Shown piece by piece: positions 1 through 64,000 of a stretch of DNA of 64,000 bases; the first letter of the stretch is position 1, and the number at the start of each line of letters is the position of its first letter. Position numbers and translations under genes: made by a program. Origin of the DNA: Stakelama pacifica (GTDB taxonomy: Bacteria; Pseudomonadota; Alphaproteobacteria; Sphingomonadales; Sphingomonadaceae); NCBI RefSeq assembly GCF_004361835.1, contig NZ_SNWD01000003.1:248001-312000 (forward strand), read 5' to 3'. The notes below the pieces were generated by a model. The model ran no database searches. It saw nothing but the letters and a program-made list of their open reading frames with translations, and had not been told where the DNA came from.

Positions 1-257
1 CAGTTGCTGTCGGGCGTGTCGTCATCGTCCGTAGCGACGATAACGCCACCAGCAACGATGCCTGCCGCGATGACGAGCGGAATGATTGCCGAACCGGCAA
101 TATCGCTCTTCTTGTTCAGCTTCGTCGAAGCGCGAACGTTCGAAGAAGCCTTGGTCACCGAAGCCTGAGCCGACGGTGCAGCAGCCATAGCGGCCGACGA
201 AGCGAGCATGCCCGCAACTGCGCCCGAAACCATAAACGTACGAATGATCTTCATCAT
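1..257 (-). CDS. small secreted/membrane protein, C-terminus cut by window edge
   Basis: Eighty-five residues are visible before the window edge. The protein starts MMKIIRTF after a GGGGAG ribosome binding site. It has a signal-like hydrophobic stretch ending near AMAAAPSAQA (about residues 8-31), a Ser/Lys-rich linker, a Gly/Val/Ala hydrophobic segment (about 54-76, IIPLVIAAGIVAGG) and an acidic DDDD tail. A cleaved signal peptide or two membrane passes both fit. I do not recognise a named family. Such short exported proteins with a glycine-rich hydrophobic segment are common in sphingomonads, but that is recollection and gives no function. The stop codon lies outside the window. Confidence 0.7.
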   Translation of the reverse strand, partial: MMKIIRTFMVSGAVAGMLASSAAMAAAPSAQASVTKASSNVRASTKLNKKSDIAGSAIIPLVIAAGIVAGGVIVATDDDDTPDSN

Positions 258-703
258 CGTCTCCCCTTGATCAACAAAATCCGCCACTCGGCCAAAAAGC
301 AGCCTTCCGGAAAACCGGGTGTGGCAGACCATCCCATTAACGCATCATATATGCTGCAGTTCAATGACCTGAGCAGACAAATCCAGCCGATCAGCGATTA
401 ACCGGCGCGTTTTGACATATCTGCAACGGTCGAACCACTATGACACCGCCCCCCGAAAACCGCGCAAAAAGCCCAAATCCGGTGAACGCCGGCGAGGTAT
501 CACAGGAAATCATTACAAACTACTAACGATTTCGCCTTTGCATCAAAACGGATGAAATGTGCCGTAAACGCCACGGGTCGCCGCGGTGAGGTGGGGCGGC
601 AAGACATTGATGATTCGGGTTAAAGCGTTCTTCGCCGTTCGTATTTTTTTCGCGGCAAAGGTCCTGCGGTGAAACCAGCCTTGTCCTGCTCCGTTGAGCG
701 CGC
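258..703. other. intergenic region between divergent genes
   Basis: This 446-base spacer separates the leftward small secreted gene from the rightward GtrA-like gene, so it should carry both promoters. It is less GC-rich than its surroundings (for example the AT-rich runs near 340-360 and 505-535). I find no convincing -35/-10 pair, no EcfG-type GGAAC box and no coding frame that I believe. Short hairpins such as CCGG-tgaacg-CCGG near 480 are visible but have no U tract. Confidence 0.5.
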
Positions 704-1147
704 GTGTCCGTCCCAAGCCTGACCCTGTCGCGCAGAAAAAGCCTGTTCGCCCGCCTCATCAGCCAGCGCGGATCGCAGATGTTCGTTCGCAATGCGATCA
801 GCTCGGCAGGGACCTTCGCCATCGATATCGCGCTGTTATGGCTGCTCGTCGGGAAGCTGGCGCTCGACAAGCATCTCGCCATCGCGATCGCCTTTTTTAT
901 CGCCAATGCAGTCCATTATGGTCTGGCCCGAAGCTGGATCTTTCCGGGAAGCGAGCGCGGTCTGCTGATCGGCTATTGCTATTTTCTCGCCAATGCCTGT
1001 CTGGGGCTGGCACTGATCATGGCCGCGTTCACCGTGCTGAATGGTGAGCTGGGCATATATTATATGACTGCCCGGCTGATCGCCTCGCTCGGCGCGGGGA
1101 TCATCGTCTTCTGTCTAAATGCGACGTGGAATTTTCACCAGCTATAG
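704..1147 (+). CDS. GtrA-like four-helix membrane protein
   Basis: A 147-residue polytopic membrane protein with four hydrophobic helices at about residues 34-52, 58-75, 86-107 and 116-138. An Arg/Lys-rich N-terminus precedes the first helix. A short aromatic C-terminal motif (LNATWNFHQ) resembles the FxxNRxWTF-type ends of the GtrA family. GtrA proteins are proposed to help move polyprenyl-linked sugars across the inner membrane for surface polysaccharide or teichoic acid modification, but this is only a family-level statement. The first in-frame start is GTG at 704; an internal ATG at 779 (MFVRNAIS) would remove 25 residues and still leave all four helices. No glycosyltransferase lies next to it. 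Confidence 0.7.
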   Translation: MSVPSLTLSRRKSLFARLISQRGSQMFVRNAISSAGTFAIDIALLWLLVGKLALDKHLAIAIAFFIANAVHYGLARSWIFPGSERGLLIGYCYFLANACLGLALIMAAFTVLNGELGIYYMTARLIASLGAGIIVFCLNATWNFHQL

Positions 1148-1159
1148 CGGCAACACCGG

Positions 1160-1936
1160 CTATGCCTTGTTCAGGCGAACCCAGGTCGGGGCATGATCGC
1201 TCGCCTTTTCGAGCCCCCGATAGCGCTTGTCCACGCCTGCATCGGCAAAACGATCGGCGGCACGCGGGCTGAGCAAAAGGTGGTCGATACGGAATCCCGC
1301 ATCGCGCTGCCATGCACCCGCCTGATAATCCCAGAAGGTCCAGACGCCGCCGCGCGGGAAACGCGTACGCAGGCTGTCGGTCCACCCCTGCGCCACCAGC
1401 CGGCGATAGGCGGCACGCGATTCGGGCTGCATCAAGGCGTCGGACGCCATGGCGTGGACCGAAAATACATCATCGTCATGGGGGATGACGTTATAATCGC
1501 CCGCCAGCACCACCGCTCGCTCTTCGGCCAGCAACGCCGAAGCGCGATCGATCAGCCGATCGAACCAGCCCAGCTTATATTCGAATTTCGGCCCCGGCAC
1601 GGGATTGCCGTTGGGCAAGTAAATCGACGCAACGATCAGACCATCGACCTCCGCTTCGAGATACCGGCTCTGCACATCATCAGGATCGCCTTCCAGCCCG
1701 CGCTTGCGTTCGACCGGGTCGGCGTCGCGGGCAAGAATGGCGACGCCGTTAAACCCCTTTTGCCCGTGCCAGATCGCGCCATAGCCCGCATCGCGAATAT
1801 CGGATTCGGGAAAGGTCTCGTCCGAGGATTTCAACTCCTGCAGACAGACGATATCGGGCTGTTCGGAATCGAGATATTCGATCAGACGCGGCAGACGCGC
1901 CTTGATGCCGTTCACATTATAGCTGACGATCTTCAA
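1160..1936 (-). CDS. xth: exodeoxyribonuclease III
   Basis: A 258-residue member of the endonuclease/exonuclease/phosphatase family, close to the usual length of XthA. It shows the N-terminal MKIVSYNVNGI motif, the metal ligand motif LQELKSSDE (glutamate in LQE), an active-site region near AGDYNVIP, and the C-terminal RIDHLLLS and SDHAPTWVRL motifs with the catalytic Asp-His. It should act on apurinic/apyrimidinic sites and remove 3'-blocked ends in base excision repair. The only reasonable start is TTG at 1936, six bases after the erpA stop codon, so it is probably co-transcribed with erpA. The rare start may keep expression low. Confidence 0.93.
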   Translation of the reverse strand: MKIVSYNVNGIKARLPRLIEYLDSEQPDIVCLQELKSSDETFPESDIRDAGYGAIWHGQKGFNGVAILARDADPVERKRGLEGDPDDVQSRYLEAEVDGLIVASIYLPNGNPVPGPKFEYKLGWFDRLIDRASALLAEERAVVLAGDYNVIPHDDDVFSVHAMASDALMQPESRAAYRRLVAQGWTDSLRTRFPRGGVWTFWDYQAGAWQRDAGFRIDHLLLSPRAADRFADAGVDKRYRGLEKASDHAPTWVRLNKA

Positions 1937-1942
1937 GCGCGA

Positions 1943-2287
1943 TCAGACCGCAAAAGAGGAGCCGCATCCGCATCCCGCGGCTGCATTGGGATTTTCGACG
2001 CGGAACGCCGCCCCGCCGAGCGATTCGACGAAATCGACCGCGCTGCCGCGCACTAGATCCATACTCACCGAATCGACGACCAGCCGGACGCCGTCGGTAT
2101 CGGCGACTATATCATCGGCCTCGACCGTGTCGGCGAGGCCGAATTTATATTGAAACCCCGAACAGCCGCCGCCCTCGACCGACAGGCGAAGCATTGCGGG
2201 TTTGCCCTGTTTCTCCGCAATCGCCGCCACACGGGCGGCCGCTGCGGGAGTCAGATGAACAGCGTCATGGGGAAGCGTATCGGCCAT
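1943..2287 (-). CDS. erpA: A-type iron-sulfur cluster insertion protein ErpA
   Basis: A 114-residue HesB/IscA-type carrier. The three invariant cysteines are present: C42 in GGGCSGFQY and C106 and C108 in the C-terminal AGCGCGSSF. These ligate a transient 2Fe-2S or 4Fe-4S cluster that is passed to apo-enzymes. IscA cannot be fully excluded from sequence alone, but the general A-type role is clear. Start chosen at ATG 2287 (MADTLP); a longer reading frame upstream lacks family similarity. xth follows after six bases, giving a two-gene unit. Confidence 0.88.
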   Translation of the reverse strand: MADTLPHDAVHLTPAAAARVAAIAEKQGKPAMLRLSVEGGGCSGFQYKFGLADTVEADDIVADTDGVRLVVDSVSMDLVRGSAVDFVESLGGAAFRVENPNAAAGCGCGSSFAV

Positions 2288-2403
2288 GTGTGCAAGATAG
2301 GATTTGAAAGGCGGGGCGGCAAGTAATGCGTGGTCACGGCGATAGCGATCTAATTGCCTTACCCCGCTATCGCATCCTGTACCCGCAACATCACCGCCGA
2401 CAC

Positions 2404-2434
2404 AAAAAAGGGCGCGCCTTGCGGACGCACCCTT
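2404..2434 (-). terminator. rho-independent terminator after the M23 peptidase gene
   Basis: Read on the minus strand, an imperfect stem of about 11 pairs (AAGGGTGCG against CGCGCCCTT, with one G-U pair and one bulge) is followed by six U residues (AAAAAA on the plus strand at 2404-2409). It lies about 30 bases downstream of the M23 stop codon and before erpA, so it separates the two transcription units. Confidence 0.75.
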
Positions 2435-2465
2435 TCGATATTTGTTCAGAACCGGTCCGAAGCGA

Positions 2466-3620
2466 TCAGTCTTCGGCAGGACCGCCTTTAGCAGCATCGG
2501 CATCCGCCGAAGCGAGATAGGTGCCGCTTTCCAGATAGGGTTCGGGATTGACCGCGTGCCCGTCGATGCGGACTTCATAATGAAGATGGCTGCCGGTCGA
2601 ACGCCCCGTCGATCCCATCAGGCCGATGACATCGCCGCGATGCACGCGCTGATGATCGCTGACCATGATCTTCGACAAATGGCCATAGCGGGTTTCGATA
2701 CCCCGGCCATGATTGATCTCGATCAGATTGCCGTACCCGCCTGCGCGACCGGCACGATCGACGATCCCATCCGCAGTAGCGTAGACCGGCGTACCCAGCG
2801 GACCCGGAATATCGACACCCGAATGCATCGCACCATGTCCATTCAACGGATCGTGGCGAATGCCGAACGTGCTGCTGAACGTCACATGCGCCACCGGCTT
2901 GGTCGACGGGATGGAGATCACTGCCTGTTCGAGGCTGTCGAGCTTCTTCCACGCCATGAACAGCGAATGGAACTGCTTGTCGGCTTCGCTGCTCGCTTTC
3001 ATCTCGCTCGCATCGATCGGCTCGAACGGTCCGCCGACACCCGGCGCAATCTTTTCGGGCGACAGGCCCAGCTTGCGAAGCTGTTGCGCGGTTTGAGTAT
3101 AGCGCGCCTCGGCGGCCTGACGCGCTTTTACCGCAAAGGCCACCTGGCGCATTTCCGCTTTGCGCAGCGGCGCTGTTGCGTCGGCGGCAAGCGGACTGGA
3201 CGCACCGTCTCCGCTCAGCATCGCGGCCAGATCAAAATCGGACGGATCGCCCTTGCCGCTCAGCACTGCCGCGATCAGCTTCTGCCGGCTTTCCACGGCA
3301 GCGGCACGACGCGCCGCGACCTTTTTCACCATTGCGACATCGGCCTGCATCGCGGCGACACGATCGCGCATCCGGGCGAGTTTCGCTTCCGGCGAATTGC
3401 TGTCGGTAGCGGCGATCAGCCCGCCCGCTGCAGCCACCACGCCATAGCCGGAAAAGCCGAGCGCCACCGCAGCAACGCCCGCCATCAGTGCCTGGCTATG
3501 CCCCGAAACGCTGAACCGACGAAGATCCCGCCCATCATGAAGAATAAAATCGCGTGTGATAAAAAAATTGCGGAACCGCGAAGCAAATGACGCGTTCGAA
3601 CCCTGGTTGGTGATTTCCAT
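2466..3620 (-). CDS. M23 family metallopeptidase (LytM/peptidoglycan endopeptidase type)
   Basis: A 384-residue single-pass membrane protein with its catalytic domain outside the cytoplasm. Residues about 1-42 are cytoplasmic, about 43-68 form one hydrophobic helix, about 78-185 are charged and predicted coiled coil, and about 250-365 form an M23 domain. Zinc-site residues are visible: H266 and D270 in HSGVD, H314 in YGHL and H347 in HLHYE. All are intact, so an active peptidoglycan cross-link hydrolase is likely rather than a degenerate EnvC/NlpD-type activator. Start ATG 3620 (MEITNQ) is preceded by GGGGAA; a longer frame upstream is possible but has no support. The last gene in a leftward series behind DUF455, bcp and glnE. 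Confidence 0.88.
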   Translation of the reverse strand: MEITNQGSNASFASRFRNFFITRDFILHDGRDLRRFSVSGHSQALMAGVAAVALGFSGYGVVAAAGGLIAATDSNSPEAKLARMRDRVAAMQADVAMVKKVAARRAAAVESRQKLIAAVLSGKGDPSDFDLAAMLSGDGASSPLAADATAPLRKAEMRQVAFAVKARQAAEARYTQTAQQLRKLGLSPEKIAPGVGGPFEPIDASEMKASSEADKQFHSLFMAWKKLDSLEQAVISIPSTKPVAHVTFSSTFGIRHDPLNGHGAMHSGVDIPGPLGTPVYATADGIVDRAGRAGGYGNLIEINHGRGIETRYGHLSKIMVSDHQRVHRGDVIGLMGSTGRSTGSHLHYEVRIDGHAVNPEPYLESGTYLASADADAAKGGPAED

Positions 3621-3712
3621 TATTCCCCGGCGATCATTGTGCGAACGCCGTGGCGGCACCCGCAAATTTCAAGATTGACCCCGGACCGCTTGCCCCTGCG
3701 GCCCTTCAGACA

Positions 3713-4528
3713 TCAGAAATCCTGTCGGTTCTTCGCGAAATTCGCAAGGGGCGCATAATATTCGCGCGTTAAACCGGCCCGGCTACGCGCTGAGTCGTTG
3801 AACGGAGGCTTAACGATCCCGCGGAAATAGCGCGCGACAAGCATTCGCCACTCGGTTTCGGGCATGATTCGATCCGATTCGCAGGAAAATTCGAACCATT
3901 TTGTTCCAAATCCGACATGCCGAATTTCGTCGGTATAGATACGCTGCAAAATGCGTGCGCTTGGCTCGTCGCCGCTGCCTTGCATTCGCTCGACCGTCTC
4001 CGGCGTAACGTCCAGCCCCCTCGCCTCCAACACCATCGGCACCACGGCAAGGCGGGCGCGCGCATCATGCGCAGTGCCATTCGCCGCTTCCCAAAGCCCC
4101 GCATGCGCCGGCAGCGCGCCGTACCAGCTGCCCAGCGCCCTCAGCCGCCGGTCGAGCAGCGCGAAATGCATCGCTTCGTCAGCGCCGACCGACAGCCAGT
4201 CATCGGTAAATTCGCGCGGAAACTGCCTGCCGAACCGCCCGACCATATCAAAAGCGAGGTCGATGGCGACAAATTCGATATGCGCCAGCGCGTGGAGCAG
4301 CGCGATCCTCGAGCGTTCGGATCCCGCCCGACCGCGCCTTGGCATGCGGTTGGGTGGCAGCAGTTCGGGATGCTCGGGACGACCCGGCTCGTCCGGCATC
4401 GCGACGCCGAAATCATGCGACAGCCTGCCTCGCCGCCACTCGCGCACCGCCGCCCGCGCCGCCTTCACCTTGGCATAGGGGTCGGCGTGGAGCAGCACGT
4501 CACGGCAAGCGGCGGCAACGGGGGTCAC
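3713..4528 (-). CDS. DUF455 family ferritin-like protein
   Basis: A 271-residue helical protein recognised as DUF455. Putative metal-binding helices with Glu/Asp-His pairs are visible: HIEFVAIDLAFD, DEAMHFALL and DEIRHVGFG, the arrangement expected of a ferritin-like di-iron four-helix bundle. The biological role of the family is not established as far as I know. It starts with GTG at 4528, overlapping the bcp stop by four bases (GTGA), so it is translated with the peroxiredoxin. That pairing is compatible with an oxidative-stress or metal-linked role, but this is inference only. Confidence 0.85.
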   Translation of the reverse strand: MTPVAAACRDVLLHADPYAKVKAARAAVREWRRGRLSHDFGVAMPDEPGRPEHPELLPPNRMPRRGRAGSERSRIALLHALAHIEFVAIDLAFDMVGRFGRQFPREFTDDWLSVGADEAMHFALLDRRLRALGSWYGALPAHAGLWEAANGTAHDARARLAVVPMVLEARGLDVTPETVERMQGSGDEPSARILQRIYTDEIRHVGFGTKWFEFSCESDRIMPETEWRMLVARYFRGIVKPPFNDSARSRAGLTREYYAPLANFAKNRQDF

Positions 4529-4998
4529 GCGGGTTCGAGCGCCTTTACCGCTTCGAGCACCTTTTCGGCATGGCCGGGCACGCGCACCTTGCGCCAGATC
4601 TGCGCGAGCTTGCCGTCCGCGTCGAACAAAAAGGTCGAACGATCGATGCCCATATATTTGCGGCCGTACATATTCTTTTCGACCCAGGCGCCGAACGCTT
4701 CGAGCACCGTGCCGTCGGGATCGCTGGCAAGCGGTACGGTGAGGTCATATTTGTCGATGAACTTGCGATGCTTTTCCGGGCTGTCTTTGGATACGCCGAG
4801 GATTTGCGCGCCTGCCCCCTGAAACGCTTCCAGCATCGCGCTGAAATCCTGCGCCTCGCGCGTGCAGCCGGACGTGTCATCCTTGGGATAGAAATACAGG
4901 ATGAACGGCTTGCCCGCATATTCCGATAGCCGGATCGTACCGCCGTCCGTCGACTGAAGCTCCAGATCGGGCAGCGTATCGCCTTCGCTGATCGTCAT
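4525..4998 (-). CDS. bcp: thioredoxin-dependent thiol peroxidase, Bcp/PrxQ type
   Basis: A 157-residue peroxiredoxin, almost exactly the length of E. coli Bcp. The peroxidatic cysteine is C45 in DDTSGCTREAQDF. The position five residues later is Gln, not Cys, so this is a PrxQ variant without the helix-2 resolving cysteine and probably works by a one-cysteine mechanism. Two ATGs lie six bases apart; the second (4998) is seven bases from an AGGAG site, while the first (5004) is only one base from it but overlaps the glnE stop as ATGA. It should reduce lipid and hydrogen peroxides in the cytoplasm. Sits between glnE and the DUF455 gene in one leftward operon. Confidence 0.9.
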   Translation of the reverse strand: MTISEGDTLPDLELQSTDGGTIRLSEYAGKPFILYFYPKDDTSGCTREAQDFSAMLEAFQGAGAQILGVSKDSPEKHRKFIDKYDLTVPLASDPDGTVLEAFGAWVEKNMYGRKYMGIDRSTFLFDADGKLAQIWRKVRVPGHAEKVLEAVKALEPA

Positions 4999-5000
4999 CG

Positions 5001-7670
5001 TCATTCTCCTTTTGTCGGCCGGATCAGGCCCTCCCAGCAATCGCGCACCTCCTGACGCGTCGTGTCGAACGAGGCAAGCATCGCGTTCCAGCTTTCGGCA
5101 CGCACCGCGCGTGCCACCAGCGCGCGGCTCGCCTCAGCCGGCGGCTGTCCGTCGGGCGCGACGAGGCGCAGCGTCACCAGCAGCCGCGTGAGGAAATCAT
5201 GCGCCGAGGCAAGCGCGGGCGGAAGCAGCCCTGCCTCGATCAGCCCGGCAATCGCCCGGCCGAGATCGGTGGAAAAACCGCTTCGGTGGCAAAGCTGCTG
5301 CACATGCACCGCGAATTCGAGATCGACCAGTCCGCCGGGGAGCAGCTTTGCGTCGAGCGGACCGAGCGGCGGCTTATGGGCTGCCATTTCCTCGCGCATC
5401 CGCGCTGCCTCCGCGGCGATCGGCCTTTCCGGCCGGGCGCCCTGCAGCACTGCGTCGATCGCTTGGGTAACTGCGCCGCGCGCTGCGTCCGACCCGAAGA
5501 CCGGTCGCGCACGGGTCAGCGCCATATGCTCCCAGGTCCAGGCGTCCTCGCGCTGATAGCGGGCGAACCCGGCGAGCGAGACCGAGATCGGCCCCTGCGC
5601 GCCCGACGGACGAAGCCGCGTATCGACCTCATAAAGCGGTCCGGCAGCGGTCGCGACCGACAGCGCGCCAATGATCCGCTGGGCAAGGCGATTATAATAC
5701 ATCACCGCGCCCAATGGCTTGGCACCGCCCGATTCCGCCGAATGTTCGCCGGTGAACAAAAAGATGAGGTCGAGATCGGAGGCATGGGTGAGCGCACCGC
5801 CCCCGAGCCGACCCAGCGCGAGGATCACCAGCTCGCTGCCCGGCACCGTGCCATGGACCTGCGCAAACTGCGCGATGGTCGCGCGTGCGATGACCTCGAT
5901 CGCCGCTTCCGCCACCCGCGCATAGCCCGCCGATACGGCGAGCGGATCGCTCGCCCCTGCGATGATCTGCGCACCGAGGGCGAAACGCTTCTCCCCGACG
6001 ACGCGGCGGACATGATCGAGCAACGCTTCATAATCGCCGCTACGGTCGCGCGGGGTCATATCGGTGATCAGCGCGGGCACCTCCCCCACCGGGTCGAGCG
6101 CGCTGGCATCGATCAGCCCGTCGAGCAGCGACACACGAAGCCCCAGCGCATCGGCAAGCGTCGGGGCATGGCTAAGGATCGCGCTGAGCAGCGCAGCAAG
6201 CGACGGCTGTGCTTCGAGCAGGCGGAAGAAATTGATCGCGCTGGGCAGCCCGGTAAGTAATTTGTCGAGGCGGAGCAGCGCCGCATGCGGATCGGCGGAG
6301 GCGGCGAGCGCATCGACCAGTCCGGGTAGCGCGGCCTCCATCGCCTCCTTGGCCGCCGCCGTGCGCAGCGCGCGATAGGAATTGCCGCGCCATTTGTCGA
6401 TCAGCCGGACCGCGCCTTCGCCATCGGCAAAGCCGGCCGCCTCCAGCCGCTCGCGCAGCCTTTCCGGATCGGCGGGAAGCGCATTGTCGCCCTCCCCTTC
6501 GAGCGCGTCATAGCGTTTGGAGACCATGGCGACATGCGGACGCAGCAGATCGAGCAGCGCTTCGCCGCTTTCCAGCCCGTGCAGGGCAGCGACATTGGCC
6601 AGCGCTTCGGGCTTTTCGGGCAGAAGATGCGTCTGCCGATCGTCGATCATCTGCACGCGATGCTCGATCGTGCGCAGCAGGCGGTACGCATCGGACAGCA
6701 TGGATGCATCCTCCTGCCCGATCCAACCCGCTTCGGCCAGCGCAGCAAGCGCATCCATCGTGGCGGGAGCTCTCAGCGCGACGTCCCGTCCGCCGTGGAT
6801 CAGCTGATGCACCTGCGCGAAAAATTCGACTTCGCGAATCCCGCCGCGCCCGCGCTTCAGGTCGAAGCCGGGGCCGAATTGCTGCACATCGTCATAATGA
6901 TCGCGAATCCGGCTGCTGATCGAGCGGATTTCGCCGATGGTGCCGAAATCGAGCGAACGCCGCCAGACAAAGGGCTGGATCGCATCGATGAAATGCTCGC
7001 CCAGCGCAATATCGCCCGCCGTAGCGCGGGCGCGGATGAACGCAGCACGCTCCCATGGCAGCGCCTGCGATTCATAATAAGAGATTGCGGCGCCTACCGG
7101 CAGCGCCGGCGGCGTCGCCTCGGGCGAGGGCCGCAGCCGAAGATCGACGCGCAGCACATAGCCATCACCGTCGCGCGCCTGCAAAAGCTCCACCACACGC
7201 CGCGCGATCCGCGCCGCGCCATCCTCGACCGACTCGTTCGACCGATGCGGCAGCGTCGCCGGATCGTAGAGAAATATGGGATCGATATCGGAGGAATAAT
7301 TGAGCTCGCGGCTGCCCTGCTTACCGAGCGCAATCGCGACAAAACCGCGCGGTTCGGCATCGGGGACGCGCTCTGCAATAGCGGTACGGATCGCGACATC
7401 CAACGCCCGGTCGGCGAACCCGGTCAGCAGCCCGGTGACTCGCTCCAGCGAATAGCGAGCGGACAGATCGCCGATCGCAGTGACGAGTGCCAGACGACGC
7501 CGGGATATGCGCAGGCGTCGCGCCGGCGGCATTTCAGGGTCATCGACCCAGCTTCGCGCGATCGGATCATTCAGCGCCGCTTCGATATCCAAAACGAAAT
7601 CCGGTTCGCGATTGATAATCATCGAAAGAAACGGTGAATGGCGAACCGCCCGATCGAATATCGCCTGCAT
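5001..7670 (-). CDS. glnE: bifunctional glutamine synthetase adenylyltransferase/deadenylase
   Basis: About 889 residues. GlnE attaches AMP to glutamine synthetase when nitrogen is plentiful and removes it under nitrogen limitation, controlled by PII proteins. Two nucleotidyltransferase cores are visible: the N-terminal deadenylase half with GSRELNYSSDIDPIFLYD and the C-terminal adenylylase half with GGGALTHASDLDLIFLF, each with the metal-binding DxD pair. Both halves keep their catalytic residues. Start 7670 (MQAIFDRAV) has GGTGGAGG immediately upstream; an ATG at 7715 would add 15 residues and is an alternative. The gene is divergent from nepR, and bcp follows with an overlapping start. Confidence 0.92.
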   Translation of the reverse strand: MQAIFDRAVRHSPFLSMIINREPDFVLDIEAALNDPIARSWVDDPEMPPARRLRISRRRLALVTAIGDLSARYSLERVTGLLTGFADRALDVAIRTAIAERVPDAEPRGFVAIALGKQGSRELNYSSDIDPIFLYDPATLPHRSNESVEDGAARIARRVVELLQARDGDGYVLRVDLRLRPSPEATPPALPVGAAISYYESQALPWERAAFIRARATAGDIALGEHFIDAIQPFVWRRSLDFGTIGEIRSISSRIRDHYDDVQQFGPGFDLKRGRGGIREVEFFAQVHQLIHGGRDVALRAPATMDALAALAEAGWIGQEDASMLSDAYRLLRTIEHRVQMIDDRQTHLLPEKPEALANVAALHGLESGEALLDLLRPHVAMVSKRYDALEGEGDNALPADPERLRERLEAAGFADGEGAVRLIDKWRGNSYRALRTAAAKEAMEAALPGLVDALAASADPHAALLRLDKLLTGLPSAINFFRLLEAQPSLAALLSAILSHAPTLADALGLRVSLLDGLIDASALDPVGEVPALITDMTPRDRSGDYEALLDHVRRVVGEKRFALGAQIIAGASDPLAVSAGYARVAEAAIEVIARATIAQFAQVHGTVPGSELVILALGRLGGGALTHASDLDLIFLFTGEHSAESGGAKPLGAVMYYNRLAQRIIGALSVATAAGPLYEVDTRLRPSGAQGPISVSLAGFARYQREDAWTWEHMALTRARPVFGSDAARGAVTQAIDAVLQGARPERPIAAEAARMREEMAAHKPPLGPLDAKLLPGGLVDLEFAVHVQQLCHRSGFSTDLGRAIAGLIEAGLLPPALASAHDFLTRLLVTLRLVAPDGQPPAEASRALVARAVRAESWNAMLASFDTTRQEVRDCWEGLIRPTKGE

Positions 7671-7762
7671 TCCTCCACCCCGATTCTTATATTGTCCGTC
7701 GATATTCGCGGTCATTCATCGCAAAAACGGCAACCAAATGCCAAAGCCGGTGTTGATAGTAT

Positions 7763-7954
7763 ATGATGCCGCACAATCATTCTTCAGGCGAAAGCAGTTC
7801 TTCAACGCCGGTTACGGTTGAAGTGCCCCGCGTCTATGACGGCTTGGGCGCTGCACTGAAAAAAGCCTATGGGCGCGATGCCGGTCTGCCCGATGACATG
7901 CTTCGTGCGCTTGACCGGCTTGATCGTGTCGAGCGCCGGGGCAAAAGCCACTAA
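7763..7954 (+). CDS. nepR: NepR-family anti-sigma factor, first copy
   Basis: A 63-residue protein with the NepR core: a helix LGAALKKAYG, then LPDDMLRALDRLDRVE, matching the two-helix pattern (LR..Y followed by vPd.f..LL..L) of NepR proteins. NepR binds and inhibits the EcfG sigma factor until phosphorylated PhyR displaces it. Starts at ATG 7763, divergent from glnE. It faces ecfG tail to tail with only 22 bases between stop codons, whereas nepR and ecfG usually form one operon. I find no EcfG-type promoter in front of it. A second NepR-like gene lies at 9952. Confidence 0.78.
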   Translation: MMPHNHSSGESSSSTPVTVEVPRVYDGLGAALKKAYGRDAGLPDDMLRALDRLDRVERRGKSH

Positions 7955-7976
7955 TCCGGCCTCCCTCGCGACCGGA

Positions 7977-8612
7977 TCACCGGTCGCGGCTGAGATGATC
8001 CACTTCGCCCATGATCGATTCGAGCGCACTGGAATTTTCGACAGCGCCTTCCGAACGCGGAGCGAGCTGCCCTTCGCTCAGAATATTTTCGAGCGCCACC
8101 CGGCCACGCGCAACGCGGCTCTTGATCGTACCCACCGCAACGTTGCAGATCTCCGCTGCTTCTTCATAAGCGAAACCGCCCGCGCCCACCAGGATCAGCG
8201 CCTCGCGCTGCGGCTGCGGCAGGTGCAGCAGCGCGCGCTGCATATCGGCGAGCTCCACATGCCGGTCCTGACTTGCCGGTGCGGCAAGCAGTCGGTCAGC
8301 GACGAGATCGTCCCACTCGCCCTTGAACCGGGCGCGGCGCATTTGCGACAGATAGAGATTGCGCAAAATGATGAAGGTCCAGGCACGCATATTGGTGCCC
8401 GCCTGAAACCGCTTGCGCGCGGCCCAGGCTTTCATCAGCGTTTCCTGCACCAGATCGTCGGCCACATCGCGACTACCCGACAGCGAACGGCCAAAAGCGC
8501 GCAGATGCGGGATCACCTGCGCCAGCTGATCTTTGAATTCATTATCGGGCAGCGAGACATGCTCGTTCTCACCGGATTTTTCCGGCGCACCCTGTTCGTT
8601 CGATACCGTCAT
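7977..8612 (-). CDS. ecfG: EcfG-type general stress sigma factor
   Basis: A 211-residue group ECF15-like sigma factor. Region 2 spans about residues 28-95 (HLRAFGRSL, DLVQETLMKAW, WTFIILRNLYL), which melts and recognises the -10 element. Region 4 spans about 125-175 (LPQPQREALILV, GTIKSRVARGR), the helix-turn-helix for the -35 element GGAAC. It directs the alphaproteobacterial general stress response and is held by NepR. ATG 8612 is preferred to an in-frame GTG three bases upstream. Co-directional with the microprotein gene at 8725 and phyR. No EcfG box was found directly in front of it. Confidence 0.9.
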   Translation of the reverse strand: MTVSNEQGAPEKSGENEHVSLPDNEFKDQLAQVIPHLRAFGRSLSGSRDVADDLVQETLMKAWAARKRFQAGTNMRAWTFIILRNLYLSQMRRARFKGEWDDLVADRLLAAPASQDRHVELADMQRALLHLPQPQREALILVGAGGFAYEEAAEICNVAVGTIKSRVARGRVALENILSEGQLAPRSEGAVENSSALESIMGEVDHLSRDR

Positions 8613-8724
8613 CACATCTCATTCAGAACAAAGGACAATTCAGCCGGGCCGAGCAACCGGTCTCCACACATAGGCGCAGGGGAACGCGAATGCCAGAGCA
8701 GCAGCCGGGCCGATATGGAGCGGA

Positions 8725-8868
8725 TCAGGTTCCGCTCCATACGATGACGGCAAAAATAATCACGATGATGACCATCGAGATCGCAAGGATGTACCGGGTC
8801 ATGTGCGGCGTTGCCCCCGCCCGGGCCCGGTCGGTATCCACATGAACTTCTTCGTCTTTATCGGTCAT
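8725..8868 (-). CDS. 47-residue single-pass membrane microprotein in the stress operon
   Basis: Reading the minus strand from ATG 8868 gives a 47-residue protein starting MTDKDEEVHVDTDRARAG. It has an acidic, soluble N-terminus of about 20 residues, then a hydrophobic segment of about 20 residues (YILAISMVIIVIIFAVIVW) and the end SGT. GGAGG lies ten bases before the start. The frame lies between phyR (43 bases upstream) and ecfG (112 bases downstream), all on the same strand. The clean acidic-head/one-helix layout and the good ribosome site argue for a real gene. No family recognised. It could place a stress-response partner at the membrane, but that is speculation. Confidence 0.65.
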   Translation of the reverse strand: MTDKDEEVHVDTDRARAGATPHMTRYILAISMVIIVIIFAVIVWSGT

Positions 8869-8911
8869 GTGGATTCAACCTCCGAAACTCGTTTTGGGTC
8901 CGTATCGTATT

Positions 8912-9712
8912 TCAACCTTCCGCCGGAACGGTGGTCTGATCGAAAAAGAGCGCCTGACTGATGGCCGCTTTGACCGTCGAACGCTGGAACGGTTTGGTGA
9001 TGAGAAAGGTCGGCTCGGGCCGCTCACCGGTGAGCAGTCGCTCGGGGAACGCGGTGATGAAGATCACAGGAACATTGAACTCTTCCAGAATGTCCTTCAC
9101 CGCGTCGATGCCCGAACTGTCATCGGCAAGCTGGATATCGGCCAGCACCAGACCGGGGCGATCCTCCATGGCAAGCGCGACGGCCTCGTCGCGGGTAACG
9201 GCGACGCCGGTCACATCATGACCAAGATCGCGAACGATGGTTTCGATGTCCATCGCGATGATGGGCTCGTCCTCGATGATGAGGACTTTGGACCGGGTCT
9301 GTTTCTCGATTTCTTCCAGCGCCTCGCTGACCAGCCGGTCGACCTCTTCGGGAGTGGTATCGATCAGATAGGCGGTATCCTCTACCGTGAAACCTTCCAT
9401 TGCCGTCAGCAGCAGCGCCTGACGCGATACCGGAGCGATCCGGGCGAGACGCGCACGTGCGATTGCTTCACCGCCCGAGGATTGCTCACGCGCCTCCCAG
9501 TCGTCGGGATGGGTCGAGGACCAGATGCCCTGAAACATGCGATACAGGCCGAGACGCGGATCAACATCCTTCGGAAATTCTTCGGGCGCCGCCACGATCG
9601 CCTCCAGCGCGGCGCGAACATAGCGGTCACCTTCCTGCTGGCTGCCCGTGAGGGCCCGGCCATAGCGCCGCAGAAAGGGAAGGTGCGGTGCAAGCTGCTG
9701 TCCTAGCGACAT
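8912..9712 (-). CDS. phyR: PhyR, sigma-like domain plus receiver, general stress response regulator
   Basis: A 266-residue anti-anti-sigma response regulator. Residues about 1-135 form the EcfG-like domain (LPFLRRYGRALTG, RLGLYRMFQGIW, EGFTVEDTAYL) that mimics the sigma factor and captures NepR. Residues about 141-260 form a receiver with the acidic pocket IEDEP, phosphoacceptor D192 in ADIQLAD, TAFPERLLTG in place of the ordinary T-loop, and K240 in ITKPF. Phosphorylation opens the protein so that it binds NepR and releases EcfG. It is the first gene of a leftward unit phyR, microprotein, ecfG and is divergent from the second nepR and phyP. The 239-base intergenic region carries an EcfG-type box directed toward nepR. 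Confidence 0.95.
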   Translation of the reverse strand: MSLGQQLAPHLPFLRRYGRALTGSQQEGDRYVRAALEAIVAAPEEFPKDVDPRLGLYRMFQGIWSSTHPDDWEAREQSSGGEAIARARLARIAPVSRQALLLTAMEGFTVEDTAYLIDTTPEEVDRLVSEALEEIEKQTRSKVLIIEDEPIIAMDIETIVRDLGHDVTGVAVTRDEAVALAMEDRPGLVLADIQLADDSSGIDAVKDILEEFNVPVIFITAFPERLLTGERPEPTFLITKPFQRSTVKAAISQALFFDQTTVPAEG

Positions 9713-9823
9713 GGGTAGATGCGTCTCCTACAGATTACCGGCGGAAATTGTGCCGGGAACGTCATTTTGAACAATACCGGAAGCGGAATGCGTAGCCGCC
9801 GCCCCCAAAAAGCGCCAGACCAT

Positions 9824-9849
9824 GGAACCAACGAAAGTCTATTTGGTTT
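9824..9849 (+). promoter_or_regulatory. candidate EcfG-dependent promoter for the second nepR and phyP
   Basis: GGAAC at 9824-9828 is followed after 17 bases by GTTT at 9846-9849. The consensus for EcfG promoters is GGAAC, 16-17 bases, CGTT, so the -35 is perfect and the -10 lacks the leading C. It points toward the ATG at 9952, leaving a leader of roughly 95 bases. Feedback induction of nepR by EcfG is known in other alphaproteobacteria. Confidence 0.6.
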
Positions 9850-9951
9850 CATACCGATCAAATGACGGGGTAAAGCGCCCTGTACTGCGTAGCCGGTGTC
9901 TTGACGTATCCGCGTTTTCCGGCGAATTGCGGCCGAATTTTTGAGGGGAAA

Positions 9952-10137
9952 ATGGTGCGATCCGACGCCGATCGACAGCAGGAAGACAAGGCAGTGCCGA
10001 AGGAAGACAAGTCGCCGGCTCCGGGAAAGAAGGGGTCCGACGGCGATGTCGGCAACGCGTTGCGCGCGGTATATCGCGAGGCAATTGACGAAGATGTGCC
10101 GGACGAGATGCTCGACCTTCTGAAAAAACTCGGCTGA
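9952..10137 (+). CDS. nepR: NepR-family anti-sigma factor, second copy
   Basis: A 61-residue protein. A charged, probably disordered N-terminus of about 30 residues is followed by the NepR core VGNALRAVYREAIDEDVPDEMLDLLKKLG, which fits the family consensus better than the copy at 7763. Start ATG 9952 follows GAGGGG. Only 12 bases separate its stop from the phyP-like gene, so the two form an operon, preceded by a GGAAC-type promoter. It probably inhibits EcfG and is captured by PhyR. Which of the two copies is the main inhibitor cannot be told from sequence. Confidence 0.82.
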   Translation: MVRSDADRQQEDKAVPKEDKSPAPGKKGSDGDVGNALRAVYREAIDEDVPDEMLDLLKKLG

Positions 10138-10149
10138 CCTTGTGATGCG

Positions 10150-11733
10150 ATGACCGATTCAGAAGGACAGCGCGAAACGGCTGACAGGTCGGCCTTCGCG
10201 CTGGCCCGATTGCCCACCGGGGCAAAGGTTTTTCTCATTCTGAGCGGCGCCCTGTTGCCACTCGCCCTGATTGCCTTTTTCGCGACGCTGCAAACCACGC
10301 GGGTCGCCGATCTGGAGGCGCGCGCCCGACTGAGGGTCGCCGCTGCAGAGGGATCGCGATCGCTCGCCAATGAACTTGTCGGCGATATGACCGCGCTTCG
10401 CGTCGCCCTTAACGCACTCGAACGCGATCCCGGGAACCGGCCCGGCTGCGCCCGTGTTCAGGGCGTATTCGCGCAGCAATTCGCCGCCGGAACCAAATTC
10501 GCCGTCTATGGTCCCGATCAGCGGCTGCTGTGCGGCGACGAAATGACCTATCCGGTGCCCGAACCCGATCCCGGTGATCGGTTCAATGCAGAGATCATTG
10601 CCGGCAAGGGACTGCTTCTATCGGTGCGCAGCGATCAGTCGCCGGCGCATGCTGTGGCATTTTTCCCGACCGATTTCCTTTCCCGCGTCGCCCGGCCCTC
10701 CGGGTTCGTTCCGCCCTATGCTGCTTCGCTGACGCGCGACGATACGCATCTTACGCTTGAAACGCTTGCTTCGCGGGGGCCGCTCGACCGGCGCGAGGAG
10801 ATAGAGACCCCGCTCGGCCTGGACGGAATCAGTCTCGATATGTCGGTGCGCGCTGCGCCGATCACGTCGCCGCTGCTGGTATCCATGCTGCTGCCGCTGA
10901 TCATGTGGGCAGCGGCGGCTGGGATAGGCTGGTTCGTGGTCGACCGGCTGCTCATCCGCCCGCTGCGCCGCCTGCGCCGCAATGTCGGCGAATATAAGCC
11001 CGGCGAAGTGATCGACCCCGTACCGATCAGCCACATGCCCGCGCAGGAGATTCGCGAGCTCGGCGATACGTTTGTCGAGATCAGCAAGACGGTGCGCGCA
11101 CATGAAGCCGATCTTGCCGAAGGGCTGGTACGCCAGACGCGTCTGACGCGCGAAGTCCATCACCGGGTGAAGAATAATCTTCAGGTCATCGCCAGCCTGA
11201 TCAATTTCCACGCACGCAGCGCGCATGGCGAGGAAGCGGGGCAGGCCTATGCCTCGATCCAGCGCCGTGTCGACGCACTCGCCGTGGTGCATCGCTATCA
11301 TTATGCGGAGATGGAAGAAAATCGCGGGCTGGAACTGCGCTCGGTGCTCGGGGAACTTGCGTCCAACATTCGTGCGACCGCGCCGCCGGCATCGTCGGGT
11401 CTGCGCATCATGCTCGATCTCGACCCGTTTCTGGTGTCGCAGGACACCGCGGTCGCGGTCGCGTTTCTGCTCACCGAGCTGGTCGAGCTGGCGATGAAAT
11501 GTTCGCCGACGGCCGCGATCAACATCTCGCTGAAACCCGCCGAAAAGACGCAATGCGCAATTCTTCGGCTGAGCTCGCTCGCGCTGATCCAAAGCGATCG
11601 CTTCGACCTGCTCACGGAGCAGCGTTATGGCCGGATCATTCTCGGCCTTGCCCGTCAATTGCGTGCCCAGCTGCACCATGATCCGCTGGCCGGCGCGTAT
11701 GAAATCAGCATTCCGGTGCTGGGAATCGCGTAG
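10150..11733 (+). CDS. phyP: PhyP-like HWE/HisKA_2 histidine kinase relative with degenerate ATP-binding domain
   Basis: A 527-residue inner-membrane protein. Helices lie at about residues 24-46 and 240-265, with a periplasmic region of about 190 residues between them. A HAMP-like linker (IRPLRRLRRNV onward) and a HisKA_2 dimerisation domain follow, with phospho-acceptor candidate H338 in VHHRVKNNLQ. The C-terminal ATPase fold is eroded: the expected N-box (NELvtNAlKH) reads TELVELAMKC, and no DxGxG or G-rich lid motif is visible. It should bind ATP poorly and may act as a PhyR phosphatase. In Sphingomonas strain Fr1 a kinase-family protein in this locus, PhyP, is described as a negative regulator of PhyR. 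Located in an operon with the second nepR. Confidence 0.8.
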   Translation: MTDSEGQRETADRSAFALARLPTGAKVFLILSGALLPLALIAFFATLQTTRVADLEARARLRVAAAEGSRSLANELVGDMTALRVALNALERDPGNRPGCARVQGVFAQQFAAGTKFAVYGPDQRLLCGDEMTYPVPEPDPGDRFNAEIIAGKGLLLSVRSDQSPAHAVAFFPTDFLSRVARPSGFVPPYAASLTRDDTHLTLETLASRGPLDRREEIETPLGLDGISLDMSVRAAPITSPLLVSMLLPLIMWAAAAGIGWFVVDRLLIRPLRRLRRNVGEYKPGEVIDPVPISHMPAQEIRELGDTFVEISKTVRAHEADLAEGLVRQTRLTREVHHRVKNNLQVIASLINFHARSAHGEEAGQAYASIQRRVDALAVVHRYHYAEMEENRGLELRSVLGELASNIRATAPPASSGLRIMLDLDPFLVSQDTAVAVAFLLTELVELAMKCSPTAAINISLKPAEKTQCAILRLSSLALIQSDRFDLLTEQRYGRIILGLARQLRAQLHHDPLAGAYEISIPVLGIA

Positions 11734-11777
11734 TTCCCGCCGAAATTCGCAGGCCGATAAAAATTTGCCGGACGTCA

Positions 11778-11802
11778 GGAACCACCATCGCCCGATCACG
11801 TT
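11778..11802 (+). promoter_or_regulatory. perfect EcfG-type promoter in front of a predicted small RNA
   Basis: GGAAC at 11778-11782, a 16-base spacer, then CGTT at 11799-11802. This matches the alphaproteobacterial general stress promoter consensus exactly. It lies 45 bases after the phyP stop codon, directed away from it, and there is no protein gene within 300 bases downstream. Transcription would begin near 11808-11812, at the foot of a hairpin. Confidence 0.75.
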
Positions 11803-11808
11803 CTACAC

Positions 11809-11910
11809 TTCGGATAGCGACCTTTTGCCCCCCCGCTCTCGCTATCCAAGACATGGGCCCGGAAGCATCAACCCCCTCCCCCCCCCCGGTGGTGCTTCCG
11901 GGCCTAAATT
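11809..11910 (+). ncRNA. predicted stress-induced small RNA with two cytosine-rich hairpin loops
   Basis: No known RNA family is claimed. After the EcfG-type promoter come two strong hairpins. Hairpin 1 has a perfect 9-pair stem, 11812-11820 with 11839-11847 (GGATAGCGA/TCGCTATCC), and an 18-base loop with seven consecutive C (11828-11834). Hairpin 2 has a 15-pair stem with one G-U, 11856-11870 with 11890-11904, and a 19-base loop with runs of five and ten C split by one T. The linker is eight bases. Such C-rich loops can pair with G-rich ribosome binding sites, as in other alphaproteobacterial small RNAs. The 3' end is uncertain, because no clear U tract follows. Alternatively hairpin 2 may act as a terminator for phyP. 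Confidence 0.55.
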
Positions 11911-11949
11911 ATATCAGCCCTTCCTGCTCCGCGCTGTCATTGCCGATAC

Positions 11950-11974
11950 GGAACGTTTCGCGCTTTGGGGCATT
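11950..11974 (+). promoter_or_regulatory. weak EcfG-like promoter candidate upstream of the entericidin-like gene
   Basis: GGAAC at 11950-11954, 16 bases, then CATT at 11971-11974, one mismatch from CGTT. It is about 145 bases before the start of the small lipoprotein gene at 12119. The long leader and imperfect -10 make this uncertain. Confidence 0.3.
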
Positions 11975-12118
11975 TTTCTTTCGCTCTGAGCATCGATCCC
12001 ATAGCGCCGAACTGGCGGCGGGATCGGCAAATGCTCCGGCCATTGGATCGGATCGGCCCGGGCGATCGCGGGCATATCCGCCCCGCCCGGAACGATCCAG
12101 CGAGTGATGGAGATCGAC

Positions 12119-12256
12119 ATGCGTAAGAAGTTTCTGACCGTTGCCGCACTTGCCGGCGTTATGCTGGTTTCGGCCTGCAATACGGTCGAAGGCGTTGGCC
12201 GTGACGTATCGTCGGCGGGCGATACAGTGGCGAAAACGGCCGACGACGCGAAATAA
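12119..12256 (+). CDS. entericidin A/B-family small lipoprotein
   Basis: Forty-five residues starting MRKKFLTVAALAGVMLVSACNTVEGVG. A lipobox (VSAC) ends the signal peptide, leaving a mature lipoprotein of about 26 residues with the entericidin pattern CNTVEGVGRDVSSAGD and TAD.A near the end. GGAG lies six bases before the ATG, the stop is doubled (TAATAA), and a strong terminator follows. Entericidins are small membrane-anchored peptides linked in E. coli to stationary phase and lysis control; the role here is unknown. Its position beside the stress locus and after GGAAC boxes suggests stress-linked expression, which is inference. Confidence 0.85.
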   Translation: MRKKFLTVAALAGVMLVSACNTVEGVGRDVSSAGDTVAKTADDAK

Positions 12257-12280
12257 TAATTCCCCCTTGATCACGCTTCA

Positions 12281-12308
12281 GGCCGCGAGGAAACTCGCGG
12301 CCTTTTTT
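12281..12308 (+). terminator. rho-independent terminator after the entericidin-like gene
   Basis: A perfect 9-base-pair stem GGCCGCGAG/CTCGCGGCC with a GAAA loop, followed by six T (12303-12308). It sits 24 bases after the lipoprotein stop and also separates it from the convergent tatC. Confidence 0.92.
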
Positions 12309-12335
12309 GCGTCTATCGCTGACCCAGGAGAACGA

Positions 12336-13100
12336 TCAGGCGGTATCGGCCTGTTCCGCCGCCTGTTCGCGCTTACGCTCGGTAAACCAGATGCCGATCA
12401 GCGCGAGCTCGTAGAGAATGCATAGCGGCACCGCGAGCAGCAGCTGCGATCCGATGTCGGGCGGGGTGAGCACTGCCGAAATCGCAAAGGCACCGACGAT
12501 CGCATAGCGGCGTGCGCCGACAAGCTGCTGGCGAGTCACGATCCCGGCCCGTTCGAGCAGCATCAACAGGATCGGCAGCAGGAACGCGAGACCGAAGGCG
12601 AACAGGAACTGCATCACGAAATTGAGATAATTGCCGACCGAGGGCAGCGCCTCCTGCTCGATCCCGCCGAAATTCCCCTGATAGCTCAGCAGGAAATGCA
12701 GCGCGACCGGAACGGCGACATAATAAGCCATGGCCGCGCCCAGCAGAAACAGCGCCGGGGTCGCCAGCAGAAAGGGGAGCAGCGCCCGCTTTTCCTGCCG
12801 GTAGAGGCCGGGAGCGACGAACTGCCAGAGCTGGTTGGCGATGATGGGAAATGAGACCATCAGCGCAGCGAAGAACCCCACTTTGATCCGGACGAAAAAG
12901 GCCTCGAAAATCTCGGTAAAGATGATTTTTTGCTGCCCGGCATGGAGCAGCGGCTGGACCAGAAACGCGAAAATCTGCTCGGCAAAGGCATAGCAGGCGA
13001 AAAACGCGACCAGCAGCGCCGCCACGCAATATAGCAACCGTCGCCTGAGCTCGATCAGATGGTCGAGCAACGGTGCCTGGCTGTCGTCGATGTCCCTCAT
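12336..13100 (-). CDS. tatC: Sec-independent protein translocase TatC
   Basis: A 254-residue protein with six hydrophobic helices, the usual TatC length and layout. The N-terminal motif DDSQAPLLDHLIELRRRLLY is the conserved cytoplasmic signal-recognition site, which with TatB binds twin-arginine signal peptides. The next conserved segment, EIFEAFFVRIKV, is also present. The ATG at 13100 overlaps the tatB stop by four bases (ATGA). Last gene of the tatABC operon, convergent with the entericidin-like gene. Confidence 0.96.
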   Translation of the reverse strand: MRDIDDSQAPLLDHLIELRRRLLYCVAALLVAFFACYAFAEQIFAFLVQPLLHAGQQKIIFTEIFEAFFVRIKVGFFAALMVSFPIIANQLWQFVAPGLYRQEKRALLPFLLATPALFLLGAAMAYYVAVPVALHFLLSYQGNFGGIEQEALPSVGNYLNFVMQFLFAFGLAFLLPILLMLLERAGIVTRQQLVGARRYAIVGAFAISAVLTPPDIGSQLLLAVPLCILYELALIGIWFTERKREQAAEQADTA

Positions 13101-13549
13101 TGCGGCTTATCACCCGCCGGACGGTCGGATTCGGGCGCGTCGGCGTTCGGCGGGTTGTCCTCGCCCGCCGGGGGCGCCGGCGCATCCTGTTCGTCCACAA
13201 TCATCGGTTTTTCGGTCATCACAGCCGAATTTTCCGGATCCGGACCTTCGCTGGCGGTGCCATGCGCTGCGCCGCCGTCATCCGAGGGTGCAGGAAGCGG
13301 CGCGGGAGTCGGGCCGGGATGTTCGCGCATGATCCGCGCATTTTCCTCTGCCCATTTCTTTTCCATTTCGGCCAGTTCCGCCTCGCGGACCATGGCGTCG
13401 AAGCCAGAGCGGAACTGGCGCGTGACCGAACGGGCACGGCCCACCCAATAGCCGACGACTCGCATCGCCTTGGGCAAATCCTTTGGACCGATAATCACGA
13501 GCGCGACCAGCGCGACGACGATCAGCTCGGTCGGAGCGATGTCAAGCAT
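13097..13549 (-). CDS. tatB: Tat translocase subunit TatB
   Basis: A 150-residue protein. An N-terminal membrane helix (TELIVVALVALVIIG) is followed by the PKDLP hinge, an amphipathic helix (RVVGYWVGRARSVTRQF) and a long acidic Pro/Ala-rich tail from about residue 75. The glutamate in the membrane helix and the longer amphipathic region distinguish it from TatA. It partners TatC in receiving folded substrates. Stop overlaps the tatC start. Confidence 0.94.
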   Translation of the reverse strand: MLDIAPTELIVVALVALVIIGPKDLPKAMRVVGYWVGRARSVTRQFRSGFDAMVREAELAEMEKKWAEENARIMREHPGPTPAPLPAPSDDGGAAHGTASEGPDPENSAVMTEKPMIVDEQDAPAPPAGEDNPPNADAPESDRPAGDKPQ

Positions 13550-13605
13550 GTACGTCCTGTCGGGCCGGGGCGGCGAAGCGCCCGGCCATGTTCAACGGCG
13601 AAAAA

Positions 13606-13854
13606 TCAACGCTCTTCGCGGTGACGGTCGGCTTCGTGCTCGTAATGCGGTTCGCTGACCGGCTTGGACTCGATCCGCGAAGGTTCCTTCCCGCTTTTCG
13701 AATCCTTCGGCTCTTCTTCGTCGGTCATGCCTTGTTTGAAGCTTTTGATACCCTTGGCGACGTCGCCCATCATGTCGGAGAACCGGCCCTTGCCGAACAG
13801 CAGCAGGATAACGATTCCCAGAACGAGATAATGCCAGATACTCAGGCCACCCAT
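13606..13854 (-). CDS. tatA: Tat translocase pore subunit TatA
   Basis: An 82-residue protein: one N-terminal helix ([16 protein letters not shown]), the FGKGR hinge, an amphipathic helix ([16 protein letters not shown]) and a charged C-terminus. TatA oligomers form the transient passage for folded proteins. ATG 13854 has GGAGG six bases upstream; a longer frame upstream has no support. First gene of tatABC, 63 bases downstream of scpB, so the tat genes may be read through from scpAB. Confidence 0.95.
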
Positions 13855-13917
13855 GGTGTTCCTCCGATAGCAGGGAAAGCGCGAAAGACAGAAATGCGCT
13901 TCCCGGTTCACCCCTTA

Positions 13918-14514
13918 TTACCCATTATTGTTACAGCTTTCCACCTCATCGTCATCCGATCCCATGCTCGCCTGTTCCATGACAAGGTCGACGGGATCGA
14001 GCAGACCGGCGGCGCGCAGATCGTCGATCCCCGGCAGATCGCGGCGGCTCGCCAGACCGAAATGGTCGAGAAAGCCGGGCGTCGTGGCATATTGCAGCGG
14101 CCGCCCGGGTAATTCGCGGCGGCCCGCAGGGCGCACCCACCCCGCCTCCATCAGCACATCGAGCGTGCCCTTCGATATCTGAACACCGCGAATCGATTCG
14201 ATCTCGGCGCGGGTGACGGGTTCGTGATAGGCGATGATCGCCAGCGTTTCGGTGGCGGCGCGCGACAATTTGCGCGGCTCCTCGCGATCGCGGCGCAGAT
14301 AATGCGCCAGGTCCCCCGCCGTTTCGAAATGCCAGCGATTCTCCCGCCGGACGAGGTGAATGCCGCGCGGGGCATAATCCTCAGCCAAAGCATCAAGCGC
14401 GGCGCGAATATCGGCATCGCCGATATGGCCGCGGATTTCGGCAATCGTCATCGGCGCTTCGGCAGCGAAGAGCAGCGCCTCCACCGCACGCATGGTCTCA
14501 TCCGGCGGAGTCAT
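13918..14514 (-). CDS. scpB: segregation and condensation protein ScpB
   Basis: A 198-residue winged-helix protein. Conserved stretches are AVEALLFAAEAPMTIAEI at the start, LSRAATETLAIIAYHEPVTRAEIESIRGV in the middle and GWVRPAGRRELPGRPLQYATT. As a dimer it joins ScpA and the SMC ATPase in the condensin complex that compacts and separates chromosomes. The ATG at 14514 overlaps the scpA stop (ATGA), so ScpA and ScpB are made together. The acidic C-terminal tail after about residue 175 is not conserved. Confidence 0.95.
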   Translation of the reverse strand: MTPPDETMRAVEALLFAAEAPMTIAEIRGHIGDADIRAALDALAEDYAPRGIHLVRRENRWHFETAGDLAHYLRRDREEPRKLSRAATETLAIIAYHEPVTRAEIESIRGVQISKGTLDVLMEAGWVRPAGRRELPGRPLQYATTPGFLDHFGLASRRDLPGIDDLRAAGLLDPVDLVMEQASMGSDDDEVESCNNNG

Positions 14515-15254
14515 TGCCGTGCCTTCAGATAGAGCGGCGCAAACGCCGATTGCTGGCGCAATTCCACCTTGCCCTGACGCGCCAGTTCGAGCGCGGCCAG
14601 AAAGCTGGAGGCAAGCGCCGATTTGCGAAAGCCGGGATCGGCGACATCGGGCAGGAAGCTTGCCAGCATTGCCCAGTCGATGCGTTCGCCCAGCATCGAT
14701 TCCACCCGGCGGATCGCGGTTTCCAGCGTCATCACCGGGCGCTGCGCCACGACATGCAGGACCGGCCGCGTGCGCGCACTGACCCGGCCATAGGCAGAGA
14801 TAAGGTCGTAAATCTCCGCCTGCCAGCGCGCGGTGCGGACGGTACGCAGCCCCTCGGGCGCGCCGCGTGGAAAGATGTCGCGGCCCATCCGGTCGCGCGC
14901 CATCAGCCGCGCCGCCGCCTCACGCATCGCATTCAGCCGTTCGAGCCGCAATTGCAGACGCATGGCAAGCTCTTCGGGGCTGGGTTCGACTTCGGGATCG
15001 CGCGGCAGCAACAGCGAAGATTTGAGAAAGGCGAGCCATGCCGCCATGACGAGATAATCCGCCGCGACCTCCAGCTTCAGCGCGCGGGCATTTTCGACAT
15101 AGCCGAGATATTGTTCGACCAGTTCGAGGATCGAGATTTCGCGCAGATCGACCTTTTGCGTGCGGGCAAGCGCGAGCAGCAGGTCGAGCGGCCCTTCCCA
15201 GCCCTCGATATCCAGTTCGAGCGTGTCCTGATCGTCTGCGGTCGTTTCGGGCAT
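14511..15254 (-). CDS. scpA: segregation and condensation protein ScpA (kleisin)
   Basis: A 247-residue kleisin, near the usual 250. The N-terminal motif EGPLDLLLALARTQKVDLREISILELVEQYL is characteristic, and the C-terminal winged helix holds LEARQ-type ends (FAPLYLKARQ). It bridges the two SMC heads in the condensin complex. Start MPETTADD at 15254 was chosen because family similarity begins just after it; a longer frame upstream is only low-complexity sequence. Confidence 0.92.
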   Translation of the reverse strand: MPETTADDQDTLELDIEGWEGPLDLLLALARTQKVDLREISILELVEQYLGYVENARALKLEVAADYLVMAAWLAFLKSSLLLPRDPEVEPSPEELAMRLQLRLERLNAMREAAARLMARDRMGRDIFPRGAPEGLRTVRTARWQAEIYDLISAYGRVSARTRPVLHVVAQRPVMTLETAIRRVESMLGERIDWAMLASFLPDVADPGFRKSALASSFLAALELARQGKVELRQQSAFAPLYLKARQ

Positions 15255-15640
15255 GGCGCAGGGTAAGCGAGTCGTCCGGGCCTGAGCAAGCATCGCAGCA
15301 GGCAAGCGAGCGCGGAAGTTGTGGAACTTCACACTACGTCCCCCCTTCCTCCCGCTCCCCGTAAAGCGCGCTGCGGGGACGGGAGCGGTGGAAGAGGCAG
15401 CCGAAGCGCGAAGCATGGCGCGGGGTGTGACAGAATGCGGCTGTGTAGGACAGCGGGATTTTTGATGGGATCGATAGTTTGCCACAGCGCCGGTTGGTTT
15501 TTGGTCGATTGGGCATCGCCGATACTATGCCGGCCGGAATCCAGTGAAACGGGGCCGCGTTTGAGATTCTGGATCCCCGCTTTCGCGGGGATGACGTTGG
15601 GATATGGCTCGCGATATGGGGGGGCGGGCCGAGCGGTATT
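15255..15640. other. intergenic region between nagZ and scpA
   Basis: A 386-base spacer on which no convincing gene is seen. It holds an imperfect inverted repeat at about 15345-15394 (CTTCC..CCGCTCCCC against GGGGACGGGAGCGG..GGAAG) and a REP-like palindrome at 15565-15596. The scpA promoter should lie here, but I could not place it. Confidence 0.5.
15565..15596. repeat. REP-like palindrome (GGATCCCCGCTTTCGCGGGGATGACG type)
   Basis: A perfect 8-base-pair palindrome ATCCCCGC-tttc-GCGGGGAT at 15573-15592, flanked by GATTCTGG and GACG. Dispersed repeats of this kind occur in many proteobacterial genomes; the flanks match that pattern. Only one copy is in this window. Confidence 0.65.
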
Positions 15641-16648
15641 TCAGCTTAGCGCGAGGAGTGTGTCCCGCTTTGCGATAAGTTCGGCGAAATCGGCATCCTC
15701 CGGGCCGTCGGCGATCGTCGCCATGGCACGGCTTAGCCGTTCGCGGCTTTCGGGCGTGATCTCGCCCAGCGCCGCTGCGATGTCGACCATCTCTTCCATG
15801 CGCGCCCAGCATTCGAGCGCAAGATCGCATCCCGCCGCGATCGCGCCTGCGGCCTTTTCGCCCGCGCTGCCCGACAAAGCCTTCATATCAAGATCGTCGC
15901 TCATCAGCAGACCGGTGAAACCGATCCGGTCGCGAATAATCTCGCTGATGACGGTGGGCGAAAGCGTGGCGGGGCGGTTTTCGTCCCATGCGCGATACAC
16001 GACATGCGCGGTCATCCCCATCGGCGCGTCCTTCAGCGTCGCAAAGGGCGCGATATCGGTCTCCAGCGCGTCCGCCGGAGCATCGACGACGGGAAGCTCC
16101 TTATGGCTGTCGACCACCGCGCGGCCATGGCCGGGCATATGTTTGACGATGCCGACCACTCCGCCTTTGCGCAGCCCGTCGATCGTCGCCCGGCCGAGCG
16201 CGGCGACGCGCAGCGGTTCGTCGCCGAGCGCGCGGTCGCCGATCGCATTGCTGGTTTCGGGCCGGACGATATCGAGCAGCGGCAGCGCATCGACATTGAT
16301 CCCGACCTCGGAAAGCATCAGCCCCAGTGCCTGGGCATTCACCCGCGCCGCTTCGATCGCCGAGGCAGGTGCAATATCGTACAGACGGCTGAAAACGGCC
16401 GGAGCGGGAAAAGCGGGCCATTCGGGCGGTTGCATCCGTGCGACGCGCCCGCCCTCCTGATCGATCAGGATCGGCAGATCGTCGCGTCCGGCCAGTGCGC
16501 GCAGCGAATCGGTGAGGGCGCGAAGCTGTTCGCGGTTTTCGACATTGCGCCGGAAGAGGATATAGCCCGCCGGGTCGCTATCGGCGAAAAAGCTGCGCTC
16601 ATCGGCGGTAAGGCTGGTGCCCGACAGGGCGTGAATGACCGGTTTCAT
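15641..16648 (-). CDS. nagZ: beta-N-acetylhexosaminidase NagZ (GH3)
   Basis: A 335-residue cytoplasmic glycoside hydrolase family 3 enzyme. It cleaves N-acetylglucosamine from anhydromuropeptides during peptidoglycan recycling, and its product can influence beta-lactamase induction in species that have AmpR. The NagZ signature KHMPGHGRAVVDSH supplies the catalytic Asp-His pair, the nucleophile lies in MSDDLDMKAL, and the substrate loop LIDQEGGRVARM is intact. Start at 16648 (MKPVIHALSG) fits the family N-terminus; a GTG at 16684 would add 12 residues. Downstream of a SPOR-domain gene, so two peptidoglycan-related genes are together. Confidence 0.94.
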   Translation of the reverse strand: MKPVIHALSGTSLTADERSFFADSDPAGYILFRRNVENREQLRALTDSLRALAGRDDLPILIDQEGGRVARMQPPEWPAFPAPAVFSRLYDIAPASAIEAARVNAQALGLMLSEVGINVDALPLLDIVRPETSNAIGDRALGDEPLRVAALGRATIDGLRKGGVVGIVKHMPGHGRAVVDSHKELPVVDAPADALETDIAPFATLKDAPMGMTAHVVYRAWDENRPATLSPTVISEIIRDRIGFTGLLMSDDLDMKALSGSAGEKAAGAIAAGCDLALECWARMEEMVDIAAALGEITPESRERLSRAMATIADGPEDADFAELIAKRDTLLALS

Positions 16649-16717
16649 AGGGGCATGGCTATCGCATCCGCCGGGCAAAGGCACGTGTTGTCGCGGCGGG
16701 CGCGCCTCCCTGCCCGA

Positions 16718-17446
16718 TCATGGGATATAGCAATTCTCGCCTGCGATTTTCAGCTTGCCGCAAAGCTCCTTTGCCTGCGGTGCGCTGCCCGCATTGACGC
16801 GCAGGCGATAGACGGTCGAATCGTTCACCTCCGCCTTTTCGACCGACGGGCTGAGCGGCGCGAGATAGGCGAAGCGTTCGGAGAGGCGCTTCCACGCGCT
16901 GTCGGCGCGCGATTTATTCGGGAAGGAGCCGAGCTGGACCAGCGATCCGCTGCTCCGGCCGGGAGCGGTCGAGGGCGCAATCATGGTTTTCCGCGGCGCT
17001 ACCTCGGCTGCATCCTGCGGGACCGGTGCGACCACTTTCGTGGCGCCCGCGTCAGCCCCCGGCTTTGGCCCCGGTGCACGCGAACCCGCCACCGGCTCCT
17101 CGGGAATCGCCCCGATATCGACCGATCCGTTCGAAATGCCGCCGTCGCTGGTAACGAAGCGCAGATCGCCGTCACCGGCGACCTTCATCCCGCCGGTGTC
17201 GCCGGGCTTTACCTTATAGGGGCCGGGCTGCGCCTGAATCAGATCGCCCGATCCGGACGCGCCATGGCTGCTGTGCAACCACCACCAGCCGAAAATCGCG
17301 GCGGCGATCAGCGCAAGTCCGATTCCCACCAGCACCAGAACGCCGCCCAGTCCGGAGCCGTTCTCATCGCGCTCCGCTGTTTCGGCCTTTTCCAGCCAGC
17401 TCAGCCGGTCGTCCTCATGATCCTCGCCGGCGCTGCCCATGCGCAT
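16718..17446 (-). CDS. SPOR-domain membrane protein
   Basis: A 242-residue protein with a short charged cytoplasmic N-terminus, one membrane helix (about residues 33-56, LGGVLVLVGIGLALIAAAIFGWWW), a Gly/Pro/Ala-rich linker, and a C-terminal SPOR domain (about 165-242, SLVQLGSFPNKSRADSAWKRL to VYRLRVNAG). SPOR domains bind denuded glycan strands at the division site, so this is probably a septal-ring or peptidoglycan-remodelling protein of the FtsN/DedD type, though it lacks recognisable FtsN-specific features. Start ATG 17446 shares one base with the argS stop (TGATG). Confidence 0.85.
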   Translation of the reverse strand: MRMGSAGEDHEDDRLSWLEKAETAERDENGSGLGGVLVLVGIGLALIAAAIFGWWWLHSSHGASGSGDLIQAQPGPYKVKPGDTGGMKVAGDGDLRFVTSDGGISNGSVDIGAIPEEPVAGSRAPGPKPGADAGATKVVAPVPQDAAEVAPRKTMIAPSTAPGRSSGSLVQLGSFPNKSRADSAWKRLSERFAYLAPLSPSVEKAEVNDSTVYRLRVNAGSAPQAKELCGKLKIAGENCYIP

Positions 17447-19173
17447 CAGTGCATCTCCTCAACCGCCTCGACCCCCATGATCGCGAAGCCGTTGCGGATA
17501 ATCTGCCCGATCGCATCGGCGAGGTACAGCCGCGCACAGGTGAGCGGCGCATCTTCTGCTACAACGAAGCGGCGACCCGGCTGGTCATTGCCGACATTCC
17601 ACAGCGCGTGGAAATCGGCGGCAAGATCGTAGAGATAGAACGCGATGCGATGCGGTTCGCGCGCGAGTGCAGCGCCCTCTACCAGCCGGGGGAATTGCGC
17701 CGCGCGCTTCACCAATGCGAGTTCCTGCGCGTCGAGCCGCGACAGGTCGACGCTGTCGCATAGGATCCCTGCATCGGTGGCGCGGCGCTTGAGCGATGCG
17801 ATGCGGGCATGGGCGTAATTGACGTAGAAGACCGGATTGTCCTTCGACGCTTCGACCACCTTGGCAAAGTCGAAATCCATCTGCGCATCGGCCTTGCGCG
17901 TCAGCATGGTGAAGCGGACGACATCCTTGCCCACTTCGTTCACGACATCGGCGAGCGTGACGAAATTGCCCGAGCGTTTGGACATTTTCACCGGCTCGCC
18001 GCCACGCAGCAGGCGCACCATCTGCACCAGCTTGACGTCGAAGCGCGTCTTGCCGCCGGTCAGCGCGGCGACGGCGGCGACGATGCGCTTGACCGTGCCG
18101 GCATGGTCGGCGCCCCAGATGTCGATCAGCTGATCGGCGGTCTCGCTCTTCTGGAAGTGATAGGCGAGGTCGGCCCCGAAATAGGTCCATGCGCCGTTCG
18201 ATTTTTTGATCGGACGGTCCTGATCGTCGCCGAACTTCGTCGAACGAAACAGCGGCAGTTCGACCGGTTCCCAGTCTTCGGGCGTTTCTCCCTTCGGCGC
18301 TTCGAGCATGCCGTCATAGACGAGGTCGTGCTCGCGCAGCCATTTTTCTGCAGCTTCCGGCTTGCCCGCCGCCTGAAGCTCCGCCTCGGACGCGAAAACA
18401 TCGTGATGGATGCCGAGCAGCGCGAGGTCGGCGCGGATCATCTCCATCATCGCGGCAACCGCCTGTTTGCGGAACAGGCCCAGCCATTCGCTCTCGTCCG
18501 CGCCGACATATTTGTCGCCATATTCGGCAGCAAGTTTTTCGCCGACGGGCTTCAGATATTCGCCCGGATACAGCCCTTCGGGGATTGCGATGCTCTCGCC
18601 CAGCGCTTCGCGGTAGCGCAGATGCGCCGAGCGCGCGAGGACATCGACCTGCCCGCCCGCATCGTTGACATAATATTCGCGGATCACCTTGTGGCCCGCA
18701 AATTCCAGCAGGCTGGCGAGCGCATCGCCGACCACCGCGCCGCGGCAATGGCCCATATGCATCGGGCCCGTAGGGTTGGCGGAGACATATTCGATATTGA
18801 CGGTCACGCCATCGCCCATGGTCGAGCGGCCATACCCATCGCCCTGCGCATGGATATTTTCGAGTTCGCCGCGCCAGCTGTCATCGACAAGCCGCAGGTT
18901 GATAAAGCCGGGCCCGGCAAGCTCCGCACTTGCCACCTCGTCGATCGCGCTCAGCTTTTCGACCAGCTTTTCGGCGAGCGCGCGCGGATTGGTTTTGGCG
19001 GGCTTGGCCAGCACCATCGCGGCATTGGTGGCAAGGTCGCCATGCGCAGAATCGCGCGGCGGCTCCACGGTGATGGGTGCGCGGTTGAGCCCTTCGGGCA
19101 GGTCGCCCGATGCGACCAGCGCGTCGAGGGCATGATTGAGATGATCGGCAAAGCGAGCGTAAAGCGTAGTCAT
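17446..19173 (-). CDS. argS: arginyl-tRNA synthetase
   Basis: A 575-residue class I synthetase, normal length. The HIGH motif reads HMGH in PTGPMHMGHCRG, the KMSKS motif reads KMSKRSGN, and the C-terminal anticodon-binding domain ends with the usual ALXRLYLADAIGQIIRNG-like region. The N-terminal Add1 domain that contacts the tRNA D-loop is present at about residues 1-85. It charges tRNA-Arg. Located upstream of and coupled with the SPOR-domain gene. Confidence 0.97.
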   Translation of the reverse strand: MTTLYARFADHLNHALDALVASGDLPEGLNRAPITVEPPRDSAHGDLATNAAMVLAKPAKTNPRALAEKLVEKLSAIDEVASAELAGPGFINLRLVDDSWRGELENIHAQGDGYGRSTMGDGVTVNIEYVSANPTGPMHMGHCRGAVVGDALASLLEFAGHKVIREYYVNDAGGQVDVLARSAHLRYREALGESIAIPEGLYPGEYLKPVGEKLAAEYGDKYVGADESEWLGLFRKQAVAAMMEMIRADLALLGIHHDVFASEAELQAAGKPEAAEKWLREHDLVYDGMLEAPKGETPEDWEPVELPLFRSTKFGDDQDRPIKKSNGAWTYFGADLAYHFQKSETADQLIDIWGADHAGTVKRIVAAVAALTGGKTRFDVKLVQMVRLLRGGEPVKMSKRSGNFVTLADVVNEVGKDVVRFTMLTRKADAQMDFDFAKVVEASKDNPVFYVNYAHARIASLKRRATDAGILCDSVDLSRLDAQELALVKRAAQFPRLVEGAALAREPHRIAFYLYDLAADFHALWNVGNDQPGRRFVVAEDAPLTCARLYLADAIGQIIRNGFAIMGVEAVEEMH

Positions 19174-19218
19174 GCGCGCGCAGTTAGCGCAACAGCGCCG
19201 ATCCGCAAAGCGCCTCTG

Positions 19219-20127
19219 TCACTCGGCCGGTGCCGGGCGCATTCGCCGGGCATTGCGCAGCCCGTCTCCGGCATAGATGATGAGGCCGGTCCAGATCAGC
19301 GCGAAGCAGATGATATGCGGCGTCGTCATCGCTTCGCCGAACGCCAGCACCGCGAGCAGGAATTGCAGCGTCGGAGCCAGATATTGCAACAGGCCAAGCG
19401 TCGAATAGCGCAGCCGCCGGGCAGCGGCGTTGAACAACAGCAAGGGTGCCGCCGTCACTGCGCCGAGCAGGACGAGCAGCACGGTGATGCTGACCGAACT
19501 GCCAAAGGCAATCGTGCCAGCCGCCGCGCTCCAGATCAGATAGCCGCTCGCAATCGGGAGCAGCAGCATCGCCTCTACCGCCAGCCCTTCGAGCGATTGC
19601 ACCGGTGCCATTTTACGCACCAGCCCGTAAAATCCGAAGGAAAGCGCGAGCGTCAGGCTGATCCACAGCCCTGCCGCCGCGCCCGCCGCGAGCACCGCCA
19701 CCCCGGCAGCGGCGAGCGCCACGGCGAAGCTCTGCACCCGGTTCAGCCGCTCGCCGAGAAAGATCATGCCGAGGAGAACGTTGATCAGCGGATTGAGAAA
19801 ATAGCCAAGGCTGGCCTCGAGCACATGCGAATTCTGCACCGCCCAGATATAGGTCAGCCAGTTGAGGCAGATGAGCAGCGCGCTCAGCCCCAGCATCGCG
19901 ACGACGCGCCAGCTGGTGAATACCGCGCGCAATTTGTCGGTGCGCCGGGTGATGAAGGTGATGGCAAGCAGCAGTACCAGCGCCCAGCAGATGCGGTTGG
20001 CGAGCACCTCGACCGCCGGAACCGACTTCACCGCCTTGAAATAGAGCGGCAAAAGCCCCCAGCAGAGATAGGCGCCGGCACCCATAAAAAGGCCGGCACG
20101 GTCGATCGGATGGGTCGCGTTGCTCAT
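19219..20127 (-). CDS. rarD: RarD-type EamA transporter
   Basis: A 302-residue membrane protein with ten hydrophobic helices forming two EamA repeats, as in the drug/metabolite transporter superfamily. The first helices read GLFMGAGAYLCWGLLPLYFKAV and ANRICWALVLLLAI, which mark the RarD subgroup. Substrate unknown; RarD homologues are often annotated as chloramphenicol-sensitive proteins, but that is not evidence for a substrate. Start at 20127 (MSNATHP) places the first helix normally. Confidence 0.85.
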   Translation of the reverse strand: MSNATHPIDRAGLFMGAGAYLCWGLLPLYFKAVKSVPAVEVLANRICWALVLLLAITFITRRTDKLRAVFTSWRVVAMLGLSALLICLNWLTYIWAVQNSHVLEASLGYFLNPLINVLLGMIFLGERLNRVQSFAVALAAAGVAVLAAGAAAGLWISLTLALSFGFYGLVRKMAPVQSLEGLAVEAMLLLPIASGYLIWSAAAGTIAFGSSVSITVLLVLLGAVTAAPLLLFNAAARRLRYSTLGLLQYLAPTLQFLLAVLAFGEAMTTPHIICFALIWTGLIIYAGDGLRNARRMRPAPAE

Positions 20128-20170
20128 GTCGGGCGCGGTAGGAGCGTCGCCGCTGCACCGCAATAAAGAA

Positions 20171-21334
20171 TCAGAATAGCCCGTCCAAGCAGGGCTCTCC
20201 TACCACTTCGCGATAGCGCTGGATCGCATAACGGTCGGTCATGCCGGCGATGAAGTCGGCGATGTGGCGGTTTCGCCCGGTCGAATCCTGCGGCATCGGG
20301 TCGGGCCAGCCTTCGGGCATCAGCGCGGGATCGGCGCGATAGGCCGCGAACAGCCCGGCGACAATGCCATGCGCGCTGTCGGCGGCGGCAAGCTGGCGCG
20401 GATGATGGTAGAGATTGGCGTACATGAATTTCTTCAGCCGCCGTTCGTCGTCGCGCATTTCGTCGGAGAAACTGCCCAGCGTGTGCCCGGCGGCGCGCAC
20501 CGCATCGGCGCTGTCGACGCCGCTTTCTTCGATCCGGCGTCGGGTTTCGGCGATGAGATCGTTGACCATCAGCCCGATTTGCGACCGGATCAGCTCGCCG
20601 ATCAGCCGCTTTTCGGGGACATCCGAATGCCGCTGCCGAACCGCATCCCATCCGCGCGCGACCAGCGGCACGTCAAGCAATTGCTCCAGCGTCAGCAACC
20701 CCGCGCGCAATCCATCGTCGATATCGTGATTGTCATAGGCGATATCGTCGGCGATCGCCGCGACCTGCGCTTCGAGCGACGCGTGCGAGCCGAGGTCGAG
20801 CGGGAATGCCGCATCCGCTTCGGCCAGTGCCCAGCCGGGACGGCGCACCGGGCCATTATGCTTGGCCAGCCCCTCAAGCGTTTCCCAGCTGAGGTTGAGG
20901 CCGCGCCAGCGCGGATAGGGACTGTCGAGCCATGTCAGCTGACGCAGCGTATGGCCATTATGGTCGAACCCGCCATCGGCGCTGAGCGCCTGTTTCAGCG
21001 CCGCCTCCCCCGCATGGCCGAACGGCGGATGGCCGATATCGTGCGCCAGACACAGCGCTTCGGTCAGGTCTTCATTGAGGCCGAGCGCGCGCGCGATCGT
21101 CCGCCCGATCTGCGCCACCTCAAGGCTGTGAGTCAGGCGGACGCGGAAATGATCTCCGTCGGGCGCCATGAACACCTGAGTCTTGTGGCGCAGACGACGA
21201 AAGCTGATCGAATGGATGATCCGGTCGCGATCGCGCTGAAAAGCATCGCGCGGGCCGCGAGTCTCTTTTTGTTCTTCGTGAAGCCTGCCGCGCGTGCGCT
21301 CCGGGTCGCAGGCCCAGGGCGCCAGCCCGCTCAT
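20171..21334 (-). CDS. dgt: deoxyguanosinetriphosphate triphosphohydrolase-like HD protein
   Basis: A 387-residue HD-domain hydrolase of the dGTPase-like (type 2) family. The N-terminal motif [22 protein letters not shown] is diagnostic; the metal site is formed by [13 protein letters not shown], the central HD in [16 protein letters not shown], and a later D in [12 protein letters not shown]. It hydrolyses dNTPs to nucleoside and triphosphate. The ATG at 21334 overlaps the stop of the TPR/SPOR gene by four bases. Confidence 0.93.
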
Positions 21335-23007
21335 TTCAGCTTCAGCTTTTGGACGGCTTCGCCCTTTTCGCTGTTCCAGCCAAAGGCCGATACGCCCTTT
21401 TTGGCAAGCGCATTGACGAAATCCTGTGCATCGCCCGCACTGTCGAACGGGCCGACCAGCACGCGATTGGTCGCGCGCAGCTTCGCGGTCCACGCCGTTT
21501 TGCCCCGGAACAGTTCAGGCGCATCGTCGGCCACCCGCTTATAGGCGCGCGCGAGCATATCCTCATTCGCGCCGCCCGCCACCTGTACCCAGTGACGCGC
21601 GGGATCGGTTTCGACCGGCAGCTTTGCCTTGGGTTTCGGCTTAGGCTCCGGCTTTGCCGGCTTTTCCTGTGCCTGTTGCGCTTCGCTCGCGCCTTGTTCG
21701 GATTGTTCGGCGACGGGGCGGACGGGCGTGACGCCCAGTTCGCTCGCCGGAACGCCGACGCCGCTCATGATCGCGGCCAGCCTGTTGCTCGGCTGATGCA
21801 CCGGCGTGCGCTTTGCCGGGGTTGCGGCGGGCCGGACATCGACCATGCGCCCCGATGCAGTGACCGCAGGCGGCGGCGCGAGCGGCGCGCTTGCCTGGCG
21901 CGGTGCAGCGGGGCGTTGCGACACTTCCGTCGCCGGGCGGGCGGAGGCTGTATTGGTCGCGCCGGAAGGGGCGACCGCAGTGCGTTCGGGCGGCCGCACT
22001 GCCGCCGTGGCCGCAGGCGGCGGCGTGGAGGGGGGCGTGGGCGCAGGCGTGGGCGTGGGCGTGGGCGTGGGCGTGGGTGTCGCTTCGGCAACCGGTTCAG
22101 CCCGCGTTACCGGCGGGGCAAGGCGTTTGTTGCTACGTCCGGTGCGACCGCGCTTCTGCTTCTTCGCCTTGCGCACCGGTTCGACCTGAGCGACTCGAGT
22201 CTCCGCCTGCTCGGCGGGCAGCGACGGCGCGAGCCGCGCATCGGCAAGCTGATCCGGCCCCAGCCGCAACCGCCCGAAATGCACCGCATGCGCCCGCTCC
22301 GCCGGAGACAGCCGCGCCAGCTCGCGAAAATAAGGCGCGAAATCGGGGCCGAAATTGGGGAACATGGTCGAAGCGATCTTGTTCGCCCCCGCCGCATCGC
22401 CGTTCATCGCAAGGATAAAGGCCTGTGCCCGCCATGCGGCCTTATCCTGTTTGCGCAATAACGGTTCGAGCAGGTCAGCGGCCTTGTCGGTATCGCCCGA
22501 AATGCCGAGCGACAGCGCCAGCCGCCGGGTCAGTTCGTTGTCCGACCCGTTTTTCGCCATTGCCAGCCGATAGTCGCGCTGCGCCAGATGCGGATGGCCC
22601 AACAGGTCATAAGCAAGACCGCGATCGGCCGCATAGCGCGCCGGGTCGAGCCCCTCGGCTTCCGCCTTGTTGAACAGGCGAAGCGCTTCGCCGGGACGTT
22701 CCATCGCGACCAGCGCCGACGCGCGCCCCGCCGGAATGCGCGGATCGTTCGGTGCCTGTTTCTCGGCTCGTTCAAAAAATTGCAGCGCGGCCGCCGGATC
22801 GGCCAGCTTCACGTTCAGCAGCCCCGCCGAGATCAACGCATCCACATTGTCGGGATCGCGCGCCAGCGTGCGCATATCCTCGGCCAGCCGGTCGGCATTG
22901 GGCGTGGGGCCGAGCACGACCTCCTGCGCACCCGCAATGCCACCGATCGAGGCGGCAAGGAGCGCGGCCACAGCCGCCGCATAGCGAACAGAGCTTCCGA
23001 TTCTCAT
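21331..23007 (-). CDS. exported TPR and SPOR domain protein with Pro-rich linker
   Basis: A 558-residue secreted protein. A signal peptide covers about residues 1-27 ([19 protein letters not shown]). Tetratricopeptide-like helices follow from about 35 to 245, then a basic stretch ([13 protein letters not shown]), a long Pro/Ala/Thr linker that includes a TP repeat encoded by five tandem hexanucleotides (22048-22077), and a C-terminal SPOR domain (about 470-550, [21 protein letters not shown] to [16 protein letters not shown]). It probably binds septal peptidoglycan and gathers partners through the TPR part. Start MRIGSS at 23007 precedes the signal peptide. It lies directly downstream of ftsZ, which fits a division role. 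Confidence 0.85.
22048..22077. repeat. hexanucleotide tandem repeat (CGTGGG) x5 inside the TPR/SPOR gene
   Basis: Five exact copies of CGTGGG in a row, with partial copies on both sides. On the coding (minus) strand they give alternating Pro-Thr. Each unit is six bases, so gain or loss of a unit keeps the frame and only changes linker length by two residues. Confidence 0.85.
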
Positions 23008-23126
23008 TCCTGACCGGCGGTAAAGGGGATCAAGGCACAACCCAATAGGATGCGAATCAAAAATCGACGGGCCGTACCGCCGGAACGGATAACCGGCAGG
23101 CGATGGCGCCGAAGGTGCGATCCTGC

Positions 23127-23189
23127 CCGGCACCGGAGCGGCTCCCGGCCCGCGCGCGGCGATGTGCGGCGGACCGGGGCCGGTGCCGG
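23127..23189 (-). other. GC-rich inverted repeat just downstream of ftsZ
   Basis: CCGGCACCGG at 23127-23136 pairs with CCGGTGCCGG at 23180-23189, a perfect 10-base-pair stem around a 43-base GC-rich loop that can form inner pairs. It begins five bases after the ftsZ stop on the minus strand. There is no U tract, so it is not a standard terminator; it could stabilise the 3' end of the dcw mRNA or reduce read-through. Confidence 0.45.
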
Positions 23190-23193
23190 AGGC

Positions 23194-24741
23194 TTACTGG
23201 TTGTTCTGACGGTGCAGGAAGCGCGGAATGTCGAGCGGGCGACGCCCCTCGCCTTCGCCGTCTTCCTCGCGCGAGGTGCTGCGCGCATTCGACATGCGCT
23301 CGAACAGCGTGCCCCCGGTCTTCGGCCGGTCGCGTTCGGTCGGGGTCGCGGGTGCTGCGGGCTTTGCTTCGCTCGTTTCCTCATCGTCCAGACCGGGCGT
23401 CAGCCAGCGGCGGCGCGGCGCGGCGGCCGGTTGCGATGCGGCAGCGCCATCGTCGCGCTCCGCACGTCCCATCGGCGCGGGGCCGCGGCGGTTCGAATCA
23501 GATTCGGGAACGACCGTGTCCGACCCCAGCAGCAATTCGTCCTCATCCTCAGACGCGCGTCCCGAAGGAGCGCGATCCCCGGCATCGCGGGGGGCTTCCT
23601 TGGGCTGCGACGGCGCAAAGGATTCGCGCGGCTCGTCGCGATCCGCGGCAACCGGCTGCTCAGGTTCGGGCGCAGGCGCGGGAGCGCCGCCTTCGGCACG
23701 GCGCGGCGCGTTGAACGAGAAGCTCCGCGTCGGCGCCTGCTGCTCGCGCATTGCCGGACGCTCGCCCTCAATATCGTCGTCCTCGATGCCCGTGGCGACG
23801 ACCGACACGCGAATCTTGCCGTCGAGTTCGGTGTTGAACGCCGAACCCCAGATGATGTTCGCATCCTCATCGACCAGTTCGCGGATATGGTTCGCGGCTT
23901 CGTCGACTTCGAGCAGGCGCATATCCTCGCCGCCGGTGATCGACACGATGACGCCCTTGGCCCCTTTCATGCTGACCCCGTCGAGCAGCGGGTTGGCGAT
24001 CGCCTTTTGCGCGGCTTCGATCGCGCGGCTGTCGCCTTCCGCCTCGCCCGTGCCCATCATCGCCTTGCCCATCTCCTGCATCACCGAACGGACGTCGGCG
24101 AAGTCGAGGTTGATGAGGCCGGGCATGACCATCAGGTCGGTGATGCCGCGAACGCCCTGTTGCAGCACCTCGTCCGCCATTTCGAACGCTTCCTTGAAGG
24201 TCGTGTTCGCATTGGCGATCAGGAACAGATTCTGGTTCGGAATGACGATCAGCGTGTCGACGAACTTGTGCAGTTCCTCAATGCCCTGATCCGCAGACTT
24301 TGCGCGGCGCTTGCCTTCGAACGCGAACGGTTTGGTCACGACCCCGACGGTCAGGATGCCCATGTCGCGCGCAGCCTTCGCGATCACGGGAGCCGCACCG
24401 GTGCCGGTGCCGCCGCCCATGCCGGCCGCGATGAAGCACATATGCGATCCCTGCAGCGCTTCCTGCACTGCCTCGATCGTCTCTTCGGCGGCGGCGCGAC
24501 CGATTTCGGGCCGCGATCCGGCACCCAGCCCCTGCGTAATCTTCGCGCCCAGCTGGATGCGGTTCGGCGCGGTCGACTGTTTCAGCGCCTGCGCATCGGT
24601 ATTGGCGACGAAGAAATCGACGCCCTGCACTTCCGCGCGCATCATGTTCGCGATCGCGTTGCCGCCCGCACCGCCTACGCCGACGACGCTGATCTTGGGG
24701 GTCAGCTCGTCAACTTCCGGCGGAAGGAATTCGATACTCAT
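23194..24741 (-). CDS. ftsZ: cell division GTPase FtsZ
   Basis: A 515-residue tubulin homologue that forms the Z-ring. [10 protein letters not shown]-type nucleotide contacts are at residues 20-30 ([11 protein letters not shown]), the tubulin signature GGGTGTG lies at 109-115 and the synergy loop ([11 protein letters not shown]) is intact. The globular core ends near residue 320, and a long disordered linker of about 180 residues follows, typical of alphaproteobacteria, ending in the conserved partner-binding tail [16 protein letters not shown] 24741 has GGGGAG eight bases upstream. A 110-base gap to ftsA may carry an extra promoter. Last gene of the dcw cluster. Confidence 0.98.
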
Positions 24742-24851
24742 CTCGTCATCTCCCCGTGTACCCATACTTTGGGCAACGCATGAATTCATACCCGTTGTGC
24801 ATCATCACAACCGGCGGTTCCAGTCCAATCGGGACCGGAAGTCGCCAACAT

Positions 24852-26111
24852 TTAATAATTCGCCCGAAATGCCGCCCATAAACGGCGAAGCACCGCACCG
24901 GCATTGGGCCGCACCACCATCTGATGCTGCGGATCGAGCGCCCGTAGATCAATCGGGTCGGCCGCTGCAAACATTGCGAGTCCGGCAAGCGTCGCAAAGC
25001 CCGGCCCCGCATGCGCATCGGGAAGCGCGCTCAGCCCGCGCGGACGGCCGATCCGCACCGTCCGGCCAAGCGCCTGTTGCGCATAATCGGCCATGCCCTT
25101 AAGTTCCGCCCCACCGCCGGTCAGGACGATCTGCCGTCCGACCGGTTCTTCGAAGTTCAGCTTGCGAAGCTCTTTCTGTATCTCGCCCATCAGCCGGTCG
25201 AGCCGCTGGCGGATGACTGCAATCAGCTGCGCCCGCGTGATCCGCGTCCCCTCGCTCTCATCGTCCGACGCTACCGGGGCGACATCAATCATGTCGTGAT
25301 TGTCGCGCGGCGTCATATTGGCCGAACCGTAAAAGCATTTCATCCGTTCGGCCTGCGCCCGGCGGGTGCCGAATGCGCTGGCGATATCGTCAGTGATATC
25401 GGCCGCGCCCATCGGGATGGAGGCAAGACCGGTCAGCATCCCTTGCGAAAATACCGACACATTCGTCACCGCCGCACCGATTTCGACCAGCGCAACGCCA
25501 AGATCGCGCTCCTCATCCGACAGACAGGCATGGCCGGTGGCGAGCGGCGCCGCGACGATCGATCGCACCTCAAGATGCGCCGATCGCACGCACAGGTCGA
25601 GATTGCGGATCGGCGACCCTTCGGTGGCGACGACATGGATTTCGACGCCCAGCCGGTCGGCATGCAGGCCCAGCGGCGTCTTCACCCCCGCCAGCCCGTC
25701 GATCGTATAGCGCGTCGGCTGCGCGTGCAGCACCATCCGGCCATGGGGATCGATCGCATTGCGCCCGGTCTTCAGCAGATGGTCGATATCGCTCTGATCG
25801 ACCCGGTGCCCGCCAAGGTCGATTTCCAGCTTTACGAGGTCGGAAATCAGCCCGCCTGCGGAAAAGCTGACCCACACATCCTCGATATTGAACCCGGCGA
25901 TCTTTTCCGCCTGCTCCACCGCTTCGCGCACGGCAAGCTCGGTCGCGGCCATATCGGCGATATAGCCGCGCTTGACGCCTTTGCTCTCGCGCTGGCCGGT
26001 GCCGAGCACGACCAGTTCGCCGCCATCGCCCTTTTGTGCGATCAGCGCGCAGACCTTCGACGATCCGATGTCGAGCGCGGTAATCAGTCCTTCGGGTGCC
26101 TGCCGTGCCAT
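24852..26111 (-). CDS. ftsA: cell division actin-like protein FtsA
   Basis: A 419-residue actin-family ATPase. Phosphate loops are visible at LDIGSSKVCAL (about 14-24) and in the later GAAVTNVSVF and LTGGGAELKGM segments; the SHS2-type 1C domain lies at about 85-165. The C-terminus ends AAFRANY and lacks an obvious strongly hydrophobic membrane-targeting helix, although the last 15 residues (VLRRLWAAFRANY) are amphipathic and basic, which fits the usual membrane anchor. It ties FtsZ to the membrane and recruits later division proteins. Thirteen bases downstream of ftsQ. Confidence 0.96.
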   Translation of the reverse strand: MARQAPEGLITALDIGSSKVCALIAQKGDGGELVVLGTGQRESKGVKRGYIADMAATELAVREAVEQAEKIAGFNIEDVWVSFSAGGLISDLVKLEIDLGGHRVDQSDIDHLLKTGRNAIDPHGRMVLHAQPTRYTIDGLAGVKTPLGLHADRLGVEIHVVATEGSPIRNLDLCVRSAHLEVRSIVAAPLATGHACLSDEERDLGVALVEIGAAVTNVSVFSQGMLTGLASIPMGAADITDDIASAFGTRRAQAERMKCFYGSANMTPRDNHDMIDVAPVASDDESEGTRITRAQLIAVIRQRLDRLMGEIQKELRKLNFEEPVGRQIVLTGGGAELKGMADYAQQALGRTVRIGRPRGLSALPDAHAGPGFATLAGLAMFAAADPIDLRALDPQHQMVVRPNAGAVLRRLWAAFRANY

Positions 26112-26124
26112 ATGCTTGTCCCCT

Positions 26125-27063
26125 TTACCCCGCCGCGCCGGTCGCGGTCTGGCTGTTGTTCGTGGCGGCGGGAGCGCTGCCCTGAATCACCTTGTCATCT
26201 TCGTCGGGCATGCGCACCACCAATCGCGCGGGGTCGCGCATGTCGAGGCGGATATAGCCCTTGCCCAGCAGCCCCTGCGTGCCGTCAAGTTCGGCGAATT
26301 TGGCGAGCGCGCGCGCTGCCTCCGCCTTACCTTCGGGCAGTTGCAGCCGCTCGCCGCTCTTGAAGATCAGGTCCCAGCGGCGATTGCCGATCCAGGTCGC
26401 GGCGCGCACCATCGGTTTCAGCGCGGGCGCTGCTTCCATCAGCAGCTGGAATTGCGGCTCCTGCTCGTTCGCGCCGTCGCCGATCACCAGCGGCAGGTCG
26501 GGCATGCGCTGCGGCGATACCGGTTCGAGCAGCACGCCCTTCGCATCGATCAGCATCAGCTGGCCTTCATTCTGCCAGATCGCGGCGGGCCGGCGCTCGA
26601 CAATGTCGATGACCAGCGTATCGGGCAGGCGGCGCGAGACGCGCGCATCGGCGATCCAGCCATAGCCGAGCAGGCGCTGGCGCACCGTGCCGAGATCGAC
26701 CAGCGGCATCGCGCGCGATTGCTGATCGAGCGCCATGGCATAGACCGACATGCGATCCATGCGCTTCAGCCCCTGCACTTCGATCTGATTGACGCGCAGG
26801 CCTGCCCGCCCGACCGCCTCGGCAGCGCCGGTGTAGATTGCCTGCGGCACGCCGAACCATGTCGCGACCGCAATCGCCGCTGCGCCGATCGCTGCCGTAA
26901 TCGTCCATGCGATGATGCGGTGGAGCGTGTGCTGGCTGACCGGCAGCGCAGCGATCAGCCGGTCGAGAATCGAGGGGCGGCTGGCGCGCGCGCCCTTGCG
27001 CCGCTTCGCATTGGCTGCGGGGCGGCGTGGACTGGAAGTATTTCGGGTGGCGGCCCGGCTCAT
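26125..27063 (-). CDS. ftsQ: cell division protein FtsQ
   Basis: A 312-residue bitopic protein. The cytoplasmic N-terminus of about 50 residues is very basic (PRRPAANAKRRKGARASR), followed by a membrane helix (about 53-71), a POTRA domain (about 85-155, LRVNQIEVQGLKRMDRMSVYAMAL to RLPDTLVIDIVERRP) and a beta domain. It forms the FtsQLB complex that passes the constriction signal to FtsWI. The start overlaps the ddl stop by four bases. Confidence 0.95.
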   Translation of the reverse strand: MSRAATRNTSSPRRPAANAKRRKGARASRPSILDRLIAALPVSQHTLHRIIAWTITAAIGAAAIAVATWFGVPQAIYTGAAEAVGRAGLRVNQIEVQGLKRMDRMSVYAMALDQQSRAMPLVDLGTVRQRLLGYGWIADARVSRRLPDTLVIDIVERRPAAIWQNEGQLMLIDAKGVLLEPVSPQRMPDLPLVIGDGANEQEPQFQLLMEAAPALKPMVRAATWIGNRRWDLIFKSGERLQLPEGKAEAARALAKFAELDGTQGLLGKGYIRLDMRDPARLVVRMPDEDDKVIQGSAPAATNNSQTATGAAG

Positions 27064-28001
27064 CGCGCCTCCGGCATGTCGGCCATCACCTCTTCAACGA
27101 TGCGCTGAACCAGATCGGCATAGCTCATGCCGATATGCCGCGCCTGTTCGGGAACCAGACTGAGCGGCGTCATCCCCGGTTGGGTATTAACCTCCAGCAG
27201 GAACAGCCCGTCGACGCCCAGATTGTCGTCCCAGCGGAAATCGGCGCGCGACGTGCCGCGACAGCCAAGCGCGCGATGTGCGTCTAGTGCGATGCGGCGA
27301 CATGCCTCTGCAATTTCGTCGGGCACATCGGCGGGGCAGACATGTTCGGTCAGCCCGTCGGTATATTTGGCGTCATAATCGTAAAAGCCGCTCTTGGGCT
27401 TCAGTTCGGTAACGGCCAGCGCGTCATCGCCCAGCACGGCGGTGGTCAGCTCGCGCCCGCGAATGAACGGCTCGGCGAGCAATTCGTCGAATTCGTTCCA
27501 TGGCCCCTTCGCATCGCGCGCGATCGGATTTCCGAAATTGCTTTGCTCGGTCACGATCGCGACGCCGACCGACGATCCTTCATTGACGGGTTTGAGGACA
27601 TAGGGGCGCGGCAGCGGGTCGCGGTCGAACAGTTCCGCCGTTTTGACCACGCGCCCGCCCGGCATCGGAATGCCAAGCGGCACCAGTGTCTGTTTGGTAA
27701 GCTGTTTGTCGATCGCGATGACCGAGGTGACCAGCCCCGAATGGGTATAGCGCAGCCCCATCAGGTCGAGCATGCCCTGCACCGTGCCATCCTCGCCCGG
27801 CGTCCCGTGCAGCGCGTTGAAGACAAGGTCGGGCTTCAGCCCGGCAAGCGTGGTCGCAACGCTGCGGTCCATATCGACCCGGCTTACGCGATGGCCGAGG
27901 CTTTCCAGCGCATCTGCAACGCCCGTGCCGCTCATCAGCGACACGTCACGCTCCGCCGACCAGCCGCCCATCAGAACCGCGATGTGGAGGGTCTGACTCA
28001 T
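27060..28001 (-). CDS. ddl: D-alanine--D-alanine ligase
   Basis: A 313-residue ATP-grasp enzyme making D-Ala-D-Ala for the peptidoglycan stem peptide. Visible motifs are VLMGGWSAERDVS near the N-terminus, ALHGTPGEDGTVQG, the ATP site YVLKPVNEGSSVGV, and the metal-binding LLEVNTQPGMTPLSLVPEQA. Length matches the DdlB type found in dcw clusters. ATG 28001 shares one base with the stop of the DUF4262 gene. Confidence 0.97.
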   Translation of the reverse strand: MSQTLHIAVLMGGWSAERDVSLMSGTGVADALESLGHRVSRVDMDRSVATTLAGLKPDLVFNALHGTPGEDGTVQGMLDLMGLRYTHSGLVTSVIAIDKQLTKQTLVPLGIPMPGGRVVKTAELFDRDPLPRPYVLKPVNEGSSVGVAIVTEQSNFGNPIARDAKGPWNEFDELLAEPFIRGRELTTAVLGDDALAVTELKPKSGFYDYDAKYTDGLTEHVCPADVPDEIAEACRRIALDAHRALGCRGTSRADFRWDDNLGVDGLFLLEVNTQPGMTPLSLVPEQARHIGMSYADLVQRIVEEVMADMPEAR

Positions 28002-28492
28002 CAGTGGGGCTTTCCAATATACAAAACAGGCTGATCCTCATGAATCTCCTGAGGAGCTTCATCGTCCCAAGGATAGTAGCCGCTGTAGCTCCAAACGAGC
28101 TGCATGGCGGCGGCTAGCGGTTGTCCGGTTCGCCATTGGTGGTACCACATGGCCGAATTGAAATAGTCTCGAACGAAATGGTCGGGATGAACCTGGCGCG
28201 CAACGCAGGTCTCGTCATAGCCCTTGAGCAAACCTTCGATCGCTTTCCCGTCCGTAATGGTCAGCCCATTGCGACACTGACGGAACGCTTCTTCAACCGC
28301 GTACCGGCCCATCGAGCCATCAAGCCCAAGGATAATTATCTCAGGCTGACCGACAGTCTCCCAGAAACCCACCGAATAGGAGAAAGAGGAAGTGATGTCC
28401 TCCGGGTCAAAGACGGAGACGATTTGGTAGCCATTTTCCTGAACACTGGAAATGACGCGCTCTTCGTATTCGCTGAGTCCAGTGCCGCTCAT
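28001..28492 (-). CDS. DUF4262 domain protein inserted in the dcw cluster
   Basis: A 163-residue soluble protein recognised as DUF4262 from FSYSVGFWETVGQPEIIILGL and the later QLVWSYSGYYPWD. Function of the family is unknown to me. It has no place in ordinary dcw clusters, yet is coupled at both ends: ATG 28492 overlaps the murB stop by four bases and its stop shares a base with the ddl start. Base composition differs from its neighbours: I counted 29 G/C in the 60 bases 28021-28080 and 29 in 28381-28440 (48%), against clearly GC-richer flanks. That points to acquisition by horizontal transfer followed by neat fitting into the operon. Confidence 0.85.
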   Translation of the reverse strand: MSGTGLSEYEERVISSVQENGYQIVSVFDPEDITSSFSYSVGFWETVGQPEIIILGLDGSMGRYAVEEAFRQCRNGLTITDGKAIEGLLKGYDETCVARQVHPDHFVRDYFNSAMWYHQWRTGQPLAAAMQLVWSYSGYYPWDDEAPQEIHEDQPVLYIGKPH

Positions 28493-29385
28493 TGCGCCTC
28501 CCCCACCCGGCGAATTTCCCATTCGAGGGTAATGCCGCTTTGCGCCTTCACCTTTTCGCGCACTTCCTCGCCCAGCGCTTCGATATCGGCGCTGGTCGCA
28601 TTGCCCAGATTGAGCAGGAAGTTGCAATGTTTCTCGCTCACCTGCGCATCGCCCTTGCGAAGCCCGCGGCATCCGGCGGCATCGACCAGCGCCCATGCCT
28701 TCTCCCCCGGCGGGTTCTTGAAGGTCGAACCACCGGTTTTCGATCGCAACGGCTGCGCCGCCTCGCGCTCGGCGGTGATGCGGTCCATTTCGGCCTGCAC
28801 CGCCTGCGGATCTTTGGGATAGCCGCGAAAAGTCGCCATCGTCACGATCGCCCCATCGGGCAATTCGCTATGCCGATAGCTGTAGCTCAGTTGCTCGGCG
28901 GCGAACGTGCGCCGCTCGCCGTCGCGCATCACCACATCGCAGGACAGCAGGATATCGGCGGTTTCGCGGCCATAGGCGCCACCGTTCATCCGTACGAACC
29001 CGCCGACCGTGCCGGGGATCGAGCGCAGAAATTCCAGCCCGCCTATCCCTGCATCGCGCGCGGAGGAGGATACGAGAATACCCGACGCCCCGCCGCCGCA
29101 GCGAAGCGTGATTTCATCAAGCCGCTCGACCGTTGCGAACGGCTTGCCCAGCCGCACCACGACGCCGCGCACCCCGCCGTCGCGCACGATCAGATTGGAC
29201 CCCAGCCCCAGCGGCATCACCGGCATGTCGGCCGGGATCGCGGCGAGAAATTCAGCGAGATCCGCGCTGTCCTTCGGTTCGAACAGCCATTGCGCGCTGC
29301 CGCCCGATTTGAACCAGACCAGCGGAGCGAGCGGCGCATCGGACGTCAGCCGCCCGCGCGTCTCAGGAAGCGCAGCTACATTCAC
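28489..29385 (-). CDS. murB: UDP-N-acetylenolpyruvoylglucosamine reductase MurB
   Basis: About 298 residues. MurB uses NADPH and FAD to make UDP-MurNAc. FAD-binding motifs PLGLGSNLIVRDGGVRG and RSIPGTVGGFVRMNGGAYG are clear, as is the active-site GGSTFKNPPGEKAWALVDAAG. I chose GTG 29385, which overlaps the stop of the preceding small gene as GTGA, the same coupling seen across this cluster; an ATG at 29418 would add 11 residues and overlap that gene by 37 bases. Confidence 0.93.
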   Translation of the reverse strand: MNVAALPETRGRLTSDAPLAPLVWFKSGGSAQWLFEPKDSADLAEFLAAIPADMPVMPLGLGSNLIVRDGGVRGVVVRLGKPFATVERLDEITLRCGGGASGILVSSSARDAGIGGLEFLRSIPGTVGGFVRMNGGAYGRETADILLSCDVVMRDGERRTFAAEQLSYSYRHSELPDGAIVTMATFRGYPKDPQAVQAEMDRITAEREAAQPLRSKTGGSTFKNPPGEKAWALVDAAGCRGLRKGDAQVSEKHCNFLLNLGNATSADIEALGEEVREKVKAQSGITLEWEIRRVGEAQ

Positions 29386-29576
29386 CCGCCACCCCACATC
29401 TTCGTCCAGCGCTTCCATGCGCGCATATTGGCTTCGCTCGCCTCGATCCCGGCGCGTTGCAGATCGTGGAGCTCCTGCCCCATATCGAGCATCTTGCGCG
29501 CCGCATCCATCTGCGCCTGTTGCGCGTTCAGGATTTCGCGCTGCATCGCCACCGCCGTACTGAACCAGTCGCTCAT
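29382..29576 (-). CDS. 64-residue helical protein of unknown function between murC and murB
   Basis: Reading from ATG 29576 gives a 64-residue protein starting [16 protein letters not shown] and ending KMWGGG. The whole length looks like one or two amphipathic helices rich in Ala, Gln, Met and Glu, with no membrane segment. The start overlaps the murC stop (ATGA) and the stop overlaps the likely GTG start of murB (GTGA), so it is translated inside the dcw operon. I do not recognise a family; the composition is slightly phasin-like. It may be a small partner of the Mur enzymes or divisome, which is inference from place only. Confidence 0.72.
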
Positions 29577-31006
29577 TTCGTCGTCTCCGTCAGATGACCG
29601 CGCACCGCATCGGCCAGCCCCGCCGCCCATTTGGTGATATCGCCCGCGCCAAGGCAAATAATCTGATCGCCCGGCGCGATCATCCCGGCCAGCGCAGCGG
29701 CAAGATCGTCCGGCCCCTCGACCGTCGCTGCCGAGCGGTGGCCGCGCCATTTGATACCCTGCGCCAGCGCCGCTGCGTCGATCCCCTCGACCGGGCTTTC
29801 CCCGGCCGCATAGACCGGCGCGACCAGCACTGCATCGGCATCGTTGAACGCCTGCTGAAACTCATCCATCAGGTCGCCGAGCCGCGAATAGCGATGCGGC
29901 TGCACCACGGCGATCACGCGGCCCGTCGCGCTCTCCCGCGCCGCCGACAGAACCGCGCGGATTTCGACCGGATGATGGCCGTAATCGTCGATCACGACTG
30001 CCGGACGCGCGCCGCCAAGTTCGATCTCGCCCACCTTGGTGAAGCGGCGCTTCACCCCGCCGAATTTCGAAAAACCCTCGCGCACCGTCGCATCCTCGAT
30101 GCCCAGCTCCAGCGCTACCCCGATCGCGGCGAGCGCGTTCTGAACATTGTGGCGCCCGGGCATGGGAAGGTCGATCCCCTCGATCACGCGAAGCTGCCCG
30201 TCGCGCGCGCGGACCACCGCGTCGAAGCGGTTGCCGCCCGGATAGGGCGTGACATTGGTCCCGCGAATATCCGCTTGTCCGGCAAAGCCATATGTGACGA
30301 TCCGCCGGTCGCGGACACGCGGAATGATCGCCTGCACTTCGGGATGATCGAGGCACAGCAGCGCCGCGCCGTAAAAGGGCACATTCTCAACGAACTCGAT
30401 GAACGCATCCTTCACCCGGTCGAACGAGCCATAATGGTCGAGATGTTCGGGATCGATATTGGTGACGACCGCAATCGTCCCGTCGAGCCGCAGGAAGCTG
30501 CCGTCGCTCTCATCGGCCTCGACCACCATCCAGTCGCTCGCGCCCAGCCGGGCGTTCGACCCATAGCTGTTGATGATGCCGCCATTGATGACGGTGGGAT
30601 CGACCCCGCCGAAATCGAGCAAAGCCGCCACCATGCTGGTCGTCGTCGTCTTGCCGTGCGTTCCCGCCACCGCAACGGTGGATTTCAGCCGCATCAGCTC
30701 GGCAAGCATTTCGGCACGGCGAACCACCGGAATGCGCTTTTCGAGCGCCGCCTCGACCTCGGGATTGCCGCGCTTGATCGCGGTGGAGATCACCACCACC
30801 GCGACGCCGTCGACATTCTCGGCGCACTGGCCGATCTTCACTTCGATGCCCTTGGCGCGCAGCCCCTCGACCACATAGCTTTCGGCGATATCCGACCCCT
30901 GAACGCTATAGCCCAGATTGTGCATTACCTCGGCAATGCCAGACATGCCGATGCCGCCAATGCCGACGAAATGGATCGTGCCGATATCGGTCGCGACGCC
31001 CTTCAT
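29573..31006 (-). CDS. murC: UDP-N-acetylmuramate--L-alanine ligase MurC
   Basis: A 477-residue Mur ligase that adds the first amino acid of the stem peptide. N-terminal [21 protein letters not shown] binds the UDP substrate, [14 protein letters not shown] is the ATP P-loop, and the C-terminal domain has [12 protein letters not shown] and [10 protein letters not shown]. Start overlaps the murG stop by four bases. Confidence 0.97.
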
Positions 31007-32121
31007 CGCGCAATCTCCTGTTCGGGGGAAGAAATCGCCTCCACGAGATCGGCGAGCGCGGTCACTGCATCGGGGCGGCCGCAGCTGCGCGCGTGCATCG
31101 CCGCAGCGGTCAGGCTTTCGCCATCGGTGCCGAGCGCCTGAATCTGGCGGGCGAGTTCAGCGGGGGTGAAATCGCTCTGGGGAATCGTGCGCGCGCCCCC
31201 GGCTTCGGTCATTTCGCGCGCATTGGCCGTCTGATGATCGTCCATCGCGCTGGGCAGCGGAACGAGGATCGCGGGGCGACCCGCCGCAGTCAGTTCGGCG
31301 ATGGTCGATGCACCGGCGCGCGCGATGACCAGATGCGCGGCCGCAAGGCGTTCGGGCATGTCGGGAAGATAGGACGCAATCTCCGCCTTTATGCCGTGCG
31401 CAGCATAGCCTGCCCGCACCGCGTCGATATCCTCGGCGCGCGCCTGATGCGTCACCTGCATCGCCGAACGGAAATGCAGCGGCAGTTGCGCCAGCCCGTC
31501 GGGCACGACCTGCGACAATATGCTCGCGCCCTGACTACCGCCGGTTACCAGCACGTGCCAGGGTTCACCGTTTTCCGGCACGGGAAAAGGCATATTGCGC
31601 AGCGCCAGCACCGCCTCTCGCACCGGATTGCCGACCAGATGCGTCTTGCCGCGATATTTCGCGTCGAGCCGCTCGACATCGGGATAAGCGGTGGCAATTC
31701 CATCGACCTTGCCCGCTGCCAGACGGTTCACCCGGCCAAGCACGGCATTCTGTTCGTGGATGATCGTCGGCACCTTGCGGCTGAACGCGGCGAGCAGCGC
31801 AGTCATTGCCGGATAGCCGCCGAACCCGATCACCGCATCGGGGCGCATCTCGCGGAACAGGCGGATCGCCATCGCGCGGCCACGCCACATCTGCGCACCC
31901 GCCTTTGCCCAGCCCAACGGATTTTTGCCGCCGAACCGACCGGCGGGAAGGACATGCGTGTCGATATCGTCGAACAGGCCGGGAAAGCGCACGCCGCGAG
32001 CGTCGCTGACCAGCGCGACCTCAGCCCCGCGCCGCTTCAGCTCTGCGCCGAGCGCGGCCGCGGGCACCATATGGCCGCCGGTTCCGCCCGCTGCCAGAAC
32101 ATATCGCTTCGCTTCGCGCAT
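31003..32121 (-). CDS. murG: UDP-N-acetylglucosamine transferase MurG
   Basis: A 372-residue GT28 glycosyltransferase that adds GlcNAc to lipid I on the cytoplasmic membrane face, giving lipid II. The N-terminal glycine loop [12 protein letters not shown] and second loop [12 protein letters not shown] are intact; the UDP-GlcNAc site includes [31 protein letters not shown]. Start MREAKRY at 32121 shares one base with the ftsW stop. Confidence 0.97.
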
Positions 32122-33356
32122 CAACCACTCCACCCGGTGCCATAAGACGAACGGGCCAGATACGGGTTTCGCCGCGTAAATGCGAGGAGCAGTCCCATGC
32201 CGATCGACAATGCGATCATCGACGACCCGCCATAGCTGATGAACGGCAGCGTCATCCCCTTGGACGGGGCAAGGCCGGTATTCACGGCCATGCTGATCAT
32301 CGCCTGCACCCCGAACTGCGACACCAGCCCGGCAGCGGCGAGCAGGCGGAAGGCGTCATCCTCTTCGAGCAGCTTGACCAGCACCCGGACGACCAGCGCC
32401 ATGAACAGCAGCGCGATGACCGCGCATGCGATCAGGCCGAACTCCTCTCCCACCACGGCATAGATATAATCGGTATGCGCTTCGGGCAGGCGGAATTTGA
32501 CCGTGCCCGCGCCGGGGCCGCGCCCGAATATACCGCCTGCGGTCAACACGGCATGCGCCATATCGGTCTGATAGCTGTCGGCAGCGCCCGCCGCCGCATC
32601 GCCGAACAGGAAGCTGTCGATCCGCGCCCTTGCCGTGTCATAGAACAGATAGGCGCTGATGATCCCGCCGATCCCGGCCGCCCCCAGCGCCGCCATGACT
32701 CGCGGCGAAATTCCGGCGACCATCAGCAGGATCAGCCACACCGCCCCGAACACGATCGTCTGCCCGAAATCGGGCTGCAGCATCAGCAGGAAGACGATCA
32801 GCCCGGTGATTGCGGCGGTGATCGCCATGACCGGCAATTTGTCGTCTTGTGCGCGCAGCGACAAAATCCATGCGGTCGACACGATGAAGAACGGTTTCAG
32901 AAATTCGGACGGCTGAAACTGCGCAAAGCCATAGCCGATCCAGCGCCGCGCGCCGTTCGCATCGACACCGATCAGCGGCACCGCGGCAAGGCAGACCAGA
33001 CACGCGAGCGCGCCGAGCAACGCCATGCGCCGCGCAACATGCACCGGCAGCATCGACACGACCAGCAGCACCGGCACCGATACGCCGACCCATCCGACCT
33101 GACGCCAGAAATAATACATCGGCGGCACCTGATGCGCCGCATCCGAATAGCGCTGCGCCGATGCGGGCGAACCCGCCGCCACCGCGACCAGCCCGATGGC
33201 GATCAGCAGAAACGCGATCAGCAGCAGCACCCGGTCGATATCGCGAAACCAGATGCCGAGCGGCGACCGGCTCGCCCGGCCAAGCTGTTGCTCGACGCGT
33301 GCCTTCATGCTTACCCCGCCGGGTCCGAGACCACCGCTACGCCACACATCGGTCAT
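32121..33356 (-). CDS. ftsW: SEDS peptidoglycan glycosyltransferase FtsW
   Basis: A 411-residue polytopic protein with about ten membrane helices. FtsW polymerises lipid II at the septum with FtsI. Conserved SEDS stretches are visible: the GYGFAQFQPSEFLKPFFI region, LQPDFGQTIVFGAVW (catalytic-site Asp) and the C-terminal APSKGMTLPFISYGGSSMIALSIGMG. The N-terminus is long (about 40 residues before helix 1). The ATG at 33356 overlaps the murD stop as ATGA; an internal ATG at 33308 is possible. Confidence 0.97.
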   Translation of the reverse strand: MTDVWRSGGLGPGGVSMKARVEQQLGRASRSPLGIWFRDIDRVLLLIAFLLIAIGLVAVAAGSPASAQRYSDAAHQVPPMYYFWRQVGWVGVSVPVLLVVSMLPVHVARRMALLGALACLVCLAAVPLIGVDANGARRWIGYGFAQFQPSEFLKPFFIVSTAWILSLRAQDDKLPVMAITAAITGLIVFLLMLQPDFGQTIVFGAVWLILLMVAGISPRVMAALGAAGIGGIISAYLFYDTARARIDSFLFGDAAAGAADSYQTDMAHAVLTAGGIFGRGPGAGTVKFRLPEAHTDYIYAVVGEEFGLIACAVIALLFMALVVRVLVKLLEEDDAFRLLAAAGLVSQFGVQAMISMAVNTGLAPSKGMTLPFISYGGSSMIALSIGMGLLLAFTRRNPYLARSSYGTGWSG

Positions 33357-34636
33357 GCCAGTGCCTCCACTTCAGCCCGGAACGCATCGCCGCGCGCTTC
33401 ATAATCGCGAAACTGGTCGAACGAGGCGCAGGCGGGGGACAGCAGCACCGTCTCCCCCCGCACGGCGTTCGCCGCCGCCCGTTCGATGGCGGCCTTCAAC
33501 GTGCCGCACCGCTCGACCGGCATTTCGCTGGACAGCAACTCGGCGAAGCGGTCGCCCGCCGCACCGATCGTATACGCGCGCCGGACATGGGCAAAGCCGG
33601 GACGGCATGCGTCGAGATCGTCGCTCTTGGCCTCACCGCCCACAATCCAGTGGATGCCGTCATAGGCGGCAAGCGCAGGCGCGGTCGAAGCCGGATTGGT
33701 CGCCTTGCTGTCATTGACCCACAGCACGCCGTGCAGCTCGCGCACGCGCTCCATACGGTGCGGCAGTCCGCCGAACGTCTCCAGCCCGCGATCGATCGCT
33801 TCGTTATCGATACCCAGCGCTTCGCACGCAGCGATCGCCGCAAGCGTGTTCTGCGCATTGTGCGGTCCCTGCAATGCGGGCCAGCGCGACTGATCCATAC
33901 AGATGCCCGGCGCGATTTTGGTCAGCGTCTCGCCTCGCGCCGAGAGCGAGCGCGCGACTGCATAGGATGCCGTGTCGGAAATGCCGATAATCGCGTGATG
34001 CGCGGGCGACTGCATCGCGAACAATCGCGCCTTTGCCGCCGCATAGCCTTCGAACCCGTCATAGCGGTCGAGATGATCGGGCGTGATGTTCAGCAGCACC
34101 GCGACATCGCAATCGAGGCTTTGGGTAAGGTCGATCTGATAGCTCGACAGTTCGAGCACATAGACGCCCCCAGCAGGCAGCGGATCGGCACCAAGGATCG
34201 GCAGCCCGATATTGCCGCCCAGCCGGGCGGGGATGCCTGCCGTTTCGCAAATATGGTGGATCAGCGCGGTCGTCGTCGATTTGCCGTTGGTGCCGGTGAT
34301 ACCGACGACCTTATGCGGCGGCAGCTCTGCGCGGGCCTGAGCGAACAACTCAATATCGCCGATCACCGGCACATTCGCTTTTGCCGCATGGGCAGCAATC
34401 GGATGCCGGTTCAGCGGGACACCGGGCGACACCACCACGCCCGCAAATCCGTCCAGATCGATGTCGAGCGGATCGGCGAGGGTCGCGCCGCTGATCTCCG
34501 CACGGCGTTCTTCATTGCTGTCCCACGCGGTGACTTCGGCCCCGCTTTCCACCAGCGCGCGCACGCTCGCCGCGCCGGAGCGTGCCAGCCCCAGCACCGC
34601 AAAGCGTTTTCCGCGCCAGGCGGGGTTGGTGATCAC
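33353..34636 (-). CDS. murD: UDP-N-acetylmuramoyl-L-alanine--D-glutamate ligase MurD
   Basis: A 427-residue Mur ligase adding D-Glu. The N-terminal Rossmann part reads [17 protein letters not shown], the P-loop is [17 protein letters not shown], and LELSSYQID and the C-terminal [20 protein letters not shown] are diagnostic for MurD. GTG start at 34636 overlaps the mraY stop (GTGA). Confidence 0.97.
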
Positions 34637-35703
34637 CGCAGCTTCAGCGTCGACAGGCCGACAAGCGCCAGCACAAGTGCAATGATCCAGAACCGAATGA
34701 CCACGGTCGGTTCGGACCAGCCAAGCTGTTCGAAATGATGGTGGATCGGCGCCATCTTGAACACGCGCTTTCCGGTGCGTTTGTAGAAAAACACCTGAAT
34801 GATGACGCTCATCGCCTCGACCACGAACAGGCCGCCGATGATGCCCAGCACGATTTCGTGATGCGCGACGACCGCGATCGTGCCCAGTGCGCCGCCCAGC
34901 GCGAGGCTGCCCGTATCGCCCATGAACACGGCGGCAGGCGGCGCATTGAACCAGAGGAACGCCAGCCCCGCCCCGATCATCGCGCCGCAGAAAATGGCGA
35001 GGTTGCCCGCCCCTGGCACATGCGGGATGCCGAGATATTCCGCGAATTTCGCATTACCGGCGAGATAGACGATGATCATGAATGCAACCGCGGCGATGAT
35101 GACCGGCATCGTCGCCAGCCCGTCCAGCCCGTCGGTCAGGTTCACCGCATTGCCGAATGCAACGATCGTGAACGCGGCAAAAGCGATGTAGAAATAGCCG
35201 AGATCGATCGACACGCCCGAAATGAACGGCAGATACAGATGCGTGCCGGTCTGCTGGACGATCAGCCAGCTTGCGATGCCGGCGATAATGAACTCGCCCA
35301 GCAGCCGCGTCCTGCCCGAAACGCCCGCCGTGCTTGCCTTTCGCACCTTGTCGTAATCGTCCATGAATCCGATCGACCCGAACCCGAGTGTCACGAACAG
35401 ACATGCCCAGACGAACGGGCTGGTAAGGTCCATCCACAGCAAAATGCTGATCGTCATCGCGGTCAGGATCATCAGCCCGCCCATGGTCGGCGTGCCGCGC
35501 TTGGCAAGGTGCGATTGCGGGCCATCGGTGCGAATCGGCTGGCCCTTGCCCTGCCGCACGCGCAGCCACCCGATGAAGCGCGGCCCGATGATCAGACCGA
35601 ACAGCAGCGCGGTTCCCACCGCCCCGCCGGTGCGGAAGCTGAGATACCGAAAGAGGTTAAGGGCACTGGGAAAGCCCAGATATTCCGCGATGAGGTAGAG
35701 CAT
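34633..35703 (-). CDS. mraY: phospho-N-acetylmuramoyl-pentapeptide transferase MraY
   Basis: A 356-residue enzyme with ten membrane helices. It moves phospho-MurNAc-pentapeptide to undecaprenyl phosphate, forming lipid I. Conserved loops are [36 protein letters not shown] and [14 protein letters not shown], with the Asp cluster of the Mg site, and [22 protein letters not shown] near the C-terminus. Start ATG shares one base with the murF stop (TAATG). Confidence 0.98.
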
Positions 35704-37079
35704 TATCCTTTTCCCGCCAGCGCCGCGACGACCGCGCCCAGCCCTATGCCGTTCGAACCCTTGATGAGGACCGCATCGCCGGGCGCCAGTTCCGCCAGCA
35801 GGCGGTCGCGCGCAGCAGCGGCGTCGGGCACATGGACGAAATCGATCCTGCCCTCAAGCGCCTTTGCCAGCGCCTTCATCTCTTCGCCCACCAATATGGC
35901 CCACTTTATGCCCGCTTCACCGACCGGCCCGGCAAGCGCTGCGTGATACTCCGCGCTGCCGACGCCAAGCTCACGCATATCGCCCAGCACCGCCAGCTTG
36001 CGCGTGGCCGTCTGCGCGGCGAGCACGGCGAGCGTGGCGCGCATCGAGGAGGGGTTCGCGTTATAGCTTTCGTCGATAATCCATGCCTCGCCCTCGCCCA
36101 CCGGCACCGCGAAGCGCGCACCGCGCCCGGGCAGCCCGCCCAGATCGGCAAGCGCCAGCCCGGCCGCGGCCAGATCGCCGCCGACAGCCTGCACCGCTGC
36201 CAGCAGCGCAAGCGAATTCGACACCCAATGGTCGCCGGGCTGCGAAATGGTGAAGCTCAACTCGGTCTCGCCCAGCCGCGCAGTCACGAAGGTGCCGCCA
36301 GACAACGTCCGCATCCGCTCGATCGGATGGACCTCAGCGCCTTCGCTCAGGCCGAAGGTCACGATCCGCGCCGCATGGGGCTTCGCCGCCGCGATCAGCC
36401 GGTCGCAATGCGGGCTGTCGAACGGAACGATCGCGGTTCCGCCGGGCTGAAGCCCGATAAAGATTTCGCCCTTGGCATCGGCGATTGCACTTTCGTCGCG
36501 GAAAAATTCGGTATGCGCGGGCGCGATCGCAGTGACGATGGCGACATGCGGACGCACCAGCTTTGTCAGCCCGGTCAGCTCGCCCGCATGGTTCATCCCC
36601 ATTTCGAAAATACCATAGCGCGTGTCGCGCGGCATCCGGGCAAGGCTGAGCGGCACGCCCGTATGGTTGTTATAGCTTTTGACCGACCGATGCGCACTGC
36701 CCGGCCGAACGCGGTTGAGCGCGGCGAACAGCGCTTCCTTGGTGCCCGTCTTGCCGACCGATCCGGTCACCCCGATGACCTTGCCCGCCATCCGCTCGCG
36801 CGCCGCAGCACCAAGCGCGTTCAGCGCCGCGCCGGTATCCGCAACCCGGACATGCGGATGCGCGCACTGGGTCGAAACGATCGCGCCGGCGGCGCCCTGC
36901 GCAAATGCCTGATCGAGAAAGCGGTGGCCGTCGGTCGTCTCGCCCGACAGCGCGATAAACAGATCGCCCGGCCCGATCTCGCGACTATCGAACGCCACGC
37001 CGGAGACCGAAAAATCAGCGCTTGCCGTTCCCGAAACGGCAGCGGCGATCTCCGCAGAGGTCCAGAGCGGATCAACCAT
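35703..37079 (-). CDS. murF: UDP-MurNAc-tripeptide--D-alanyl-D-alanine ligase MurF
   Basis: A 458-residue Mur ligase adding D-Ala-D-Ala. The P-loop is [14 protein letters not shown], with the substrate motif [16 protein letters not shown] and [15 protein letters not shown], both typical for MurF. ATG 37079 has AGAGG eight bases upstream; a TTG two codons earlier is less likely. There is a 48-base gap after murE, the longest in the mraZ-to-ddl part of the cluster. Confidence 0.96.
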
Positions 37080-37127
37080 GCGCAAAGCCTCTTATTTTCG
37101 TGCAATCCCCACTGGCGGGCCGGGCCG

Positions 37128-38543
37128 TCACGCCGCCACCTCGCGCGCGACGGTGACGTCGTCGAACGGCAACACCATGTCGCCCACGATCTGCCCTTGT
37201 TCATGCCCCTTGCCCGCGATCAGGACGATGTCCTGGGCATTCGCCTCGGCAATGGCGGCGGCGATGGCTTCGCGGCGACCATCGACCTCGCGCGCCTCGC
37301 GAGCGCCTTTCAGGATCATCCGCCGGATCTCCGCCGGATCCTCCCCCCGCGGATTGTCGTCGGTCACGATCACGCTGTCGGCATGTGCGGCAGCGACCTG
37401 CCCCATGGGTTCGCGTTTGCCGCGGTCGCGATCGCCGCCGGCGCCGAACACCACGATCAGCCGCCCCGCCGCATGCGGCTTCAGCGCCTGCATCGCTGCT
37501 TCCAGCGCGTCGGGGGTATGGGCGTAATCGATATAGACCGGCGCGCCGCTGCGCGTAATCACCGCACGCTCCAGCCGCCCGCGCACCGGTTGCAGCCGCG
37601 ACAGCCCGGCAAGCGTCGGCGCCACCTCCCCGCCGGTCGCAATCACCAGCCCGGCGGCGATCAGAGCGTTCGCCGCCTGATACGCGCCGATCAGCGGCAG
37701 GTTGACGGCATATTCCCGTCCTCCGGCAGCGATCACCAGCCCCTGCCCCAGCAAGGTCGGATCGCGAGAGACGAGACGGAGAGTATCGCCATGCTTCCCA
37801 ACACTGATGAGCCGGTTGCCGCGCGCACGAGCGAGGTCGATCACCCGGTCAGCATTGGGATCGTCGACCCACACCACCGCAGCGCCGTCGGGCGCAAGCA
37901 CTTCGGAAAACAGGCGCAGCTTGGCGGTGAGATAGGCCGCCATATCGCCATGATAATCGAGGTGATCGCGGCTGAGATTGGTGAACGCTGCCGCGCGTAC
38001 CGGCACGCCCTCGGTACGATATTGCGACAGGCCATGGCTCGACGCTTCGAAGGCGAGATGCGTTACGCCTTCGCGTGCCAGCCCGCCGACATTGGACAGG
38101 AACGTCACGACATCGGGCGTGGTCAGCCCGGTCTTGGCATTATCGCCCTCGATATTGATGCCCAGCGTTCCGATCGACGCTGCGTGCCTGCCCGCCATGC
38201 GCCAGAGCTGTCGGGTCATTTCGACCACTGAGGTTTTGCCGTTGGTGCCGGTGACCGCGATATTGGTTTGCGGGAAAGGCGCGAAGAATTTCGCCGCCAG
38301 CAGCGCAAACGCCTCACGCGGGCGGCGATCGGCGATATGCACCGCGCCCTCGACCCGCGCATCGGGCCGCGCGACCACGGCGATCGCGCCGGACGCAATC
38401 GCAGCGTCGATATAGTCCTCGCCATTCACCCGAGCGCCCTCGAAAGCGCCGAAAACGGTGCCCGGTGCGACCTTGCGATGATCGATCGCAAAGCCCGTTA
38501 CGGTCGCGGTCTCATCGCCGCCGGTAAGCGCGCTCAGCTTCAT
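37128..38543 (-). CDS. murE: UDP-MurNAc-L-Ala-D-Glu--2,6-diaminopimelate ligase MurE
   Basis: A 471-residue Mur ligase. P-loop VTGTNGKTSVVEM, substrate motif FEASSHGLSQYR, and the C-terminal TDDNPRGEDPAEI, whose DNPR stretch is the signature that selects meso-diaminopimelate over lysine. Thus the peptidoglycan is DAP-type, as expected for a Gram-negative. ATG overlaps the ftsI stop by four bases. Confidence 0.97.
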   Translation of the reverse strand: MKLSALTGGDETATVTGFAIDHRKVAPGTVFGAFEGARVNGEDYIDAAIASGAIAVVARPDARVEGAVHIADRRPREAFALLAAKFFAPFPQTNIAVTGTNGKTSVVEMTRQLWRMAGRHAASIGTLGINIEGDNAKTGLTTPDVVTFLSNVGGLAREGVTHLAFEASSHGLSQYRTEGVPVRAAAFTNLSRDHLDYHGDMAAYLTAKLRLFSEVLAPDGAAVVWVDDPNADRVIDLARARGNRLISVGKHGDTLRLVSRDPTLLGQGLVIAAGGREYAVNLPLIGAYQAANALIAAGLVIATGGEVAPTLAGLSRLQPVRGRLERAVITRSGAPVYIDYAHTPDALEAAMQALKPHAAGRLIVVFGAGGDRDRGKREPMGQVAAAHADSVIVTDDNPRGEDPAEIRRMILKGAREAREVDGRREAIAAAIAEANAQDIVLIAGKGHEQGQIVGDMVLPFDDVTVAREVAA

Positions 38544-40258
38544 TGCGCATCCTTTGCGGTCTTGTCGCCCGGCGGGTGCCAGAGCAGCGGCGTGATGTCC
38601 GATTCATCGATATCGCGATGTTCGTCGGGACGAACCCCCAGAACCGGTCCGGTGCGCTCGATCACTGCCTTCACCACCGGCGCTGCGTTCCACGCGGCAG
38701 TGGTAAAGCCATAGGTTTCCTTGGTTCCGACCGGCGAATCGAGCATCGCCACCACCACATAGCGCGGATCGTCCATCGGGAAAGCAGCGGCAAAGGTCGA
38801 CACGTTCTTGTGCCGCGAATAGCCGCCGCCGCTCGACACCTCAGCGGTGCCGGTCTTGCCGCCGACGCGATAGCCGGGCGCATCGCCCTTGCGCCCCGTC
38901 CCGTCGAGCACGACCAGCCGCAGCAACTGGCACAGCCGCGCGCTGGTGGCCGGGGAGAATACGCGCTTGCCCTTCGCCGGATGGTCGGATGCCGCCTTCA
39001 GCAGCGTCGGCGGATACAGGATGCCGCCATTGACCAGCGAGGCATAGGCAGTGGCAAGGTGCAGCGGCGTGACGGCGATGCCATGGCCATATGCCGTGGT
39101 CATGGTCGTCGTCCGCCCCCAATAGCCCGGCCACAGCGGTGCCATTTTCTCCCGAATCTCGATCGGGCTTTCGCGGTCGAAATCGAGCTTGTGGAACAGG
39201 TCGCGCATTTTCTGCTCGCCCATCAGATCGGCGATTCGCGCAGTCGCGATGTTCGACGAATAGATCAGCGTTTCGGGAATGTTGAGCCAGCGCTCCTGCT
39301 CATCGCCCGGATCGTCATGAATGGTGAAGCGCCCGACCTTCATCGGCTTGGTCGCGTCGAAGCGGCGCGCCATCGACGTCACCGTGCCGGTGTCGATCGC
39401 CTGCGCCATGGCGAGCGGCTTGAACGTCGAGCCAAGCTCATAGCGCGCCTGGGTGACATTGTTGCGCAGCTCGTCCTGAGTCGCATGGCGGATATTGTTC
39501 GGATTGAACGTGGGCAGCGACACCATGGCGAGCAATTCGCCGCTATGCACGTCCATGACGATCCCGGCAGCGCCCTTTGCCTGAAACTTCGCCATCGCCT
39601 GGCTGAGTTCGCTCTCCATCGCTGCCTGTACGCGCAGATCGAGCGACAATTGCAGCGGCTGGGCGCGCTCGGCCGGATCGGTCAGCCGTTTGTCGAAGGC
39701 GCGCTCGATCCCGCGCATGCCGTGCCCGTCGAACCCGGTAAAGCCGAGCGCATGCGCCGCAAGCGTGGTTTGCGGATAAAGGCGTTCCGGCTCGCGCGCG
39801 AACGCAATTCCCGGTTCGCCCAGCGCATTCACCTTCTCCACGGTTTCAGGCAACGCCCGACGCGACAGATAGGTGAACGACGTGTCCATGCTAAGCTTAT
39901 GATAATAATAAGCGAAGTCATGATCGGGCAGCAGCGCGGCAAGGTTCGTCGCGAGCTCGCGCTTGTCGCCGATCACCTTGCGCGGATGCACGCCGATCGA
40001 CCAGCCGTCGATCGTGCGGGCCAGCGGTGCGCCGTTGCGATCAACGATATCGCCGCGCGACGGCACGAACTGGGTGGGCGCTGCCCCCGCGCTTTCCGGC
40101 GATGTCGAAACGGCAAGCATTCCCAGCCGGCCGATGATCAGCACGCCGCCCGCCAGAAACAACAGCATCAGGATCATCAGCCGCAAATGCGCAGCGGCCA
40201 CCAGCGGCGATCTGCCGCCGGTGGCGCGCTCACCGGGCTGGGCGACGACGACGATCAA
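38540..40258 (-). CDS. ftsI: septal transpeptidase FtsI (PBP3)
   Basis: A 572-residue class B penicillin-binding protein with a single N-terminal membrane helix (about 26-48), a pedestal domain with SRGDIVDRNG, and a transpeptidase domain. Catalytic motifs are complete: S277 in STFK, SSN at 334-336 and KTG at 468-470. It cross-links new septal peptidoglycan together with FtsW. The only start that fits is TTG at 40258, overlapping the ftsL stop as TTGA. Confidence 0.96.
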   Translation of the reverse strand: MIVVVAQPGERATGGRSPLVAAAHLRLMILMLLFLAGGVLIIGRLGMLAVSTSPESAGAAPTQFVPSRGDIVDRNGAPLARTIDGWSIGVHPRKVIGDKRELATNLAALLPDHDFAYYYHKLSMDTSFTYLSRRALPETVEKVNALGEPGIAFAREPERLYPQTTLAAHALGFTGFDGHGMRGIERAFDKRLTDPAERAQPLQLSLDLRVQAAMESELSQAMAKFQAKGAAGIVMDVHSGELLAMVSLPTFNPNNIRHATQDELRNNVTQARYELGSTFKPLAMAQAIDTGTVTSMARRFDATKPMKVGRFTIHDDPGDEQERWLNIPETLIYSSNIATARIADLMGEQKMRDLFHKLDFDRESPIEIREKMAPLWPGYWGRTTTMTTAYGHGIAVTPLHLATAYASLVNGGILYPPTLLKAASDHPAKGKRVFSPATSARLCQLLRLVVLDGTGRKGDAPGYRVGGKTGTAEVSSGGGYSRHKNVSTFAAAFPMDDPRYVVVAMLDSPVGTKETYGFTTAAWNAAPVVKAVIERTGPVLGVRPDEHRDIDESDITPLLWHPPGDKTAKDAQ

Positions 40259-40848
40259 TGCGGCCTTGCCTCCGCACGGGCTCCGCGCATCAGGTCGCCG
40301 AGCGTCGATTCGCTGAGCAGGCGTTCATCGAGCATCGCGACGGTGCGATCCTTTGCGGTGTCGAGCGCGGCGGTGGCAACCGGCGCTGCGCGGCGCTGCG
40401 TGGATACCGCCGCGCGGCCCGGCACAGGTGCCTCGGGCTCCTTGACGTCGAGCGCCGCCTCAGGCGCTGCGTCGGGCATGCCCGGCCCGTCGGTCAGCAC
40501 CGGCGCATGCGGCACTACCAGCGAGGCATAGGCGACCGGGCCATCGGGACGCCCGCCATTGTCCAGTTCGGCCACGCCCTGCGCGCCGGCATCCAGAAAC
40601 TGGTCCGGGCGCGGTGCCGACAGCGCCAGCAGATCGCCGTTCCAGCGTTCGAGCTGCGCCATATTCGCGCGCGTCTTGATCTCCGTATCGAGGTCGCGAA
40701 TATCCTTGTGCGCCTCGACAATGGCGCGGTTGACGGATTCGACGCGGCTGCGCTCCGCCGCGACTTGCGACGTCACCAGATAGCATCCGGGCGCGACGAT
40801 CGCCGTGCACAGAAACCATCCGAACCCCTTGAACCCAAAGGCCGCCAT
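40255..40848 (-). CDS. ftsL: FtsL-like division protein with long C-terminal tail
   Basis: A 197-residue bitopic protein. A short cytoplasmic N-terminus and a helix (about 8-27, GWFLCTAIVAPGCYLVTS) are followed by a heptad-like coiled coil (about 30-75, VAAERSRVESVNRAIVEAHKDI). Placement between rsmH and ftsI identifies it as FtsL even though sequence similarity in this family is low. From about residue 95 it has an extra Pro/Ala-rich tail of about 100 residues, well beyond the usual 100-120 total. GGAGG is six bases before ATG 40848, and the start shares a base with the rsmH stop. Confidence 0.85.
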   Translation of the reverse strand: MAAFGFKGFGWFLCTAIVAPGCYLVTSQVAAERSRVESVNRAIVEAHKDIRDLDTEIKTRANMAQLERWNGDLLALSAPRPDQFLDAGAQGVAELDNGGRPDGPVAYASLVVPHAPVLTDGPGMPDAAPEAALDVKEPEAPVPGRAAVSTQRRAAPVATAALDTAKDRTVAMLDERLLSESTLGDLMRGARAEARPH

Positions 40849-41798
40849 TATAGTCCTCCACTCATCTTTGGCGCTGCGGCCGTGCGGCAGGCCGCGCGCA
40901 ACGTTGCCGAACGGGCACGCGGATTGCGCAGCAATTCGGCTTCTCCCGGGCGCACCGCGCGCGCCGGGCTTTCAAAAGTCGGTTCGGCGGCCTTTTCGAC
41001 CACCGGCATGTGCCGCGAACCGCCCGGCATGGAACCGCTGCGTTCGCGAAAGAAATGTTTGACCAATCGGTCCTCAAGGCTGTGAAACGTCACGACGACC
41101 AGCCGCCCGCCCGGCTTCAGCACCCGCTCCGCCGCAGCCAGCGCTTCGACCAGTTCGTCAAGTTCGCGGTTGAGATGAATCCGGATCGCCTGAAAAGTCC
41201 GCGTCGCCGGATCCTTCTTTTCATGCGGCCGATGGTTCAGCGCCTTGCGCACCACTGCGGCAAGCTGCGCCGTCGTTTCCAGCGGGCGCGCCGCAACAAT
41301 CGCCTTTGCCACACGGCGCGATCGCGGCTCTTCGCCATAGCGGTAGAGCACATTGGCGATCGTCTCTTCCTCAGCCGTGTTGAGGAAGTCCGCTGCACTT
41401 TCGCCCGACTGGCTCATCCGCATGTCGAGCGGGCCGTCCGCCTGAAACGAAAATCCGCGCTCCGCCTGATCGAGCTGCATCGACGACACGCCGATATCCA
41501 GAACGACGCCATCGACCGGCGCGGCATTGATCCGCTCCAGTTCAGCGGCAAGCGCCGAAAACGGCGCTTCGATCAGCCGCAACCGGCCATCGCTCGCTGC
41601 AACAAGGGATTGGCCGCCTTTAATCGCGTCCGGATCGCGATCAAAGGCGACCACCTCGGCTCCCCGCTCGAGGATCGCACTGGTATAGCCGCCCGCGCCA
41701 AAGGTCGCATCGACATGCCGCTCGCCCGGCTGAATGGCGAGCGCCGCGATGACTTCGTCCAGCAGCACGGGGATATGGGGCTGGGTGGCGCTGCTCAC
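40848..41798 (-). CDS. rsmH: 16S rRNA (cytosine1402-N4)-methyltransferase RsmH
   Basis: A 316-residue SAM-dependent enzyme (formerly MraW). Motifs include [13 protein letters not shown], the SAM loop [32 protein letters not shown] and [16 protein letters not shown]. It methylates C1402 in the ribosomal P-site region of 16S rRNA. GTG start overlaps the mraZ stop as GTGA. Confidence 0.97.
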
Positions 41799-42301
41799 AG
41801 CTCAATCCCCTTCTGGTCGAGCAGATAGCGGCACAATTTGACCATCATCGGCAGCGCATGTTCATAGGACAGCAGGGTCGCCGGGTCCCAGATTTCGATC
41901 TCCTCACCCGCGCCATAAAACAGGGCATATTTGCCGATATTGGCATGAAAGCGCGGAAAGCCGCCAAGGATGAAGCGGCCGGAGCTATCGTACTGAACAT
42001 AATCGCCGCCGCCGGCCATCGCGCGAATCTTGTTATCGGCATCGACGGCGCGCTCTTCGGGAAGCTGGGCGGCAAGCTGCTGCGCCTGACGGATGCGCTG
42101 TTCGCCGCGCACCTGATCATAAGCGAGAAGGCAGGGAGCGCGTTCATGCGCGCTGATCAGGAACTGGCGGGCACCCTTTGAACCGGGTTCGGCAGGGCAG
42201 TTCATTTCGAGGGTTCCGCGCAGGCTCGACGGCATGGCGACACGACCCTTGTCGTCCACCTGCTGCAAACCATTGCCGAAATATACACCCCGTTCTGACA
42301 C
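41795..42301 (-). CDS. mraZ: transcriptional regulator MraZ
   Basis: A 168-residue double AbrB-like (SpoVT/MraZ) DNA-binding protein; the two repeats begin near [15 protein letters not shown] and [14 protein letters not shown]. MraZ binds repeats in front of its own operon and modulates dcw expression. The first visible start is GTG 42301 ([11 protein letters not shown]). It is the first gene of the cluster, and the region in front (42302 onward) holds a TATAAA at 42414-42419 on the minus strand. Confidence 0.94.
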
Positions 42302-42881
42302 GCCTCATCCCTTTGCGGCGTACGCGATCCCATCCCCGCAAACGGCCCTTACCGCCCACGGGGCCAATCAACTGAAAACTGGGAATTCACCCTGTGGTCG
42401 ATTGTGTACCCCCTTTATAGCGGGAGAGCAATGGGCCGGATGGGGATTTCAGGGTATTTTGCCCCACTAACACGGGTGTTCACGGTATGTCCATGGGCAG
42501 TGCCGGGGAGGATGGCGCAAAGCTGCGGGTTTCGCGCAAAGGCGTGTTCTTCGGCACGCGAGCAGACCGGGGCGATGGCGGGAAATCCGGGGAAAGCGAT
42601 ACGAAGACGGCGAGACAAACCCGTTTCCCCGGCGGGAGCCCGGGCCACGCGAAGCCCCCCTTGTCCCACCGAAGGTCTGCGCCGTGAGAAGCCCCCGTCG
42701 CCGCGGCTCAGGCCGGGGCCGCGCGCGTTTGCCAACGCGTTATCCGCGATCCTACCCTACCCCGCCGCAGCGAGGCGCATCAGCATCTTGCGGCCCCGGC
42801 CCGCGCCGGAGCGACGATGATGGGGAAGCCGGTCAGGATGCGGACGCCTTAGCTTTGGCGCACCCTGCGTTGAAAGCGAGG
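42302..42881. other. 580-base intergenic region upstream of mraZ
   Basis: Sits between the leftward mraZ and the end of the leftward CPBP protease gene. The 140 bases nearest mraZ are less GC-rich and should hold the dcw promoter; G-rich TGGG-like boxes lie at 42328-42358 on the minus strand but with irregular spacing. The remainder is GC-rich (runs of CCCC and GGCC near 42640-42730), with open frames that I judge to be chance. RNase P RNA, sometimes found near mraZ in relatives, was looked for by its conserved segments and not found. Confidence 0.5.
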
Positions 42882-43601
42882 TTAAATCAGCAGCGACAGC
42901 GAATTGCCGACATTGTGGAGCACTATCGGCAGAGCAACGCTGCCGGTCCGCAGGCGCAGCCAGACCGCGATGAAAGACGGCAGCGCGGTAAGCGCCATCG
43001 TCATGGCATCGAACGAGAAGTGCCCCTTGGAATAGCCGAAGGCGTGCGCCATTCCGAACAACATACACGATAGCACCGCGCCCCAGCCCCAATCCACGCC
43101 AAGCAACCGTATTCTGCCGCTAAAGGCCTGATCGAGCGCAAGCAGCAAGATGCCGCGATAGAAGATTTCCTCCTCGACACCGGGCATGGTCAACTGAAAA
43201 GCGATCTCTTCGCCATTGCTCTTCCCGCCGGGAAAGATCAGCGCGATGGCGACGAAAAAGCCGCAATAGAGCAGCGCAACCGGTATTGCCGCTTTCAGGC
43301 TACCCGCCTGTTGCCCGAGGGTGATGCCGGAGCGCTTCCATCCGAATGCCGGCAGGCTGGCGATGAAGAGGCTTGCACATAGCGCGAGCAATTTGCCTTC
43401 CCAGTTCCATTCGCCGCCGATCAGATCGGGCATCGCACCATAGGCCAGGGTCAGACAGGCATCGTTGACCGCGATCAGCAGCATCGCCACGAAAAGCCAG
43501 CGAGGCGCAAAATGCTGGCGATCTGTGACTCCGAAAAAGCTTCCGATCACGAGCAGGAGAAGCAGCGTTCCGCCGATACCGATGACGCCATCCACGACCA
43601 T
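42882..43601 (-). CDS. CPBP family intramembrane metalloprotease
   Basis: A 239-residue protein with about seven to eight membrane helices. CPBP (Abi) signature motifs are complete: EEEIFYRG with the paired Glu and Arg, FGMAHAF, and HNVGNS. Members cleave prenylated or other membrane-embedded substrates and in some bacteria act in bacteriocin self-immunity; the substrate here is unknown. ATG 43601 (MVVDGVIG) is chosen; a TTG three codons earlier is possible. Lies alone between mraZ and the fatty acid operon. Confidence 0.85.
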   Translation of the reverse strand: MVVDGVIGIGGTLLLLLVIGSFFGVTDRQHFAPRWLFVAMLLIAVNDACLTLAYGAMPDLIGGEWNWEGKLLALCASLFIASLPAFGWKRSGITLGQQAGSLKAAIPVALLYCGFFVAIALIFPGGKSNGEEIAFQLTMPGVEEEIFYRGILLLALDQAFSGRIRLLGVDWGWGAVLSCMLFGMAHAFGYSKGHFSFDAMTMALTALPSFIAVWLRLRTGSVALPIVLHNVGNSLSLLI

Positions 43602-43670
43602 GTCCCGCAAACCGTGTTACCGATATAACACGGCATAGCGGCACAGCCGGAATTGCGCAATAGCGTACCC

Positions 43671-45512
43671 TTACCCCCTTGCCAGCTTCCATGCGCCCAG
43701 CATGAGGCGGCGATAGAACATGTCTTTGGGGCCGTGGCCGAGCTTCATCCGGTTGAACGCAGCGCGCTGTTCGGGGCCCGGGCGGGCCGCCATTCCGGCG
43801 AGCAGGGTTCTCGACAATGCCTTTTTGGAACTGCCGCATTGCTTCAGATGCAGCAGCGCAGTCATGGCGAGTGCTTCGGCATCGGTGAAGTCGCTGCCGA
43901 ACGGGAATTGCGGGAAGAAACCGGTCGCGCGCGGTCCTGACAGGATTTCCTCCAGCCGGTCGGGGTTGTTCTGCCCCACCTCTATCTTCGCATCCTTTAC
44001 CTTTTCCGCCGCGCCCGCCTGTTTCAGCAGATCGCCCGCAAAGCGATGATCGGCGATGGCGACCATGCGGCGGATGCATTCGGCATCGCTCTGCCCTTTC
44101 AGCCATGCGACGCCATATTCGGTGATGATGACGTCGCGCATGTGCCGCGGAATGGTGGTGCGGTCGAGTTGCCACACGATGTTCGATTGCGTTTCGCCGT
44201 CATGGGTGCGGGTCGCTTTTACCATAAGGATCGCATTGGCGTCGCGCAGGGCAAGCGCCTGTTCGACGAAATCATGCTGGCCCCCTACCCCGCTGATGAC
44301 GCGGCCATCGGCGAGCGTGTCGGACTGCACCGCGCCGAACACATCGGCCATCATCGCGTTGTTGATAAGGCGCGCATCGACACGGTCGCGGCGCTTTGCC
44401 GCTTCGTCGCCATAGAGCGTGTTGGTGAAGGACACGCCGGTCATGTCGAAATCGGCGCGCTGCGCTTCGGGCATGGCTTTCAGCCGGTCGTAGAAATCGC
44501 GGCTGCCGACGAAAAATGCGCCGTGCAGGACATGCCCGCTGGCCGAGCGGCGTTTGAGGATGCCCGCGTCGTAGAGGTCGAGAAAGCCGTCGACGAACAT
44601 CTCGCTTGCGCCATACAGGCCGCGCTCGAACGGGGCGGTTTCGCGGGGTTCGTCGGTCAGTTGCGCGATCAGTTCGCGGAAGAGCGTATTATGCTTGTGC
44701 CGCAGGATCAGCGCATAGGTAACGGCATCGCCGAGCGAGCCGATGCCGATCTGAAGCGTACCGCCGTCTTTGACGAGGCTGGCGGCGTGGAGGCCAGCCA
44801 CATATTCCGCCGTGGAAACCGGGCGGCGAGGCGCGGCGAAGATGGGGAATTCGCAGCGAGGATCGTCGAGGATCGCGTCGAAATGCTCGGCGGAGATTTC
44901 GGCGGTGCCGGGCATGAAGGGGAGGTCGCGATTGACCTGCCCCACCATCAGAAAGGGTTCGCCCTTTGCGCGCATCGCCTCAAGCTCAGGCAATATATCG
45001 AGCGTGACGTCAGTGTTCGAGGCAAGGCTGTAGCGCGGCTTCGGCCCGCTTTCATCGACCGCGATCAGCTGCGCCAGCAGGTTGATCGGACGGGTCAGCA
45101 GCGCATCGGGCGCGGCTGCGGAATAGTTCACGCTGATATAGGCCTGCTGCATCGCAGCATTGCCCATCCACGCCCCCGAATTGAAGAAGAATTCGGCGAC
45201 ATGGACATTGTCGGGCAGGCTGCCGTCGCGCAGCGCTTCGGCATAATCCAGTTCGACATAGCCATGGAAATGGCGCTCGGCGAACGGGTCCATCAGCCGC
45301 GCCTCAAGCTCCGCGCTCGCACGCGGGCGTTCGAGCGTCAGCGCGGTGAGGATGTCGAGGCTGAGCGCCTTATCGTGGCGCGCGCGTTGAAACAGAGCAT
45401 TGGCGATATGCGTCGCCTTGCCGATGCCCAGCGGGAGACCGGCCCGGACGTCGCGCCCGAGCCGTTCCAAGATCCAGCCTGCCAATATGTCGGCGTCGGC
45501 GAAGCGCTCCAT
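43671..45512 (-). CDS. acetyl-CoA hydrolase/transferase family protein
   Basis: A 613-residue protein, longer than the usual 430-500 of the family, with an N-terminal extension of about 60-100 residues. The C-terminal part carries the family motif GVGGQHDFVEQALAL and the ITEYGVAWLKG segment; the glutamate expected to form a CoA-thioester lies near that ITEYG region. It may move CoA between acetyl-CoA and other acids, or hydrolyse the acetyl-CoA made by beta-oxidation. It is coupled with the fadJ-like gene (start shares a base with its stop), which supports the second idea. Confidence 0.82.
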   Translation of the reverse strand: MERFADADILAGWILERLGRDVRAGLPLGIGKATHIANALFQRARHDKALSLDILTALTLERPRASAELEARLMDPFAERHFHGYVELDYAEALRDGSLPDNVHVAEFFFNSGAWMGNAAMQQAYISVNYSAAAPDALLTRPINLLAQLIAVDESGPKPRYSLASNTDVTLDILPELEAMRAKGEPFLMVGQVNRDLPFMPGTAEISAEHFDAILDDPRCEFPIFAAPRRPVSTAEYVAGLHAASLVKDGGTLQIGIGSLGDAVTYALILRHKHNTLFRELIAQLTDEPRETAPFERGLYGASEMFVDGFLDLYDAGILKRRSASGHVLHGAFFVGSRDFYDRLKAMPEAQRADFDMTGVSFTNTLYGDEAAKRRDRVDARLINNAMMADVFGAVQSDTLADGRVISGVGGQHDFVEQALALRDANAILMVKATRTHDGETQSNIVWQLDRTTIPRHMRDVIITEYGVAWLKGQSDAECIRRMVAIADHRFAGDLLKQAGAAEKVKDAKIEVGQNNPDRLEEILSGPRATGFFPQFPFGSDFTDAEALAMTALLHLKQCGSSKKALSRTLLAGMAARPGPEQRAAFNRMKLGHGPKDMFYRRLMLGAWKLARG

Positions 45513-47587
45513 CAGCCTTCGGCTTTCCTCCACCATGCGCTGGGTTCGAAGCGCTCGCCATATTCGTCGGCAAGCGCGGCCAGCGTCTGCCGCACATCGG
45601 TAAAGCCGCGCGAACGCGCATAATGGATCGGCCCGCCCCGGAACGGCGCAAAGCCGGTGCCGAAGATCATCGCGGCGTCGGCGCTGTCGGCATCGGCGAC
45701 GATCCCGCCATCGATGCAGCGCGCAACCGCGTCGAGCAGCGGCAGGACCAGCCGGTCGCGCATCGCCTCGGTGGGCGCTTGCTTAACCTTGTCCTTTTTG
45801 GGTTTTCCGTCCCAACCATAGTCATACAGCCCCTTGCCCGTCTTGCGACCCAGCTCACCCGCTGCAACCTTGTCGCGCAGCCATTGCGGGATTTCGGGCA
45901 TCGGCCGGTCGAGATCGCGCGCCAGCGATTCAGCAACGGCAAGGCAGATGTCGAGCCCGACCTGATCGGCGAGTTCGACCGGCCCCATGGGCATGCCGAA
46001 ATCTTCCGCCGCGGCGTCGATCCGCTCCTGCTGCTCGCCCTCATCGATCATCAGCAGCGCTTCGCCGAGATACGGCATCAGCGCGCGGTTGACGAGGAAG
46101 CCGGGCGAAGCCTTTACCGGCAGCGGCTGGCGCGAAATATCGCCGACGAATTTCAGCGCTGTCTCATACGCAGCGTCGCTCGATTTATCCTGCTTCACCA
46201 CCTCGACCAGTTCGAGCCGCGAGACGGGGTTGAAGAAGTGGATGCCGACGAACCGTTCGGGATTTTTCAGCCCCTTTGCCAGTTCGTTGAGGTCGAGGCT
46301 GGACGTGTTGGTGGCGAGCACTGCATCCGGCTTCATCTTCGCTTCAAGTCCGGCATAGATTTTGTGCTTCAGGTCGACGCGTTCGGGGGCGGCTTCGATG
46401 ATGAGGTCGGCGCTGACCACACCATCGCCCTTAGGATCGGGGATGAAGCGGTCGCGCGCGGCGAGCAGTTCGGGGCCATCCAGCTTGCGCTCGAACAGCT
46501 TGCTTGCCGATTTCATCGCCTTGCCCAAAGCCTCACGGCTGGGATCGGCGATGGTGACGGTCATGCCCTGAAGCGCTGCCCATGCGCCGATTTCCGCGCC
46601 CATCGTGCCAGCGCCGACGACATGAAGATGTTCGACGCCGGACTTGCCCTTGCCATTCGCCTTTAGCCGTTCGCGAAGGAAGAAGACGCGGATCAGGTTT
46701 TGCGTGGTTTCGGTGGGGAGCAGATTGGCGAAGCTCTCGCGCTCCGCTGCAAGCATATCGTCGAGCGATCCGCCATGATCTTCCCACAGGTCGATCAGTG
46801 CATAGGGGCTGTCATAATGTTCGCTGGGCGCCTGCTTCTCGGTCTCGGCGCGCATCTGACGCGCGATCGCGACGCGGGCGGGATAGAAATTCATCGCGCC
46901 AGCCATCGCGCCGGGCGATTTGCGCTCCACCTTGCCGGTGAGCACGGCATTTACCGCGTTGGAGATATCGCGTTCGGGAACCACCAGATCGACGATGCCG
47001 AGACGCTTTGCCTTTTTCGCCTTTTTGGTCTTGCCGGTCAGCATCATCTTCATCGCCTCGACAGGGGCGATGCGATGGGTCAGGCGGGCAGTGCCGCCAA
47101 GCCCGGGATGCAGGCCGACCAGCACTTCGGGAAAGCCGAAGCTTGCATCTTCGCGGGCGACAATGAAGTCGCAGGCAAGCGCGAGTTCCAGCCCGCCGCC
47201 GACGCAGATGCCATGCGCGACACAGACGGTCGGGATGTCGAGCGCAGCAACGCGATCGACGACTGCATTGGCCTCTTCGATCTTCGCCTTGATCTCATCA
47301 TTGCCCTTCAACCCTTTGAACTGGTTGAGGTCGGCGCCCGCCGCAAAGCCCGATTGCTTCGCCGAACGGAAGATCACCGCTTCCCAGCCGCCGCCCTCAA
47401 CCTCGTCGAGCAGTGCGTCGAGTTCGCGGAAAACCGGCTCGTTGAAGGTATTGACCGCCACATCCTGACGATCGAGAACGAGCCAGAGCCGCTTGCCGTC
47501 CTCATGCTTGATCCAATGGGTGCCGCGAATGCCGGTGGTGCCGGTGAGCGGCGTGGGACTGAGAAATTCTTTCGCACTTTTGGTCAT
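45512..47587 (-). CDS. fadJ: fatty acid oxidation enoyl-CoA hydratase/3-hydroxyacyl-CoA dehydrogenase
   Basis: A 691-residue bifunctional enzyme. The N-terminal crotonase half (about 1-280) has FAAGADLNQFKG and CVGGGLELALACDF for the oxyanion hole. The C-terminal half has the NAD site VVGAGTMGAEIGAWAALQG and the dehydrogenase HFFNPVSRLELVEVV. It performs the second and third beta-oxidation steps. I use fadJ for the general type; fadB is an equally fair label. Start ATG 47587 overlaps the thiolase stop (TAATG). Confidence 0.93.
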   Translation of the reverse strand: MTKSAKEFLSPTPLTGTTGIRGTHWIKHEDGKRLWLVLDRQDVAVNTFNEPVFRELDALLDEVEGGGWEAVIFRSAKQSGFAAGADLNQFKGLKGNDEIKAKIEEANAVVDRVAALDIPTVCVAHGICVGGGLELALACDFIVAREDASFGFPEVLVGLHPGLGGTARLTHRIAPVEAMKMMLTGKTKKAKKAKRLGIVDLVVPERDISNAVNAVLTGKVERKSPGAMAGAMNFYPARVAIARQMRAETEKQAPSEHYDSPYALIDLWEDHGGSLDDMLAAERESFANLLPTETTQNLIRVFFLRERLKANGKGKSGVEHLHVVGAGTMGAEIGAWAALQGMTVTIADPSREALGKAMKSASKLFERKLDGPELLAARDRFIPDPKGDGVVSADLIIEAAPERVDLKHKIYAGLEAKMKPDAVLATNTSSLDLNELAKGLKNPERFVGIHFFNPVSRLELVEVVKQDKSSDAAYETALKFVGDISRQPLPVKASPGFLVNRALMPYLGEALLMIDEGEQQERIDAAAEDFGMPMGPVELADQVGLDICLAVAESLARDLDRPMPEIPQWLRDKVAAGELGRKTGKGLYDYGWDGKPKKDKVKQAPTEAMRDRLVLPLLDAVARCIDGGIVADADSADAAMIFGTGFAPFRGGPIHYARSRGFTDVRQTLAALADEYGERFEPSAWWRKAEG

Positions 47588-48849
47588 TACAGCGCCTCCA
47601 CCAGCATTGATCCGCCCTGACCGCCGCCGACACATTCGGTGGCGATCCCCTTTTTGCCGCCGGTGCGGCGCATAGCGTTGATAAGGTGAAGCACGATCCG
47701 GGTGCCGCTGGTGCCGACCGGATGGCCAAGGCTGATCGCCCCGCCATCGACATTCAGCTTGTCGCGGTCGATCCTGCCAGCCGCACCTTCAAGGCCCAGC
47801 ACCTCGCGGCAGAATTGCGCGTCTTCCCATGCGGCGAGACAACCGAGCACCTGCGCAGCAAAGGCTTCGTTCAGTTCCCAGGTGTCGATATCCGACAGCG
47901 TCAGTCCGGCGCGCTGCATCAGCGGGGTCGAGCTCATCACCGGGCCGAGACCCATGATATCTGGCGCGAGCGCTGCCCATTCGCTGTCGACGATCTTCGC
48001 AATCGGCTCCAGCTTATGCTCTTTCACCGCCTCTTCGGAGGCGAGGATCATCCAGCAGGCACCGTCGGTGACCTGACTGGAATTGCCCGCAGTCACATCG
48101 CCATATTTTTCGAAGACCGGCTTCAGCTTGGCGAGCGATTCGATGCTGCTGTCGGGGCGGACGCCGTCGTCATGGTCATAGACGGTGCCGTCGGGGGCGA
48201 ACATCAGTTCGACCTCGTCATCGAGCCAGCCCTCTTTCTGCGCACGGGCGAGGCGATGATGGCTTTCCATCGCATAATTATCCATCTGCCAGCGGCTGAT
48301 GCCGAAGCGATGCGCGACGACTTCCGCCGTCTGACCCATCATCAGCCCGGTGACCGGATCGGTAAGCCCCTGTTTCAGGCCGATTTCGGGGTTGAGATAG
48401 GAAAAGTCGAAGGCACGAAGCGCGGCAAGCTGCTGCCCCGTTGTCTTTGCCGACTGGAATTTGCCGAGCCAGCCAGCCGCCTTGTCCGACAGGATCAGCG
48501 GTGCGCGGCTGAGCGCCTCGGTGCCGCCCGCGAGGACAAGGTCGATATCGCCATGTGCGATGTTGCGGAACGCATCGTCGAGCGACTGCATCCCCGACCC
48601 GCAATTGCGGTGGACGGTCCATGCCGGCATTTCGTCGCCGCAGCCGAGCCGCAGCGCCGCGACGCGGGCGACGTTCATTTCGCCCGCAATCTGGTTGGCA
48701 CAGCCTAAAATCACCTGATCAAAGGCGGTAGGCGAAAAACGCTGTCGCATCAGCAGCGGACGGCCGCATTGTACGGCCAGATCCGCAGGGCTGAACGGAC
48801 CGGGCTTGCCGCGCGCCTTGATAAACGGCGTGCGACTGCCGTCGATCAC
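47587..48849 (-). CDS. fadA: acetyl-CoA acyltransferase (thiolase)
   Basis: A 420-residue thiolase. Nucleophile C83 lies in HRNCGSGMQSL, the general-base motif SLGHPVGTSGTRI and the second cysteine ECVGGGQGGSM are intact, as is NEAFAAQVL. It cleaves 3-ketoacyl-CoA in the last beta-oxidation step. GTG start overlaps the fadE stop by four bases; a typical Tyr-Val lead-in seems to have been absorbed by that overlap. Confidence 0.94.
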   Translation of the reverse strand: MIDGSRTPFIKARGKPGPFSPADLAVQCGRPLLMRQRFSPTAFDQVILGCANQIAGEMNVARVAALRLGCGDEMPAWTVHRNCGSGMQSLDDAFRNIAHGDIDLVLAGGTEALSRAPLILSDKAAGWLGKFQSAKTTGQQLAALRAFDFSYLNPEIGLKQGLTDPVTGLMMGQTAEVVAHRFGISRWQMDNYAMESHHRLARAQKEGWLDDEVELMFAPDGTVYDHDDGVRPDSSIESLAKLKPVFEKYGDVTAGNSSQVTDGACWMILASEEAVKEHKLEPIAKIVDSEWAALAPDIMGLGPVMSSTPLMQRAGLTLSDIDTWELNEAFAAQVLGCLAAWEDAQFCREVLGLEGAAGRIDRDKLNVDGGAISLGHPVGTSGTRIVLHLINAMRRTGGKKGIATECVGGGQGGSMLVEAL

Positions 48850-51089
48850 ATAGACTGGACGAGCTTCAGATCTGGCTGTTCGGGTGATGGTCCCTGCTCC
48901 TTCTTCTTGGCGAGGCCGGTAAGCTCTGCCGGATCGAAATCATCGGTGGCGACGACGCGCGCCACGGCTTCACGCGTTTCGGCAACGGCCGCACGCTCTG
49001 CATCGTTCAATGCGTCTTCGCCCTGTTTGCGCAACCGGTCACGTAAGATCTGGGTACGTTCGACCAGCTCCATCGCATGTTCGAGTTGCGCCACAGGCTG
49101 ATGTTCGGGGCCGATATGCACGCCGCAGGCGATGCGGTCACGCTGCGGCCCGCGCTTCATCAGCATATCGGCACAGGCGAAGATGGTATCGTCGCTGGCC
49201 CCGCGCGGATGGCTGCGGAACGGCAGGCTGACGAGACGCATGATCTTGTCGAGCACCGGCAGCGGGAAATTGACGAAGATGGCGTCGAACCGCTCCTCGA
49301 TCCGGGCAAAGCCGGTGGCGCAATTCCATTCGACCAGCGGCAGATCCTCTTCGAGACAGCCTTCGTCTTCCCAGCGCTTGAGCACTGCGCTCAACAGGTA
49401 CAGTTCGGACAGAATGTCGCCATAGCGCGCGGAAATCGATTCCTTGCGCTTCAGCGTGCCGCCGAGCGAGATCAGCGCGACCTCCGCCGCCGTGGCGAGC
49501 GCAGCGGCATAGCGCGACATCTGCTTGTAATAGCCCTTGATCGGACCGGCATCGGGCGCGCTGGCAACGGCACCGCCCGACCACGACGCCGCGAGCGACG
49601 TGCCGAGATTTTTGAAGATATGCCCGGCATGGCCCCACACCGTGTCATCGAACTTCTCGATCGCGCCCTCGCCTTCGGTGCCCAGCGCTTCCATCTCATC
49701 AAGCAGATAAGGATGGTCGCGGGTCGCGCCCTGACCGAAAATGATCAGGCTGCGCGTCACGATATTTGCGCCTTCCACCGTGATGCCCACCGGCACCGAG
49801 CGATAGACATTGCCGAGATAGTTGAGCGGACCGTCGATAATCGCCTTGCCGCCATGCACGTCCATCGCATCGTCAACGACCTGACGCATCCGCGTGGTGG
49901 CGTGATATTTCATGATGGCGGAGACAATTGCGGGGTGATGCCCCTGATCGATCCCGGCGCAGGTGAAGCGACGCGCCGCCTCAAGCTGATAAGCAAGCCC
50001 GGCGATGCGGCCCAGCCGTTCCTTCACGCCTTCGAACTTGCCGACCGGGATACCGAACTGTTCGCGAATACGGGCATAGGCGCCGGTGGTGCGCGCGGCG
50101 AGCACGGCGGCCGCAGTTGCCTGTGTCGGAAGCGATATGCCGCGACCAGCGGCAAGCGCGGCCATCAGCATCTTCCAGCCCTGACCGATCTGCTCCTGCC
50201 CGCCGATGATCGCGTCGAGCGGCACGAACACATCCTTGCCGCGGACGGGGCCGTTCTGAAACGCCTGAAAACTCGGCAGGTGGCGGCGGCCATGTTCGAC
50301 GCCGGGCGTATCCGTGGGGACGAGCGCAACCGTAATGCCAAGCTCTTCCTTATCGCCCAGGAGATGATCGGGGTCGGACAGTTTGAAGGCAAGGCCGAGC
50401 ACCGTCGCGATCGGCGCGAGCGTGATATAGCGTTTGGAGAAGGTGATGCGCATCCCCAGCACCTCCTTGCCATCGACCGTCTGTTTGCAGACGACGCCAT
50501 GATCGACCATCGAAGAGGCATCCGAGCCGGCTTCATCGCTGGTCAGCGCGAAGCACGGGATTTCGCGGCCATCGGCAAGGCGCGGCAACCAATGGTCGCG
50601 CTGCTCCTGCGTACCGAATTGCAGCAGCAATTCGCCAGGCCCGAGCGAGTTGGGAACCATGACCGTTACGGCGCCAGCGACCGAGCGGGTGGAGATACGC
50701 TTCACCACCTCGCTATGCGCGTAGGCGCCGAAGCCGAGGCCGCCATATTCCTTGGGAATGATCATCCCGAAGAATTTGTCGCGCTTCAGCGTGTCCCAGA
50801 CATCGGGCGGCAGATCGAGATCCTCCGCCGAAATCTTCCATTCGTCGAGGCGGTCGCAAAGGTCGGCAACCGGGCCGTCGATAAACGCCTGCTCCTCTGC
50901 GGTGAGCGAGGCAGGCTTCATATCGCGCATCGCCTGCCAGTCGGGGGCGCCCGAAAACAGCTCGCGATCCCACCAGGTGTCACCCGCTTCCATCGCTTCG
51001 CGTTCCGTAGACGAAAGCGATGGCAGTGCATTTTTAGCCAGATTGAAAATCGGCTTTGAAAGCAGGTTGATACGGATCTTGTCGAGCAT
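48846..51089 (-). CDS. fadE: FadE-type acyl-CoA dehydrogenase
   Basis: A 747-residue flavoenzyme of the long FadE class (E. coli FadE is 814). The FAD/substrate motif CFALTSDEAGSDASS, catalytic-region segments DVHGGKAIIDGPLNYLGNVYRSVPVGITVEG and the extra C-terminal domain (DUF1974-like, from about residue 450) are present. It makes the first oxidation of acyl-CoA. ATG 51089 has AAGGA eight bases upstream. First gene of a four-gene operon fadE, fadA, fadJ, acetyl-CoA hydrolase/transferase. Confidence 0.94.
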   Translation of the reverse strand: MLDKIRINLLSKPIFNLAKNALPSLSSTEREAMEAGDTWWDRELFSGAPDWQAMRDMKPASLTAEEQAFIDGPVADLCDRLDEWKISAEDLDLPPDVWDTLKRDKFFGMIIPKEYGGLGFGAYAHSEVVKRISTRSVAGAVTVMVPNSLGPGELLLQFGTQEQRDHWLPRLADGREIPCFALTSDEAGSDASSMVDHGVVCKQTVDGKEVLGMRITFSKRYITLAPIATVLGLAFKLSDPDHLLGDKEELGITVALVPTDTPGVEHGRRHLPSFQAFQNGPVRGKDVFVPLDAIIGGQEQIGQGWKMLMAALAAGRGISLPTQATAAAVLAARTTGAYARIREQFGIPVGKFEGVKERLGRIAGLAYQLEAARRFTCAGIDQGHHPAIVSAIMKYHATTRMRQVVDDAMDVHGGKAIIDGPLNYLGNVYRSVPVGITVEGANIVTRSLIIFGQGATRDHPYLLDEMEALGTEGEGAIEKFDDTVWGHAGHIFKNLGTSLAASWSGGAVASAPDAGPIKGYYKQMSRYAAALATAAEVALISLGGTLKRKESISARYGDILSELYLLSAVLKRWEDEGCLEEDLPLVEWNCATGFARIEERFDAIFVNFPLPVLDKIMRLVSLPFRSHPRGASDDTIFACADMLMKRGPQRDRIACGVHIGPEHQPVAQLEHAMELVERTQILRDRLRKQGEDALNDAERAAVAETREAVARVVATDDFDPAELTGLAKKKEQGPSPEQPDLKLVQSM

Positions 51090-51510
51090 GGTCACTGTCC
51101 TTGGGTACGGTGAAAAGCATCGCGTTTCCGCCATGCTTTCGCTTTCTAAAATGACCCGGCACGCGCGTTGGTTCCCTGATCCGCGCGCGAAATCAGCAGC
51201 TATGGAGCCGCGCGATGTTCCTCCCCTGTTCCGATCTCCGCATATAACGTTACGGCAGTGCGAGCGCGCCGCATCGCAGCGAATCGACAAATACCTCGGG
51301 CGCCGTACGATGCCGCGCTTGCCCGCCATGGCGGAGCGTTCCGAAGAGGCATGAAAATCGCGTCCGGCATCGGTCGCGGACGGCACGATCTTCACCAGTA
51401 AGCCCGTTCAGACAAAGCGGAATGTGCCATCGCGGCGCAACATGCCCTATCCGGCCTGTTTGTCTGCCATCTTGACGTGAGCCTTCGCATACGCAAAGCA
51501 GCGCCTCGCT
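51090..51510. other. divergent intergenic region between fadE and a lipoprotein gene
   Basis: 421 bases with no believable gene. An exact 8-base palindrome TAACGTTA at 51245-51252 sits about 155 bases before fadE and could be half of a regulator site, but there is no second copy to support it. No EcfG box in correct spacing toward fadE was found. Confidence 0.4.
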
Positions 51511-51891
51511 ATGATCAAACGCATCCTCCCCCTCGCCGCCGCGCTCATCGCGCTCCCCCTCGCCGCATGCAACAAAGACAAGCCGGAAGAGGTGACCAGC
51601 ACCTCGCCCGATCCGATGGCGTCGAAGCTTGCCAATGCGCCTGCGGTCGAGCTGCCGCCGTCGATCAAGGCCAGCAAATCGCTGCGTTGCAGTGACAACA
51701 GCCTGCTTTATGTCGACTTCTTCTCCGGCGATAAGCAGGTCAATGTTCGCACGAAGGAAGACGGCACCGCCACCACGCTGAAGTCGGAAACGGCCGGCGG
51801 CCCCTGGACCAGCGGTGAAGACAAATTGTCGGGCGACGAAAACAAGGTCACCTATACCCATGACGGTAAGTCGCTGACCTGCCACACCTAA
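51511..51891 (+). CDS. small lipoprotein, possibly MliC-like
   Basis: A 126-residue lipoprotein. Signal peptide and lipobox are clear (ALIALPLAAC, lipidated C20), followed by a charged linker and a domain of about 70 residues containing two cysteines (SLRCSDNSLLYVDFF and SLTCHT), a Gly-rich turn (TAGGPW) and a beta-rich pattern. The spacing resembles membrane-bound lysozyme inhibitors of the MliC family (C near start, G-x-W-like turn, C at the end), but the match is loose. The start has no good ribosome binding site. A strong terminator follows at 51940. Confidence 0.75.
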   Translation: MIKRILPLAAALIALPLAACNKDKPEEVTSTSPDPMASKLANAPAVELPPSIKASKSLRCSDNSLLYVDFFSGDKQVNVRTKEDGTATTLKSETAGGPWTSGEDKLSGDENKVTYTHDGKSLTCHT

Positions 51892-51939
51892 TCGCGATCG
51901 GGCCGGTTCTTAGGGGCTGGTTTCTTATCTGACAGGACA

Positions 51940-51967
51940 AAGGCCGGCCATTCGCGCCGGCCTTTTT
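51940..51967 (+). terminator. rho-independent terminator after the lipoprotein gene
   Basis: Perfect 9-base-pair stem AAGGCCGGC/GCCGGCCTT with a 7-base loop, followed by three further T. It separates the lipoprotein gene from the ParA gene at 52040. Confidence 0.88.
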
Positions 51968-52039
51968 CCTGCGCATTCCCCTTGCACCGCGCCGCTTCGC
52001 AGGCCAGTTTTGCCGGGCAATTCAGCCAAAGGAGGGAAT

Positions 52040-52777
52040 GTGGCGACGATCGCCGTCTACAGTCTCAAAGGCGGTGTCGGAAAAACGACGCTGGCCGTCA
52101 ATCTGGCCTGGTGCGCGGCGCGCAACTCGGCGCGGCGGACCCTGTTATGGGATCTCGATCCGCAGGCTGCGTCGACCTATATTCTGACGCCCCGGAAAAA
52201 GCAGGGCGATCGTGCGCAGGCGATTTTCACCAAAGATGTTGCTGCCCGCAAGCTGGTACGCCACAGCGATGTCGAGGGACTCGACCTGATCGGGGCGGAT
52301 CGGTCGCTGCGCCAGCTCGACCACGTGTTTCACGAACTGGACAAGAAGAAGCGGCTGGCCAAATTGCTGGGCGAACTGGACGGCGATTATGATCGGCTGG
52401 TGCTCGATTGCCCGCCCGGCCTTACCGAAACCAGCGAACAGGTGATGCGCGCCGCCGATATCATCATCGTGCCGGTCGTCCCCTCCCCTTTATCGATCCG
52501 CGCCTTTCAGGAGATGGAGGAGCATATCGCGAAGCTAGGCAAAAAGGGCGCGCCGCTGATGCCGGTGCATTCTATGGTCGATCGTCGCCGCACGCTGCAT
52601 CGCGAGAGCATCGAACGCCATCCCGAATGGCCGGTCATTCCCATGGCGAGCGCGATCGAGGCGATGGGCGTGCATCGCGCGCCGCTCGGCAGCTATTCGC
52701 CGCGCAGCGCGGCCAGCAAGGCTTTTGCCGATCTCTGGCGCGCGATCGAGACGCGGCTTGCCGGGCGGGGGAAATGA
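52040..52777 (+). CDS. ParA/MinD-family ATPase, orphan copy
   Basis: A 245-residue cytoplasmic P-loop ATPase. The deviant Walker A KGGVGKTT lies at residues 10-17, the Asp of switch I in WDLDPQAAS, and the Walker B-like LVLDCPPG later. No parB lies next to it, so it is not an ordinary chromosome partition pair. The best guess is a positioning ATPase for some cell component. GTG 52040 is preceded by AGGAGG at four bases. Its stop overlaps the start of aat. Confidence 0.88.
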   Translation: MATIAVYSLKGGVGKTTLAVNLAWCAARNSARRTLLWDLDPQAASTYILTPRKKQGDRAQAIFTKDVAARKLVRHSDVEGLDLIGADRSLRQLDHVFHELDKKKRLAKLLGELDGDYDRLVLDCPPGLTETSEQVMRAADIIIVPVVPSPLSIRAFQEMEEHIAKLGKKGAPLMPVHSMVDRRRTLHRESIERHPEWPVIPMASAIEAMGVHRAPLGSYSPRSAASKAFADLWRAIETRLAGRGK

Positions 52778-53502
52778 GCGGCCGCTTGAGCCAGCTCGAT
52801 CCGCAGCTCGTGCTGCGAGCTTATGCCATGGGCGTATTCCCGATGGCCGATCATCGCGATGCCGCCAATGTTTTCTGGGTGGAACCGAAACTGCGCGGCA
52901 TCATGCCGCTCGACGGGTTCCATTTGTCGCGCTCGCTCAAAAAGACGATCAATTCGAACCGGTTTCGCGTCACCGCCGACACCGCCTTCGCCGATATCAT
53001 CGCGCTGTGCGCCGAATCCGCTGAGGATCGGCCCGATACCTGGATCAACCCGGCGATCGAAGACGTGTTCGGCACGCTGCACGAAGCGGGCTATGCGCAT
53101 TCGATCGAGTGCTGGCTCGACGGCGAGCTGGTCGGCGGCCTCTACGGCCTTGCGCTGGGCCGCGCCTTTTTCGGCGAAAGCATGGTCAGCCGCGCCCGCG
53201 ATGCGTCGAAGGTCGCGATAGCATGGCTGGTCGCGCGGCTGAAAGTGGGCGGCTTCACGCTGCTCGACTGTCAGTTTCAGACCGATCATCTCGCTTCGCT
53301 GGGCGCGATCGAAATCCCGCGCGACGATTATGTCGGATTGCTCTCCGCAGCTGTCGGGGACGGCGTTTCGGCGGGGACCGGTTCGCTGCCCTGCGCAGGT
53401 GCCGATTTCTTCGCGCTGGAGCGGCTTGCCGGAGAACCGGACGAAACCGGCTCGCCACCCTCCGGAAAGCTCATCTCGCAGCTTTTGGGCCAGACATCGT
53501 AA
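52774..53502 (+). CDS. aat: leucyl/phenylalanyl-tRNA--protein transferase
   Basis: A 242-residue N-end rule enzyme that adds Leu or Phe to proteins with N-terminal Arg or Lys, marking them for ClpS/ClpAP. Motifs: RAYAMGVFPMAD, WVEPKLRGIMPLDGFH, VTADTAFADIIALCA, HSIECWLDGELVGGLYGLALGRAFFGESM and LLDCQFQTDHLASLGA. It ends with GKLISQLLGQTS. ATGA overlap with the ParA gene. The last 175 bases overlap the 3' end of the DUF2155 gene on the other strand. Confidence 0.93.
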   Translation: MSGRLSQLDPQLVLRAYAMGVFPMADHRDAANVFWVEPKLRGIMPLDGFHLSRSLKKTINSNRFRVTADTAFADIIALCAESAEDRPDTWINPAIEDVFGTLHEAGYAHSIECWLDGELVGGLYGLALGRAFFGESMVSRARDASKVAIAWLVARLKVGGFTLLDCQFQTDHLASLGAIEIPRDDYVGLLSAAVGDGVSAGTGSLPCAGADFFALERLAGEPDETGSPPSGKLISQLLGQTS

Positions 53503-54020
53503 ACCGGGTCCTGCACGACATTCAGCGCCGGGCGTTCCTTATAGAGCCAGCCCGAAAAGACCCGTTTCCAGCTTTTCTGATCCGCCTGCAGGCGATCGAC
53601 CTGAACAAAGGCACCGGTATACTCTTCGGGCTCCCAGGGAGCGGTCCGCTCACACGCCCGAAGCCGCACGGTCAGCCCGCCGAGGCGAGCCGATTGCCCG
53701 GGCTTCAGCCTGATATCCCGGGTCTGGCCATTGCGCTTGTTGAGGATGCCTAATGTCGCGACGCGCTCTTTCATCGGCGTCGCGCCCTTATTGGGATCGT
53801 TCAGGCTGTCGACCTGAACCGTGACGATGTCCGAATTGCCGCTGCCCCGGTCGAGCACGGCAAGCTCATCGGTTTCGGGAGCAGCCTGAGGAGCGGTCGG
53901 GCGGTGGCTGCGCCGATAGGCCTCAATGCCCTGCCACACGCCGATGCCGATCAGCACGGCGGCGATCAGGCCGCCGCCCCACAGGAGCAGCCGCTTACGA
54001 TTCACGCGTCCGGCGTCCAT
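53328..54020 (-). CDS. DUF2155 domain membrane protein
   Basis: A 230-residue protein with one N-terminal membrane helix (about 11-29) and a conserved periplasmic DUF2155 domain (about 85-182: GILNKRNGQTRDIRLKPGQ, ACERTAPWEPEEYTGAFVQVD, FSGWLYKERPALNVVQDPVYDVWP). A proline- and serine-rich tail of about 45 residues is encoded by DNA that also codes for the C-terminus of aat. Function unknown; found widely in alphaproteobacteria next to NDUFA12-like genes. ATG 54020 starts inside the upstream gene; a GTG at 54005 would give a 4-base overlap (GTGA) instead. Confidence 0.85.
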   Translation of the reverse strand: MDAGRVNRKRLLLWGGGLIAAVLIGIGVWQGIEAYRRSHRPTAPQAAPETDELAVLDRGSGNSDIVTVQVDSLNDPNKGATPMKERVATLGILNKRNGQTRDIRLKPGQSARLGGLTVRLRACERTAPWEPEEYTGAFVQVDRLQADQKSWKRVFSGWLYKERPALNVVQDPVYDVWPKSCEMSFPEGGEPVSSGSPASRSSAKKSAPAQGSEPVPAETPSPTAAESNPT

Positions 54021-54394
54021 GCCTCATAATCGCCGGTCGCGCGGACCCGCGCTCCGCCAAGATCGAGCGCACCGGGCGGACGATAGGCCAGCGCCGTACC
54101 GGTCAGATTCGCGGTCGCCGGCTTTTCCCAGCGACGGACCGGCGGCAGCGCGCGATCGGGCACATCGTCGATCTGATGATGCAGCCAGCTGAACCATTCG
54201 GGCGGCACCCGGCTGGCATCGTTCGCACCGTTATAGATGACCCAACGGCGCGCACGACCGTGCATGTCGGTGCCGCCCTCATAATACAGGTTGCCCAGAT
54301 CGTCTTCGCCGACCTGCTTCTTGCCCGACAGGCCGAGACGAGTGCCGAAGGTGGCGCCGTTCCACCAGGTGAAGATCGTTGAAAGGATGCCCAT
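54002..54394 (-). CDS. NDUFA12-like NADH:ubiquinone oxidoreductase accessory protein
   Basis: A 130-residue protein of the NDUFA12/B17.2 family. Diagnostic stretches are TFGTRLGLSGKKQVGEDDLGNLYYEGG, RRWVIYNGANDASRVPPEWFSWLH and WEKPATANLTGTALAYRPPGAL. In alphaproteobacteria and mitochondria it belongs to complex I. Complex I genes are not in this window, which is usual. Coupled with the DUF2155 gene. Confidence 0.93.
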   Translation of the reverse strand: MGILSTIFTWWNGATFGTRLGLSGKKQVGEDDLGNLYYEGGTDMHGRARRWVIYNGANDASRVPPEWFSWLHHQIDDVPDRALPPVRRWEKPATANLTGTALAYRPPGALDLGGARVRATGDYEAWTPDA

Positions 54395-54616
54395 GACCTG
54401 CGCGATTACCGCGATGCAGGCCGAACGGCAACTATCCTTTGCAACCCGCGTCCGCTTTTTAGGCTTGCCCCGGTGATGCGCCCCCCGGCACCCAGTATCG
54501 GTTTGTCCGCCAATCGCGCGGGCGAACCGGGGCGCTTTACAGCATCATGCCGTCATATCAGGCTCTGGCAGGTCTGAACTCCGGGTCGTGACCGCGAGGA
54601 GCAATGCACCCTGACA

Positions 54617-55123
54617 TTATTGCGCGGGCGCGTCCCAGTTCACTTTGTCGCCCTCATCGATGCCCAGTTCGGCCGCACGACCCCCGCGCAGTTCCAGCAC
54701 GGCGGATACCGGTTCGCCCGAATCGACCGGGGTTTCGCTGAACGGCACCGTATTGTCGGCGATCCGCGCGATTGTGTGGTCGGGTCGAATGAAGATGATG
54801 TCGAGCGGCGACGGCGTGTTCTTCATCCAGAAGGTAGCGACGCGCGGGGCCCCGCCGCCCGGCGGATAGGGCGCGAACAACATGCCGCCATCGTCGGGAA
54901 TATCGGTGCGGAACATCAGCCCCTTTTGCTGCTCGGCCTCCGTACCGGCGACCTTCACGACGAAGCGGTGCGTTTCGCCATTGCTGACGATCGAGAGGTC
55001 GACCGTGTTTTCCGCTGCGGCCTTATCCCGGTTCGCAAGCGCGGCGCTTTCGCCGCCGCTGCATCCGGCAAGGCTGAGGGGCGCCGCGCCGAAAGCGGCG
55101 ATGAACAACCAGATTGTACGCAT
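54617..55123 (-). CDS. DUF192 family exported protein
   Basis: A 168-residue protein with a signal peptide and lipobox-like LSLAGC at residues 16-21, so probably a lipoprotein. The DUF192 core follows: EAEQQKGLMFRTDIPDDGGMLF, FWMKNTPSPLDIIFI, and VLELRGGRAAELGI. Function is not established. Only five bases separate its start from the stop of the double cold-shock gene, so they form one unit, an association I recall as common in alphaproteobacteria. Confidence 0.9.
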   Translation of the reverse strand: MRTIWLFIAAFGAAPLSLAGCSGGESAALANRDKAAAENTVDLSIVSNGETHRFVVKVAGTEAEQQKGLMFRTDIPDDGGMLFAPYPPGGGAPRVATFWMKNTPSPLDIIFIRPDHTIARIADNTVPFSETPVDSGEPVSAVLELRGGRAAELGIDEGDKVNWDAPAQ

Positions 55124-55128
55124 GATAC

Positions 55129-55701
55129 TTATTCCGCTCTTTCAACAACCACCGCGAGCGGCCCCTTATCGCCCGCGACGACCCGGGCGCGCAATGGCTG
55201 ATCGGGCTCGACTTCCTCGATTCCGGCGCGGCGCAAGGTTTCCATATGAACGAAAATGTCGCGGCTATCTTCACCGCGCACCAAAAAGCCATAGCCTTTC
55301 AGCCGGTTGAACCATTTGACGGTTACCGGTTCGAACGGCCCGGCCGATGCGATCAGTTCCAGCCGGTCGATCCGGTCGCCGCCCGACCGGTCGCGCACCG
55401 GCTCCACCGCGTCGGTCAGATCGATGCTGAGGATCCGGCTGGCCTGAAACCCGCGCTGGCGCTGCACCGCCAGACATTCGACCCGCGCCCCTTCGGGAAG
55501 ACTGCGGCGGCCATGTTCCTGAAGTATCGAAAAATGCACAAGTATATCGCCGATATCGGCGTCATCGTCGCAGACGATGAAGCCGAAGCCGCGCGTAACA
55601 TCGAACCATTTCACCGCGCCCCGGCACGGCAACCCCTCTTCCTGCATGTCCGGCGCGTCGTCCATATCGACTTTCGACGCACGTGTCGTTTCAGCACGCA
55701 T
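55129..55701 (-). CDS. cold-shock protein with two CSD domains
   Basis: A 190-residue nucleic-acid-binding protein with two cold-shock domains. The first spans about residues 26-90 with RNP1-like KWFDVTRGFGFIV and RNP2-like DILVHFSIL; the second spans about 122-188 with KWFNRLKGYGFLV and DIFVHMETL. Twin-domain Csp proteins act as RNA chaperones or growth-phase regulators in alphaproteobacteria. Downstream is DUF192. It is longer than single-domain CspA because of the duplication. Confidence 0.92.
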   Translation of the reverse strand: MRAETTRASKVDMDDAPDMQEEGLPCRGAVKWFDVTRGFGFIVCDDDADIGDILVHFSILQEHGRRSLPEGARVECLAVQRQRGFQASRILSIDLTDAVEPVRDRSGGDRIDRLELIASAGPFEPVTVKWFNRLKGYGFLVRGEDSRDIFVHMETLRRAGIEEVEPDQPLRARVVAGDKGPLAVVVERAE

Positions 55702-55770
55702 GTTTCTAACTCCCCCTGTCGGAGATTTATCACAAGCTTACATGCTGCGGCAACGACGACAACCATCTAT

Positions 55771-56298
55771 CTATTCATATAGAAATTGCGTGTCCTCCCC
55801 GGGTTGCAGACCGGCAATGGCGCGCGAAATCGCAAAATCATGACCGGCGCGCAGCATCGCGGCAATATGCTTTTCCCGAACCTCACGCTCTTGGAAAACT
55901 GCGGAAAACGGGCCGATCCGCTTGCGCCGGGCAAAGGCGATCGCGCTGTCGACGCGGCGCTCGGCAATTTCGGGAGCAAGCGCTTCGGCATCGGCGCCGT
56001 CAATCCCGGCCTGATACAATGCCTGCCCCACCCGTCGGGCACCAAGCCCGCGCCGCGCCATCGCCGCCGCGCGCATCTCGCCGAACGCGCGATCGTCGAC
56101 ATAGCCAAGATTCGCGAAACGCTCGACTAGCCCCTCGATATCGGGCATGGCGTCCGCGCTACCCCGCTCACGCAGTTTCCGGGCGAGATAAGCGGCCAGT
56201 TTCGCGCGGGTTGTGGCATATCGCTCGACATAGCGAAGGGCCAGCCGTTCGAGCGCGGCAGCGTCCAATGGAGGCGGAGGAGTGAGGCGGCGAGGCAT
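55771..56298 (-). CDS. recX: regulatory protein RecX
   Basis: A 175-residue helical protein made of repeated three-helix units, as in RecX (LERLALRYVERYATTRAKLAAYLARKLRERG, then FANLGYVDDRAFGEM and ARRGLGARRVGQALYQAGI). It binds RecA filaments and limits recombination. Start MPRRLTPPPP at 56298 was chosen; an upstream in-frame ATG would add 18 residues without similarity. No recA adjacent. Confidence 0.88.
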   Translation of the reverse strand: MPRRLTPPPPLDAAALERLALRYVERYATTRAKLAAYLARKLRERGSADAMPDIEGLVERFANLGYVDDRAFGEMRAAAMARRGLGARRVGQALYQAGIDGADAEALAPEIAERRVDSAIAFARRKRIGPFSAVFQEREVREKHIAAMLRAGHDFAISRAIAGLQPGEDTQFLYE

Positions 56299-56379
56299 TG
56301 CGCCATGATTATGCCACACTGCCATCCGATTTTGAACGATACTGCGTAGCATTCAGCGCCATCCCGTTTGGGAGGAACC

Positions 56380-58188
56380 ATGGCACAACGCAACGAAGGG
56401 CAAGAGATTATTGTGATGACGGGTGAGATTGCAGAACCGATGAACAAGCGGCAGACGGCCGCCGGGGATATGCAGCCCACACCGACCGGCGATGCACTGC
56501 CCCGCCGGTTCGCCGATTTTGCCACTCTGGGTGAGGCGCTGGATTACGCTGCCACGGGCGAGCGCGGCCTGAATTTTCACGATGCGCGCGGCACGCTGAC
56601 GCGCCCCTATCCGTTTCGCGAATTGCGCGACGATGCGCTGGCTCAGGCGTATCGCCTGATCGCGGCGGGGGTGAAGCCGGGCGAGCGGATCGCGCTGATC
56701 GCCGAAACCGGTCCCGATTTCGCCAGCCTGTTCTTCGGCGTCGTCTATGCCGGCGCGTGGCCGGTGCCGCTGCCGCTGCCCACCTCGTTCGGCGGCGCGC
56801 AATCCTATATCGATCAGCTTCGCGTACAGCTTGGCAGCTGCGATCCGAAGATGCTCTTCTATCCCACCGAACTCGCCGCGATGGCGGGCGAAGCAGCGAC
56901 GCAATGCGACGTGACCGGCATGGACTGGCAGGAATTTTCAGGCCGTGAGGCAGCGCCGTGCGATCTGCCGCAGGCAAAGACCGACGACACCGCCTATCTG
57001 CAATATTCCAGCGGATCGACGCGCTTTCCGCACGGGGTCGCGATCACGCACGGCGCGCTGCTCAACAATCTGGCCGCGCACAGCCATGGCATGGCGCTGG
57101 AGCCGACCGACCGCTGCGTCTCCTGGCTGCCCTGGTATCATGATATGGGGCTGGTCGGATGCTTTCTGTCGCCGATCGCCAATCAGGTTTCGACCGATTA
57201 TCTGAAGACCGAGGATTTCGCCCGGCGTCCGCTGGCATGGCTCGACCTGATCAGCCGCAATTCGGGGACCACCCTCTCTTATTCGCCGACCTTCGGCTAT
57301 GATATCTGCGCGCGGCGCATGTCGAGCCAGACGCGCGCGTCCGACCGGTTCGACCTGTCGCGCTGGCGCGTGGCGGGCAATGGCGCGGACATGATCCGCC
57401 CCGACGTCATGCAGAGCTTCGTCGATGCCTTTGCCGATGCTGGGTTCAAGGCGAGCGCCTTCCTGCCAAGCTATGGCCTTGCCGAAGCGACGCTTGCCGT
57501 TTCGATCATGCCGCCGGGCGAAGGCATTCAGGTGGAACTGGTCGAAGAGACTCAGCTTTCGGGCCAGTCGGGCGAAGCAAACCGTCCTCAGCGGTTCCGC
57601 GCCATCGTCAATTGCGGCAAACCCGTGCGCGACATGACCGTCGTAATCCGCGAGGAGGACGGCACGCCTTTGCCTGAAAAGGCGATCGGCAAGGTCTGGT
57701 GCAAAGGCCCCAGCCTGATGACCGGCTATTTCCGAGATCCCGAATCCACCGCCGCGTGCATGGCCGATGGCTGGCTCGATACCGGCGATATGGGATATAT
57801 GTCCGAAGGCTATGTCTATATTGTCGGCCGGGCGAAGGACATGATCATCGTCAACGGCCGCAACCACTGGCCGCAGGACATTGAATGGGCGGTCGAGCAG
57901 CTTCCCGGTTTCAAGGCGGGCGATATCGCTGCGTTCGCGATCACCACGCCGGGCGGTGAAGAAACCCCCGCCGTGCTGGTCCAGTGCCGCACCTCGGACG
58001 AAAGCGAGCGGCTTCGCCTGCGCGGCGAGATCAGCGAACGCGTCCGTTCCGTAACCGGCATGAACTGCGTCATCGAACTGATTCCGCCGCGCACCCTGCC
58101 CCGCACCAGTTCGGGCAAGCTCAGCCGCGCAAAGGCGCGCAACCTCTATCTCAACGGCGAGATCAAGCCCTATGACGTCGCCGCCTGA
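56380..58188 (+). CDS. fatty acyl-AMP ligase (FAAL-type AMP-binding enzyme)
   Basis: A 602-residue ANL-superfamily enzyme. The N-terminal adenylation domain has the phosphate loop QYSSGSTRFPHGV (about 208-220), WLPWYHDMGLVG and SPTFGYDICARR; the C-terminal domain ends with RTSSGKLSRAKAR bearing the catalytic Lys. WLPWYHDMGL and the missing canonical CoA motif identify it as a FAAL, which makes acyl-AMP for transfer to an acyl carrier protein rather than to CoA. No carrier protein or synthase is adjacent. ATG 56380 is preceded by GGGAGGAACC. Confidence 0.9.
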   Translation: MAQRNEGQEIIVMTGEIAEPMNKRQTAAGDMQPTPTGDALPRRFADFATLGEALDYAATGERGLNFHDARGTLTRPYPFRELRDDALAQAYRLIAAGVKPGERIALIAETGPDFASLFFGVVYAGAWPVPLPLPTSFGGAQSYIDQLRVQLGSCDPKMLFYPTELAAMAGEAATQCDVTGMDWQEFSGREAAPCDLPQAKTDDTAYLQYSSGSTRFPHGVAITHGALLNNLAAHSHGMALEPTDRCVSWLPWYHDMGLVGCFLSPIANQVSTDYLKTEDFARRPLAWLDLISRNSGTTLSYSPTFGYDICARRMSSQTRASDRFDLSRWRVAGNGADMIRPDVMQSFVDAFADAGFKASAFLPSYGLAEATLAVSIMPPGEGIQVELVEETQLSGQSGEANRPQRFRAIVNCGKPVRDMTVVIREEDGTPLPEKAIGKVWCKGPSLMTGYFRDPESTAACMADGWLDTGDMGYMSEGYVYIVGRAKDMIIVNGRNHWPQDIEWAVEQLPGFKAGDIAAFAITTPGGEETPAVLVQCRTSDESERLRLRGEISERVRSVTGMNCVIELIPPRTLPRTSSGKLSRAKARNLYLNGEIKPYDVAA

Positions 58189-58330
58189 CGGGGCGGCGGC
58201 ATAGGGGCGAGGCCCTGAGACTTGATATTGGCAGAGGTCGTACTTTTTCGCACCGGGCCATTGCGCGACCCGTCAGCCGAACGTGCCTCTGCATAACGAG
58301 TCGCTAACCAGAAGCTGATATTCGAACGGG

Positions 58331-60682
58331 GTGACCGATCAAAAATCCTCCCGTTTCGCGAAGCCGAAAATCGGCCTTTGGGCGTTTCTTGCATTATCGC
58401 CAGGCGCCGATTCGCCCGAATGGAAGCAGATTCGCGCGGCGCAAATCAGGGCGATGCCCCGCCCCGCGGCATATATGATCGTCGTCAATGTCGCGGTCCT
58501 TGCGATAACCGGCATCATTATCGGCATGCAGATACCGGTCTGGCAGCTCGGCACGTGGATGCTTGCGGTGGTTGTGGCGGCAACGCTGGTCGCGAACCGG
58601 CAACGGATGGCGGCACAACAAAGTGACGGTGCAATCCATTCGGTCCGCCTTAATCTGGGCGTCGGCATCACGATGTCGATCGTCTGGGCCGTGCCCTCGC
58701 TGCTATTCCTGCCGCAGCTTTCGCCGATGATGGCGGTCGAGCTGGCAAGCGCAATCATATTGCTGATGATCATCACCAGCTTTGCCATGGCGACGACACC
58801 GGCGGCGGCACTCAGCTGGCTGTTCATCGTCGGAAGCACATTGAGCCTGGCGCTTTTCCGGAACGCCATGCCGCTATCCGGCTGTGTCACTGCCCTCACC
58901 ACCGGGGTGCTGCTCATGAGCAGCTTTTCGCGCGCCAGGATGCTCTTGCGACTGCGTAGTAAGGAAATCGCGCTGGCACAGAGTGACGAAACGGTCAGCC
59001 TGCTTCTGTACGAATTCGAGGAAACGCAATCGAGCTGGCTTTGGGAAATCGATGCGCAGCGCTGCATCGTGCGTCCGGGGGCTCGCTTCGCCAAGGCGCT
59101 GGAACGCGATGCTGCAACGATCGAAGGCAAATCCCTGCTGGAGATATTGGCGGGTACGAGCTGGGAAAGCGGCGCGTTCAGCGACGAGCTGCGCATGCTT
59201 GCCGCCAGGCTGAAACAGCGCGAGAGCTTTCGCGAACTGGTGCTGCCGGTACGGATCGGCGATACGGAGCATTGGTGGGAACTGGCCGCCAGCCCCCGAT
59301 ATGACGATAAAGGAAATTTTCGCGGCTTTCGCGGGGTCGCGTCCGATGTAACCGAACAGCGCCAATCCGAAGAGCGGATCAATCGCATGGCCCGCCACGA
59401 CGCGCTCACCGGCCTGCCCAACCGGCTGCTGATCAACGAAACGCTGGCCGATGCGATGCAGGGCGCCCAGCATCAGCAGCATCGCTGCGCGTTCATGATG
59501 ATCGATCTCGACCGGTTCAAATCGGTGAATGATACGCTGGGCCATCCTGTTGGCGACCGCCTGCTGCGCCGCGTGTCGGAACGACTGAGCGGGCTGGTCA
59601 GCGGGAATGAGATGATCGGGCGACTGGGCGGGGACGAATTCGCCGTGGTCATTCGCAACGCCAATGATTCGGTTCATGTCGAGCAACTGGCGCTGAAGAT
59701 CATCGACACGCTTTCACAGCCCTATGAAGTCGATCAGCACACCCTGTATATCGGTGCCAGCGTGGGTGTCGCAATCGGGCCGCGCGACGGGCGCACCGCC
59801 GAAATGCTGGTGCGATCGGCCGACCTCGCTTTGTATCAGTCAAAGGATGATGGCGGCGGATCAGCCCATTATTACGATCCGAAGCTCCATGTGCAGGCGG
59901 AGGAACGCCGCGTGCTGGAAATTGCGCTGCGCAGCGCGATCGACAGCGATCAGTTCCATATTCATTACCAGCCGGTGGTCGATGCAAGGACAGGCCGGCT
60001 GGTCGGTTTCGAAGCGCTGCTGCGCTGGACGCACCCGGGCTATGGCGATGTCGAGCCAGCCAAATTCATCCGGCTGGCCGAAGAAACACGGCTGATCACC
60101 CCGATCGGGGCCTGGGTGCTGCGCACTGCCTGTCGCGAAGCCGCGACCTGGCCGGAAGCGTATCGGATCGCCGTCAATATCTCGGCCGAGCAGCTGCACA
60201 GCCCCGGATTCGTTCAGAGCGTTGCCGATGCGCTGGAGGAAAGCGGCCTTGCCGCGCACCGGCTCGAGCTGGAGGTGACTGAAAGCGTATTTCTGGACGA
60301 GGGAAGCAATGCGATCACATCGCTGGAAAAACTGGTCGCGCTCGGGGTCCGGCTGAGCATGGACGATTTCGGAACCGGCTATTCGGCGCTCGGCTATCTT
60401 TCGCGAATCCGCTTTGCCGCGATCAAGATCGATCGCAGCTTCGTGCGCAGCGCCGCCACGGGCAAGCTCGAATCGGTCGCGATCCTGCGCGCGGTGGTCA
60501 CGCTTGCCGAAAGCCTTGGCATGGGGACGATCGCGGAAGGCGTTGAGAGCGCGGAGGAGCATCGCACGGTGCAGGATTTCGGCTGCTCGCACGTTCAGGG
60601 CAATTATTTCGCACGCCCCATGCCGGCGGACGAAGCGCGCAACCTGATAAACAACACGGCTTTTTCGATCGCCGTCGCCTGA
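58331..60682 (+). CDS. membrane PAS-GGDEF-EAL cyclic-di-GMP enzyme
   Basis: A 783-residue protein. Residues about 45-200 hold several membrane helices, then a PAS-like sensor (about 230-340), a GGDEF domain (350-510) with intact GGDEF at 433-437, and an EAL domain (525-775) with EALLRW at 561. Later EAL motifs (NISAEQL, EVTESVF, DDFGTGYSALGYL, IKIDRSFV) are also intact. Both cyclase and phosphodiesterase activities are possible. An RxxD inhibitory site just before GGDEF is not visible. The GTG start at 58331 has no strong ribosome site. Confidence 0.93.
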   Translation: MTDQKSSRFAKPKIGLWAFLALSPGADSPEWKQIRAAQIRAMPRPAAYMIVVNVAVLAITGIIIGMQIPVWQLGTWMLAVVVAATLVANRQRMAAQQSDGAIHSVRLNLGVGITMSIVWAVPSLLFLPQLSPMMAVELASAIILLMIITSFAMATTPAAALSWLFIVGSTLSLALFRNAMPLSGCVTALTTGVLLMSSFSRARMLLRLRSKEIALAQSDETVSLLLYEFEETQSSWLWEIDAQRCIVRPGARFAKALERDAATIEGKSLLEILAGTSWESGAFSDELRMLAARLKQRESFRELVLPVRIGDTEHWWELAASPRYDDKGNFRGFRGVASDVTEQRQSEERINRMARHDALTGLPNRLLINETLADAMQGAQHQQHRCAFMMIDLDRFKSVNDTLGHPVGDRLLRRVSERLSGLVSGNEMIGRLGGDEFAVVIRNANDSVHVEQLALKIIDTLSQPYEVDQHTLYIGASVGVAIGPRDGRTAEMLVRSADLALYQSKDDGGGSAHYYDPKLHVQAEERRVLEIALRSAIDSDQFHIHYQPVVDARTGRLVGFEALLRWTHPGYGDVEPAKFIRLAEETRLITPIGAWVLRTACREAATWPEAYRIAVNISAEQLHSPGFVQSVADALEESGLAAHRLELEVTESVFLDEGSNAITSLEKLVALGVRLSMDDFGTGYSALGYLSRIRFAAIKIDRSFVRSAATGKLESVAILRAVVTLAESLGMGTIAEGVESAEEHRTVQDFGCSHVQGNYFARPMPADEARNLINNTAFSIAVA

Positions 60683-60727
60683 CCCCTTGTCGAGCGTGTC
60701 ACTTGCGGCTACAGGCCGGGGCCGCAC

Positions 60728-60803
60728 AGGAGTGTAGCTCAGTTGGTAGAGCATCGGTCTCCAAAACCGAGGGCCGGGGGTTCGAGTCCCTCCACTCCTG
60801 CCA
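60728..60803 (+). tRNA. tRNA-Trp (anticodon CCA)
   Basis: A complete 76-base cloverleaf: acceptor AGGAGTG pairs with CACTCCT, the D-arm contains GCTCAGTTGGTAGAGC, the anticodon loop is CTCCAAA (anticodon CCA), the T-arm is CCGGGGGTTCGAGTCCCTCC, and the 3' CCA is encoded. It is very close to E. coli tRNA-Trp. Precedes secE-nusG, an arrangement common in bacteria. Confidence 0.97.
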
Positions 60804-60957
60804 CTTTCGGCCTATCGGGCGGAACAGTGCGGTATTTTGCGTTGCTCGCAATATCCTGAACATCCGGAATGACGATGACGTGCCAGTATGACTGGCGCCC
60901 CCTTGCCCTTACCCCGGCAAGGCGTTAGATGCGTTAATCTAATCCGACAGCGTGGAT

Positions 60958-61022
60958 GGCCCGGCACCGGTCTCTTGCAAAAGAGCCGGGCCGCGGACCT
61001 GTGCCCCGCGGACCGGATTTTT
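60958..61022 (+). terminator. tandem hairpins between tRNA-Trp and secE, possible terminator or leader
   Basis: First hairpin: GGCCCGG 60958-60964 pairs with CCGGGCC 60986-60992, with CTCTT-GCAA-AAGAG inside. Second: CCGCGG 60991-60996 with CCGCGG 61006-61011, followed after a few bases by ATTTTT. The two share bases and so may exclude each other. It could end the tRNA transcript or control read-through into secE. Confidence 0.35.
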
Positions 61023-61049
61023 GGTTGAACAGTCAGTGAGTGAAGCGAA

Positions 61050-61250
61050 GTGGCGAAGACGTCCCCGGTCGAATTCATGCGGCAGGTAAAAGCGGAAACC
61101 GCGAAAGTAACCTGGCCCACCCGTCGCGAAACGGTCATGACCGCGGTCATGGTCGTCATCATGACGACGGTTCTCGGCCTCTTCTTCCTGGGCGTCGATT
61201 CGGTCTTCGACCAGATCGTCTCCTTCCTCCTCTCCCTGGCACAGAAGTAA
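61050..61250 (+). CDS. secE: preprotein translocase subunit SecE
   Basis: A 66-residue single-helix form of SecE, as in most alphaproteobacteria. The conserved amphipathic stretch QVKAETAKVTWPTRRE is followed by a membrane helix (about 30-50). It stabilises SecY in the Sec channel. GTG start; nusG begins seven bases after its stop. Confidence 0.95.
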   Translation: MAKTSPVEFMRQVKAETAKVTWPTRRETVMTAVMVVIMTTVLGLFFLGVDSVFDQIVSFLLSLAQK

Positions 61251-61257
61251 GAGATTC

Positions 61258-61794
61258 ATGGCGCGCTGGTACATCATTCACGCCTATTCGGGTTTTGAGA
61301 ACAAGGTTCGCGAGGCAATCCTGTCCGAAGCCGAGCGGCTTGGCCTGGAGGCCGGAGTCGATCAGGTCGAGGTTCCGACCGAAACCGTGACCGAGGTTCG
61401 CCGCGGCAAGAAGGTACAGTCGGAGCGGAAATTCTTCCCCGGCTACGTTCTCGCCAAGCTGAACATGAACGACGACATCTATCACCTGGTGAAGAATACG
61501 CCGAAGGTGACGGGCTTCCTCGGATCGAGCGGCAAGCCGCAGGCGATCACCGAGGCAGAGGCCGCACGCATCCTCAACACCAAGGAGGAGGCGGCAGCCG
61601 CGCCCAAGCATCAGGTCAAGGTCGATTACGAAATCGGCGACAGCGTCAAGGTGCTGGAAGGCCCGTTCGCCAGCTTCAACGGCGTGGTCGAGGAACTCGA
61701 TTTCGACAAATCGAAGGTCAAGGTTTCGGTGTCGATCTTCGGTCGCGCCACCCCGGTCGAACTCGATTTCGAACAGGTCGAACGCGGCAAGTAA
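61258..61794 (+). CDS. nusG: transcription termination/antitermination factor NusG
   Basis: A 178-residue protein with an NGN domain (starting ARWYIIHAYSGFENKVREAI and including FFPGYVLAKL and VKNTPKVTGFLG) and a C-terminal KOW domain (about 125-178, GDSVKVLEGPFASFNGVVEE). It binds RNA polymerase and couples it to Rho or to the ribosome. Followed by a strong terminator, so ribosomal genes, often next, are not co-transcribed here. Confidence 0.97.
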   Translation: MARWYIIHAYSGFENKVREAILSEAERLGLEAGVDQVEVPTETVTEVRRGKKVQSERKFFPGYVLAKLNMNDDIYHLVKNTPKVTGFLGSSGKPQAITEAEAARILNTKEEAAAAPKHQVKVDYEIGDSVKVLEGPFASFNGVVEELDFDKSKVKVSVSIFGRATPVELDFEQVERGK

Positions 61795-61835
61795 TTGCCC
61801 TACACAGGCTCGCATGCGCGATCCTGCTGAATATC

Positions 61836-61880
61836 AAAAAGCCCGGCAAGCGGTTCGCCGCTTCGCCGGGCTTTTTGTTT
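61836..61880 (+). terminator. rho-independent terminator after nusG
   Basis: A 12-base-pair stem AAAAAGCCCGGC/GCCGGGCTTTTT enclosing a second 6-base-pair stem AAGCGG-TTCG-CCGCTT, with T-rich flank. It lies about 40 bases after the nusG stop. The A/T flanks would let it act on both strands. Confidence 0.93.
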
Positions 61881-62041
61881 TGAAGTGAGACCGCGCCGGG
61901 TGGGCATCGCGTAGAGCGCCGTTCCAGACATATTCGCGCTGTGTGACCGGTCCGGCTCTGCGGCGTGGCGCGAACCACCATCGATGGGCTTGCGGGGTTC
62001 AGCGCAGCCTTAGGGCATATACGTCGCGCGCCGCCCTAACC

Positions 62042-62078
62042 CACCCGTTCGTGTCGAGCGAAGTCGAGACACGTTCGG
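62042..62078. repeat. REP-like element (CGTGTCGAGCGAAGTCGAGACACG)
   Basis: CGTGTC at 62050-62055 and GACACG at 62068-62073 pair around GAGCGAAGTCGA, flanked by CCGTT and TTCGG. I recall this element as dispersed in sphingomonad genomes. Single copy in the window. Confidence 0.7.
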
Positions 62079-62378
62079 ACGGCTGCGGCATGTCTCTTCT
62101 GAATCGACTGGCGCTCTCGATCATGCAGGACCTGTTCGGGCATCCACCGCCCCTCATCATTCGCGTCAGATGCAAAGCCCGCGAACGGGGTGATACCGAC
62201 CTTTCGTTGATCCGAACCTATTGTACCAGCGTCCAGCGATCCGGAGCGCCACACCGCCCGCAGCCTCGCATCACGCCGCACCAATCGCCACCGCTCCGCG
62301 CAGCCATAGCGTCACACCCCATCGCCCCGGCCTCCGCCAGGGGGTTAGCGGCTTGTATGCGCGATTTCCACAATCGTC

Positions 62379-62398
62379 GCCCCGGCGAAGGCCGGGGC
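62379..62398. repeat. REP-like palindrome (GCCCCGGC-GAAG-GCCGGGGC)
   Basis: A perfect 8-base-pair stem around a GAAG loop, of the CCCCGGCGAAGGCCGGGG kind common in sphingomonad intergenic DNA. Confidence 0.7.
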
Positions 62399-62484
62399 CG
62401 CCATCGTCTGCCCCCTTACGAGGAGCATAGCGGCAGTTGCGAGCCTCGAAGAGGCGCGGCGATCGAGAAGCGGCGCGCACATCG

Positions 62485-62520
62485 CTGGATCGCCGCGTCG
62501 CTGCGCTCCTCGCGATGACG
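62485..62520. repeat. dispersed repeat of the CGTCATCGCGAGGAGCGCAGCGACG type
   Basis: On the minus strand the sequence begins CGTCATCGCGAGGAGCGCAG and ends GCGATCCAG. This is a widely dispersed alphaproteobacterial element whose false translation gives peptides such as VIARSAATRRS. Confidence 0.65.
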
Positions 62521-62696
62521 ACCTTGCAGTGAGTCCGGCTCATTGCAGCTTGGTATACCGCGCGTGGCCCGGGCAAAAGGCTTCTCGATACCCTAACGAC
62601 GCTCGGCAAAGCCTTCGCTCGAAGCCGACCGCAGTGGCGCTGAAAAGGTGGACCAGCCGCCCGGCACCCATTCCCCTGATCAACGACACCGCCCAT

Positions 62697-62735
62697 AAAA
62701 AAGACCCGGTGCGCCGGGGGGAAGCACACCGGGTC
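62697..62735 (-). terminator. rho-independent terminator after the SulP gene
   Basis: On the minus strand GACCCGGTGTGC pairs with GCGCACCGGGTC (one G-U pair) around a 9-base loop, followed by six U (AAAAAA at 62697-62702 on the plus strand). It lies about 105 bases after the SulP stop codon. Confidence 0.9.
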
Positions 62736-62840
62736 AGTTTGCAAACCGTCATGGGAACGGGCAGGCATTGCGCCCGATCCTGCTGGTTCGCAGGGACCTC
62801 TCCGGCACCCGGGCCATGCCCGGATGCCTTATCTCTGTGA

Positions 62841-64000
62841 TTACGCCATCGCCGAGGCGAGCTTGCGATGATGCGGGGCATCGGAATGCTCCACCTCCAC
62901 CTCGACCCCGCGATCGCGGCGGCGCTTGATCGCATCGGCCATCAGTTCGCTGACCGTATGATCAGCATAATGCAGCCCCCTCAGGTCGATGCGCAGCCGG
63001 CCATGGTTGGGCAGCCGGTCGAGCAGCCCCGCAACCTTGCGGATCGCGATTGCCGTCGCCTTGCCCTCCAGCACGACTTCGTGATGGTCCTCGGCATGCT
63101 TCTGCTCCTCGACATTGAGGCGCATGCCGCGCACCTGCGGCAGCAGCTCAAGCGCGGTGAGCGCAAGGCCGACGATCACGCCGGTGAGCAGATCGGTGGT
63201 GACGACCAGCACGAAGGTTACCGCCCAGATCAATGCCGGGAACGGACCATAGCGGTGGAACAGCTTTTGGACGTCCTGCACCTTGATCAGCTTGGCACCG
63301 ACCACGACCAGCACACCGGCCAGCGATGCCGTGGGCACCAGCGACAGGACGAAGGGCAGCAGCGAGACGAAACCGAGGATCCAGATGCCGTGCATGATCG
63401 CCGATGCACGCGTCATCGCGCCCGCCTGCACATTGGCGGAGCTGCGCACGATCACGCCGGTCATCGGCAGCGCGCCGACCAGACCGCACAGGAAGTTGCC
63501 GACGCCCTGCGCGCTCAGTTCCTTGTCGAATTTCGACTGGACGCGGTCCTGCATCTTGTCGACCGCCGCGGCCGAAAGCAGCGTTTCCGCACTGGCGATG
63601 AAGGCAAAGGCAAAGGCCAGACCGATCATCGACGGATCGGTGAGCATCGACATGCTTTCCGCGGTGGGCAACGTCACTTCGGCGGCAAGATTGCTCGGCA
63701 CCGAAATGCGCTGGATCGAGAGGCTGCCGATCACCGCGACCACCGTACCCGCAACCACGCCGATCAGCGCGCCGGGGAGCAGGCGAAGCGCACCGGGTTT
63801 GAACTTTTCCCAGGCGAGCATCGCGCCGATGGTCACGACACCGACCAGCAGCGCCTGAAGGCCATTATCGTCCAGCCCCAGAAACGCGCCCGGAATGGCG
63901 GCCATATTGGCAATGCCATCGCTGCGCGGGCTGTCATCGATCAGCACATGGATCTGTTGCAGCAGGATCACCGCGCCGATCCCTGCCAGCATGCCGTGCA
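62841..64000 (-). CDS. SulP family anion transporter, N-terminus cut by window edge
   Basis: About 386 residues are visible; the beginning lies beyond the window. Membrane helices continue to about residue 290 of the visible part (ALLVGVVTIGAMLAW, LGFVSLLPFVLSLV, FPALIWAVTFVLVVTTDLLTGVIVGLAL), with the SulP-type FxCGLVGALPMTGVIVRSSANVQAGA loop. A C-terminal STAS domain follows (about 300-380, with IRKVAGLLDRLP, LRIDLRGLHYADHTVSELM). The family carries sulfate, bicarbonate or other anions; no carbonic anhydrase or sulfur gene is visible nearby to choose a substrate. Terminator at 62697. Confidence 0.9.
   Translation of the reverse strand, partial: HGMLAGIGAVILLQQIHVLIDDSPRSDGIANMAAIPGAFLGLDDNGLQALLVGVVTIGAMLAWEKFKPGALRLLPGALIGVVAGTVVAVIGSLSIQRISVPSNLAAEVTLPTAESMSMLTDPSMIGLAFAFAFIASAETLLSAAAVDKMQDRVQSKFDKELSAQGVGNFLCGLVGALPMTGVIVRSSANVQAGAMTRASAIMHGIWILGFVSLLPFVLSLVPTASLAGVLVVVGAKLIKVQDVQKLFHRYGPFPALIWAVTFVLVVTTDLLTGVIVGLALTALELLPQVRGMRLNVEEQKHAEDHHEVVLEGKATAIAIRKVAGLLDRLPNHGRLRIDLRGLHYADHTVSELMADAIKRRRDRGVEVEVEHSDAPHHRKLASAMA

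Follow-up and report, generated by a model that had tools for sequence, protein, structure and literature searches.

We analyzed a window of 64,000 nucleotides of Stakelama pacifica DNA, in which the genes of the general stress response (GSR) lie in the order ecfG and phyR on the minus strand and nepR and phyP/phyT on the plus strand, followed by a predicted small RNA (sRNA) gene, an entericidin-like lipoprotein gene, and tatC. The features of this locus are as follows.

7977 to 8615, minus strand: ecfG, general-stress sigma factor (Pfam Sigma70_r2 and r4_2)
8912 to 9712, minus strand: phyR (Pfam PhyR_sigma2, PhyR_sigma-like, and Response_reg)
9824 to 9848, plus strand: EcfG-like promoter before nepR, GGAACCAACGAAAGTCTATTTGGTT (motif)
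9901 to 10137, plus strand: nepR, anti-sigma factor (Pfam NepR, E 1.1e-8)
10150 to 11733, plus strand: phyP/phyT, membrane HisKA_2/HWE kinase-like regulator directly upstream of the RNA (Pfam HisKA_2, E 2.3e-18)
11778 to 11802, plus strand: EcfG-type promoter GGAAC-N16-CGTT of the RNA gene (motif; kept in 75 of 75 family loci)
11808 to 11917, plus strand: predicted sRNA, about 100 to 110 nt (fold z -7.1; covariance models R1/R2)
11812 to 11847, plus strand: hairpin 1, 9-bp stem, loop C7 at 11828 to 11834 (8 of 9 pairs with compensatory changes)
11855 to 11905, plus strand: hairpin 2, 15- to 17-bp stem, C5-T-C10 loop, terminator-like (13 of 15 pairs with compensatory changes)
11950 to 11974, plus strand: separate EcfG-like promoter GGAAC-N16-CATT of the entericidin-like gene (motif)
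12119 to 12256, plus strand: entericidin-like small lipoprotein (Pfam Entericidin PF08085, E 8.5e-7)

The entericidin-like open reading frame (ORF) is listed from 12104, with ATG at 12119 as its likely start. Beside ecfG, a small ORF at 7763 to 7954 on the plus strand looks NepR2-like by position and by eye and has no Pfam match. The promoter before nepR closely resembles the one published for nepR (#1444) in Sphingomonas melonis Fr1.

The exact EcfG promoter that the sequence-only reading had placed before the hairpins is present as described, with GGAAC at 11778 to 11782, a 16-base spacer, and CGTT at 11799 to 11802. GGAAC-N17-GTT alone occurred 4 times in the window, compared with about 1 expected by chance, while the promoter combined with a C6 run 15 to 45 bases downstream was found exactly once in the 4-Mb genome, and the reversed control pattern 0 times. 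In an alignment of 30 same-genus relatives, GGAAC was invariant, and nearly all had CGTT or TGTT as the -10 element; the spacer, random in sequence, was 16 bases long in all 28 measured. The covariance model described below starts just after the -10 element and does not include the promoter. GGAAC-N16/17-NGTT ended at about the model start in 75 of 75 distinct loci (69 with N16 and 6 with N17), compared with 10 of 14,270 random positions in the same loci for the N16 form. The S. melonis Fr1 regulon study gives a regulon-derived EcfG motif of GGAAC-N17-20-GTT, which is the same spacing, as the base before GTT is counted inside N there (PMC6599016). We infer transcription, and its dependence on EcfG, from this promoter.

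The RNA would start 6 to 8 bases past the -10 element and end just after hairpin 2. This 110-nt segment (11808 to 11917) folds with -49.3 kcal/mol (z = -7.1), and 0 of 200 shuffled sequences were as stable, bearing out the two strong hairpins with C7 and C5-T-C10 loops that had been proposed. In hairpin 1, GGATAGCGA (11812 to 11820) pairs with TCGCTATCC (11839 to 11847). Hairpin 2 has a 15-bp stem, formed by 11856 to 11870 with 11890 to 11904, and its loop consists of C5 (11872 to 11876), T, and C10 (11878 to 11887). Since G runs of at least 6 are rare in the genome (366 kb contains 56, counting both strands), the C runs of the RNA stand out. Hairpin 2 has a strong conserved stem, with a U tail that is variable among relatives and weak in this strain; the tail is AT-rich and weakly U-rich, and among the relatives the tails are 43% T, with a T run of at least 3 in 47 of 61 sequences. 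A simple terminator scan did not call hairpin 2 of this strain. Because of the weak tail, read-through to the terminator at 12280 to 12303 is possible.

We then considered how far the RNA is conserved. BLASTN with the 161-base segment gave matches, usually a single one per genome, in 35 of 36 same-genus relatives and in 0 of 24 genomes of other families. A MAFFT alignment of 28 sequences made without use of the structure (A1) had standard pairs in 97.2% of pair cells, with 8 pairs changed on both sides; the GGATAGCGA/TCGCTATCC stem is replaced in other species by GGATCGCGA/TCGCGATCC, GGACCGCGA/TCGCGGTCC, or GGACGGCGA/TCGCCGTCC. The sequence-only reading had named confinement of the stems to this strain as a refuting outcome and had proposed a covariance search of the two hairpins against sphingomonad genomes. 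With a model built from 28 same-genus sequences, that search gave matches in 116 of 299 genomes and 42 of 96 genera of the family, and the stems are thus kept well outside this strain. Covariance models R1/R2 match along the whole length of the RNA in about 40 genera, and the carriers named are Sphingomonas, Sphingosinicella, Stakelama, Hephaestia, Parasphingopyxis, Sphingorhabdus, and Pacificimonas.

In an alignment of 61 diverse sequences (A3), compensatory double changes were found in 21 of 24 pairs, a count that leans towards the model to which the alignment was fitted; the unfitted A1 alignment agrees with A3 on covariation. The A3 covariation score was 0.409, compared with 0.159 for shuffles and at most 0.080 for slid structures. 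Among these 61 sequences, 99.1% of cells were paired in hairpin 1 and 95.4% in hairpin 2, and the C run of loop 1 was at least 6 long in all 61. Wobble cells contained 63 G-U and 8 A-C; because G-U far exceeds A-C, the plus strand is the folded RNA. The 61 sequences have no conserved ORF in the RNA, as C-run lengths shift the frame, and we rejected coding potential on this ground, in agreement with the earlier statement that this is not a protein gene. Judged from structure, strand, promoter, locus, and family-wide conservation, all read from sequence, the segment is a real structured RNA gene that is unannotated and strongly conserved in Sphingomonas and many relatives.

The covariance model understates the range of the RNA, because five distant, low-scoring loci (L110, L111, L113, L114, and L123) have other stems and keep the GSR or ecnA/tatC neighborhood, a GGAAC-type promoter, and C-rich loops; three of the five were folded, and both hairpins were seen in L110 and L111. 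The loops thus stay C-rich even where the stems differ completely, and they are among the most constant parts of the RNA while the stems drift, which looks like a recognition loop on a structural support.

Several matches at the edges of this distribution were rejected. Among 385 genomes of the class, the model had one match beyond the order (G642/L108, around 4001 to 4105), which is without an EcfG promoter and without GSR neighbors. That match, from a distant alphaproteobacterial family, resembles the two-hairpin RNA, with C-rich loops and a score of 38 bits. Two weak matches, L076 and L079, were not counted as members, as they lack an EcfG promoter and are located downstream of ahpC-like genes. 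Their C-loop hairpins (around 4950 to 5090) stand directly behind the ahpC-like peroxiredoxin gene (protein end DLVGKI) and are possible C-loop terminators or 3'-derived sRNAs. A pattern match in Acidovorax (L173) was put down to chance, as it had no covariance model match.

GsrN of Caulobacter crescentus binds a G tract in the katG leader with its C-rich 5' loop and raises KatG (PMC5869019). GsrN proper is also marked by an endonucleolytic 5' isoform and by a full-length form that Hfq stabilizes. GsrN-like RNAs have been predicted in Caulobacteraceae and Rhizobiales by promoter, position, and intergenic transcription, with the C-rich 5' loop as a shared feature, and there was no apparent gsrN-like gene in Erythrobacter litoralis, the Sphingomonadales outgroup of that study (Tien et al. 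2018, PMC5869019). Set side by side from the published description, GsrN and the predicted S. pacifica RNA are alike in design: both are about 100 nt long, have a promoter of the general-stress ECF sigma factor, expose in their 5' half a loop rich in C (six C in GsrN and at least six here), carry a 3' terminator-like hairpin, and usually adjoin the GSR locus. The S. pacifica RNA differs in that its 3' hairpin also carries a C-rich loop and in that the katG leader of its own genome is without the G tract that GsrN uses. The model matched no Caulobacteraceae GsrN in the 385 class genomes, a set that may or may not include Caulobacteraceae. An EcfG/SigT-type promoter directly upstream, proximity to ecfG-nepR-phyR, and an exposed 5' C loop are features of the GsrN-like class found here, and the parallel with GsrN drawn by the sequence-only reading was apt. 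The predicted design matches this class; what appears to be new is a sphingomonad member with an extra C loop in the 3' hairpin.

The binding loop of RepG lies in its terminator hairpin, and the loop of hairpin 2 might likewise serve as a binding loop. RepG is an sRNA of Helicobacter pylori that regulates via homopolymeric G repeats (PMC8295292), and it differs from the present RNA in its unrelated lineage and different regulation. PmaR of Agrobacterium tumefaciens has a similar, accessible C-rich loop for target recognition and mostly activates its targets (PMC6234868), but it is a single long stem under other expression control. The alphaproteobacterial sRNA ar7 (Rfam RF02342) has a stem with a CCCCCUC-type loop, as this RNA has; membership was rejected at 16.4 bits (E 0.34), compared with a gathering score of 60. 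This subthreshold match was the only one in the Rfam search, which gave no family for the RNA, in keeping with its not having been recognized earlier. We found no EcfG-dependent sRNA of sphingomonads in the open-licence literature.

Prediction of targets from the C-run loops, also proposed earlier, gave no convincing conserved target. A partial scan of contig C3, using 290 crude gene models, did not show complementary G tracts to be clearly overrepresented at gene starts; sites complementary to loop 1 were not enriched there, and the enrichment for loop 2 was slight and unconvincing. G6 tracts were present in 2 of the 290 crude leaders. The rarity of such tracts in the genome and in leaders points to few strong targets, or to shorter contacts of G4-G5. 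None of the individual candidates proved to be conserved. The leader of this strain's own katG has no G6 tract, and katG was rejected; the katG leaders of other genomes, located by crude start calls, were likewise without a G tract. The clearest own-genome leader match to AGCGGGGGG, pdxH, was rejected as well, since the G6 tract is present only in a minority of 19 same-genus leaders, and autoregulation of the GSR genes or entericidin was set aside because their leaders have no conserved G tracts.

Invariant C runs and the lack of a conserved target leader are what one would expect if the RNA is real and EcfG induced, with C loops whose partner is a protein, or another RNA that they sequester, rather than G-rich mRNA leaders. 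We consider this unlikely, given that the C-loop precedents GsrN (PMC5869019), PmaR (PMC6234868), and RepG (PMC8295292) act by pairing and that the target scan covered just one contig and a few genes.

The neighborhood of the RNA is also conserved. We inspected 35 strong loci drawn from diverse genera: 32 have the entericidin-like gene, tatC, or both just 3' of the RNA, and 25 have phyP upstream on the same strand. With the entericidin gene following on the same strand in most loci, and with the weak terminator tail of hairpin 2 in this strain, the hairpins could be an EcfG-controlled 5' leader or attenuator of that gene rather than a free-standing sRNA. We judge this improbable, because that gene is preceded, past hairpin 2, by an EcfG-like promoter of its own, which is kept downstream of the RNA in many relatives, and because the RNA is kept in five loci where no entericidin gene was detected downstream (L084, L089, L090, L097, and L100). 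Diverged second copies of the RNA, each with an EcfG promoter, also occur outside the GSR locus in two genomes (L078, around 5001 to 5104, and L109, around 4001 to 4118), which further argues against a leader; the L078 copy has kept loop 1 and lost most of the hairpin 2 C run. It is very improbable that the hairpins belong to the phyP mRNA, as a structured 3' untranslated region or a processed 3' end that mainly terminates or stabilizes the transcript: hairpin 2 is terminator-like and follows phyP on the same strand, but in 75 of 75 loci the hairpins come after a dedicated EcfG promoter at a strictly fixed position, and the RNA persists where phyP was not detected adjoining it (L065, L069, L071, L073, L074, L096, and L097).

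The locus can be compared with that of S. melonis Fr1, where nepR is #1444, phyR #1445, ecfG #1447, and nepR2 #1448, and where #1442, a "predicted small secreted protein," is strongly EcfG dependent (log2 -4.7) and is preceded at a distance of 30 bases by GGAACGAATGGCCCGACCGATCATT (PMC6599016), a motif of the same type as the promoter at 11950 to 11974. The ecfG product of our strain is 85.7% identical to EcfG of an S. melonis-type locus. In one relative (G906), the exact GGAACGAATGGCCCGACCGATCATT motif lies 30 bases before an entericidin-like ORF, and the exact published #1444 and #1446 motifs are found in the corresponding part of the locus. This relative has the RNA gene, preceded by an EcfG promoter of its own, between phyT and the #1442 counterpart. 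Gene order suggests that phyT is #1443 of S. melonis Fr1. The main text of the regulon study makes no mention of noncoding or intergenic RNAs (PMC6599016).

Taken together, conservation, covariation, promoter, and synteny strongly support the main point of the earlier proposal, an EcfG-controlled small structured RNA encoded next to phyP, with its expression side as a prediction. The best reading is a GsrN-like, EcfG-dependent, trans-acting sRNA that would be new for Sphingomonadaceae. Stress activates PhyR, which frees EcfG from NepR. Once this switch is on, EcfG RNA polymerase would transcribe the RNA, as its promoter implies, and a cytosine run would be exposed on both the 5' hairpin and the 3' terminator-like hairpin. 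If the RNA works as GsrN does, the C loops may initiate base pairing with G tracts in the leaders of target mRNAs, and pairing would change the translation or stability of those mRNAs. Such pairing may cover G-rich ribosome binding sites, as the sequence-only reading had suggested, or may activate its targets, like GsrN acting on katG. We infer pairing with mRNA G tracts because the C loops are constant and because GsrN uses its C-rich 5' loop on katG. Hfq, which is encoded in the genome, probably takes part in the pairing. The Hfq gene (G000:C1:345496-345927, L344 region, minus strand) has two Hfq (PF17209) domains in a 210-amino-acid frame, i.e., a tandem Hfq.

We thus consider it likely that the segment encodes a noncoding RNA of about 100 nt that is transcribed by EcfG and whose C loops pair with G tracts of mRNAs, and the RNA probably binds and regulates mRNAs during stress. 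More doubtful is a broader role as a family-wide sphingomonad stress master sRNA of GsrN-independent origin, in which both C loops would act together on mRNAs and a strain lacking the RNA would show much of the survival defect of an ecfG mutant.

To our knowledge, the sRNA arm of the alphaproteobacterial general stress response is known mainly from GsrN, and the RNA described here would supply a conserved counterpart across many sphingomonad genera. It sits in the very locus of the best-studied sphingomonad GSR network, that of S. melonis Fr1, whose proteins have been dissected one by one. The prediction is open to immediate testing, because RNA-seq of the S. melonis wild type and ecfG mutant under several stresses is public (ENA PRJEB30300; PMC6599016). 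With strict C loops over freely changing stems, the RNA would also offer a clean system for studying how C-loop sRNAs choose their targets in GC-rich genomes.
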